Shown here: one piece after another, positions 1 to 38,105 of the stretch
Position numbering within the stretch: position 1 is the stretch's first letter
Layout: every line of letters starts with the position of its first letter
NCBI GenBank assembly: GCA_945947575.1
Contig: CAMEYM010000025.1
Location: 1-38,105, forward strand
DNA: 38,105 nt
From: Rhizobium sp. Q54
GTDB taxonomy: Bacteria > Pseudomonadota > Alphaproteobacteria > UBA2966 > CAIVPW01
Direction: 5' to 3'
Made by a program: the position numbers and the translations under genes
The notes under the pieces: generated by a model
Told to the model about the DNA's origin: nothing
Database searches by the model: none
Seen by the model: the letters and a program-made list of their open reading frames with translations, nothing else

Positions 1-2
1 GG

Positions 3-482
3 GGGGGGGACGACCACGGCCGCAAGGCGCGTAGGCGCGACGACCTTGCCCGCCGGCTGATCCTGGTGCGCGACCGCGTGGCAGCCGACCTGGAACAGGC
101 ACCCGCCCTCGCCGCACTGGCCGAGGTCGGAGGTCTGTCGCCGTCGCACCTGCTGCGCGCCTTTCGCGCGCACTTTGGCGAGACGCCGCATGCCTTTGCG
201 ACGCGCCTGCGCATCGAACGCGCCAAGGCTCACCTGCGGGCGGGCCACAGTGTGACGGATACCTGCTTCGAGGTCGGGTTTTCGAGCCTTGGCTCGTTCA
301 GTTCGCTCTTCAAGCTGCGCGTCGGCGTGTCGCCGCTTGCGTACCGAACCGAGCTTTACTGCTGGGTGCCCTCGATCGCACTGGTGCACGCCGCCGCTGC
401 GCCGTTCTGCTTCGTTAGCGGCTGGCTGCCCGAGGCGCTCGGCATCGCAACTTCGGAGAAGCCGCCCGCCTTTCGCCCGTGA
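3..482 (+). CDS. AraC-family transcriptional regulator, 5' end cut by window edge
   Basis: The frame is open to the left edge, so the start codon lies outside the window; a GTG at 66 is an internal candidate but would cut into the domain. The readable part is a two-helix-turn-helix AraC DNA-binding domain. A first HTH (ALAEVGGLSPSHLLRAF) is followed by the linker helix (RLRIERAKAHL) and a second HTH with the family signature CFEVGFSSLGSFSSLFK, ending in GVSPLAYR. About 45 residues follow the domain. The second HTH has the form seen in AraC regulators that sit next to VOC/glyoxalase-like genes, and the VOC gene starts 27 bp downstream with a good ribosome-binding site. I infer that it regulates that neighbour. 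The ligand is unknown. The run of nine G at the very edge could be a sequence artefact. Confidence 0.85.
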   Translation, partial: GGDDHGRKARRRDDLARRLILVRDRVAADLEQAPALAALAEVGGLSPSHLLRAFRAHFGETPHAFATRLRIERAKAHLRAGHSVTDTCFEVGFSSLGSFSSLFKLRVGVSPLAYRTELYCWVPSIALVHAAAAPFCFVSGWLPEALGIATSEKPPAFRP

Positions 483-509
483 TAGCGAAGGGGCAGCAGG
501 AGGTTTCCC

Positions 510-924
510 ATGCAGATCAATTCGCTTAGCCATACACCCGTTTACGTCGTGGACCAGGAGCGCGCGCGCCAGTTCTATGTCGATAAACTCGGCTTCGAGG
601 TGCGCTCCGACCTCAAGATGGGCGAGTTCCGCTGGCTCACCGTCGCTCCAAAGGCGCAGCGCCAGCCAGAGTTGATCCTGATGCCGCTTGTTGCCAGCCC
701 GCTCATGGACGCGACGGTCGTCGCAGCGTTCCGCGCCCTGCAGGACAAAGGCGCGTTGGGCTGCGGCGTCCTGGAGACCGACGACTGTCAGGCGCTGTAC
801 GAGTCCCTGAAGAAGAAGGGCGTCGCCTTCCGCACCCCCCCCGGCACAACGGCCGTATGGCCTCGAGGCGGTGCTCCTAGACGATTCCGGCAACTGGTTC
901 TCGCTGGTTCAACGGCCGGCATAG
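510..924 (+). pseudogene. VOC-fold (glyoxalase/bleomycin resistance-like) protein, frameshifted at a C8 tract
   Basis: An AGGAGGT ribosome-binding site (498-504) precedes the ATG. The N-terminal half reads as a VOC/glyoxalase-fold protein: a beta strand, then ERARQFYVDKLGFEV, and a metal-site-like region around LGCGVLETDD. In the opening frame the protein runs out of family similarity after FRTPP and ends at 959 with an unrelated tail. Removing one C from the C8 run at 835-842 restores the expected ending, which includes YGLEAVLLDDSGNWFSL and stops at TAG 922-924, giving about 137 residues. This may be a true frameshift, a phase-variable tract or a homopolymer error. The substrate cannot be told. 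Co-orientation with the AraC gene suggests a small regulated unit. Confidence 0.75.
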
Positions 925-955
925 TCCCAACCGCGGGGTGTAGCGCACCGCGTCG

Positions 956-983
956 GTGACAACTGCGGGGCGTTCGCTAAACT
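956..983 (+). promoter_or_regulatory. Candidate promoter of the sdhCDAB operon, predicted leaderless
   Basis: GTGACA (956-961) and TAAACT (978-983) are separated by 16 bp. The extended -10 (GCTAAACT) resembles the alphaproteobacterial GCTANAWC type. The predicted start of transcription, about 7 bp after the -10, falls on the A of the sdhC ATG at 990, so the mRNA may have no leader. No ribosome-binding site is visible before sdhC, which fits. This is judged by eye only. Confidence 0.4.
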
Positions 984-989
984 CGGCGG

Positions 990-1385
990 ATGTCCCGTGA
1001 CAACCGGCCCCTATCCCCGCATCTGTCGGTCTACAGCTTCCAGTGGACGATGGCGCTGTCCATCCTGCACCGCGTCACCGGCGTGGCGCTGGGGGGCGGA
1101 CTGGTGCTGCTCGCCTGGTGGCTGGTGGCGGCGGCGGTCAGCCCGGCGGCGTTCGCGGTGGCGCGCGGGTTCACCGCCTCGATCCCCGGGCGCTTCTTGG
1201 TGCTCGGGTTCACGTTCGCGCTGTTCTATCACCTGTGCAACGGCATCCGGCATCTCGCCTGGGACTTCGGCGTCGGCTACGAGCTGAAGACCGCCCATGC
1301 GTCGGGATGGTTCGCGCTGATGGCGGCGATCGCCTTGACGATCGTGGCGTGGCTCGGCGGCTACGCGGCCAGAGGGACGCCATGA
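990..1385 (+). CDS. sdhC: Succinate dehydrogenase cytochrome b556 subunit SdhC
   Basis: This is the membrane anchor subunit of complex II, which carries electrons from succinate to ubiquinone at the inner membrane. The 131-residue length is normal. Diagnostic segments are RPLSPHLSVY at the N-terminus, SILHRVTG in the first helix (quinone-site region) and the heme-ligand motif HLCNGIRHLAWD near residue 90. Three hydrophobic membrane helices are visible. It is the first gene of sdhCDAB, with 10 bp to sdhD. The ATG lies six bases after a candidate -10 box. Confidence 0.95.
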   Translation: MSRDNRPLSPHLSVYSFQWTMALSILHRVTGVALGGGLVLLAWWLVAAAVSPAAFAVARGFTASIPGRFLVLGFTFALFYHLCNGIRHLAWDFGVGYELKTAHASGWFALMAAIALTIVAWLGGYAARGTP

Positions 1386-1395
1386 GGGGCAGCCT

Positions 1396-1770
1396 GTGAC
1401 GGCGCGTTCGCCGCTGGGAAACGCGCGCGGCCTCGGCTCGGCGCGTACCGGAGTGCAGCACTGGTGGCTGCAACGCGTCACCGCGTTGGCGTTGGTGCCG
1501 CTGTGCCTGTGGCTCGGTGTGTCGTTGATCGGGTTGACCGGCGCTGACCACGCGCAATTCTCCGCCTGGGTAGCGAGCCCGCTGCACGCGATCGGATTGC
1601 TGCTGACCCTCGGCACGGCGTTCTATCACTTCAAGGTCGGCGTGGACGAAGTGATCGAGGACTACGTGCACGCGGAGGTGCTCAAGCTGGCGGCGCGGCT
1701 CGGCAACTCGTTCGGAGTCACCGTGGTCGCGGCTGCGTCGGCGTTCGCTGTCCTGAAGCTCGCGCTGTGA
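1396..1770 (+). CDS. sdhD: Succinate dehydrogenase membrane anchor subunit SdhD
   Basis: This is the second membrane anchor of complex II, 124 residues with three hydrophobic helices. The family pattern is present: [17 protein letters not shown] before helix 1, and the helix 2 segment [16 protein letters not shown], whose histidines lie in the expected heme/quinone region. The start is GTG at 1396, because the nearby ATG at 1381 is out of frame and stops at once. Its last codons overlap the GTG start of sdhA by four bases (GTGA), which implies translational coupling. Confidence 0.92.
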
Positions 1771-3548
1771 ACTATAAGATTCAGGACCACGTCTACGACG
1801 CGGTCGTCGTGGGCGCCGGCGGCGCCGGCTTGCGGGCGACCATGGGGCTGGCCGAGGCGGGCCTGCACACGGCCAACATCACCAAGGTGTTCCCGACGCG
1901 CAGCCACACGGTGGCGGCGCAGGGCGGCATCTCGGCCGCCCTTGGCAACATGGGCGAGGACGATTGGCGCTGGCACATGTACGACACCGTCAAGGGGTCG
2001 GACTGGCTCGGCGACCAGGACGCCATCGAGTACATGTGCCGCGAGGGACCGGGCGCGGTCATCGAACTCGAGCACTACGGCGTGCCGTTCTCGCGCACCG
2101 ACGACGGGCGCATCTACCAGCGCGCGTTCGGCGGCATGACCACCAACTTCGGCCAGGGCCAGGCACAGCGCACGTGCGCCGCCGCCGACCGCACCGGCCA
2201 CGCCATCCTGCACGCGCTCTATCAGCAGAGCCTGAAGCACGACGCGAAGTTCTTCATCGAGCACTTCGCCATCGACCTGATCATGGACGACGAAGGCGCC
2301 TGCCGGGGCGTCATGGCATGGGGCCTGGAGGACGGCACGCTGCACCGCTTCCGCGCCCACGTGGTGGTGCTGGCGACCGGAGGCTACGGCCGCGTCTACC
2401 AATCGACGACCGCGGCGCACACGTGCACCGGCGACGGCGGCGGCATGGTCCTGCGCGCCGGACTGCCGATCCAGGACGCGGAGTTCGTGCAGTTCCACCC
2501 CACCGGGGTCTACGGATCGGGCGTGCTGATCTCGGAGGCAGCGCGCGGCGAAGGCGGCGTGCTGGTGAATTCCGAGGGCGAGCGCTTCATGGCGCGCTAT
2601 GCGCCGACCGCCAAGGACCTGGCGTCGCGCGATGTGGTGAGCCGCGCCATCACCATGGAAATTCGCGAGGGCCGCGGCTGCGGGCCGAACAAGGACTACA
2701 TCCACCTGGACGTGAGCCACTTGGGTCAGGTGCTGCAGGAACGCCTGCCCGGCGTCGTCGAGAACGGGCGCGTCTTCGGCGGCGTCGACGCGACCGAGCA
2801 GCCGCTGCCGGTGGTGCCGACCTGCCACTACAACATGGGCGGTATTCCGACCAACATCCACGGCGAGGTCGTGCGGCCGAAGGGCGACGACCTCGAGGCG
2901 GCCGTGCCGGGACTGATGGCGATCGGCGAAGGCGCGTGCGTGTCGGTGCATGGCGCCAACCGGCTCGGCTCCAACTCGCTGCTGGACCTGGTCGTGTTCG
3001 GGCGGGCCGCCGCCAAGCACGCCGCCGCGACGGTGCGCGCCGGCGCGCCGCACGCCGACCTTGGGCGCAACGCGGGCGAGGCAGCGATCGCGCGCTTCGA
3101 CAAGCTGCGCCATGCCAATGGCGGCACGCCGACGGCGGAGCTGCGGCGGCGCATGCAGAAGGTCATGCAGACCCACTGCGCCGTGTTCCGCGAGACGGCG
3201 CACCTGGATCAGGGCATCGCCGAGCTGGGCCAGGTATGGCGCGACATGGCCGACATCCGCGTCTCGGACCGCTCCCTGATCTGGAATTCGGACCTGGTCG
3301 AGACGCTGGAGCTCGACAACCTGCTGCACCTGGCCGTCGCGACCATCCATTCGGCGCGCAACCGCACCGAGAGCCGCGGCGCGCACGCGCGCGAGGATTT
3401 TCCCAAGCGCAACGACGAGCAATGGCTGCGCCATTCGCTGGCGTGGGTGCGGCCGGATGCGAGCGTCGAGATCGGCTACCGGCCCGTGCACCTGCGCGCG
3501 CTCAGCGAGGACGTGCGGGCGTTCCCCCCGAAGGCGCGCATATACTGA
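1767..3548 (+). CDS. sdhA: Succinate dehydrogenase flavoprotein subunit SdhA
   Basis: This is the catalytic subunit that oxidises succinate to fumarate with covalently bound FAD. The 593-residue length is typical. A Rossmann motif GAGGAGL lies at about residues 16-22. The FAD-linking histidine is in SHTVAAQGG (His47). Substrate-site segments are [14 protein letters not shown] and HYNMGGI, and the FAD-binding end [19 protein letters not shown] is intact. The start is a GTG that overlaps the sdhD stop. sdhB follows after five bases. Two long open frames on other strands or phases across this gene are shadows. Confidence 0.97.
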
Positions 3549-3553
3549 GAGCG

Positions 3554-4336
3554 ATGGTCGCGTTCACCCTGCCCAAGAATTCCAAGGTGGTGCGCGGGCG
3601 CACGCACAAGGCTGCCGCCGGAGCGCGGCGCATCAAGCGCTTCCGCGTCTACCGTTGGGACCCGGACGTGGGCGGCAACCCGGCTCTTGATACGTTCGAG
3701 GTGGACCTCACCGCGTGTGGGCCGATGGTGCTCGACGCTCTTAACAAGATCAAAGACGAGATCGACGCGACGCTGACGTTCCGGCGCTCGTGCCGCGAGG
3801 GCGTATGCGGCAGCTGCGCCATGAACGTGGACGGCACCAACACGCTGGCGTGCCTGAAGCCGATTGACGCGATCAACGGCGACGTTGCGATCTACCCCTT
3901 GCCGCACCTGCCGGTCATCAAGGACCTGGTCGGCGACATGACGCAGTTCTTTGCCCAGTACGCGTCGGTAGAGCCGTGGCTGAGCACCGATTCGGCGCCG
4001 CCGCCGTCGGCCGAGCGACGCCAGTTGCCGGCCGACCGCGCCAAGCTCGACGGGCTATGGGAGTGCATCCTGTGCGCGTGCTGCTCGACCAGCTGTCCGA
4101 GCTACTGGTGGAACGGTGACCGGTTCCTGGGGCCGGCGACGCTGCTGCAGGCGTACCGCTGGATCATCGATTCGCGCGATGAGCACACCGGCGACCGCCT
4201 CGACTACCTCGAGGACCCGCACCGGCTGTACCGCTGCCACACCATCCTGAACTGCGCGGCGACATGCCCGAAGGGGTTGAACCCCGCCAAGGCGATCGGC
4301 GAGATCAAGAAGCTGATGGTGGCGCGGCGCGGCTAG
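3554..4336 (+). CDS. sdhB: Succinate dehydrogenase iron-sulfur subunit SdhB
   Basis: This 260-residue subunit passes electrons from the flavin to quinone through three Fe-S clusters. All ligand motifs are present in order: the [2Fe-2S] motif [13 protein letters not shown] with the further cysteine in NTLACL, the [4Fe-4S] motif [12 protein letters not shown] and the [3Fe-4S] motif [14 protein letters not shown]. It is the last gene of the operon. Its TAG stop shares the palindromic CTAG at 4333-4336 with the stop of the convergent pentapeptide gene, so the two genes overlap by four bases with no room for a terminator between them. Confidence 0.97.
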
Positions 4337-4734
4337 AACGATTCGGCGCGGCAGCCCATCAGGCGGTGCAGGGCCTCGGGCGTGATGACGGCGCCTTTGA
4401 GCTTGGCGCCGGAGACTTCGGCGCCGGCGGCGTCCGCGTTGCGGAGGTCGGCGAAGCGGAGGTCGGCGCCCGACAGGTCGGCGTCGCGCAGGCGGGCGCC
4501 CTTCAGGTTGGCGTTCTTGAGGTTGGCTTCGTCGAGCTTGGCGTCGGTGAAGTCGACCTCGCGCAGGTCGGCGCCTTCGAGATTGGCCTTGGACAGGACG
4601 GCGCGCTTCAAGACGGCGCCCTGCAGCTTGGCGCCGGAGAGGTCCTTGGCCGTTAGGCGGGCCTGCTCGCCGCCGTCGTCGGCAAGCCAGCGCTTGTGGT
4701 CGCGGAGGATTTGGTCGAGGTCGGATTGGTCCAT
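4333..4734 (-). CDS. Pentapeptide-repeat protein
   Basis: This is a 133-residue protein without a signal peptide. A short helical N-terminus ([17 protein letters not shown]) is followed from about residue 33 to 115 by pentapeptide repeats of the A(D/N)LXX type, such as [14 protein letters not shown] and [17 protein letters not shown], and then a short helical end. Such repeats form a right-handed quadrilateral beta helix. The N-terminal helix resembles small pentapeptide proteins of alphaproteobacteria with no known role. The start was set at ATG 4734; an upstream GTG at 4767 would add 11 residues that show no family pattern. It is convergent with sdhB. No specific function, gyrase protection for instance, can be assigned. 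Confidence 0.8.
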
Positions 4735-4761
4735 GGCGAGCACCGTGTGCGTGGAGGCTAT

Positions 4762-4794
<33 letters not shown>

Positions 4795-4802
4795 TGCTTA
4801 GG

Positions 4803-5678
4803 TTACCACTGGAATTCGGGGATCACGGCGGTGGGGCGCGCGCCCAGGCGCACAGCGGCGGCTTCGACGCGGGTGAGGTCGAGGGTGGCGCCGGGGCGGG
4901 CGCCGAACTCCTCGGCGTGCAGGCCGGCGAGCACCAGGAGGGAGTCGATGCCGGCGGCGTTGGCGCCGGCGATGTCGGTGGTGAGGCTGTCGCCGACGGC
5001 GAGCACGCGGCGCGGCTCGATGGCACGCATCTTGGCGAAGCAGGCGCGGTAGGCGGCCGGGTACGGCTTGCCGTGGTAGACGCAGTCGCCGCCGAGGGCG
5101 TGGTAGGCCTCGCCGATGGCGCCGGCGCACGGCAGGCGCTTCGACCCGCGGTATACGTAGCGGTCCGGGTTGGCGCACAGCATGGGCAGGTTCTTGCGCT
5201 TGGCGAGGTCGAGGAGACCGGCGTAGTCGGCGGCGGTCTCGGTCTCGTCGTCGAAGAGGCCGGTGTTCAGGAGGAAATGCGCACGATCGGGCGTCTGCAC
5301 CTGCTCGTAGTCGAGGCCGGCGAGCAGGCCCCAGTCGCGCTCCGGACCCAGGTGATAGAAGCGGCGGCCGAGCTTGGCGTGCCAGGGGTCGGCGCGGTGC
5401 TCGAGCGCGGTGCGGGCGAGGTCGCCGGAGGTGACGACCTCGTCGTAGCTGTCGGGCGGGATGCCAAAGCCCGCGACCTGCTTGCGCACGGAGTCGAGCG
5501 AGCGTGGTGCGTTCGACAGCAGAACAAGGGGCCAGCCGTGGGCGCGCATCGCCCCCATGCAGCGGAGCGCGCCGGGCGTCGGCTTCTCGCCGTCGTGGAT
5601 GACGCCCCACAGGTCGAGAATGACCGCGTCGTATTTGGCCGCGACCTCGGAGATGCCGTGGAGGACCGCGAACGTCAT
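4803..5678 (-). CDS. HAD-superfamily class IIA hydrolase (TIGR01459-like)
   Basis: This is a 291-residue phosphatase-type protein. Motif I is DLWGVIHDG, with Asp as the likely nucleophile. Motif II is LLSNAPR, the motif III region is HGKPYP and motif IV is GDSLTTDIAGANAAG. The large C2-type cap between motifs II and III marks class IIA, the group of NagD and pyridoxal phosphatases. The closest recognisable group is the alphaproteobacterial TIGR01459 set, often called sugar phosphatase without proof. The start is ATG 5678, which overlaps the stop of the upstream EAL gene (ATGA). The open frame extends to 5825, but that part lies inside the EAL gene. The substrate is unknown. Confidence 0.85.
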   Translation of the reverse strand: MTFAVLHGISEVAAKYDAVILDLWGVIHDGEKPTPGALRCMGAMRAHGWPLVLLSNAPRSLDSVRKQVAGFGIPPDSYDEVVTSGDLARTALEHRADPWHAKLGRRFYHLGPERDWGLLAGLDYEQVQTPDRAHFLLNTGLFDDETETAADYAGLLDLAKRKNLPMLCANPDRYVYRGSKRLPCAGAIGEAYHALGGDCVYHGKPYPAAYRACFAKMRAIEPRRVLAVGDSLTTDIAGANAAGIDSLLVLAGLHAEEFGARPGATLDLTRVEAAAVRLGARPTAVIPEFQW

Positions 5679-6769
5679 GCGCCCTCGCGGAGGGGGCGCG
5701 GCTCGCCGAACAGGTAGCCTTGCGCGAGGGTGACGTTGAGCTCCATCAGGCGGACGGCCTGGCGTTCCTCTTCGACCTTCTCTGCAATCAACTCGATGCC
5801 GCCGCGCTTGAGGCGCTCGGCCCAATCGGCGACGTGGAGCGCGGTGCGCGGCTTGGATTCTTGCGCGAGCATCTCGGCGGCGCCGATCTTGACGTAGCGG
5901 ATGCCGTGGCGGACGAGCAGCGCGATGTCGGCGTCGGCGACCTCGGTGACGTTGTCCTCGGAGAAGGCGAAGCCGAGCTTGCGCAGGGCGGCGAGGTTGG
6001 ACATGAGCGCGACGTCGTGGGCGTCCTGCTGCGGCAACTCGAAGATCAGACTCTCGGCGAGGTCCTTGTTGCGCTCGAGGAACTCGATGAACTGCGGAAA
6101 GAATTCGCCGTCGCCGAGCGCCTCGCGCGAGAGGTTGCAGAAGAAGCCGACTTCCAGCTTGTCCTTCCAGGCGCGGCGCACGGACTGGACGCAGCGGAAC
6201 AGCAACAGGTTCTCGATGGTGGGCAGGAGGCCGCGCTCGATGGCGACGGTGCGGTACTGGTCCGGCAGCAGGATGGTACCCTTCTCGGTGCGGATGCGGC
6301 CGAAGGCCTCATAGAAGCGCACTTTGCGTTGCGGCAGCGTGACGATCGGCTGCAGGTAGAGGTCGACGCGGTTGCTCTCGATGGCACTGCGCACGATCTC
6401 GAGAATCTGGGCGTCGGACAGCTTGCCGGTGACGGCGTCAGCCGGGGCGGCGCGCGGCAGGGCGCCCTCGGCGCGCTCGCGCACGGCGGCGCTGCGGTCG
6501 GTCATCTTCTTCAAGAGACCTTTGATGGTGCGCATCTCGCCGATGAGGTCGGCGGCGCCTTCGTCGCCGTCGAGGCCGATGGCGCCGCGCAGCTCGGCGA
6601 GGCCGGCGCGGGTGCGCTCGGCCTGCTCGGCGGTGGCGGCGTGCGCCTTGCGCAGCGCCTGCAGGTCGCGGCCCGCGGCACGGCGGGCGCGCATCTCGAA
6701 GCCCAGCACCGCTGCGAGCGCGACGACAGCCAAGCCGAGGACGATGGTGAAGGCGTCGATCAGCGCCAT
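5675..6769 (-). CDS. Membrane-anchored degenerate EAL-domain protein, TipF-like
   Basis: This 364-residue protein has one N-terminal membrane helix (about 4-24), a charged coiled-coil-like stretch (about 25-105) and an EAL domain (about 118-358). The EAL box reads EAF (154-156). Asn212, Glu244, Lys294, Glu330 and the QGYLFG end (350-355) are kept. The DDFG loop region that normally supplies metal-binding aspartates reads FSEDN (269-273), and the KID aspartate is Gly. I therefore expect c-di-GMP binding rather than hydrolysis. The layout recalls TipF, the c-di-GMP receptor for flagellum placement in Caulobacter, which has two membrane helices. It overlaps pyrD by 10 bp and the HAD gene by 4 bp. 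Confidence 0.7.
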   Translation of the reverse strand: MALIDAFTIVLGLAVVALAAVLGFEMRARRAAGRDLQALRKAHAATAEQAERTRAGLAELRGAIGLDGDEGAADLIGEMRTIKGLLKKMTDRSAAVRERAEGALPRAAPADAVTGKLSDAQILEIVRSAIESNRVDLYLQPIVTLPQRKVRFYEAFGRIRTEKGTILLPDQYRTVAIERGLLPTIENLLLFRCVQSVRRAWKDKLEVGFFCNLSREALGDGEFFPQFIEFLERNKDLAESLIFELPQQDAHDVALMSNLAALRKLGFAFSEDNVTEVADADIALLVRHGIRYVKIGAAEMLAQESKPRTALHVADWAERLKRGGIELIAEKVEEERQAVRLMELNVTLAQGYLFGEPRPLREGA

Positions 6770-7836
6770 GCGGCACCGACGGCGTCCGCGACCGAGGCGT
6801 GGCCATCGCGGGCCAGAAGCTCGGCGAGCTCCGACTGGATGCGGCCGACGAGGCCCGGACCTTCGTAGACGAGTGCCGAGTACAACTCGACGAGGGTCGC
6901 CCCGGCGCGGATCTTGGCGTAGGCGTCGGCGCCGGACGAGATGCCGCCGACGCCGACCAACGTCAGGCGCCCACCGGCGGCGCGATAGGCCTGGCCGAGC
7001 ACCTCGGTGGAGCGGGCGAGCAGCGGCCGGCCGGAGAGGCCGCCCTTCTCGCCGCGATGGTCGCTGCGCAGATTGTCGCGCAAGGCGACGCTGGTGTTGC
7101 TGACGACGAGCCCGTCGGCGCCGCCGCTGACGGCGGCATCGACGATGGTGGAGACGTCGCCGTCGGTGAGGTCCGGCGCGATCTTGACGAGAATCGGGGG
7201 ATTGGCGCGCGACTCATTGCGCGCCGCCGTTGCGGCGGCCAGCAACGTATCGAGGCGCGCGCCCATCTGCAGGTCGCGCAGGCCGGGCGTGTTGGGCGAG
7301 GAGATGTTCAGCACCAGCATGTCGGCGAGCGGCGCCAGCGCGCGGATGCAGGTGGCGTAGTCGGCGACCGGATCGGCGGAGTCCTTGTTGGCGCCGACGT
7401 TGACCGCGACGATGCCGCGAAAGGCGCGCCCCGTGAGACGGGCGCGCGCCGCCTCGAGACCCTGATTGTTGAAGCCGAGGCGATTGATGATGGCGCCGTC
7501 CTCCGGCAAGCGGAAGATGCGCGGGCGCGGGTTGCCGGCCTGCGGCTTGGGCGTGATGGTGCCCACCTCGACGAAGCCGAAGCCGAGACGCAGCATTTGC
7601 GCCGGCACCTCGGCGTTCTTGTCGAAGCCTGCCGAGAGGCCGATGGGCGACGGGAAGCGCAGGCCGAAGGCGCGCACCGCAAGGCGTTCGGGCGGCGTCG
7701 GCGCGGGAAAGAGTGCCAAGCCCGCGCGCACGGCGAGGATGGTGAGGCGGTGCGCGGTCTCGGCATCGAACCGCCGCAACAGCGACGTGCCGAAGGTGCC
7801 GAAGCGGTCGCCGAACGATCTAGAGGAGTCGGTCAC
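6760..7836 (-). CDS. pyrD: Dihydroorotate dehydrogenase (quinone), class 2
   Basis: This enzyme oxidises dihydroorotate to orotate in pyrimidine synthesis and passes electrons to quinone. The 358-residue length fits class 2. It has the N-terminal membrane-associating helices (DAETAHRLTILAVRAGL), GLSAGFDKNAEV, the catalytic-serine segment NISSPNTPGLRDLQ (Ser180 region), KIAPDLTD and the FMN-phosphate site GVGGISSGADAYAKI followed by VELYSALVYEGP. The start is GTG at 7836, which overlaps the end of the SRAP gene by 17 bp. The packed arrangement implies one transcript with its minus-strand neighbours. Confidence 0.95.
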   Translation of the reverse strand: MTDSSRSFGDRFGTFGTSLLRRFDAETAHRLTILAVRAGLALFPAPTPPERLAVRAFGLRFPSPIGLSAGFDKNAEVPAQMLRLGFGFVEVGTITPKPQAGNPRPRIFRLPEDGAIINRLGFNNQGLEAARARLTGRAFRGIVAVNVGANKDSADPVADYATCIRALAPLADMLVLNISSPNTPGLRDLQMGARLDTLLAAATAARNESRANPPILVKIAPDLTDGDVSTIVDAAVSGGADGLVVSNTSVALRDNLRSDHRGEKGGLSGRPLLARSTEVLGQAYRAAGGRLTLVGVGGISSGADAYAKIRAGATLVELYSALVYEGPGLVGRIQSELAELLARDGHASVADAVGAAWR

Positions 7837-8581
7837 GCGGGATGGAGGTCTCGGCCTCGGGGTCCGTTGGTGCCGGCTCGATGCACGCCGGGTCGTCGTT
7901 GACGTGAGAGTTTACGCGCTTCGAGACGATCGTGTCCGTGAAGGCTTCGTCGCCCCCGCGGCGCAAGAGCGCTAGCAGGGCGGCGTGGTCGGCCCTGGCC
8001 TCGCCGAGCCAGAAGGGCCAGGCCGCCGGTGGCAGCAGAACCGGCATGCGGTCGTGGATCGGCGCCACCAGGGCGCTGGCCTGGGTGGTGAGGATGGCGC
8101 AGGAACGCAGCGGCGTCGTGCCGTCAGCACGCCCTTGGCGTGACGCGCCGGGCCGCGCGGGATCGCTCCACTCCTCCCAGATGCCGGCGAACGCAAACAG
8201 GCTTTGGTCGGCGGGGCGGTACAGGTGCGGGGTCTTGTCCGCCTTGTCCCACTCGAAATAGCCGTTGGCCGGGACGAGACAGCGGCGCTCGCGGAAGGCG
8301 CGCTTGAAGGGCGCCGCCGTATCGACCGTCTCGCTGCGCGCGTTGATGAGGGGCGGCTTGCCCGGACGCGGCTTGCCACCACTGTCCGCTTCGGAGCCGG
8401 CCGGCACCAGGCCCCAGCGCAGCATGGCCAATGTGCGCTGGCCGTGTGAGAGGAGCACCGCGGGAACGTCTTGCGTGGGCGCGACGTTGTAGCGCGGCGG
8501 GAAGTTGGGAAGCGCGCCCTGGGTGTTGAACAACCGCCGCATCGCCTCGGGCGGCGTCGTCACCATGTAGCGGCCGCACAC
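7820..8581 (-). CDS. SOS response-associated peptidase (SRAP, YedK/HMCES family)
   Basis: SRAP proteins form a thiazolidine crosslink to abasic sites in single-stranded DNA. This 253-residue protein keeps all key positions: Cys2 (read from a GTG start as VCGRYM, so Cys becomes residue 1 after Met removal), Asn80 in LINARSET, Glu110 in NGYFEW and His176 in PIHDRMP. The YNVAPTQ and LRWGLVP segments are also typical. The start must be GTG 8581 to place the catalytic Cys at position 2; the open frame upstream of this runs antisense-like through lysK and is not coding. The gene starts five bases after the lysK stop. Confidence 0.93.
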   Translation of the reverse strand: MCGRYMVTTPPEAMRRLFNTQGALPNFPPRYNVAPTQDVPAVLLSHGQRTLAMLRWGLVPAGSEADSGGKPRPGKPPLINARSETVDTAAPFKRAFRERRCLVPANGYFEWDKADKTPHLYRPADQSLFAFAGIWEEWSDPARPGASRQGRADGTTPLRSCAILTTQASALVAPIHDRMPVLLPPAAWPFWLGEARADHAALLALLRRGGDEAFTDTIVSKRVNSHVNDDPACIEPAPTDPEAETSIPRDRLL

Positions 8582-8586
8582 GACCG

Positions 8587-10173
8587 CTAGACCGCCTCGC
8601 CCACCAGCTCGCCGGCCAGCGCCCGCCGCACGAGGGCGATCGTCTCGGGCACGCCGTAGAGGGCGATGAAGGAGCCCATGCGCGGGCCGGCGCTCTGGCC
8701 GAACAGGGTCTCGTACATGGCCTTGAACCAGTCGCGCAGGCTGGTGAAGCCGTGGCGCTTGCCGACCTCGTAGACCTGATTCTGGATCGCTTCGGCGTCC
8801 GCGCCGGCGGGCAACGCCGCGAGGGTCTTCACGAGGTCTTCGAGGGCGGCGCGTTCCAGATCGGTCGGCGCGCGGTGCTTCTTGTCCGGCAGGACGAAGT
8901 CGAGGTAGTAGCGGATCGCGTACCCGACCATGCTGTCGAGGATCGGGTTGGCCTCGGGCGTCGCGTTCGGCGCGTAGCGCGACACGAACCCCCACAGCAC
9001 CTTGGGATCGTCGGTGTTGGCGGCGGCGACAAGGTTCAGCAGCAGGCCGAAGGTGACGGGGACGTCTTCGGCCGGGGGCTTGCCCTGGTGGATGAACCAC
9101 ACCGGGTTCTGCTTGCGCGCGTTGGCATCCTGCTCGCGATACGCGGCGAGTTGGCCGAGGTAATCGTCGAAATTCTTCGGGATGACGTCGAAGTAGAGCT
9201 TCTTCGCCCGCTGCGGCGCGTGGAACATGAACATGCCGAGGCTCTCGGTCGAGGCGTACTTCAGCCACTCCTCGATGGTGAGGCCGTTGCCGCGCGACTT
9301 GGAGATCTTCTCGCCCTTCTCGTCGAGGAACAGCTCGACGATGGGCGCGATCGGTGGCTCGCCACCGAGCACGCGCACAATCTGAGAGCTGAGCTTGACC
9401 GAGTCGATGAGGTCCTTGCCGGACATCTCGAAGTCGACGTCGAACGCGGCCCAGCGCATCGCCCAGTCGCACTTCCACTGCATCTTGACGTGGCCGCCAG
9501 TGACGGGCACCTCCGTGAGCGTGCCGTCCTCGTCGCGGAACACGACAGTGCCGGCATCGACCTTGCGCTCGACCAGCGGCACCTGCAGCACACGCCCCGA
9601 CTTGGGCGAGATCGGCAGGATCGGCGAATAGGTTTCCTTGCGCTCGGCACCGAGCGTCGGCAGCACCACGGCGGCGATCTCGTCGTGGCGCTCCAGCACC
9701 TTCAACAGCGTCGCGTCGAACACGCCGCGCTTGTACTGGTCGGTGGCCGAGCGGAACTCGTACTCGATGCCGAAGCGATCTAGGAAGTCGCGCAGCATCG
9801 CGTTGTTGTGGTGTCCGAAGCTCTCGTACTTGCCGAACGGATCAGGGATCGAGGTCAGCGGCTTGCCGAGGTGCTGGGCGACCATCGCCTGATTGGGGAT
9901 GTTGCCGGGCACCTTGCGCAGGCCGTCCATGTCGTCGGAGAACGCGACCAGGCGCGTCGCAATTTCGGGGGCGAGATCGCGGAACGCCTGGCGCACCATG
10001 GAGACGCGCTGGACCTCGCCGAACGTGCCGATGTGCGGCAGGCCGGACGGGCCGTAGCCGGTCTCGAAGAAGACCTCTTTCTTCGGACGCCTCGCCAGGC
10101 GCGCGAGGATCTTGCGCGCCTCCTGAAAGGGCCAAGCTTCGCCGGCGGGTGCGCGGTCGGTGGCGTCGTTCAT
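8587..10173 (-). CDS. lysS: Lysyl-tRNA synthetase, class I (archaeal type)
   Basis: This is the class I LysRS, which charges tRNA-Lys and is unrelated to the usual bacterial class II enzyme. It is common in Archaea and known in Alphaproteobacteria and spirochaetes. The 528-residue protein has the class I HIGH motif as HIGT (47-50) and the KMSKS motif as KISKS (289-293). Typical segments include FETGYGPSGLPHIGTFGE, SDDMDGLRKVPGN and GRVLQVPLVERK. The start is ATG 10173; the open frame continues to 12834 only as a shadow of the helicase gene. It is the first gene of the minus-strand run and is divergent from the helicase. Confidence 0.95.
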   Translation of the reverse strand: MNDATDRAPAGEAWPFQEARKILARLARRPKKEVFFETGYGPSGLPHIGTFGEVQRVSMVRQAFRDLAPEIATRLVAFSDDMDGLRKVPGNIPNQAMVAQHLGKPLTSIPDPFGKYESFGHHNNAMLRDFLDRFGIEYEFRSATDQYKRGVFDATLLKVLERHDEIAAVVLPTLGAERKETYSPILPISPKSGRVLQVPLVERKVDAGTVVFRDEDGTLTEVPVTGGHVKMQWKCDWAMRWAAFDVDFEMSGKDLIDSVKLSSQIVRVLGGEPPIAPIVELFLDEKGEKISKSRGNGLTIEEWLKYASTESLGMFMFHAPQRAKKLYFDVIPKNFDDYLGQLAAYREQDANARKQNPVWFIHQGKPPAEDVPVTFGLLLNLVAAANTDDPKVLWGFVSRYAPNATPEANPILDSMVGYAIRYYLDFVLPDKKHRAPTDLERAALEDLVKTLAALPAGADAEAIQNQVYEVGKRHGFTSLRDWFKAMYETLFGQSAGPRMGSFIALYGVPETIALVRRALAGELVGEAV

Positions 10174-10248
10174 CGATCCTGAATTCCGGCTACAACCCTT
10201 GGGTTGGGAGGGGGAACCTAGGCGCTGGCCATGTGGCTGGCAAGGACC

Positions 10249-10267
10249 CGCCAAGGAGACCTTGGCG
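10249..10267. promoter_or_regulatory. Perfect 8-bp inverted repeat in the lysS/helicase intergenic region
   Basis: CGCCAAGG and CCTTGGCG are separated by three bases. The repeat overlaps the candidate -35 region of the helicase promoter and lies 76 bp upstream of the lysS start. A dimeric repressor or activator site is plausible. It does not match the LexA consensus I know for Alphaproteobacteria (GTTC-N7-GTTC). Confidence 0.4.
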
Positions 10268-10287
10268 ACCCATCCAACACATATACT
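10262..10287 (+). promoter_or_regulatory. Candidate leaderless promoter of the helicase gene
   Basis: TTGGCG (10262-10267) lies 14 bp before TATACT (10282-10287), which fits the short spacing of Caulobacter-type promoters. The predicted transcription start coincides with the GTG at 10294. No ribosome-binding site precedes that GTG. Confidence 0.4.
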
Positions 10288-10293
10288 TCGGCC

Positions 10294-13101
10294 GTGAACG
10301 CGCCCCCTTCCCCAAGCCACATTCCGCTGCCCAACGCCCCCACCGTGGTGGTGCGTGGCCGCCGTGCGGCATGGGTTTCGGCGGACGGCGAGATCGAGGA
10401 GATGACCGCGGCAGAGGCCGGTGTGCGCGCCGAGACGCGGCAGCCATTTCTCTGCCACGCGCCCGCGACGGCCGCGAAGCTCGGCCTGCGGAAACTGGTC
10501 GGGTTCGATGTGCTGGAGCTGTTCGCGTTCGTACGACCGGCGAAGTTCTGCGTGCCGACGCCGGGCGGACTCGCGGCGGCGGTGGGGCTGATGCCGCCGG
10601 CCGATCTGATCGGCGAGGCGATGGCGCTGCGCGATGCGGCGGCGGCGCTGCTGCGCGAGTTGCGCGGCGATGCCGGCAACGAGCAGACCATTGCGCTGGC
10701 GCAGTTCCTGGCTGCGGCCGGCTGGAACTGGGCGCCGATGGCCCTGCAGGCGCTCGGCGCGAGTGCCGCGAACGGCACACCCTTCCCGCGCCTCACCCTG
10801 TGGAGCCGCCTGCCGGAGTGGAGCGAGCAGGCGCCGATGCCGGCGCCAGGGCACAGCCCCGTCGAGGACTCCGAGGCGCTCGGGCGTCTCGACGCGTTGT
10901 TGTCGCGCGGTGCGGAGCCACGCGCGCCGCAGCGCACCTACGCCACCGAGGCGGCGCGCGCGTTCGCGCCGCGCGGCGCCGATGCCGAGCCGCAGCTGGT
11001 GCTGGCGGAAGCGGGCACCGGCGTCGGCAAGACGCTCGGCTACATCGCGCCGGCGAGCGTGTGGGCCGAGAAGAACGGTGGTGCCGTGTGGCTGTCCACC
11101 TATACGCGCAACCTGCAGCGCCAGATCGATACCGAACTCGACCGCCTGTACCCGGACCCGGCGCGCAAGCACCAGAAGGTAGTGGTGCGCAAAGGGCGCG
11201 AGAACTACCTGTGCCTGCTCAACCTCGAAGAGGAAGCCGCGCGTGCCTTCGGCGGGGGCGGGGTGGCGATCGGACTCGTGGCGCGTTGGGCTGCCGTGAC
11301 ACGCGACGGCGACATGGGCGGCGACTTTCCCGCGTGGCTGATCGGCGTGCTCGGCAGCGAGAACACGGTGGGCCTGACCGATCGGCGCGGCGAGTGCATC
11401 TACTCGGCGTGCAAGCACTACCGGCGCTGCTTCATCGAGCGCACCCAGCGGCGCGCGCGGCGCGCCGACCTGGTGATCGCCAACCACGCGCTGGTGCTCG
11501 CGACGGCTGCGCGTGCCGGGGAGGACCCGCGCGAAATGCCGACGCGCTTTGTCTTCGACGAAGGGCATCACGTGTTCGATGCGGCCGACGCGGCGTTCTC
11601 GGCGCACCTCACCGGGCAGGAGGCGGGCGAACTGCGGCGCTGGGTACGCGGGCCGGAAGCCGGAGGCCGCCACCGCCGCGCGCGCGGCCTGGAGTCGCGG
11701 GCGGGCGACCTCGCCTCGGAACACGAGGGCGCCCAGAACGCCCTGATGAGCGCGCTGCGGGCCGCTGCGGGATTGCCGGCGCCAGGCTGGCTCGGGCGAC
11801 TGCGCGACTCCTTCGATGGGCGCGCTTTGCGGCGCGACGGCGACGGCATGGTCGCCAACCCGGCCGAGGCGTTCCTGGCACACGTGCGCGCCCAGGTGCT
11901 GGCACGCCAGTCGGCCCCCGATTCCGGATATGGGCTTGAATCGCCGGCGCAGCCGGCAACGCCGGAACTGTTGCGCGCCGCCGGGGAGCTGGAGCGCACG
12001 CTGCTGTCTCTCGCGGCGCCGCTCAAGGAGCTCGCCCGTATCCTGGCGCAGCGTCTGGACGACGAGAGTGAGACCATGGAGACCGAGACGCGCGCCCGCA
12101 TCGAGGCGGTGTGCCGCGGGCTGTTGCGCCGGGCGAACATCGTCGACTCGTGGGCAGCGATGCTGCATGCGCTGGAGGACGGCACGCCGGCGGCGTTCGT
12201 CGACTGGCTGACGCTGGACCGCATCGACGGGCGCGAGATCGACGTCGGCATGCATCGGCATTGGATCGATCCGACCCAGCCGTTCGCGGAAGTCGTGCTG
12301 TCGCGGCTGCACGGAGCGCTCATCACGTCGGCCAGCCTGCGCGACCGCAGCATCGGCGCAGACGACGGCGGCGACGCGGAGGATTGGCGCACGGCCGAGG
12401 TGCGCACGGGCGCGCATCACCTGGCGGTGCCGCCGCGCCGGGTCAGCCTGGCGTCGCCGTTCGACTATCCGGCGCGCACGCGCATCCTGCTGGTGTCGGA
12501 CGTGCGCCGCGACGAGCCCGACCTGATCGCCGCGGCATACCGCGAGCTGTTCCTGGCGGCGGGCGGAGGCGGGCTCGGTCTGTTCACCGCCATCTCGCGG
12601 CTGCGTATGGTCTACAAGCGCATCCTGGAGCCGCTCGAGCAGGCCGGCATCCCGCTGCTGGCCCAGCACGTCGACGCGATGGACACGGCGACGCTGGTCG
12701 ATATCTTCCGCGCCGAGATGGACACGTGCCTGTTGGGTACCGACGCCGTGCGCGACGGCGTCGATGTGCCCGGCGATTCGTTGCGCCTGATCGTGTTCGA
12801 CCGCGTACCGTGGCCGCGGCCCGACATCCTGCATCGGGCACGCAAGGAAGCCTTCGGCGGCGCCCGCTACGACGACATGATCGCGCGGCTGCGCCTGCGC
12901 CAGGCGTACGGACGATTGGTACGCAAGGCGACCGATCGCGGCGTGTTCGTGCTATTGGACCCGCGCACGCCCTCGCGGCTGTTCAGCGCCTTCCCTCCGG
13001 GCGTGACCTGCGAGCGCATGGGCCTGGCGGAGGCCGTGGCCGCCATTCGCTCTTTCTTACCCCGCCCTAGCCCCTTAGCGCTGACCGCCGGTCCTGGCTG
13101 A
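10294..13101 (+). CDS. DinG/XPD-like superfamily 2 DNA helicase with Fe-S cluster
   Basis: This 935-residue ATP-dependent 5'-3' DNA helicase has Walker A EAGTGVGKT at about 239-247 and a Walker B/DEAH box written DEGH (422-425). Four cysteines between them (307, 368, 373, 379) match the Fe-S ligands of the XPD/DinG family. The C-terminal helicase motif includes GTDAVRDGVDVPGDSLR and RQAYGRLVRKATDRGVF. About 210 residues precede the helicase core and may form a regulatory or extra domain. GTG 10294 was chosen because a -10 box lies seven bases upstream; an in-frame ATG at 10231 lies upstream of that promoter. The family acts in repair and R-loop removal; the exact role here is inferred. Confidence 0.9.
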   Translation: MNAPPSPSHIPLPNAPTVVVRGRRAAWVSADGEIEEMTAAEAGVRAETRQPFLCHAPATAAKLGLRKLVGFDVLELFAFVRPAKFCVPTPGGLAAAVGLMPPADLIGEAMALRDAAAALLRELRGDAGNEQTIALAQFLAAAGWNWAPMALQALGASAANGTPFPRLTLWSRLPEWSEQAPMPAPGHSPVEDSEALGRLDALLSRGAEPRAPQRTYATEAARAFAPRGADAEPQLVLAEAGTGVGKTLGYIAPASVWAEKNGGAVWLSTYTRNLQRQIDTELDRLYPDPARKHQKVVVRKGRENYLCLLNLEEEAARAFGGGGVAIGLVARWAAVTRDGDMGGDFPAWLIGVLGSENTVGLTDRRGECIYSACKHYRRCFIERTQRRARRADLVIANHALVLATAARAGEDPREMPTRFVFDEGHHVFDAADAAFSAHLTGQEAGELRRWVRGPEAGGRHRRARGLESRAGDLASEHEGAQNALMSALRAAAGLPAPGWLGRLRDSFDGRALRRDGDGMVANPAEAFLAHVRAQVLARQSAPDSGYGLESPAQPATPELLRAAGELERTLLSLAAPLKELARILAQRLDDESETMETETRARIEAVCRGLLRRANIVDSWAAMLHALEDGTPAAFVDWLTLDRIDGREIDVGMHRHWIDPTQPFAEVVLSRLHGALITSASLRDRSIGADDGGDAEDWRTAEVRTGAHHLAVPPRRVSLASPFDYPARTRILLVSDVRRDEPDLIAAAYRELFLAAGGGGLGLFTAISRLRMVYKRILEPLEQAGIPLLAQHVDAMDTATLVDIFRAEMDTCLLGTDAVRDGVDVPGDSLRLIVFDRVPWPRPDILHRARKEAFGGARYDDMIARLRLRQAYGRLVRKATDRGVFVLLDPRTPSRLFSAFPPGVTCERMGLAEAVAAIRSFLPRPSPLALTAGPG

Positions 13102-13196
13102 GCCCTTGCCGGGGGCGGGGCGTCCCCCTATGGTCCCGCGACCGAATCTTGGTTTCGCGCGCTTGCCGCGCGACCGACCCGCCCGCCGAGGATCCG

Positions 13197-13595
13197 ATGG
13201 AACACACCGCGCTGATCTACACCATGGTGATCATGTCGGCCGCCGACTCCGACATGGCCGACGTCGAGCTCGGCATCATCGGCGAGATCGTGCGCACCCT
13301 GCCGGCGTTCAAAGACTTCGACGGGGACCTGCTGCCCAAGATCGCCGAGGACTGCGCCGAGCTCATCGGAAGCGACGGCGGCCTCGACACGGTCATCAAG
13401 CTGGTTAAGCAGTCGCTGCCGGCGCGCCTGCGCGAAACGGCGTACGCGCTGGCGTGCGACGTGGCGGCAGCCGACGGCAAGGTCAGCGACGAAGAAGTAC
13501 GGCTGCTCGAGATGATCCGCGACGGGCTCGAGCTCGATCGCCTGGTTGCCGCCGCCATCGAGCGCGGCGCGCGGGCGCATTTTCAGAACATCTGA
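13197..13595 (+). CDS. TerB-like (tellurite-resistance family) small protein
   Basis: This 132-residue soluble helical protein has two TerB-type segments: YTMVIMSAADSDMADVELGII near the N-terminus and YALACDVAAADGKVSDEEVRLL at about 80-101. The D-G-K-V-S-x-E-E motif is the conserved acidic/metal-binding part of TerB folds. The open frame starts at 13149, but ATG 13197 is the better start because the fold begins there and a GAGG stretch lies upstream. There are no other ter genes nearby, so tellurite resistance should not be inferred. It may share the helicase transcript (96-bp gap). Confidence 0.75.
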   Translation: MEHTALIYTMVIMSAADSDMADVELGIIGEIVRTLPAFKDFDGDLLPKIAEDCAELIGSDGGLDTVIKLVKQSLPARLRETAYALACDVAAADGKVSDEEVRLLEMIRDGLELDRLVAAAIERGARAHFQNI

Positions 13596-13660
13596 CGGTC
13601 CGCTTGTCCGGTCGCGCCCACCGCGCGACACGTTCACGCGACCATACTTAGCGCCGCGGC

Positions 13661-14329
13661 TCACAGCCCGCGCGGGTTCTCGATCAAGTCGTCGATGAAC
13701 GCGGCGACCGTAGCGATCGCTTCCTCGACGTTCTCTTTCTCGGTGCGGCCCGAGGTCTTCTTGCGCGGCTTGAAGCTGTGGTCGCCGTCGGCCAGCCAGT
13801 GGACGGTGACGGCGCGGGAGAGCGCATAGCCGGGCACTTCGTCTTCCGTCCCGAACTGATCGCGTGCGCCCTGCACGATGAGGGTGGGCGTGGTCAGGGT
13901 CGCCAGGTGGTTGAGGCGCACCGGCGTCGCCGGCTTGCCCGGCGGATGGAAGGGGTAGCCGAGGCAGACCAGGCCGAGCACGCCTTCGTCGTCGGCGACC
14001 ATGCTGGCGATGCGGCCGCCCATCGACTTGCCGCCGATGACAATGGCGCGGCGCGAGACGCCGCGGGCATCGATGGCGGCGATGACCTGGCGCCAGGTGT
14101 CGAGCAGGACGGGCGCCGGATTGGGACCACCGCCCCGCTTTCCTTCGCGCCGCGCGTGCATGTAGGGGAACTCGAAGCGCGCGGCCGCGAACCCGGCCGC
14201 AGCCAGTCCGGCCGCAACGTCGTTCATGAAGCCGGAATCCATCGGCGCACCGGCGCCGTGAGCAAGCACCACGGTCGCCCGAGCGCGCTCGGGCGAGCCG
14301 TCCCACAGGAGCGGCGGCGACGCACTCAT
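13661..14329 (-). CDS. Alpha/beta hydrolase of the KANL3/Tex30 type
   Basis: This 222-residue cytoplasmic protein has the oxyanion-side motif LAHGAGAPMDSGFM, the nucleophile elbow GGKSMGGR (Ser), an acid in QGARDQFGT and a histidine in LADGDHSFKPRKKTSG. The last segment is distinctive for the dienelactone-hydrolase-like KANL3/Tex30 group. The triad looks complete. The substrate is unknown. The start is ATG 14329; 26 upstream residues of the open frame have no similarity. It follows the parvulin gene by 22 bp, so the two may be co-transcribed. Confidence 0.85.
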   Translation of the reverse strand: MSASPPLLWDGSPERARATVVLAHGAGAPMDSGFMNDVAAGLAAAGFAAARFEFPYMHARREGKRGGGPNPAPVLLDTWRQVIAAIDARGVSRRAIVIGGKSMGGRIASMVADDEGVLGLVCLGYPFHPPGKPATPVRLNHLATLTTPTLIVQGARDQFGTEDEVPGYALSRAVTVHWLADGDHSFKPRKKTSGRTEKENVEEAIATVAAFIDDLIENPRGL

Positions 14330-14351
14330 GCGACGCCCGCCGCGGTGGTTG

Positions 14352-15284
14352 TTAGCGAGCCGGGCCCGGCACCGGAACCGGAGTAGGCGCCATGGCGGGT
14401 TCGGCACCCATCGCGGTGCCGTCGAAGTTGAAACGCGTCACTTCGGCGCCGGCGACGAGATCCTCATAGAACTCGTCTACGAGACGGCGGCCGAGATCCT
14501 GGCGCAAGGTGTCCTGCACCTGTTCGAACGGCGGCGGCGGCGAGAAGCGGCGATCGGTCACCAAGATGACGTGGAATCCGAAATCGCTCCGCACCGGCGT
14601 GGTGGTGTACTCGCCCGGACGCATGCGGAATGCCGCCGCGGCGAACACATCGACGATCTCGTCGCGCTTGAAGTGCTCCATGGCGCCGCCGCGACCGATG
14701 CCCTGCTCGGTGACGCGAGCCAGGATCGCGTCGAAGTTGCCACCGGCGTCGAGCTCCTTGACCACGGCAATGGCCGCTTCCGGATTGTCGAACAGGATGT
14801 GCTTCACCGCGACCTCTTCCTGGCCGGCCTCTTGGGTGAGCAGATCGGCGTACGCCTTTTGCAGCGCTTCTGGCGACAATGCCCGTTCGACCGCTTCGTT
14901 GAGCATGGTTTCTTCGAGAACGCGCTCCTGCCAGAACTGGAAGCGCTTCTGGACGTCGGCGCGCTGATCCATCTTCACGACGCGCGCCTTTTGGGCGGCG
15001 ATCTTGCGCTCGACCGCGCTCTGCAGGAGCTGCGGATAGAGCAGATCGAAGGACATCTGGCGAACGCTCTCGCCGAGGGTCTGGTAGAGGTAGATCACGT
15101 CGGACGCACGGACCTGCTCGCCGTTGACGATCGCCACAACCGGATCGGCGTCCACGGGCGCCGCAGCAGCCGGGCCGGCCGCGGGCGCCGCCGGCGCGGC
15201 GGGAGCGGCAGGCGGGGTCTGCGCCGAGGCACTGCCGATCGCGGCCGCCATGGCCAAGGCGGCAAGATAGCGTACGCGAATCAT
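14352..15284 (-). CDS. Secreted parvulin-type peptidyl-prolyl cis-trans isomerase
   Basis: This 310-residue protein has a Sec signal peptide (MIRVRYLAALAMAAAIGSASA, cut at about residue 21-22) followed by an Ala/Pro-rich linker of about 25 residues. Residues 45-150 are a SurA-like helical region (VVAIVNGEQVRASDV). The parvulin domain spans about 155-265, with VAVKHILFDN, GGNFDAILARV, GGAMEHFKRDEIVDVF and TTPVRSDFGFHVILV. A Pro-rich tail ends the protein. It likely folds outer-membrane or periplasmic proteins. A GGAAAGGGA ribosome-binding site lies before the ATG. Confidence 0.9.
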   Translation of the reverse strand: MIRVRYLAALAMAAAIGSASAQTPPAAPAAPAAPAAGPAAAAPVDADPVVAIVNGEQVRASDVIYLYQTLGESVRQMSFDLLYPQLLQSAVERKIAAQKARVVKMDQRADVQKRFQFWQERVLEETMLNEAVERALSPEALQKAYADLLTQEAGQEEVAVKHILFDNPEAAIAVVKELDAGGNFDAILARVTEQGIGRGGAMEHFKRDEIVDVFAAAAFRMRPGEYTTTPVRSDFGFHVILVTDRRFSPPPPFEQVQDTLRQDLGRRLVDEFYEDLVAGAEVTRFNFDGTAMGAEPAMAPTPVPVPGPAR

Positions 15285-15471
15285 GACGTGTCCCTTTCCT
15301 CGAAACTGGTGATTTGCGCCGGATGCCGCGGGCGCCCTAGCGGCAGCCCCAAGTTCTGGCGTGCATCCTGGCGTACGGAAGGCGGCACCCTACCCTCGCC
15401 GCCCGGCCTCGGCAAGTTGGCGGAGGTAACGGTTCTTTGCGGCCCAGTCGCCGCTCCCGGCCAGGCCGCGC
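15285..15471. other. Intergenic stretch without a recognised gene
   Basis: It holds the upstream region of the parvulin gene, including its ribosome-binding site. I see no RNA gene or clear terminator hairpin with a T-run. Confidence 0.4.
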
Positions 15472-15759
15472 CTAGAACACCCAGGCCACGAAAAGGGTGA
15501 AAAAGATAAAGAACAGGAAAAACCCGGCGATCAGGTACTGAACCTCGCCCACCAGGCCATCTCCCGCCACCACGGCGAGGACCACCAGCAGCACCACCGA
15601 GGCGACCACGCCGGCGATGGCCGCGGTCTTCAGGCTGATGCCCTCGTTGAGGCCCGCGAACATCGATGCGGGCGCGCCGCCGCCGAAGGCGAGGAACGCC
15701 AGCGCCATCGCCGCAGCGACGACGATGCCGCCGGCGCCGACCCAGGCGAGGCCGTTCAT
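15472..15759 (-). CDS. Small three-helix membrane protein of unknown function
   Basis: This 95-residue hydrophobic protein has predicted membrane helices at about 5-26, 44-65 and 74-95. The last helix is very rich in Phe (FFLFFIFFTLFVAWVF) and ends at the C-terminus. No family is recognised. The helix pattern and start at ATG 15759 support real coding. It follows the PH-domain gene by 30 bp on the same strand, so the two probably form a unit. Confidence 0.6.
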   Translation of the reverse strand: MNGLAWVGAGGIVVAAAMALAFLAFGGGAPASMFAGLNEGISLKTAAIAGVVASVVLLVVLAVVAGDGLVGEVQYLIAGFFLFFIFFTLFVAWVF

Positions 15760-15789
15760 GCCCGACGCGCGCTCCGCGCGCTGAGACCG

Positions 15790-16206
15790 CTAGGCATTCT
15801 GATCGACGAGGTCACGAATGCGCTGGGGATGCGGCAGACCTTTGACGACGAGCTCGGGCTGGTCGCCCGAGGTGAAGATCGACACGGTGCCGGTGTCGAA
15901 GATGCGCTGGGTCACCGACTGGTGCACGCGCACCGAACGGATGCCCGCCGTGTGCAGCTCGGTCGTGGTGCGCGCCAGAAGCCCGTGACGCCACACTACC
16001 TCGCCGCGAGTGATCGTCAGGCGGTCGGTCAGACACTTCAGCCACCACACCAACAGGATGATGACGCCGAGGCCAGCGAGCGGCACAAGGATCAACGCCC
16101 CGATGAACGCGATCGGCGCGTTGCGAAACATGCGCGGATGCTCGTCGTAGAGGACGTTCGAGCCCGCGCGGCGGCCGGCGTCGATACTGGTGCTTGCGGT
16201 GTTCAT
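15790..16206 (-). CDS. Membrane protein with bacterial PH domain (bPH_2/YdbS-like)
   Basis: This protein of 138 residues has a short N-terminus, YDEHPRMFRNAP leading into a hydrophobic hairpin (about residues 30-58), and then the bPH_2 domain: WLKCLTDRLTITRGEVVWRHGLLARTTTELHTAGIRSVRVHQS. The family is common in small membrane proteins with no settled function. The start could be ATG 16206 or ATG 16224; neither has a clear ribosome-binding site. The open frame up to 16302 carries no family signal. Confidence 0.75.
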   Translation of the reverse strand: MNTASTSIDAGRRAGSNVLYDEHPRMFRNAPIAFIGALILVPLAGLGVIILLVWWLKCLTDRLTITRGEVVWRHGLLARTTTELHTAGIRSVRVHQSVTQRIFDTGTVSIFTSGDQPELVVKGLPHPQRIRDLVDQNA

Positions 16207-16394
16207 AGGCACGTATGTGGGCATCAAGCGGGGCCGTTGCCAGCCCGCAGCGAGGGGCCCCGCGCGGGATTGCCGCCACGAAAGGGGTAGGAGTAACCCC
16301 ATTGGAATAGAGGCGCCTCGGACTCATGTAGACACGCATCACCGGTTGCGCCGAGCAGCGCGCCCTTTGGTCCCTCTGGTTAGGAGCACACGCG

Positions 16395-17051
16395 ATGGCG
16401 AGACGGAACACCTTCCTTCGATCCACTACGGCACTTGCCCTGGGCGCGGCTCTGGCCGGGATGCCCCTCGGATTCGCAACCACGGGATGGCAACTGTTCG
16501 ACAATCAGGCAGCCTACGCGCGAGACGGTGACGACTCAGGCGACAACCGGGGGCCGGGCGGCGGCGATCGTGACGATGACGGCGATCGCGGGCGCGGTGG
16601 CGACGATGGCGCGGACGATGACGACCGGGGTCGCGACAGGGGCGATGATGATGCCGATGACGACGATATCGGCGATGACCGTGGCCGCGGCCGTGGCGCG
16701 GACGACGGTCCCGGTGACGTCCGCGGACGCGAACCCGAGGCGGACCGTGGGCGCGGCATCGAACCTGGCGACGATCGGGGCGGTGATCGCAATCGGCCGG
16801 CCTTCGCCGACACCAACTTCGAGACGCAGGGCGAACGCATCCGCACGTTTGTTGCGATCGCCACGGCGCTTGGGCTCGACCCGAATGTCGGAGCACAGCA
16901 GGCCAATCTCGGCACCCCCCTTGAGCGCGTTGTGCCGCCGGCCGTCCGCCTACCGGACGGCGCTTGGCGAACGGCCAACCTGGACGTCAACCGCGACGGC
17001 ACGGTGAACCAACTCGACCTAACGGCAGCGCGTCTGGGTGCGCGGCCCTAG
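16395..17051 (+). CDS. Secreted Asp/Arg/Gly-rich protein with one dockerin-like calcium loop
   Basis: A TAGGAG ribosome-binding site (16381-16386) precedes the ATG. The 218-residue protein begins with a signal peptide (about 1-40). Residues 44-135 are almost entirely Asp, Arg and Gly in irregular repeats. A short folded region follows (ERIRTFVAIATALGLDPN). The last 25 residues read NLDVNRDGTVNQLDLTAARL, a single type I dockerin-like/EF-hand loop. True dockerins have two such repeats. No cellulosome genes are near. The middle is intrinsically disordered and could bind calcium or other cations. I infer an exported cation-binding protein of unknown role. Confidence 0.7.
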   Translation: MARRNTFLRSTTALALGAALAGMPLGFATTGWQLFDNQAAYARDGDDSGDNRGPGGGDRDDDGDRGRGGDDGADDDDRGRDRGDDDADDDDIGDDRGRGRGADDGPGDVRGREPEADRGRGIEPGDDRGGDRNRPAFADTNFETQGERIRTFVAIATALGLDPNVGAQQANLGTPLERVVPPAVRLPDGAWRTANLDVNRDGTVNQLDLTAARLGARP

Positions 17052-17075
17052 CGAGCGAGCGAACCCAACCTGTCG

Positions 17076-17102
17076 GTGCCGCGGCCAGAATCGCCGCGGC
17101 AC
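17076..17102 (+). terminator. GC-rich hairpin after the secreted acidic protein gene
   Basis: GTGCCGCGG and CCGCGGCAC form a nine-base-pair stem with a nine-base loop, 25 bp after the stop at 17051. No T-run follows, so termination would be weak or factor-assisted. Confidence 0.45.
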
Positions 17103-17186
17103 CACGGCCGCCAAGAATCGAGTCAGTGAAGGATCAGGTCTCGCGCCGCGTCGGCGTCGAGCTGAAGCTGCAGAGCCTTCGCGCAG

Positions 17187-17249
17187 GTTGGAGCGGGTGA
17201 AGGGAATCGAACCCTCGTCGTAAGCTTGGGAAGCTTCTGCTCTGCCATT
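17187..17249 (-). repeat. attL: displaced 3' fragment of tRNA-Gly
   Basis: It is identical over 63 bp to 22843-22905. It contains the anticodon arm, T arm, acceptor 3' strand and CCA of tRNA-Gly(CCC), but the 5' half differs from 17250 onward. It is therefore the chromosomal 3' end displaced by integration and is not a working tRNA gene. Confidence 0.92.
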
Positions 17250-17318
17250 CGGCTCCGCCGAGACTCACCCAACGGGACCAAGCGTTTGGGCCGAGACAAT
17301 GTACCTCCGTTTCGTGCG

Positions 17319-17340
17319 CTGGCCACACCCTGGCCACAGT
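17319..17340 (+). repeat. Left integrase arm-type repeat pair
   Basis: Two copies of CTGGCCACA stand in tandem with a 12-bp period, 70 bp inside attL and just upstream of the integrase gene. A near copy (18 of 22 bases) occurs in the same orientation at 22733-22754 near the right end. This is the arrangement expected of arm sites bound by a tyrosine integrase N-terminal domain. Confidence 0.6.
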
Positions 17341-17350
17341 CAGGGGCGCT

Positions 17351-18331
17351 ATGGCGAACATACGGAAGCATCGGAACAAGTGGCAGGTCCAGGTCCGGAG
17401 GCAAGGTCATCACCTAACCCGCTCGTTTGCGTCCAAGGGCGATGCCGAGGCGTGGGCGCGCCTCCAAGAGACAAAGATTGATCGGGCGGACCTACCCCCG
17501 GACCGGCGGACTCTGCGGGGGCAAACCCTCGGCGATCTCCTTCGACGCTACGCTGCGGAGGTTACACCCGGCAAACGGTCGGCCCGACATGAGCGGAACC
17601 GGATCGACCGACTGGCACGGGCAAGCATCGCCGCGACCCCGTTGGAACACCTAAGGCCATCGCACCTGTCGGACTTCCGCGACGAGCGGCTGAAGTCGGT
17701 AGGCCCCCAAGCCGTGTTGCACGACCTCAACCTCATTGGTCATGTCCTGCGGACCGCCATCCAGGAGTGGGGCGTGGCGCTCAAGGACAACCCCATGGCG
17801 CAGGTCAGGAAGCCACGCATGCCTCGGGCCCGGGATCGGCGCCTTGAGCGTGGCGAGCTTGAGAGGTTGCTTGCTTGCGCGAGCGGCGACCCCCATCCGC
17901 AGTACTTGCCGCGCTTGATCGCCCTGGCGGTGGAAACCGGCATGCGCAAATCCGAACTCCTGGCCCTCCAGTGGGACGACGTGGACTTCGAAGCCCGCTT
18001 GGCCCGCATTAGCGTTTCGAAGAACGGCCTCCCTCGCAGCGTTCCCCTTAGCACCAGGGCGGCAGACGCTATCAAGGCCCAGGCCCAGGGCGCCCGGCGC
18101 ATCTTCCCCGTTTCGGTGGCCGCGCTTCGGTTTCACTGGGACCGGCTGCTCGCGCAGTTGGGGGTTCGGAACCTGCACTTCCACGACCTACGGCACGAGG
18201 CCGTCAGCCGCCTGTTCGAACGTGGGCTTTCGGTGCCCGAGGTTGCGCTGGTCAGCGGCCACAAGGACCCCCGGCAACTGTTCCGGTACACCCATCCCCG
18301 GGCGGAGGACATAGCGCGGCGGCTGCCCTAG
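17351..18331 (+). CDS. int: Tyrosine recombinase (integrase) of the element
   Basis: This 326-residue phage-type integrase has an N-terminal arm-binding region (RKHRNKWQVQVRRQG), a SAM-like core-binding domain (about 55-150) and a catalytic domain from about 160. All catalytic residues are present: Arg199 (TGMRKSELLAL), Lys224 (SVSKNGLPRS), His278 and Arg281 (HFHDLRHEA), His304 (SGHKD) and nucleophile Tyr313 (LFRYTHPRAEDIA). It is therefore probably active. It sits next to attL and points into the element, the usual arrangement. I infer that it acts on the tRNA-Gly repeat. Confidence 0.95.
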   Translation: MANIRKHRNKWQVQVRRQGHHLTRSFASKGDAEAWARLQETKIDRADLPPDRRTLRGQTLGDLLRRYAAEVTPGKRSARHERNRIDRLARASIAATPLEHLRPSHLSDFRDERLKSVGPQAVLHDLNLIGHVLRTAIQEWGVALKDNPMAQVRKPRMPRARDRRLERGELERLLACASGDPHPQYLPRLIALAVETGMRKSELLALQWDDVDFEARLARISVSKNGLPRSVPLSTRAADAIKAQAQGARRIFPVSVAALRFHWDRLLAQLGVRNLHFHDLRHEAVSRLFERGLSVPEVALVSGHKDPRQLFRYTHPRAEDIARRLP

Positions 18332-18363
18332 CCACAGGGCGAGGTTGACGCTAGGAGGGGGGC

Positions 18364-19128
18364 ATGCCTCGCCCCAAGTCAGTCATCGGTTGGGTCGCCG
18401 TCACCCCAGCCAACGTAATCCTCGACCCTGTGGATGAGGCGGCGATCGTTGTGGGCATCGAGACTGCGCGAGGTGCTGCCGTAGATTTGCGACAGCGGTC
18501 CGACCTACTCGACAGCGTGCGCACCGCCATCGCGGACTATCGTGCCGAAATCCGCAACTACGCGGAGGGGCCGACCCAAGGCCAAGTCCGGCAAAGCCTT
18601 GCCCGTATATCCGCTGCCCCCGCCAACCGCCAATACGCACAGCGATTGCGTGGCGTTGACGAGTTTACGCGGGTTCACTTGACGCGCCTCGGCATAGACG
18701 CCACCCACCTCGACGCATTGGCTCAGGAGACCGAGCAACTGGCGGACAGACAAGATCGCTTGACGGGCGCAGCCGCCCAGATCATCCGGGCTCTCGACGC
18801 AGGCCAGGGACCGTCCCTCGCTGACGTGCTCGCAACGCCGTTTGACCTCGTGGGGCAGGTCCCAGGTGAAAGCCGCCACCCTCGCCTCGGTTTCATCGCG
18901 CGCATGGCGGAGGTCTTTGTGGAGTTCACAGGAGCCGCGCCTTCTTGCAGCTACGACCGACTTGGCGACGGCGAGTATTCGGGCAACTTCCTGTCGTTCG
19001 CGGTGGCCTGCAACGTCGCAGCGACACGGGACCAGCCACAGTCTTTCGGGCAGCAGGTGAGCGAGGGGCTCACCGAATGGCGAAAAGGCGCCCGCGAGCG
19101 CGCGAAGGACGAGGCAACACTGCGGTAG
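18364..19128 (+). CDS. Unknown protein of the element, integrase-linked type
   Basis: A strong ribosome-binding site (AGGAGGGG, 18353-18360) precedes ATG 18364, 33 bp after the integrase. The 254-residue protein is soluble and mostly helical. The part at about 175-215 (GFIARMAEVFVEFTGAAP, then GEYSGNFLSFAVACNVA) resembles the C-terminal pattern of many uncharacterised proteins encoded beside integrases in alphaproteobacterial islands. No catalytic motif is visible. The role is unknown. Confidence 0.7.
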   Translation: MPRPKSVIGWVAVTPANVILDPVDEAAIVVGIETARGAAVDLRQRSDLLDSVRTAIADYRAEIRNYAEGPTQGQVRQSLARISAAPANRQYAQRLRGVDEFTRVHLTRLGIDATHLDALAQETEQLADRQDRLTGAAAQIIRALDAGQGPSLADVLATPFDLVGQVPGESRHPRLGFIARMAEVFVEFTGAAPSCSYDRLGDGEYSGNFLSFAVACNVAATRDQPQSFGQQVSEGLTEWRKGARERAKDEATLR

Positions 19129-19242
19129 GAGCGTCGAGGAACAGGCGATGTTCCGTGACGTTCCTGGGACCGGTTTCGCCCACGGGGATATTTGACACGA
19201 CATCGGCGCCGTGGTGCGCCCGTACCAAGTGTGTAGTGTCCC

Positions 19243-20373
19243 ATGAAAAACGACGATAATCGCTCAGACCATCCCGACCAGAACCAACATCCCGAACAGA
19301 AGCCAGACGCCAAACAGAACCGCTGGCAGGAACCCACCGGTCCAGAACCCTGGCCTCAAGCGGTGAACGGCTGTGAGGTCGCAGACGACATCGCTGCCTC
19401 GATTTCCCGCCACTTGATCTTGAAGTCCGGCGCTCCCGAGGTCGTCGCCCTCTGGGTGATGGCAGCGCACGCGTACAACTCGTTCGACGTCAGTCCGCGC
19501 TTGGCGTTCCTGTCGCCCATGCCGGAGTGCGGAAAGACCACAGCCCTCTCGATCGTTCGCCAACTAGTGCCGCGCGCACTCATGACGAGCAACGTGACCC
19601 CGGCAGTCATCTTCCGCATCATCGAGAAGTGTTGTCCTACCCTCCTAATCGATGAGGCAGACACGTTCTTCACCAACAACGAGGAACTGCGCGGCATCCT
19701 CAACTCCGGTCACACGCGGGCGGGAGCGATTGTCGTCCGGTGCGAGGGCGATGACTACAATCCGCGCGGGTACTCGACCTGGGCACCGATGGTGATCGCA
19801 AAGATTGGCTCGCTGCCGTCCACGCTTCATGGCCGCTCGTTCGTCATTCCCATGCAGCGCAAGCGCCGTGGTGAGCGGATCGAGCCCTTCCGCCCAGAAC
19901 GCGACAACCGCGTAGCCGTGCTCGGGCGCAGATCGGCGCGTTGGGCAGTTGATCATGCTCGCGAACTCGCCAATGCGGAACCGTCGATCCCGTCGGCCCT
20001 CCGCAATCGCGCAGCGGACAATGCCTTCCCGCTGTTGGCAGTTGCGGACGCACTTGGTGGACATTGGCCGGAGACAGCGCGGCGATGGTTGCCGGAGTTC
20101 CTGAGCGACGATGCCGACGACGCGTTCTTGCCCGACGTGCGCGCAGCTTTGGCGACGCTGCCCGATGATGGCCAGGACTTCGTGCCCTCTAGCGCGCTCG
20201 CGGGCGCCCTCTCAAAGATGGAGGATCGGACCTGGGGTCAACTGACGGCGGCGGCGATAGCGTCGAAGCTCAGGCCGTATGGGATCGCGCCCAAAGCCCA
20301 GCGCAAGGGCGAGGATGTGTTGCGCGGTTACAAGCGCAGCGAGTTCGCTGACGTGTTCGCCCGGTATCTGTAA
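19243..20373 (+). CDS. DUF3631 P-loop protein, candidate replication ATPase of the element
   Basis: This 376-residue protein starts with a polar, Gln/Asp-rich tail (1-40). The P-loop domain follows, with Walker A SPMPECGKTT (91-100, Lys98) and Walker B LLIDEADTFF (134-143), then the DUF3631 hallmark ELRGILNSGHTRAG. The C-terminal third (GQLTAAAIASKLRPYGIAPK) looks like the winged-helix end seen in these proteins. DUF3631 domains occur in phage, plasmid and island proteins, often fused to primase-like domains; here no primase domain is present. An inverted-repeat cluster starts three bases after its stop, which suggests an origin-acting protein. No clear ribosome-binding site precedes the ATG; TTGACA occurs at 19192-19197 without a good -10. 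Confidence 0.85.
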   Translation: MKNDDNRSDHPDQNQHPEQKPDAKQNRWQEPTGPEPWPQAVNGCEVADDIAASISRHLILKSGAPEVVALWVMAAHAYNSFDVSPRLAFLSPMPECGKTTALSIVRQLVPRALMTSNVTPAVIFRIIEKCCPTLLIDEADTFFTNNEELRGILNSGHTRAGAIVVRCEGDDYNPRGYSTWAPMVIAKIGSLPSTLHGRSFVIPMQRKRRGERIEPFRPERDNRVAVLGRRSARWAVDHARELANAEPSIPSALRNRAADNAFPLLAVADALGGHWPETARRWLPEFLSDDADDAFLPDVRAALATLPDDGQDFVPSSALAGALSKMEDRTWGQLTAAAIASKLRPYGIAPKAQRKGEDVLRGYKRSEFADVFARYL

Positions 20374-20375
20374 GA

Positions 20376-20499
20376 GGTCGCAACACCGCTACAGTCCAGT
20401 ATTTCTGCGGGTTTCCGGACGATCCGGGTCGCAACATTGTTGCACCCTGGACTCATTAGAGAAGGGCAGCTTTCCTGGACTTGTAGCGTTGTTGCGGTC
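20376..20499. repeat. Ordered iteron-like inverted-repeat cluster, candidate origin
   Basis: Four 10-mers related to GGTCGCAACA occur: forward at 20376-20385 and 20427-20436 (identical), reverse at 20438-20447 and 20490-20499. The outer pair extends to 24-25 bp arms with about 21 matches that also share GTCCAG. The inner pair forms GCAACA-T-TGTTGC. The order is two forward then two reverse, with two-fold symmetry. It lies directly after the DUF3631 gene in a 206-bp gene-free gap. No T-run follows, so a terminator is unlikely. Confidence 0.6.
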
Positions 20500-20579
20500 T
20501 CGCCCCCCTGGGCGCCGCAAAGTTGGCGAAGTCCGCGCTTAGCTTTCATCCAGGCGACACAATTCGACGGCGGATGTGA

Positions 20580-20846
20580 ATGGAACGAATTCGATGTTCC
20601 TGCGGAACGATCAACCGAGTGCCGGTGGGCCGCGCGGGTCGGCCGCTTTGCGGTAAGTGCAAGCAGCTCCTTCCCAACCAGGTTCCGGCCGACCACGACG
20701 TCGGCGAGGAAATGGCCCGCATCATGGCCGAGGACCTAAGGCCACACGAGCCCAAGTTAGTGGATCGGATTGTGGGTGCCGCCTTTGCCCCCCCTGCGCA
20801 AAGTTGTTGGTTCTGCCGAGCAGGTCCTCGCTGCGACGAACCTTAG
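20580..20846 (+). CDS. Small zinc-finger protein of the element
   Basis: This 88-residue protein has an N-terminal zinc-ribbon-like half, CSCGTINRVP (Cys6, Cys8) and LCGKCKQLLP (Cys24, Cys27), which resembles the N-terminal zinc finger of thioredoxin 2. There is no thioredoxin domain. A second Cys group (CWFC and a later Cys) lies at the C-terminus. The C-terminal 25 codons overlap the next gene in another frame. A regulatory or DNA-binding role is possible but not shown. Confidence 0.55.
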   Translation: MERIRCSCGTINRVPVGRAGRPLCGKCKQLLPNQVPADHDVGEEMARIMAEDLRPHEPKLVDRIVGAAFAPPAQSCWFCRAGPRCDEP

Positions 20847-21444
20847 GCGCTGGATCGCCTACAAGAATGGTTCGCTGCCGGTCCAATTGATCGCTCAGCA
20901 GATCGAAATCGAAATCGGCGATAGTCGAGGCTATCGCCACAGCGAGTCGTTTCGCGGCACCTTATCTCTGACGCCATTTGGTGAAGCAGACGAGTTTTAC
21001 AGGGACGAACGCGCACGACTTGAGCGAAGCATCGAACTTGATGATGCTCACCAAACGGCAACCATTCCCTTGAGCGTCCGACTCTGGTTGGGCACCGGCC
21101 AGGTTCTCACGTCCCGACGGTGGATGACCGTCCTCCGCGAGGGGCGGTACCCCACGACCCTCCCTCGTGACCTTTGGGACCTTGTTCTTGGCCCCTGGCT
21201 ATTGCGCGCGGAAGGCAAAGACCCAAGCCACACTCCGGAAGGGCACGGCGGCCATGGAGTACCGGACGGCTGGGAACACAGGCAGGCCTGTGCGCTTATG
21301 CGCCAGCCACCATCATTCTACAGAAACGCGCTCGACTCAGTATCCGGAGGAACCAATTGGCACGACGCTACCTACATGATGGTCCGAGTTACCAATCCGC
21401 CTCCACTGCCGACCTGGAAGGACGAGGCGGACGAATGTCACTAA
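20770..21444 (+). CDS. Unknown protein of the element
   Basis: The open frame is 224 codons from a GTG at 20770, inside the previous gene; no better start or ribosome-binding site is visible. The readable body starts near LRRWIAYKNGSLPVQLIAQQ and contains SFRGTLSLTPFGEADEF and SVRLWLGTGQVLTSRRWM. No membrane segment, signal or known motif is seen. The overlap in a +1 phase means that a single-base error could have split one longer zinc-finger protein into two. The function is unknown. Confidence 0.5.
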   Translation: MWVPPLPPLRKVVGSAEQVLAATNLRRWIAYKNGSLPVQLIAQQIEIEIGDSRGYRHSESFRGTLSLTPFGEADEFYRDERARLERSIELDDAHQTATIPLSVRLWLGTGQVLTSRRWMTVLREGRYPTTLPRDLWDLVLGPWLLRAEGKDPSHTPEGHGGHGVPDGWEHRQACALMRQPPSFYRNALDSVSGGTNWHDATYMMVRVTNPPPLPTWKDEADECH

Positions 21445-21472
21445 GAGCCGGATCGTGGTGAGGGGAGCGCGA

Positions 21473-21898
21473 TCAACGGCCCCTGAGCCCCGCGATACGG
21501 GCCAACCGCTCTATGGAGCCCAGCACATCGTTGGGGTCAACGAATTGGTTGTTCATTCGCAAGTCGGTCTTTGTCTCGACTTTGTTTGTGTATGCGCCAA
21601 TGGTGCGGCCCATTAGGTCGAGCGCACCCTTCACGGCCCCGTACGAGCCATTTGCGAAGGCCTCATCCCGTAAGCGGCGCAGGTCAGCTATCAACTCGTC
21701 CAACGAAATTTGGTTTCGCTCAGCCGCCGCGCGCTGCAACTGCGCCACCCTGGCTCGCACATCAGGTTTCCTCAGGTTCTCGTAGCCGATCTGGGCAGCG
21801 GTCCGTGCACTGTAGCCAGAGCGAATAGCCGCCTGTGTCGCGTTGAGATCGAGCAAGTACTCATCACAGAACTTGGCCTGTTTGTTCGTCATCTTCAT
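21473..21898 (-). CDS. terS: Terminase small subunit (TerS), stand-alone
   Basis: This 141-residue protein of the Terminase_2 type has an N-terminal HTH region, MTNKQAKFCDEYL followed by NATQAAIRSGYSA, and the repeat-containing helical segment after NLRKPDVRARVAQ. Small terminases bind the packaging site of phage DNA and hand it to a large subunit, which is absent here. The start is ATG 21898 or ATG 21892; 39 upstream codons of the open frame lie inside the neighbour and are rejected. A TATAAT box lies 31 bp upstream. In satellites such as SaPIs a private TerS redirects helper packaging; that role is inferred here. Confidence 0.88.
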   Translation of the reverse strand: MKMTNKQAKFCDEYLLDLNATQAAIRSGYSARTAAQIGYENLRKPDVRARVAQLQRAAAERNQISLDELIADLRRLRDEAFANGSYGAVKGALDLMGRTIGAYTNKVETKTDLRMNNQFVDPNDVLGSIERLARIAGLRGR

Positions 21899-21929
21899 TT
21901 GACAATCGCAATAAATGAAACTGCGTAAT

Positions 21930-21935
21930 ATTATA
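21930..21935 (-). promoter_or_regulatory. Candidate -10 box of terS
   Basis: A perfect TATAAT on the minus strand lies directly after the stop of the zinc-ribbon gene, in the most AT-rich stretch of the window. The predicted transcription start would leave about a 25-nt leader before terS. The -35 region is poor, so an activator may be needed. Confidence 0.45.
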
Positions 21936-22571
21936 TCACAGAGGAAATGGCCACTTGAGCCTCTTGCGGCCAGCGCTCCGTTCCTTGATTTCATGTTTTT
22001 CAAGCACCGCGCCATCGGGCGACAGCAACGTCTCTATGATCGCCACCCTGACCCGGAACCCACCAGAGTCTCTGGCCGTAAAGGTGCCTCCGCAGCCTTC
22101 GTGCTCGATGTCCAGGGAGTGCGGGGTGGCAGAAACCTCGCGGGGACGTACAAATCCGACAGTCTTCGGTGATCCGCAGGTAAGGCAGCGTGCATGTGAC
22201 CCGATCGGGCGGTGCGTCGATACCTGGACCGCGCCCTCTAGCCGCTCAATTTCGGCCTGAAGGACCCGCACGTCCCACCAGTCAACTCCGGGAAGCGGGC
22301 GGCGCGATCCAAGTCCAAAAAACCCGCCCTTCAAGGTGAGGGACTTGAGGCGGCCCTTTAGCCCTTCGATCGTTCGGACCGCTTCCTCCCTAACTTCGAT
22401 TGGGGGTGCCTCGATCACCTCGATACCCCGACAGTCGGAACACCACCCCATCCAAGGAAACGTTTGCACTCTGTCGCCGTTGGGGAGGACGTACCGCACC
22501 ACGCCAATCCCCAAGTCCGACGCGCGAATGTCGCAGTTCGTGCACTCGATATTGCAGAAGGTGATCGACAC
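21936..22571 (-). CDS. Zinc-ribbon protein of unknown function in the element
   Basis: This 211-residue protein has an N-terminal zinc ribbon with Cys10-x2-Cys13 and Cys44-x2-Cys47 (MGWCSDCRG). A central linker with a helical segment (VLQAEIERLEGAV) leads to a second cysteine group, Cys129-x2-Cys132 (RCLTCGSPK) with HEGCGG at 157-162. The opening (MSITFCNIECTNCD) resembles scattered bacterial hypothetical proteins of unknown role. It is upstream of terS on the same strand and is the rightmost gene of the element. It may act in host takeover or defence, but nothing in the sequence proves this. Confidence 0.7.
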   Translation of the reverse strand: MSITFCNIECTNCDIRASDLGIGVVRYVLPNGDRVQTFPWMGWCSDCRGIEVIEAPPIEVREEAVRTIEGLKGRLKSLTLKGGFFGLGSRRPLPGVDWWDVRVLQAEIERLEGAVQVSTHRPIGSHARCLTCGSPKTVGFVRPREVSATPHSLDIEHEGCGGTFTARDSGGFRVRVAIIETLLSPDGAVLEKHEIKERSAGRKRLKWPFPL

Positions 22572-22842
22572 GCCGATACCGGTCCGACTTTTCTATAGCG
22601 AAATTTTGGGGGCCGATTTCTGAACGCGTAGGCAAGGGTCTGTTTTCCCTCCCCGGGGGGACCCCACCCCGTACCTCACTTGGAGAGCGGGCAATCGTTC
22701 ATTTGTGGTTGCCGTTCTCGGCCCACTGCTCTCCGGCCACAAACTGGCCACACTGAGCGGCCAAGGTTGCGCGTTCGGCGGCTCGACCGCCGTTACCGTG
22801 GTGGGGCTAACGCACTGATACGGAAAGGTTCGTTGTTCGGAC
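22572..22842. other. Right end of the element, gene-free
   Basis: No coding frame is supported here. The stretch holds the right arm-type repeat pair (22733-22754) and the hairpin CGGCGG/CCGCCG near 22780. It is the non-coding attP side of the element. Confidence 0.5.
22733..22754 (+). repeat. Right integrase arm-type repeat pair
   Basis: It matches 18 of 22 bases of 17319-17340 in the same orientation and repeats CTGGCCACA-like units with a 12-bp period. It lies 88 bp inside attR, so the circular form would have arm sites on both sides of the core. Confidence 0.6.
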
Positions 22843-22905
22843 GTTGGAGCGGGTGAAGGGAATCGAACCCTCGTCGTAAGCTTGGGAAGCTTCTGCTCTG
22901 CCATT
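22843..22905 (-). repeat. attR: repeat that restores the tRNA-Gly 3' half
   Basis: It is identical to 17187-17249. The element's copy here completes the tRNA-Gly gene, whose 5' end (22906-22918) is chromosomal. Confidence 0.92.
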
Positions 22906-22918
22906 GAGCTACACCCGC
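22845..22918 (-). tRNA. tRNA-Gly, anticodon CCC
   Basis: The minus strand gives a complete 74-nt tRNA with encoded CCA. The acceptor stem pairs GCGGGTG with CACCCGC, the D arm is GCTC...GAGC, the anticodon loop is TTCCCAA and the T loop is GGTTCGATTCC. The anticodon CCC lies at 22884-22886. One pair at the base of the anticodon stem is G-A. The gene is the integration site of the element to its left. Confidence 0.95.
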
Positions 22919-23028
22919 GCCCCGCGCCCATAATGGCCGCGCCGAACGGGCCGCGTAAAGGTGCGCCTATCCCGTCTGCCCGGGGGTCCCTAACCCGTTG
23001 GCCGGGTCCTCGGGCAATTCCTATCCCC

Positions 23029-24567
23029 ATGTACGAACTCGAACGGATCGCTCGTCCCGCCGGTGCCGCCTGCCCCCTGGGCGAGCGCTGGCCAGCGTGG
23101 CATTGGGAGAGACGGCTAGTGCGCACGGCCGACATCGAACTCGCAACCAAGGGCGCCGCCGCCGGTGCGGTCCGCGGCACCATGACCGGCCTGTGGGACC
23201 GGCGCTGGAACGCCCTGCCGGTGCCGATGTGCGCGACCGACGTGATGGGCCACATCGTCGGCTTCAACCGGCGCGCGGCCGATCTGTGGGGACGCGAGCC
23301 TGCCCTCGGCGAGTCGGCGGAACCTTTTCTCGGCCGCAAGCTGTTCGGCGCCCGCAGCGGCGGGCGCGACGAGGCGCCGGTCGATTATGTCCTGCGCACC
23401 GGCATCTCGCTGCACGGCAAGGAATCCGTGATCTTGCGCGGCGACGGCAGCCGCGCCGTCTGCATCCTGCACATCGACGCGGTCGAGAGTGACGACGGCG
23501 TACGCATCGGCGCCATCGCGTGCTTTGTCGACGTCACCGAACGCAAGCGCGCCCAGGACAAGCTCGCCGAACGCGAACTCTGGTTCCGCGAGCTGCTCGA
23601 GGCGTTGCCGACGGCGATCTACACCACCGATGCCGATGGGCGCGTCACCTTCTACAACCAGGCGGCGGTCGACTTCGCCGGACGGCGACCGGAACTCGGC
23701 AAGGACGAGTGGTGCGTGACAGCGAAGCTGTTCCATCCCGATGGCCGCCCGATGCCGCACGACGAATGTCCGATGGCTGTGGCGCTGAAGACCGGGAAGG
23801 CCGTGCGCGGCGCGCAGGCGATCGCCGAACGGCCGGACGGCTCGCGCGTGCCGTTTCAGCCCTACCCGACGCCGCTGCACGACGACGAGGGCAACCTCCT
23901 CGGTGCGGTCAACATGTTGGTCGACCTGAGCGAGCGCAAGGCGTCCGAGGCACGCCTCGAGCTGATGGCGTCCGAGGTCGATCATCGCGCCAAGAACATC
24001 CTGGCGGTGGTGCAGGCGGTGATGCGCCTGACGCGCGGCAACGACGTGGGGGAGTTCCGCAGCGCGGTGTCAGGCCGCATCGATGCCCTGGCGCGGGCGC
24101 ACGGCTCGCTCGCCAACAATCGTTGGTCGGGCGCCGATCTGCAGCAGCTGATCAACGAAGAACTCGCGGCGTTCGCCGCCGCCAGCGCGGGCCGCATTGT
24201 GGCGCGCGGGCCGCAGCTGATGCTGCTGCCTGCCGCGGCGCAGTCCGTTGGCATGGCGCTGCATGAACTTGGCACCAACGCCACCAAGTATGGCGCGCTG
24301 TCGAGTGCGCAGGGGCGGCTGCGCGTGGTCTGGTCGTTCGATGCAGGCGACGGGTTGAGCCTGCGCTGGACGGAAAGCGGCGGACCGGCGGTGCGCGCGC
24401 CCGAGCGCAGGGGCATCGGCAGCAACTTGATCGAGCGCATGATCCGCCAGCATGGCGGCACGACGCACTTCGACTGGCAACCGGACGGCCTCGTCTTCGC
24501 GATGACGCTGGCGGCAGATCAGGTGCGGGCCGGCGGCGCCGAGCCCATTCCGGCGGCGCTCGCCTGA
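23029..24567 (+). CDS. PAS-PAS sensor histidine kinase, HWE/HisKA_2 type
   Basis: This cytoplasmic kinase of about 512 residues has no membrane helix. A first PAS domain (PVPMCATDVMGHIVGFNRRA) ends in GAIACFVDVTERKRA, and a second (ALPTAIYTTDADGRVTFYNQ) ends in LVDLSERKASEARL. The phosphoacceptor box EVDHRAKNILAVVQAV has His319. The HATPase has the N-box MALHELGTNATKYGALS and the late motif GIGSNLIERMIRQHGG. This is the HWE/LovK-like class common in alphaproteobacteria. ATG 23029 is a working choice; a GTG near 23118 is possible, and the frame upstream overlaps the tRNA gene. A convergent response regulator gene ends five bases away. The signal is unknown. Confidence 0.88.
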   Translation: MYELERIARPAGAACPLGERWPAWHWERRLVRTADIELATKGAAAGAVRGTMTGLWDRRWNALPVPMCATDVMGHIVGFNRRAADLWGREPALGESAEPFLGRKLFGARSGGRDEAPVDYVLRTGISLHGKESVILRGDGSRAVCILHIDAVESDDGVRIGAIACFVDVTERKRAQDKLAERELWFRELLEALPTAIYTTDADGRVTFYNQAAVDFAGRRPELGKDEWCVTAKLFHPDGRPMPHDECPMAVALKTGKAVRGAQAIAERPDGSRVPFQPYPTPLHDDEGNLLGAVNMLVDLSERKASEARLELMASEVDHRAKNILAVVQAVMRLTRGNDVGEFRSAVSGRIDALARAHGSLANNRWSGADLQQLINEELAAFAAASAGRIVARGPQLMLLPAAAQSVGMALHELGTNATKYGALSSAQGRLRVVWSFDAGDGLSLRWTESGGPAVRAPERRGIGSNLIERMIRQHGGTTHFDWQPDGLVFAMTLAADQVRAGGAEPIPAALA

Positions 24568-24571
24568 CGTC

Positions 24572-24982
24572 CTAGTGCGGCAGCACCGGATCGACGCCGA
24601 GCCCGTGCAGGAGCGGTACGAGTTCCTCGATCCGGTACGGCTTGCCGAGGAAGAGCACCTGCTCGTGCTGGCCGAAACAGGCGCGCAGCATGTCGTGCCG
24701 GTACGCGCTGACAATGACGACCGGCAGTTCAGGCAGGATCGTGCGCAGCTCGGCGGTGAGCGCGTCGCCTTTGCGATCCGGCAGGTTGTAGTCGATGATC
24801 GCGACCTGGATCACCCCAGCGGCGCGATCCAATTTCTGCAGGGCCTCGGTCGCCGAGCCGGCGTCTGCGACATCGAAGCCGAGGGCGGTGAGCTCCTCGC
24901 TCAACGCAATGCGCACCAGGGGCTCGTCCTCGACGAGCAGGATCCGCGGCAGCGCGGTCGCTTCAATCTGGGTGGCCTGCAT
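24572..24982 (-). CDS. Single-domain response regulator
   Basis: This receiver domain of 136 residues has no output domain. The acidic pair is at Glu18-Asp19 (LLVEDEPLVRIAL), the phosphoacceptor Asp is 64 (AIIDYNLPD), the Thr/Ser switch is in VSAYRHDM and the conserved Lys is 114 (FLGKPY). An upstream ATG at 25024 would add 14 residues. Its end faces the end of the kinase gene with four bases between. Such stand-alone receivers paired with HWE kinases often tune the general stress response or light signalling; the link here is inferred from position. Confidence 0.88.
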   Translation of the reverse strand: MQATQIEATALPRILLVEDEPLVRIALSEELTALGFDVADAGSATEALQKLDRAAGVIQVAIIDYNLPDRKGDALTAELRTILPELPVVIVSAYRHDMLRACFGQHEQVLFLGKPYRIEELVPLLHGLGVDPVLPH

Positions 24983-25112
24983 GCAGTCGGTGCCGTTCCA
25001 AAACGCTCCGTCGCGTGATCCCATCTACAGGGGTCACCGTAGTCGGCGGCTTACTGCCAAGCCTACCGTGCATCTGTAGTACGCGAGGGCACCCAAGGCG
25101 GTAGGGCGGCGC

Positions 25113-25142
25113 TTGACGGGGTGTGCCCGTCGGACGTATGTG
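25113..25142 (+). promoter_or_regulatory. Candidate promoter of the metZ transcript
   Basis: TTGACG (25113-25118) and TATGTG (25137-25142) are spaced 18 bp apart. Transcription would start near 25149, shortly before the riboswitch. Confidence 0.35.
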
Positions 25143-25169
25143 GGTAGCGAACCGGTGCTTCGGCCCCGG

Positions 25170-25252
25170 CTCCGTGGTCATTTGGGCCGGCCGCCTTGCA
25201 ACCACGCTAAACTCCCAGGACGGGAGGCGCGCACCGCGCAAGTTGCTAAGAA
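25170..25252 (+). ncRNA. SAM-II-type riboswitch upstream of metZ
   Basis: The P1 stem CGTGG/CCACG (25173-25177 and about 25201-25205) encloses the loop TCATTTGGGCCGG...CTTGCA, then GCTAAAC, and later TTGCTAAG (25243-25250). These match the conserved alphaproteobacterial SAM-II blocks (GUGGUGAUUUG, CUUGCAGCCACG, UUAAAC, GCUAAA) with small changes. An extra small hairpin, CTCCC/GGGAG (25212-25226), sits between the last two blocks. SAM-II lies before methionine genes in this class, and metZ follows. Confidence 0.78.
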
Positions 25253-25288
25253 GCCGGGCGCGTGACCCGGCTATTGGCCGGGTTTTTT
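25253..25288 (+). terminator. Rho-independent terminator with competing antiterminator before metZ
   Basis: CCCGGC (25266-25271) can pair with GCCGGG at 25277-25282, followed by six T (25283-25288), forming an intrinsic terminator. The same CCCGGC can pair with GCCGGG at 25253-25258 just after the riboswitch. That upstream strand can also pair with the CCGGC in the riboswitch loop, which would release the terminator when SAM is bound. It therefore reads as an attenuation switch that turns metZ off when SAM is plentiful. Confidence 0.75.
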
Positions 25289-25302
25289 GTTGGGAACTCG
25301 AC

Positions 25303-26613
25303 ATGGCGCGACACGAATCCGGCCGAGCCAAGCGCACGCTGAAGGCATGGCGGCCGCGCACCCAGATGGTGCACGGCGGCACCGTCCGCTCGGGCTTCGG
25401 CGAAACCAGCGAGGCGCTGTTCCTCACCTCAGGCTACGTCTATGACGCGCCCGAGCAGGCCGAGGCGCGCTTCAAGGGCGAAGACCCCGGCTACATCTAC
25501 TCGCGCTTCGGCAACCCGACCGTAACGATGTTCGAGCAGCGCATGTGCGCGCTAGAGGGCGCCGAGGCGGCGTGGGGCACGGCGACCGGCATGGCGGCCG
25601 TCAATGCGGCGCTGATGTGCCAGCTCAAGAGCGGCGATCGCGTCGTTGCGGCGCGCGCGCTGTTCGGGTCGAACCGCTATCTGCTGGATGAGATCCTGCC
25701 GCGCTTCGGCATCAAGGTGACTCTGGTCGAGGGCACCGACCTAGATCATTGGAAGCGCGCGCTCAAGCAGAAGGCATTGCGCGGGACGCGCACTGGCGCG
25801 CCGGGGCGCGCCTCCGGCACGACGATCGTGTTCCTCGAGACGCCGTCCAATCCGGGGCTCGAGATCGTAGACCTCGCGGCTGTCGCCAAGCTCGCGCACG
25901 CGGCGGGCGCGCAGGTGATCGTCGACAACGTGTTCGCGACGCCGATCCTGCAACGGCCGATGGAGATGGGCGCAGATGTCGTCGTGTATTCGGCGACCAA
26001 GCACTTCGACGGGCACGGGCGCGTGCTCGGCGGCGTCGTGCTGGGGCCGAAGGAATTCTGCGACGCGAAGGTGATGCCGTTCATCCGCCACACGGGCCCC
26101 AGTCTCAGCCCGTTCAATGCGTGGATCCTGCTGAAGGGTCTGGAGACGTTGGACCTGCGCGTGCGCGCGGCATCCGAGACGGCGGCGGTGCTCGCCGAGT
26201 TCCTGGGGGAGCAGGACGCGGTCAAGCGCGTGCTGTATCCGGGCCGCAAGGATCATCCGCAGCATGCGCTGGCGATGCGCCAGATGGAGATGGGCGGCAC
26301 GCTGATCAGCTTCGACGTCGGCAGCAAGGATGCGGCCTTTGCGCTGCTGCGCCGGCTGCGGCTGATCGTCATCTCGAACAACCTTGGCGACTCCAAGTCG
26401 ATGGTCACGCATCCGGCGACGACGACGCACCAGCGCTTGGCGCCGGAAGAGCGCGCGCATCTCGGCATCGGCGATGGGATGGTGCGTCTGTCGGTCGGGC
26501 TCGAGGATGTCGAGGACCTGAAGGAAGACCTCGCCCACGCCCTTCTCGGCGCGAAATCCAAGGGCAAGGCGCGGGGGCGGGTCGCTTTACAGCCCCGGGG
26601 CCGGGCGCGATAG
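25303..26613 (+). CDS. metZ: O-succinylhomoserine sulfhydrylase MetZ
   Basis: This PLP enzyme makes homocysteine from O-succinylhomoserine and sulfide in methionine synthesis. The 436-residue protein is of the Cys/Met metabolism PLP family. It has YIYSRFGNPTVTMFEQR, the substrate/PLP segment FLETPSNPGLEIVDL, the PLP lysine Lys233 (VYSATKHFDGHGRVLGG) and the C-terminal VRLSVGLEDVEDL. The basic tail (KSKGKARGRVALQPRGRAR) is unusual. The start is ATG 25303 after the riboswitch and terminator; an in-frame ATG at 25123 lies before the riboswitch and is rejected. Confidence 0.93.
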   Translation: MARHESGRAKRTLKAWRPRTQMVHGGTVRSGFGETSEALFLTSGYVYDAPEQAEARFKGEDPGYIYSRFGNPTVTMFEQRMCALEGAEAAWGTATGMAAVNAALMCQLKSGDRVVAARALFGSNRYLLDEILPRFGIKVTLVEGTDLDHWKRALKQKALRGTRTGAPGRASGTTIVFLETPSNPGLEIVDLAAVAKLAHAAGAQVIVDNVFATPILQRPMEMGADVVVYSATKHFDGHGRVLGGVVLGPKEFCDAKVMPFIRHTGPSLSPFNAWILLKGLETLDLRVRAASETAAVLAEFLGEQDAVKRVLYPGRKDHPQHALAMRQMEMGGTLISFDVGSKDAAFALLRRLRLIVISNNLGDSKSMVTHPATTTHQRLAPEERAHLGIGDGMVRLSVGLEDVEDLKEDLAHALLGAKSKGKARGRVALQPRGRAR

Positions 26614-26658
26614 TTGTGCGTGTTCTCTGAGTTCCACCGGAAAATTGCAGAGAATTCA

Positions 26659-27054
26659 ATGTATCGCCGCACGACGCGCTCGATCGAAATCACCGTGAAG
26701 CCGATGTACCTCGAGGAACAGTCGGAGCCCGCGAGCGACCACTATGTGTGGGCGTATTGGGTGCGGATCGAGAACCACGGCGCCGAGACGGTGCAGGTGC
26801 GGGCCCGCCACATGCGCGTCACCGACGCGACCGGCCGCCACCAGGAAGACCACGGCGAAGGCATCTCCGGCGAGCAACCGGTGCTGGAGCCCGGCAAGGC
26901 GTTCGAGTACACCTCGCTGCGGCCACTGAAGACGCCGTCGGGCATCATGGCGGGCAGCTACGAGATGGATACCGCGACCACCGGCGAGCGCTTCGCGGTG
27001 GAAATTCCGGCCTTCTCCCTCGACAGCCCCTACCAAGAACGGCGGCTGCACTAG
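26659..27054 (+). CDS. apaG: ApaG family protein, first of two tandem copies
   Basis: This 131-residue protein has the ApaG (DUF525) fold: YVWAYWVRIENHGAETVQV, RHMRVTDATGR, GEGISGEQPVLEPGKAFEYTS and PSGIMAGSYEMD. ApaG is a fibronectin-III-like beta protein linked to Co/Mg effects in enterobacteria; the biochemical role is unclear. The start is ATG 26659. A second copy follows 30 bp downstream. Confidence 0.93.
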   Translation: MYRRTTRSIEITVKPMYLEEQSEPASDHYVWAYWVRIENHGAETVQVRARHMRVTDATGRHQEDHGEGISGEQPVLEPGKAFEYTSLRPLKTPSGIMAGSYEMDTATTGERFAVEIPAFSLDSPYQERRLH

Positions 27055-27084
27055 GCCCTGGTTCCCCGGTAGAATTCCCCCGTG

Positions 27085-27498
27085 ATGAGCGCGCGCCAAT
27101 ATCGCCGTACGACCCGTTCGATCCTCGTGGTCGTGACGCCGACCTATTTCGAGGAAGCGTCCGAGCCGGCGCGCAACGCCTACGTGTGGCAGTACCGCAT
27201 CCGCATCGAGAACCTCGGCGCCGAGACCGTGTGCCTGCGCAGCCGCCACTGGCGCATCACCGACGGGGCCGGGCGCCAGCAGGAAGTGATCGGCGAGGGC
27301 GTGGTCGGCGAGCAGCCGGTGCTGGGCCCCGGCCAGTGGTTCGAGTACGAGTCGACTTCCGGATACCTGGCGACGCCTTCGGGCGGCATGGTCGGCATCT
27401 ACGAGATGGAGACCGAGGGCGGCGAATGTTTCGACGTGCACATCCCCGGCTTCCTGCTTGAGAGCCCCCACGAAGCGCGGGAACTGCGTCCCAATTAG
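27085..27498 (+). CDS. ApaG family protein, second tandem copy
   Basis: This 137-residue paralogue shares the same block order: [58 protein letters not shown] and [12 protein letters not shown]. It is clearly related to the first copy but well diverged, so the duplication is not recent. ATG 27085 is preferred to the adjacent GTG 27082. The transcript probably runs from metZ through both copies. Confidence 0.9.
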
Positions 27499-27571
27499 GC
27501 GTTGCCGGAGGGCATTGCCCTCGCGGCGTCACGACCTAGCTCACACGCTCGCATTAAGAAGGAGACACGGA

Positions 27572-28228
27572 ATGGCAGCGCCGCGACGCAAGGCGAGCAA
27601 GGCCGCACCACCCAAACGTTCCGCGCCGGCGCCCCTGGCGAGGCCGGGCCGCGACGAGGTGCACGAAGCGATCCGCACGATGATCCGCTGGGCGGGCGAT
27701 GACCCGCGCCGCGAGGGACTGCTGGAGACGCCGGACCGTGTCGCGCGTGCCTGGGAGGAGTTGTTCCAGGGCTACAACGAGGACCCGGTCGAGTTCCTGA
27801 AGGGCGGCTTCGAGGAGATCGAGGGCTACGACGAGATGGTGGTCCTGCGCGACATCCGCATGGAGTCGCACTGCGAGCACCACATGATGCCGTTCGTCGG
27901 CAGGGTGCACGTCGCCTACCTGCCGACGAAACGAGTGGTCGGCATCTCCAAGCTCGCGCGTCTCGTTGACGTGTACGCCAAGCGCCTGCAGATCCAGGAG
28001 AAGCTCACCGCGCAGATCGCCAACAGCCTCAACGAGGTGCTGAAGCCGCGTGGCGTCGGCGTGATCGTGCAGGCGGTGCATCACTGCATGACGACGCGCG
28101 GCGTGCACAAGTCGGGCGTGGAGATGGTGACCAGCCAGATGCTGGGCGCGTTCCGCGAGGACGCGCGTACGCGCCGCGAGTTCCTGTCGATCGTCAGCGG
28201 CCCTCAGGGACGCGCCAGCGAGTCGTGA
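27572..28228 (+). CDS. folE: GTP cyclohydrolase I FolE
   Basis: This enzyme converts GTP to 7,8-dihydroneopterin triphosphate, the first step of folate/pterin synthesis. The 218-residue protein has an Ala/Lys/Pro-rich N-terminal extension of about 28 residues, then [20 protein letters not shown], the zinc-site segment [11 protein letters not shown], and [13 protein letters not shown] with the second zinc Cys. A strong ribosome-binding site (AAGAAGGAG, ending at 27564) precedes the ATG. Its stop overlaps the GTG start of argE. Confidence 0.96.
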
Positions 28229-29373
28229 CGCCGCGCGCGATGCTGGAGCGGCTGGTGGCGTTCGACACGACGAGCGCCTACAGCAACCTGCCGCTCCTCG
28301 ATTTCGTCATCGCGCACCTTGCCGACCACGGCATCGAGTCGGCGCTGGTCCACGACGAGACCGGCAAGAAGGCGAACCTGTGGGCGACCATCGGGCCGGA
28401 GCGCGACGGCGGCGTCGTGCTGTCCGGGCACACCGACGTCGTGCCCGTGGCTGACCAGGATTGGGCCACGGACCCGTTCAAACTCGCCGAGCGCGACGGC
28501 CGCCTGTACGGCCGCGGCACGGCGGACATGAAGTCCTTCCTGGCGGTGGCCCTGGCACTGGTGCCGGAGTTCCGCGCCGCACCTTTGAAGCGACCGGTGC
28601 ACTTCGCGTTCTCCTATGACGAGGAGGTCGGCTGCATCGGCGTACGCCGCCTCATTCCGTTCCTGGGCGAGCGCGGTGTGCGCCCCGCGGCAGTGATCGT
28701 CGGCGAGCCGACGTCGATGCAGGTGGTGACGGCGCACAAGGGCATCCGCACCTTCAAGACGACGGTCACCGGCGTCGAGGCGCATTCGAGCCGCAGCGAG
28801 CTCGGCCTCAACGCCATCATGTACGCCGCCAAGCTGATCGCGTTTTTGCGCAAGGCAGCGAGCGAGTTCAAGCTGCACGGGGACCCGGCTTCCGGCTACG
28901 AGCCGCCCTACCCGACCGTCAACGTCGGCGTCATCGAGGGCGGCACAGCCCTCAACATCGTGCCGAAGACGTGCAGCTTCCTGTGGGAGGTGCGCACGCT
29001 GCCCGGCAGCGACGACGGCGAGTTGCTGCGCCGCTTCGAAACCTTCGCCCGGGACGAAGTGCTGCCGGCCATGCGCGCCGAGGCCGCGCAGGCCAGCATC
29101 GTCACGACGCCCTCCCACAGCGTGCCGGCGCTCGCCGACGAGCCCAACTCGGCCGCAACGACCCTGGCACTGGCACTGGCCGGCAAGAACGAGGCGCGGC
29201 GCGTCTCCTACGGCAGCGAGGCGGGCTTGTTCCGGGGCGCCGGACTATCGACCGTGTTGTGCGGTCCCGGCGACATCGCCGACGCGCACCGGCCGAACGA
29301 ATCCGTCGCGATCGAGCAGGTCGATGCCTGCGTGCGTTTCCAGCGTGGATTGGTGCACCATCTGGCGTCATGA
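28225..29373 (+). CDS. argE: Acetylornithine deacetylase ArgE
   Basis: This M20-family metallohydrolase removes the acetyl group from N-acetylornithine in arginine synthesis. The 382-residue protein has the metal-binding segments [21 protein letters not shown] and [14 protein letters not shown] (general-base Glu), and a dimerisation domain in the middle ([16 protein letters not shown]). The C-terminal metal His is in DAHRPNES. The start is GTG 28225, coupled to folE; the stop overlaps the next ATG (ATGA). Its relatives argD and argF are on the opposite strand 3-5 kb away. Confidence 0.92.
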
Positions 29374-30056
29374 AGGACGGCGAGTTCACGACCGAGGCAG
29401 ATGAGGCGGGCTCCTTCGCCGCCGTGCCGTGCTTGGCGGCTCTGATCGAGACCATCGTGCGCCTGTTGCCGTTTGATCCGGCGGCGACGTTCGCGGTCTT
29501 GGAGCTTGGCGGCGGCACCGGCATCCTGGCGGCGGCGCTCCTGGCGCGCTTCCCCAACGCACGCCTGACGATGCTCGAAGAGTCGAGCCCGCTGCGCACG
29601 GCCGCCGAGCGCCGCCTCGCAGCCGCCGGCGCGCGCGCCGACGTGGTGGGGCGTTCGTTTGCCCGCGAGGACCTGCCGCGCGGCTTCGACGTGGTGGTTT
29701 CGCTGCTGCGTCTGCATGCGCTGGAGGAAATCGCCCGGCGCAGCGTCTACCGCGGCATCTACGCCGCGCTAGTTCCCAACGGAGCGTTCCTGGTCGGCGA
29801 CCACACGCGCCCGGCCAGCACTACTGTGCAGGAGATGTACGCGCGCGCCCTTCCGGCCGAAGGATCGCGCCGGGGGCTGTTGCTCAGCAACGAGCTGCCA
29901 TGGCTAGGTACGGTCGGCTTCCGCGACATCGACATCCACTACAAGAACCTCGACTACGCCGTGTTCGGCGGGCGGCGCCCGACGGCGGTAGACTTCAAGC
30001 TCGTGGTCGAAGAGGTCGAAGAGCAGAAGCCGCCACCGCCACCGCGGAGGCGATAG
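29370..30056 (+). CDS. SAM-dependent class I methyltransferase
   Basis: This 228-residue protein has motif I VLELGGGTGILAAALL, motif II LTMLEES, post-motif FDVVVSLLRLHALEE and LVPNGAFLVGDHTRP. That is the layout of a Rossmann methyltransferase of the Methyltransf_11/25 type. The C-terminus (VVEEVEEQKPPPPPRRR) is a charged, proline-rich tail. It is translationally coupled to argE by an ATGA overlap and ends convergent with the lipoprotein gene. The substrate is unknown. Confidence 0.8.
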   Translation: MKDGEFTTEADEAGSFAAVPCLAALIETIVRLLPFDPAATFAVLELGGGTGILAAALLARFPNARLTMLEESSPLRTAAERRLAAAGARADVVGRSFAREDLPRGFDVVVSLLRLHALEEIARRSVYRGIYAALVPNGAFLVGDHTRPASTTVQEMYARALPAEGSRRGLLLSNELPWLGTVGFRDIDIHYKNLDYAVFGGRRPTAVDFKLVVEEVEEQKPPPPPRRR

Positions 30057-30069
30057 GGGGGGGGAGGCG

Positions 30070-30684
30070 CTATTGCGCCAACGCCGACTGCATGTACTGG
30101 CGGACGGCGGCGCCGAGCTGCTGATCGAGATCGTCCATCATGCCGCGCAGCAGGTTGAAGTAGATCGTGCTGCGCTGGTTGAGGGTGGAGCTCTCAAGCA
30201 TCGTCTGGGTGCGCACGGTGCGAGCACGCGCCTGGGACGGTCCGACGGTGACGCCGGCGCGCGGGATGAAGTCGATCGTCACCTCGATGGCGCCGTCGTA
30301 GCGGATGTTTTCTTCATTGAAGAACATGCCGCCGACGCCTTCGCGGGTCGGCAGGCGCACCTCGACGACGCTCGCTTCCACGACCGTCACACGCACGACG
30401 CCGGCGGCGCCTGCCGCCGCAATGCGGGCGCGCGTCCAGTCGCGGACGGCCGCTGCCGGCGTCTGCGGGTACTGGTGCTCGACGTTGGGCGGGGCGAGCG
30501 TCGGACGGTAGTTGTCGACGAACTGCACTTCGGTCGCGTTGAAGCGAATCGGCTGCAGGTGCGAGAAGGTGACGGCCGGATTGCCACCGGCCGGCGTGCC
30601 CGCGCACGCCGACAGCGCAAGCGCCAGGACCGCGAAGAGGGCCGGCAACCAAGTCGTGGGGGCGAAGGGGCGATCGACTGCCAT
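30070..30684 (-). CDS. Predicted lipoprotein
   Basis: This 204-residue protein starts with a lipoprotein signal (hydrophobic WLPALFAVLALALSAC) whose lipobox LSAC places the lipid on Cys at about residue 27. The mature part has one mixed alpha/beta domain (VRVTVVEASVVEVRLP, YDGAIEVTIDF) and a C-terminal helix (MMDDLDQQLGAAVRQYMQ). I do not recognise the family. ATG 30684 is preferred, with upstream alternatives at 30693 and 30717. It is likely at the outer membrane or the periplasmic face. Confidence 0.75.
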   Translation of the reverse strand: MAVDRPFAPTTWLPALFAVLALALSACAGTPAGGNPAVTFSHLQPIRFNATEVQFVDNYRPTLAPPNVEHQYPQTPAAAVRDWTRARIAAAGAAGVVRVTVVEASVVEVRLPTREGVGGMFFNEENIRYDGAIEVTIDFIPRAGVTVGPSQARARTVRTQTMLESSTLNQRSTIYFNLLRGMMDDLDQQLGAAVRQYMQSALAQ

Positions 30685-30742
30685 CGGCACCATCCCTAGC
30701 AGGGACCGGACCTCCACTCAATCGGGTGGAAGGCGGATTGCG

Positions 30743-31693
30743 CTAGAGGTTCAGTTCCTTGGGCGAAAAGCGGTAGTGGCTGTTGCAGAACTCGCAGGTC
30801 ACGGTGACCTCGCCGTCCACGACCATGTCGGCGATTTCGCTGGCCGGGAACGAGCGCAGCACCATGTCCACCCGGTCGCGGCTACAGCGGCAGCGCGCCT
30901 CGACCTGCAGCGGCTGGTAGGCGCGGAGGTCGTCTTCCGGGAACAGGTGGCGCAGCATGTCGCGCGCCGTCACCTTCGGATCGAGCAGATCGAGGCGTCC
31001 GGAGCTGCCCACCAAAGCGAGAACGCGCCGCCACTCTTCGTCGTCACGCTCAGGGTAGGCGCGCGAGGGCATGCGCTGGATAAGCACGCCGCCGGCACGC
31101 CAGGCGCTGTTGCTGCCGGTGCCATTGGAGATGCGGGCAACGCGGCCGACATCGACGCGGATGGCGGCATCGAGCTGGTCCGACTGGCGGAAATACGCGT
31201 GCACGCTTTCGACGATGGTTGGTCCGTCGAGCGCCGTGATGCCCTGGTAGCGATCGGCACCGGGCCCCGACTCGACCGTGAAGGCAAGCGAGCCTTTGCC
31301 GAGCAGGCGTTCCATGGCGCTCTGCTTCGGGTCGCCGTCGCGCAGGGCTGCAGCGACCTTGGCCGCGTCGTAGCGGGCGTAGCCGCGCAGGCGCGCCGGA
31401 CCTTCGTTCTCGGGCGCGGCGCGATACTCGGCGATCATCAGAGGTACGGCGCCATCGGACGAAGTCTGGAGGCTGAGCATGCCTTGGAACTTGAAGGCTC
31501 CCGCCGTGGCCACGGCGACCACCACGAGCTCACCGAGCAGCGAAGCTACCGCGTCGGGATAGCCGTGGCCGGAGAGCACGCCGTCGAGGGCCGCACCGAG
31601 GCGCACCAGACGGCCGCGCACATCGGCACGGTCGATCTGAAACGGCTGGACGACGTCGTCCGCGGCGACGTGTGTGAGGGACTCACCCGGCAT
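30743..31693 (-). CDS. hslO: Redox-regulated chaperone Hsp33
   Basis: This 316-residue chaperone is activated by oxidation. It keeps the C-terminal zinc switch CxC (EARCRCSRDRV) and CxxC (VTCEFCNSHY), and the family segments GYPDAVASLLGELVVVAVA and GGVLIQRMP. The start is ATG 31693, 21 bp after argF on the same strand. The argD-argF-hslO order is frequent in alphaproteobacteria. Confidence 0.94.
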   Translation of the reverse strand: MPGESLTHVAADDVVQPFQIDRADVRGRLVRLGAALDGVLSGHGYPDAVASLLGELVVVAVATAGAFKFQGMLSLQTSSDGAVPLMIAEYRAAPENEGPARLRGYARYDAAKVAAALRDGDPKQSAMERLLGKGSLAFTVESGPGADRYQGITALDGPTIVESVHAYFRQSDQLDAAIRVDVGRVARISNGTGSNSAWRAGGVLIQRMPSRAYPERDDEEWRRVLALVGSSGRLDLLDPKVTARDMLRHLFPEDDLRAYQPLQVEARCRCSRDRVDMVLRSFPASEIADMVVDGEVTVTCEFCNSHYRFSPKELNL

Positions 31694-31714
31694 GCAACAC
31701 CACCTGTAGTCACC

Positions 31715-32673
31715 TTACGCGAGGCACCACGCAAGGATCGCCTTTTGCGCATGCACCCGATTCTCCGCTTCGTCCCACACGGCCGACTGCGGTCCGTCGA
31801 TGACCGCAGCCTCGACCTCCTCGCCGCGGTGGGCCGGCAAGCAGTGGAGAAAGATAGCGCTCGGATTCGCGGTTGCCAGCAGGGCAGCCGTCACTTGGTA
31901 GGCAGCCAGCAGCTTCTTGCGCCGCTCGCCGTCGTTGTCACTCATCGACACCCAGGTGTCGGTGGTGACGCAGTCGGCACCGCGCACGGCCACGGCCGCG
32001 TCGGTGGTGGCGGAGACTTTGCCGCCCTGCTCGCGCGCCCAGGCGATGGCGTGGGTTGGCGTAAGCTCTGCGGGACACGCGAGGCGCAGCTCGAAGCCGA
32101 AGCGAACGGCGGCGTGAATCCACGAGTGGGCGACGTTGTTGCCGGCGCCGCACCAGGCGACGACCTTGCCCCGGATGGAGCCCAGGCGCTCCTCGACCGT
32201 CAGGATGTCGGCCATGACTTGGCAGGGGTGGCTGCGGTCGGTGAGGCCGTTGACCACCGGTACCGACGCATACGTCGCCATCTCGGTGAGGTGCGCGTGG
32301 TTGGAGGCGCGCACCATGACCGCGTCGACATAGCGCGACAGCACGCGTGCGGTATCCGAAACCGTCTCGCCGCGACCAAGCTGCAACTCCTCGCCGCGCA
32401 ACAGGATCGTCTCGCCACCAAGTTGAGCCATCGCAACCTGGAACGAGACACGCGTGCGCGTCGAGGGGCGCTCGAACAGCATAGCGAGAACGCGCCCCGA
32501 CAGCGGCGCCGACGCATCCGGCGCCATCCGTCCGGCGATACCGGCGCGGCCGCGCTTCATGGCGCGCGCGTGATCCAAGATCGCGCGCAGCGTCGCGCCA
32601 TCGAGCTGGTCGATGTCGAGGAAGTGGCGCGGCGCGTTGCCTTGCTCGCGCACCCTGGCGGTGGCGGCGGCCT

Positions 32674-32677
<4 letters not shown>
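31715..32677 (-). CDS. argF: Ornithine carbamoyltransferase ArgF
   Basis: This enzyme makes citrulline from ornithine and carbamoyl phosphate. The 320-residue protein has the carbamoyl-phosphate site [14 protein letters not shown], the [11 protein letters not shown] motif, the ornithine-site DTWVSM and the catalytic [11 protein letters not shown]. Its ATG overlaps the argD stop (ATGA), so the two are coupled. Confidence 0.96.
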
Positions 32678-33870
<1,193 letters not shown>

Positions 33871-34100
33871 GGGGGCCTCGCCTCGGCGGCCTGTGGAAAA
33901 GTTGTACGGACGACGTCCCTAGGCTTGGCCGCCATCGGGAAGCGGCGAAGTATGGGTAGCGCCCCTCGCCCTGTCAACGGCGGGAGGCCTTGAGTTTCCT
34001 TGCTTTTCTCCGCCCGCCGGACACTGCGCGGCCGCGGCTGGGAACGATGTCCGGCTTGATTCGCAGTGGCGGCGACCCAGATTCGGCCTGGGCCAAGCTC
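33871..34100. other. Upstream region of argD, gene-free
   Basis: This stretch should hold the argD promoter (minus strand). I see no convincing consensus boxes, RNA gene or complete gene. Confidence 0.4.
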
Positions 34101-34144
34101 ATGGACGTGACGATTTACCATAATCCGCGCTGTACTAGGCGGTG
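34101..34144 (+). pseudogene. N-terminal scrap of an arsenate reductase-like (ArsC) gene
   Basis: The ATG at 34101 opens MDVTIYHNPRCTRR and then meets TGA. The segment TIYHNPRC is the characteristic start of ArsC/Spx-family proteins, including the active-site Cys. About 12 codons match and the rest of the gene is absent. It lies about 70 bp from the abrupt end of the adhesin gene, which suggests a deletion or rearrangement joint. Confidence 0.5.
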
Positions 34145-34211
34145 ATCGGGGGCAATGGCAGCCCATATCCCATCCTGATCGGTTGGCCGGTAACAAGGCT
34201 GTAGCTGGCGG

Positions 34212-37200
34212 CTACCGGATCGACAAGGTCTCGGAGCCATCGAGGTCGGTCAGCGCCGCGTCGATGTCGAGGGCAATGGCGGCGTCCTCGTTTCCGGCAG
34301 CATCGGCGGCCGCAAGCGTCGGGGACTCGGCGGTGACGTCCTGGCCGTCGAGGGACACGGAGACGCTGGTCGTCTCGCTGTCACCGTCGTTCTCGGTCGA
34401 TGTCGACGAGACCTGCAGCGCGAACTGCTCGGTCACCGTCGCGGGGACGAACATCGTCAGGCCCGAGAGCTGGCCCGCCGTCAGGGTGTAGGTACCGTCG
34501 CCGTTGTCGGTGCCGGCCGAGAGCGTCACGCCCTCGGGCAAGCCGCCGACAGTGATCGACAGCGTCTCGGAGCCGTCGGCGTCGGTCGCGGCGGTGGTGA
34601 TGGTAAGCGGGAACTCCGTTCCGGCGACCGCGCTGGACGGCTCACCGAGGATGTCCTCGTCGAGCGTGAAGGACAACTCCGCGCCACCCTTGAGGCTGAC
34701 GTACGCGTTGGTGCCCAGGTTGCCCAGAATGCCGCTAATCAGGTTGAGGAAGCCACCGCCACCGCCCGTCACCTGGCCGTCGGTCTCGGCCTGCATCACG
34801 CTGCCTTCAACCGTAATGCTGTTGACCAGGATGCCGGCGTTGTTGCCGACTGGCTTGATCGAAACGATCGGGTCAGAGCCCGGCTCGAGCTCGAGCCCGT
34901 CGACCGTGATCGTCTGCCAGTTGCCCTGGGCGCCGTGCGAGACGTTCGTGGTGTACACGCCCGCGGACACGCCGTTGACGAACACCTCGAACTGGCCGGT
35001 GTTGCCGTTGCCCTGCTTGGCAACGCTGAGCGTGATCGACTCGACGACGTCGCTGGCTACCGCATCAACCGTTTCGCCTACGCCGAGCGTGGCAGTGAGC
35101 GTGGGTGCGTCGGCGACGCCGCGTAGATCGACGTGGATGTTCTCGGTCGTCCCGACCGTCTGACCGTTCTCGGTCGAGCGGGCGGTGACCGTTAGGTCGA
35201 AGTCGACGTTGGAGTTCACGACCGGCGTCACCGTCAGACCGGTGAGCTGGCCCGGCGTCAGCGTCCAGGTGCCGTCACCGTTGTTGGTGCCGGCCGAGAG
35301 CACGGCGCCGGTCGGCACGCCGCCGATGACGATCGAATGGGTCTCGGAGCCGTCCATGTCGGGGAATACCGCGCCGACGTTGAGCGGGACGGCATGGTCC
35401 TCGAGGCCGACCACGTCGCTCACCGTCACGGTCGCCGCATCGGCGACGCCGGTGATGTTGACGTCGAAGCTCGCGACCGTGGAGGCCGTGCTGCCGTTCT
35501 CACCCTCGGTCGCCGTCGCAGTGACGGTGAGAGAGAAGTCGTCCGCCGAGTTCGCGACGGGGAGGACCTTGAGGTTGGCGAGGTCCGCCGGGGTCAGCAC
35601 GGCGACGCCGTTGACGATCGGGATGGCGTGGTTGTCGGTGCCGGCCGTCAAGATCGCGCCCGCCGGGAAGCCGGCGATGCTGATCGACTGCGACTCGGAG
35701 CCGTCGGCGTCCGGGAACAGCGCGGTGATGTTGAGCGCGATCGGGCCGGCGTCCTCGGCAACGGTGATGTTGCCGACGGTGACCGTCGGCTCATCGGCAA
35801 CGCCGGTGATGGCGACCGTGAAGGTCTCGGTGTCGGAGGCGGTCGTGCCGTCCTCAGACGAGGTCGCAGTGACCGTCAGGTTGAGGTCGGTGGCGTTGTT
35901 CAGGCCCGGCGTCAGGGTCAGGCCGGTCAGCTGGGCGGGCGTCAGAGTCCACGTGCCGTCGCCGTTGTTGGTGCCGGCCGACAGCGTCGCGCCGCCGGCC
36001 ACGCCCGAGATGGTGATGACCTGGTTCTCGGAGCCGTCGGTGTCGGTGAACGTCGCGCCGATGTTCAGCGGGATGGCGGCCGTGTCTTCGGCGGCCGTGA
36101 TGTTGCCGACCGTGACCGTCGGCTCATCGGCAACGCCAGTGACGGCGACGTCGAGGGTCGCGACCGTGGTCGCGGTATCGCCGTCGGCCTCGGTCGAGGT
36201 CGCGCTGACGGTCAGCGTGAAGTCGTCAGAAGAATCCGCGGGCGGCGTGACCTTCAGGCCGCTGAGCTGGGCGGGAGTGAGCGTCCAGGTGCCGTCGCCG
36301 TTGTCGGTACCAGCCGACAGCGAAGCACCTTCCGGCACGCCGGAGATGGTGATGTCGGTGATCGTCTCGGAGCCGTCGAGGTCATCGAGCGCGGCGGTGA
36401 TCGCCAGCGGGATCGCCGAGTCCTCGGCGCCGGAAGCATTGGCGACCGTAACCTTCGGCTCATCGGCAACGCCGGTCACCGATACGGTCAGAACGACCGG
36501 CTCGGACGCAGCGGTCGTGCCATCCTCGGCCGTGATCGCCGTCACCGTCAGGTCGAAGTCGTCGGACGAGTCGGCCGGGGGCGTGATGGTCAGGCCAGCG
36601 AGGTCCGCCGCCGCGACGGTCCACGTGCCGTCGCCATTGTCGGTGCCGGCCGAGAGCACCGCACCCTCGGGCACGCCGGCGATCGAGACGGTCATCGTCT
36701 CGGAGCCGTCCATGTCCGCGAAGTGCGGCGCGATGGCGAGCGAGATCTCGCTGTCCTCGGCGCCCGCGGCGGCTTCCACCGTCACGGTTGGCACGTCGGC
36801 GACGCCCGTCACCGTGACGGTGAGCAGCACGTCGTCGGAGAACGCGATCGTGCCGTCCTCGGCCGTAACCGCGGTCACCGTCAGCGCGAAGTCTTCCGAG
36901 GAATTGGCCGGGGGCTTGATCGCCAGACCGGCCAACTCGGTCGTCGGCACGAGCCACACGCCGCCGCCAGAGTCAGTGCCAGCCGACAACACGGCGCCTT
37001 CCGGAACACCGCTGACGGCGACCACGGACATCTCGGAGCCGTCCATGTCGGGCAGGTGCACGCCCACGTCGAGCGGAATGAAGGCATCTTCCGCGCCGGT
37101 CGTGTCGGTCACCGTCACCGTCGCCTGATCGGCAACGCCGGTGACGACGACGTCGAGCGTCGCAAGGGTGGTCGCGCTGTCGCCGTCGGTCTCGCTCGAA

Positions 37201-38105
37201 GTCGCGCTGACCGTTAGCTCCATGTCGTCGGAGGAATTGGCCGGCGGCGTGATCGTCAGGCCTTCGAGCTGGGCCAGCGTCAGCGACCAGGTGCCGTCGC
37301 CGTTGTCGGTGCCCGCCGAGAGCGCAGCTCCAACCGGAACACCGGAAATGGTGATGTCGGTGATGGTCTCGGAGCCGTCGAGGTCGGCGAGCTGCACGTC
37401 GATGTTGAGCGGGATCGCGCTGTCTTCCTCGCCACCAATGCTGGAAGCGACGACCTGCGGGCCGCCGGCAACGCCGCTGACGGTCACGTCGAAGGTGGCG
37501 ATCGTGGCAGCCGTGCCACCCGCGCCTTCGGCCGCGACCGCGGTCACCGTAAGTGTGAAGTCGTCGTCCGAGCCGGGCGGAGGCGTGATCTGCAGGCCGG
37601 CCAGCTGGGACGGCGTCAGCGTCCAGGTGCCGTCGCCGTTGTCGGTGCCGGCGGACAGGAGCGCGCCCGAGGGCACTCCGCTGATCAGGATGTTGGCGAT
37701 CTGCTCGGAACCATCGACGTCATCGAGCGCAACGGCGAGGTCGAGGGCAATCGGCTCGCCTTCGGAACCAGTGACGTCGTCTACCTCGACGCGCGGCGCG
37801 TCGGCGACGCCCGTGACGGTGACGGCAAGCGTCCTGAACGCAGACGCACCCGCACCACCCGCGGCCTCACCGCTCATCGCGGTGACGGTCAGGGTGAAGT
37901 CGGCGTCCGAATCGTCGGGCGGCGTGATGGTCAGACCGGTGAGCTGCTCCGGCGTCAGCGACCAGGTGCCGTCGCCGTTGTCGGTACCCGCCGACAGCGC
38001 GGCACCGGCGGGCACGCCGGCCACAGTGATGCCGGTGATGGACTCGGAGCCGTCCGTGTCATTCAGCGCGACGGCGATGTTGAGGGAGATCGAGTTGTCT
38101 TCCAG
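34212..38105 (-). CDS. Giant repeat adhesin (cadherin-like/T1SS-143-type repeats), 3' end, cut by window edge
   Basis: The frame is open from the right edge (LEDNSISLNIAVAL...), giving at least 1297 residues. It is made of repeats of about 110 residues with the pattern EDxAIPLxI, DxDGSE, GVPxGAxLSAGTDNGDGTW, LTPxQLxGLxITPP, DFTLTVTA and VTGVAD. About eight full copies come first. A unique beta domain follows (about 34780-35060, with VFVNGVSAGVYTTN and NWQTITVDGL), reminiscent of a calcium-dependent CBM. One more repeat and part of another come last. Such proteins are surface adhesins, usually exported by type I secretion. Here the protein stops in mid-repeat (DLDGSETLSIR) without the usual C-terminal calcium-binding repeats and secretion signal, so it may be truncated. 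Confidence 0.85.
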   Translation of the reverse strand: MEDNSISLNIAVALNDTDGSESITGITVAGVPAGAALSAGTDNGDGTWSLTPEQLTGLTITPPDDSDADFTLTVTAMSGEAAGGAGASAFRTLAVTVTGVADAPRVEVDDVTGSEGEPIALDLAVALDDVDGSEQIANILISGVPSGALLSAGTDNGDGTWTLTPSQLAGLQITPPPGSDDDFTLTVTAVAAEGAGGTAATIATFDVTVSGVAGGPQVVASSIGGEEDSAIPLNIDVQLADLDGSETITDITISGVPVGAALSAGTDNGDGTWSLTLAQLEGLTITPPANSSDDMELTVSATSSETDGDSATTLATLDVVVTGVADQATVTVTDTTGAEDAFIPLDVGVHLPDMDGSEMSVVAVSGVPEGAVLSAGTDSGGGVWLVPTTELAGLAIKPPANSSEDFALTVTAVTAEDGTIAFSDDVLLTVTVTGVADVPTVTVEAAAGAEDSEISLAIAPHFADMDGSETMTVSIAGVPEGAVLSAGTDNGDGTWTVAAADLAGLTITPPADSSDDFDLTVTAITAEDGTTAASEPVVLTVSVTGVADEPKVTVANASGAEDSAIPLAITAALDDLDGSETITDITISGVPEGASLSAGTDNGDGTWTLTPAQLSGLKVTPPADSSDDFTLTVSATSTEADGDTATTVATLDVAVTGVADEPTVTVGNITAAEDTAAIPLNIGATFTDTDGSENQVITISGVAGGATLSAGTNNGDGTWTLTPAQLTGLTLTPGLNNATDLNLTVTATSSEDGTTASDTETFTVAITGVADEPTVTVGNITVAEDAGPIALNITALFPDADGSESQSISIAGFPAGAILTAGTDNHAIPIVNGVAVLTPADLANLKVLPVANSADDFSLTVTATATEGENGSTASTVASFDVNITGVADAATVTVSDVVGLEDHAVPLNVGAVFPDMDGSETHSIVIGGVPTGAVLSAGTNNGDGTWTLTPGQLTGLTVTPVVNSNVDFDLTVTARSTENGQTVGTTENIHVDLRGVADAPTLTATLGVGETVDAVASDVVESITLSVAKQGNGNTGQFEVFVNGVSAGVYTTNVSHGAQGNWQTITVDGLELEPGSDPIVSIKPVGNNAGILVNSITVEGSVMQAETDGQVTGGGGGFLNLISGILGNLGTNAYVSLKGGAELSFTLDEDILGEPSSAVAGTEFPLTITTAATDADGSETLSITVGGLPEGVTLSAGTDNGDGTYTLTAGQLSGLTMFVPATVTEQFALQVSSTSTENDGDSETTSVSVSLDGQDVTAESPTLAAADAAGNEDAAIALDIDAALTDLDGSETLSIR

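Follow-up and report, generated by a model that had tools for sequence, protein, structure and literature searches.

Among described phage satellites, the PICIs have a published gene order of integrase, replication genes, origin and terS, with the TerS of the island directing preferential packaging of island DNA, as is known for the SaPIs (PMC6092414). The minimalist islands of the Vibrionaceae (PICMIs) are located next to fis and encode AlpA and a DUF3987/DUF5906 primase, and no TerS has been reported from them; one of them, PICMI115, is 6,110 bp long and shows that a satellite of this size can be packaged into a full-size head as a concatemer of eight copies, with no genes for remodelling (PMC10803314). 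PICI-like elements have also been described in mycobacteria, including phiRv1 and phiRv2 (PMC10654092), and in a published survey the DUF3631 family appears under the name "RepAM" as the protein that initiates replication of pMEA300 and many AICEs (PMC3218068). Our literature search found no paper that joins DUF3631 with satellites. Here we describe an element in a tRNA gene of an uncultured bacterium, Rhizobium sp. Q54, in which the recognized functions on board are only insertion, self-copying and a packaging signal, and which is therefore most likely a very small parasite that travels in particles made by another virus. We favor, with a probability of roughly 0.6, its interpretation as a minimal, PICI-like phage satellite.

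The window (i.e., the whole 38,105-nucleotide stretch of DNA analysed) contains a single tRNA gene according to ARAGORN, namely an intact minus-strand tRNA-Gly(CCC) gene at 22845-22918, and the longest repeat of the region is a 63-bp perfect direct repeat (17187-17249 and 22843-22905). The right copy (attR, 22843-22905, minus strand) is the 3' part of the intact tRNA gene, and the left copy (attL, 17187-17249, minus strand) is a truncated 3' part of tRNA-Gly(CCC), a remnant still recognized as a tRNA by Rfam (31.8 bits). In a sister species of the same genus (G002) the site is empty, with left flank, single tRNA-Gly and right flank contiguous (86% identity over the left flank at 15400-16255 and 83-88% over the right flank), and in another genome of the genus (G004) one tRNA copy adjoins the left flank. 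The element therefore corresponds to 17187-22842 (5,656 bp, plus one att copy), and its placement between perfect 63-bp repeats in tRNA-Gly(CCC), as claimed in the original prediction, is borne out by both the repeat search and the empty site. Its G+C content is 62% vs. 68-69% for the flanks, it is present in a single copy in its own genome, and the best matches of the whole element in plasmid DNA span the tRNA part only. These features mark it as a discrete piece of foreign DNA inserted in tRNA-Gly(CCC).

At the left end lies int (17351-18331, plus strand), a tyrosine recombinase of 326 aa (PF00589, 1.5e-27; phrog_1, 1.1e-57) whose nearest relatives, at 44-50%, occur in other genomes of the same class. 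It is followed directly by orf2 (18364-19128, plus strand; 254 aa), an orphan without matches, and then by rep (19243-20373, plus strand), which encodes a DUF3631/RepAM-type AAA+ replication protein of 376 aa (PF12307, 1.7e-31). Further downstream are a small Zn-ribbon protein of 88 aa (20580-20846, plus strand), whose match to Zn_ribbon_Thio2 (5e-5) is weak and below the Pfam cut-off, and orf5 (20770-21444, plus strand; up to 224 aa), an orphan without matches whose true start probably lies further inside, given the overlap of the ORF with the Zn-ribbon gene. On the opposite strand are terS (21473-21898, minus strand), a terminase small subunit of the SF6/SPP1 type with 141 aa (PF03592, 9.6e-24; phrog_51, 5.8e-28), and, upstream of it, orf7 (21936-22571, minus strand), an orphan of 211 aa with CxxC pairs and no matches. 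The Pfam and phrog matches thus confirm the intact integrase, the DUF3631 protein and the stand-alone terminase small subunit that had been recognized from the letters of the sequence, alongside four orphan genes (orf2, orf5, orf7 and the Zn-ribbon gene).

The reported lack of structural genes, portal, large terminase and repressor was also upheld, since profile searches of the main ORFs found no structural gene, TerL, portal, capsid, tail or repressor, and the small and antisense ORFs had no Pfam match, and therefore no AlpA, excisionase or repressor recognized among them. Likewise, no relaxase, mobilization protein, FtsK/TraB, AlpA, MerR or HTH family was found among the main, small and antisense ORFs; defence-system profiles had no match in the element, and a promoter and terminator scan gave no more signals than expected by chance. 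The orf2, Zn-ribbon, orf5 and orf7 genes had no relatives in the DUF3631 loci listed (at least 152; see below), nor did orf2, orf5 and orf7 in the phage collection searched, nor orf7 among 385 genomes of the class. Their products may serve excision, induction or interference with a helper. An AlphaFold2 model of orf2 from its single sequence was predicted to be helical (pLDDT 42) and was discarded as unusable.

In the replication protein, the Walker A (G97-K98) and Walker B (D137-E138) residues and R198 are invariant in an alignment of 47 homologues. A search of solved structures by sequence gave no match for it. In its AlphaFold2 model (pLDDT 92), the predicted core (residues 26-288) superimposes on MCM helicases with Z 17.7 and 3.1 A over 242 residues at 12% identity. 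Among the best Foldseek matches of the model was PriRep1 (7pds), a SaPI-type initiator, and poxvirus D5 and the NrS-1 protein were matched as well. Many of the DUF3631 homologues that we analysed exceed it in length, and some of these have additional regions at the N-terminus, toprim-like or of other kinds; the protein of the window has neither a primase domain nor an extra N-terminal region, so that it would need a primase, and its DNA a polymerase, from the host or the helper.

Directly behind rep is a 128-bp imperfect palindrome (20374-20501), which includes a nested hairpin of GCAACATTGTTGC as well as GGTCGCAACA in two direct copies; these copies and their inverted relatives are located right 3' of the DUF3631 stop codon. 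Its folding is significant (z of -4.5 to -5.3 vs. dinucleotide shuffles), compared with a mean z of -0.1 (sd 1.0) for 37 other windows of the element in the same test. This palindrome takes the place of the "iteron-like cluster" that the original prediction had seen beside the DUF3631 gene, as the hexamer clustering does not exceed chance (four GCAACA copies in 140 bp, equalled by half of the null sequences). The position of the palindrome suggests an origin; a pac site or a terminator are other possible readings.

The TerS protein matches the solved SF6 TerS (3zqp) at 8.8e-13 and is the only Terminase_2 match among eight genomes of the family. The original prediction had suggested looking for a helper prophage in the same genome; we found none with the TerL profiles phrog_2 and phrog_9, which had no match anywhere in this genome (95.7% complete). 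The helper, if there is one, is virulent, absent from this strain, or was missed.

When set beside the described systems, the element shares with PICIs of the SaPI type an integrase at one end with a specific att site and its own terS with no TerL or structural genes (a feature of some PICIs). It also has an initiator-like protein, the model of which has PriRep1 among its best fold matches, followed by a significant palindrome as a candidate origin; its order of int, rep, palindrome and terS agrees with the published one. However, the initiator belongs to a different family (DUF3631/RepAM), the element is only about 5.7 kb long, and no capsid-size or interference gene was recognized, nor was AlpA (Gram-negative PICIs) or an Stl/Rpr repressor (Gram-positive PICIs) among its main, small and antisense ORFs. 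It resembles the PICMIs in size, small gene number, lack of capsid remodelling and expected concatemer packaging, and PICMI115 shows that the view of known satellites as usually larger, while right, has an exception already about as small (PMC10803314). It differs from PICMIs in having DUF3631, TerS and a tRNA-Gly site, with no AlpA, DUF3987/DUF5906 primase or fis site found in the element. Searches for a P4 alpha-type primase-helicase or psu/delta/sid found no such families in the element, and it has none of its own capsid, portal and TerL that characterize capsid-forming PICIs and tailed-phage prophages. The mycobacterial PICI-like elements (phiRv1/phiRv2 class) are also small and have an integrase but carry capsid genes, as opposed to TerS only; in one phage record the DUF3631 homologue bears the label "Rv2655c", and because of this name phiRv1 and phiRv2 may be relatives of the element. 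The AICEs and RepAM plasmids of Actinobacteria have in common with it an integrase and a DUF3631/RepAM initiator, often in tRNA genes, but the AICEs carry an FtsK/SpoIIIE- or TraB-type transfer protein where the element has TerS instead. Hence, the element lacks tested defining features of PICMIs, P4, capsid-forming PICIs, AICEs and prophages, and it has neither AlpA nor Stl, the regulators found in PICIs; in its proposed working it resembles a PICI, but we do not class it as one.

To place the element among its relatives, we assembled at least 152 usable DUF3631 loci from scans of bacterial genome contigs, viral contigs and other sources (for the viral contigs, a query made from the DUF3631 alignment worked and a single-sequence query confirmed nothing). 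DUF3631 was present in 14 of 385 genomes of the class. A backbone of tRNA, int and DUF3631 recurs among the loci listed, with an integrase family near DUF3631 in at least 90 of them (median 2.9 kb upstream), and tRNA-derived direct repeats enclose DUF3631 in at least 16 loci, 5.7-13.5 kb apart, the element of the window being the shortest of these att-bounded loci among the matches listed. The ORFs directly 3' of int in other elements showed no common family by BLAST. The gene set itself was recovered in part: the integrase, DUF3631 and a lone Terminase_2 TerS occur together in another genome of the same class (locus L033), where tRNA-Asp is followed by Int, DUF3631 and a ParB-like gene, then by TerS, encoded on the other strand, and by a host-like PAS gene (a search for element boundaries there found none), while relatives of the four remaining genes did not accompany them at any locus listed.

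In the bacterial-genome loci listed, at least 16 TerS-like ORFs were found in the 412 kb scanned at distances of up to 3 kb from DUF3631, as opposed to none in 487 kb of more distant sequence, as counted with home-made profiles for a class comprising Terminase_2, phrog_83-like, phrog_309-like and DUF5681 (the latter included though without proven function); this enrichment is partly biased because several of the profile seeds are themselves ORFs near DUF3631. Curated profiles confirmed TerS in five loci (L033, L056, L055, L080 and L046), and Pfam searches of 103 ORFs neighbouring DUF3631, a set that includes hand-chosen ORFs, assigned 8 to DUF5681, 2 to Terminase_4 and 2 to Terminase_2. The same bacterial-genome loci contained 2 TerL, 1 capsid and 0 portal genes, that is, not the constant company of capsid and large terminase that had been named beforehand as speaking against a satellite. 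The capsid-bearing viral contigs (L158, L164, L168, L176 and L179) also hold integrase and DUF3631 but with capsid, TerL and portal, and contigs of 9-11 kb (e.g., L158 and L164) combine DUF3631 with MCP, TerL and portal in a sample that is biased to viral genes. The TerS carriers are scattered across the DUF3631 tree, which makes repeated capture or loss likely and lends no support to a single-clade TerS lineage of DUF3631 elements. Since, in addition, the four orphan genes recur nowhere searched, the loci do not form a coherent new family, and the idea of an undescribed family, if this is to mean genes inherited together as a set, is not supported.

Alternatively, the element might be an integrative, plasmid-like one (a cousin of AICEs or mobilizable islands) that replicates by DUF3631/RepAM and moves by another route, e.g., conjugation in trans or transformation, its terS having been captured or serving as a regulator that binds DNA, with no use in packaging. 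DUF3631 is, after all, a known initiator of conjugative AICEs and occurs with Int and TraB/FtsK on small Streptomyces plasmids; moreover, single loci listed carry a relaxase or a NikA-like protein and most of the DUF3631 loci listed have no recognized packaging gene, and therefore the int-DUF3631 backbone by itself is not proof of a satellite. We nonetheless consider this hypothesis unlikely, given that no FtsK/TraB, relaxase or mobilization protein is encoded in the element and that TerS-like genes of several distinct families recur beside DUF3631 in the loci listed, where TerL is rare, a pattern pointing toward selection for packaging.

Even less probable, in our assessment, is a decayed prophage in which int, the replication gene and terS were left over after deletion of the structural genes. 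Relatives of int do occur within prophages and cargo islands, and the nearest viral relatives of TerS belong to ordinary phages, where they directly precede TerL and portal; however, the ORFs of the element are all open and compact, the two att copies remain identical, structural genes have left no fragments in it, capsid, portal and TerL are nearly absent from the genome-derived DUF3631 loci listed, and att-bounded relatives of similar small size exist. As for an assembly artefact or chimeric contig, the genome consists of 40 contigs and is probably metagenome-assembled, but both flanks are syntenic with those around the corresponding tRNA gene of sister species, and the element ends exactly at the tRNA repeat, which makes this explanation hardly credible.

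Under the favored satellite hypothesis, we infer from the anatomy of the element (i.e., its insertion, integrase, DUF3631/RepAM protein and lone TerS, all read from sequence), the PICI gene order (PMC6092414) and the concatemer packaging of PICMI115 (PMC10803314) a cycle of excision, replication, packaging and reintegration. Upon infection by a helper or its induction, Int would recombine the two 63-bp att copies and so release the element as a circle, in which int and the orf7-terS pair would be divergently oriented on either side of attP. The DUF3631 protein would then melt or unwind an origin, for which the palindrome just 3' of rep is the probable candidate, and the circle would be copied into concatemers with primase and polymerase from the host or the helper. 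The element's own TerS would bind a pac site on the element and direct the helper's large terminase there, so that the concatemers could be packaged headful-style, about 7-9 units per 40-50 kb head, in helper capsids that we propose to be unmodified because no capsid-remodelling gene is visible. Finally, the particle would deliver the DNA to a new cell, where Int would re-integrate the element in the tRNA-Gly gene.

A wider reading, which we advance tentatively as a possibility that may well prove wrong, is that DUF3631/RepAM elements represent a broad, largely unrecognized superfamily of AlpA-independent phage satellites across many bacterial phyla, with an integrase-initiator core at tRNA genes and repeated capture of packaging genes that differ among the elements (TerS from several families, perhaps DUF5681, only a capsid protein, or a complete head module). 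The element of the window would be the smallest of them, below any satellite with shown activity. The combination of Int, DUF3631 and a lone TerS at a tRNA gene provides a handle for searching for such elements, which finders with models lacking DUF3631 could miss. If the element of the window works as a satellite in the proposed way, about five and a half kb with one integrase, an AAA+ initiator and a packaging adaptor would suffice to parasitise a tailed phage, without AlpA, primase or capsid remodelling, and plasmid-type RepAM initiators would be linked to phage satellites.

The DUF3631 protein, a RepAM-type AAA+ replication protein, is accompanied by an integrase and a small terminase subunit (TerS, phrog_309) in a 9.1-kb element of Desulfobacterales (L055:4432-13625), which lies in tRNA-His between 89-bp att repeats. 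At another of the loci collected for comparison, the iteron-like repeats TATACGGAAAACAGTTCCTTTCCGTA / GTTCAGGTATACGGAAAAC occur in three places past the TerS gene (L033:12957-13184). At about ten loci, small ORFs near DUF3631 matched the TubC_N docking domain (L038:4915-5346 and nine similar ORFs), and several of these stand directly behind the DUF3631 gene.

An integrase 44% identical to that of the window element is found at tRNA-Val(GAC) in another genome of the same class (L317:6855-8597, i.e., G365:C13), where a lone TerS gene in the opposite orientation comes directly after it; from there to the end of the contig, no further phage gene occurs. It is possible that this pair represents a still smaller satellite than the window element or, alternatively, a remnant.

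Outside the element, the window carries an ORF rich in Asp, Arg and Gly immediately to the left (16395-17051), and the tRNA sequence is separated from the left-flank gene by 925 bp, compared to ~300 bp in G002, a sister species with an empty tRNA-Gly site. A very long minus-strand ORF (34212-38024; 1270 aa) built from repeated cadherin-like units lies at the contig end.

DUF3631 also occurs together with capsid genes. An 8.4-kb acidobacterial element in tRNA-Ala (L043:6886-15319) encodes an integrase, DUF3631 and an HK97-type capsid protein, with neither large terminase subunit (TerL) nor portal recognised. Further, five viral contigs of 9-11 kb (L158, L164, L168, L176 and L179) combine DUF3631 with head genes (scaffold, portal, capsid protein and TerL), and those that contain an integrase gene, of the serine or tyrosine type, have it next to these genes. 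Tail genes were not recognised on them, and they resemble capsid-forming satellites whose initiator is of the RepAM type.
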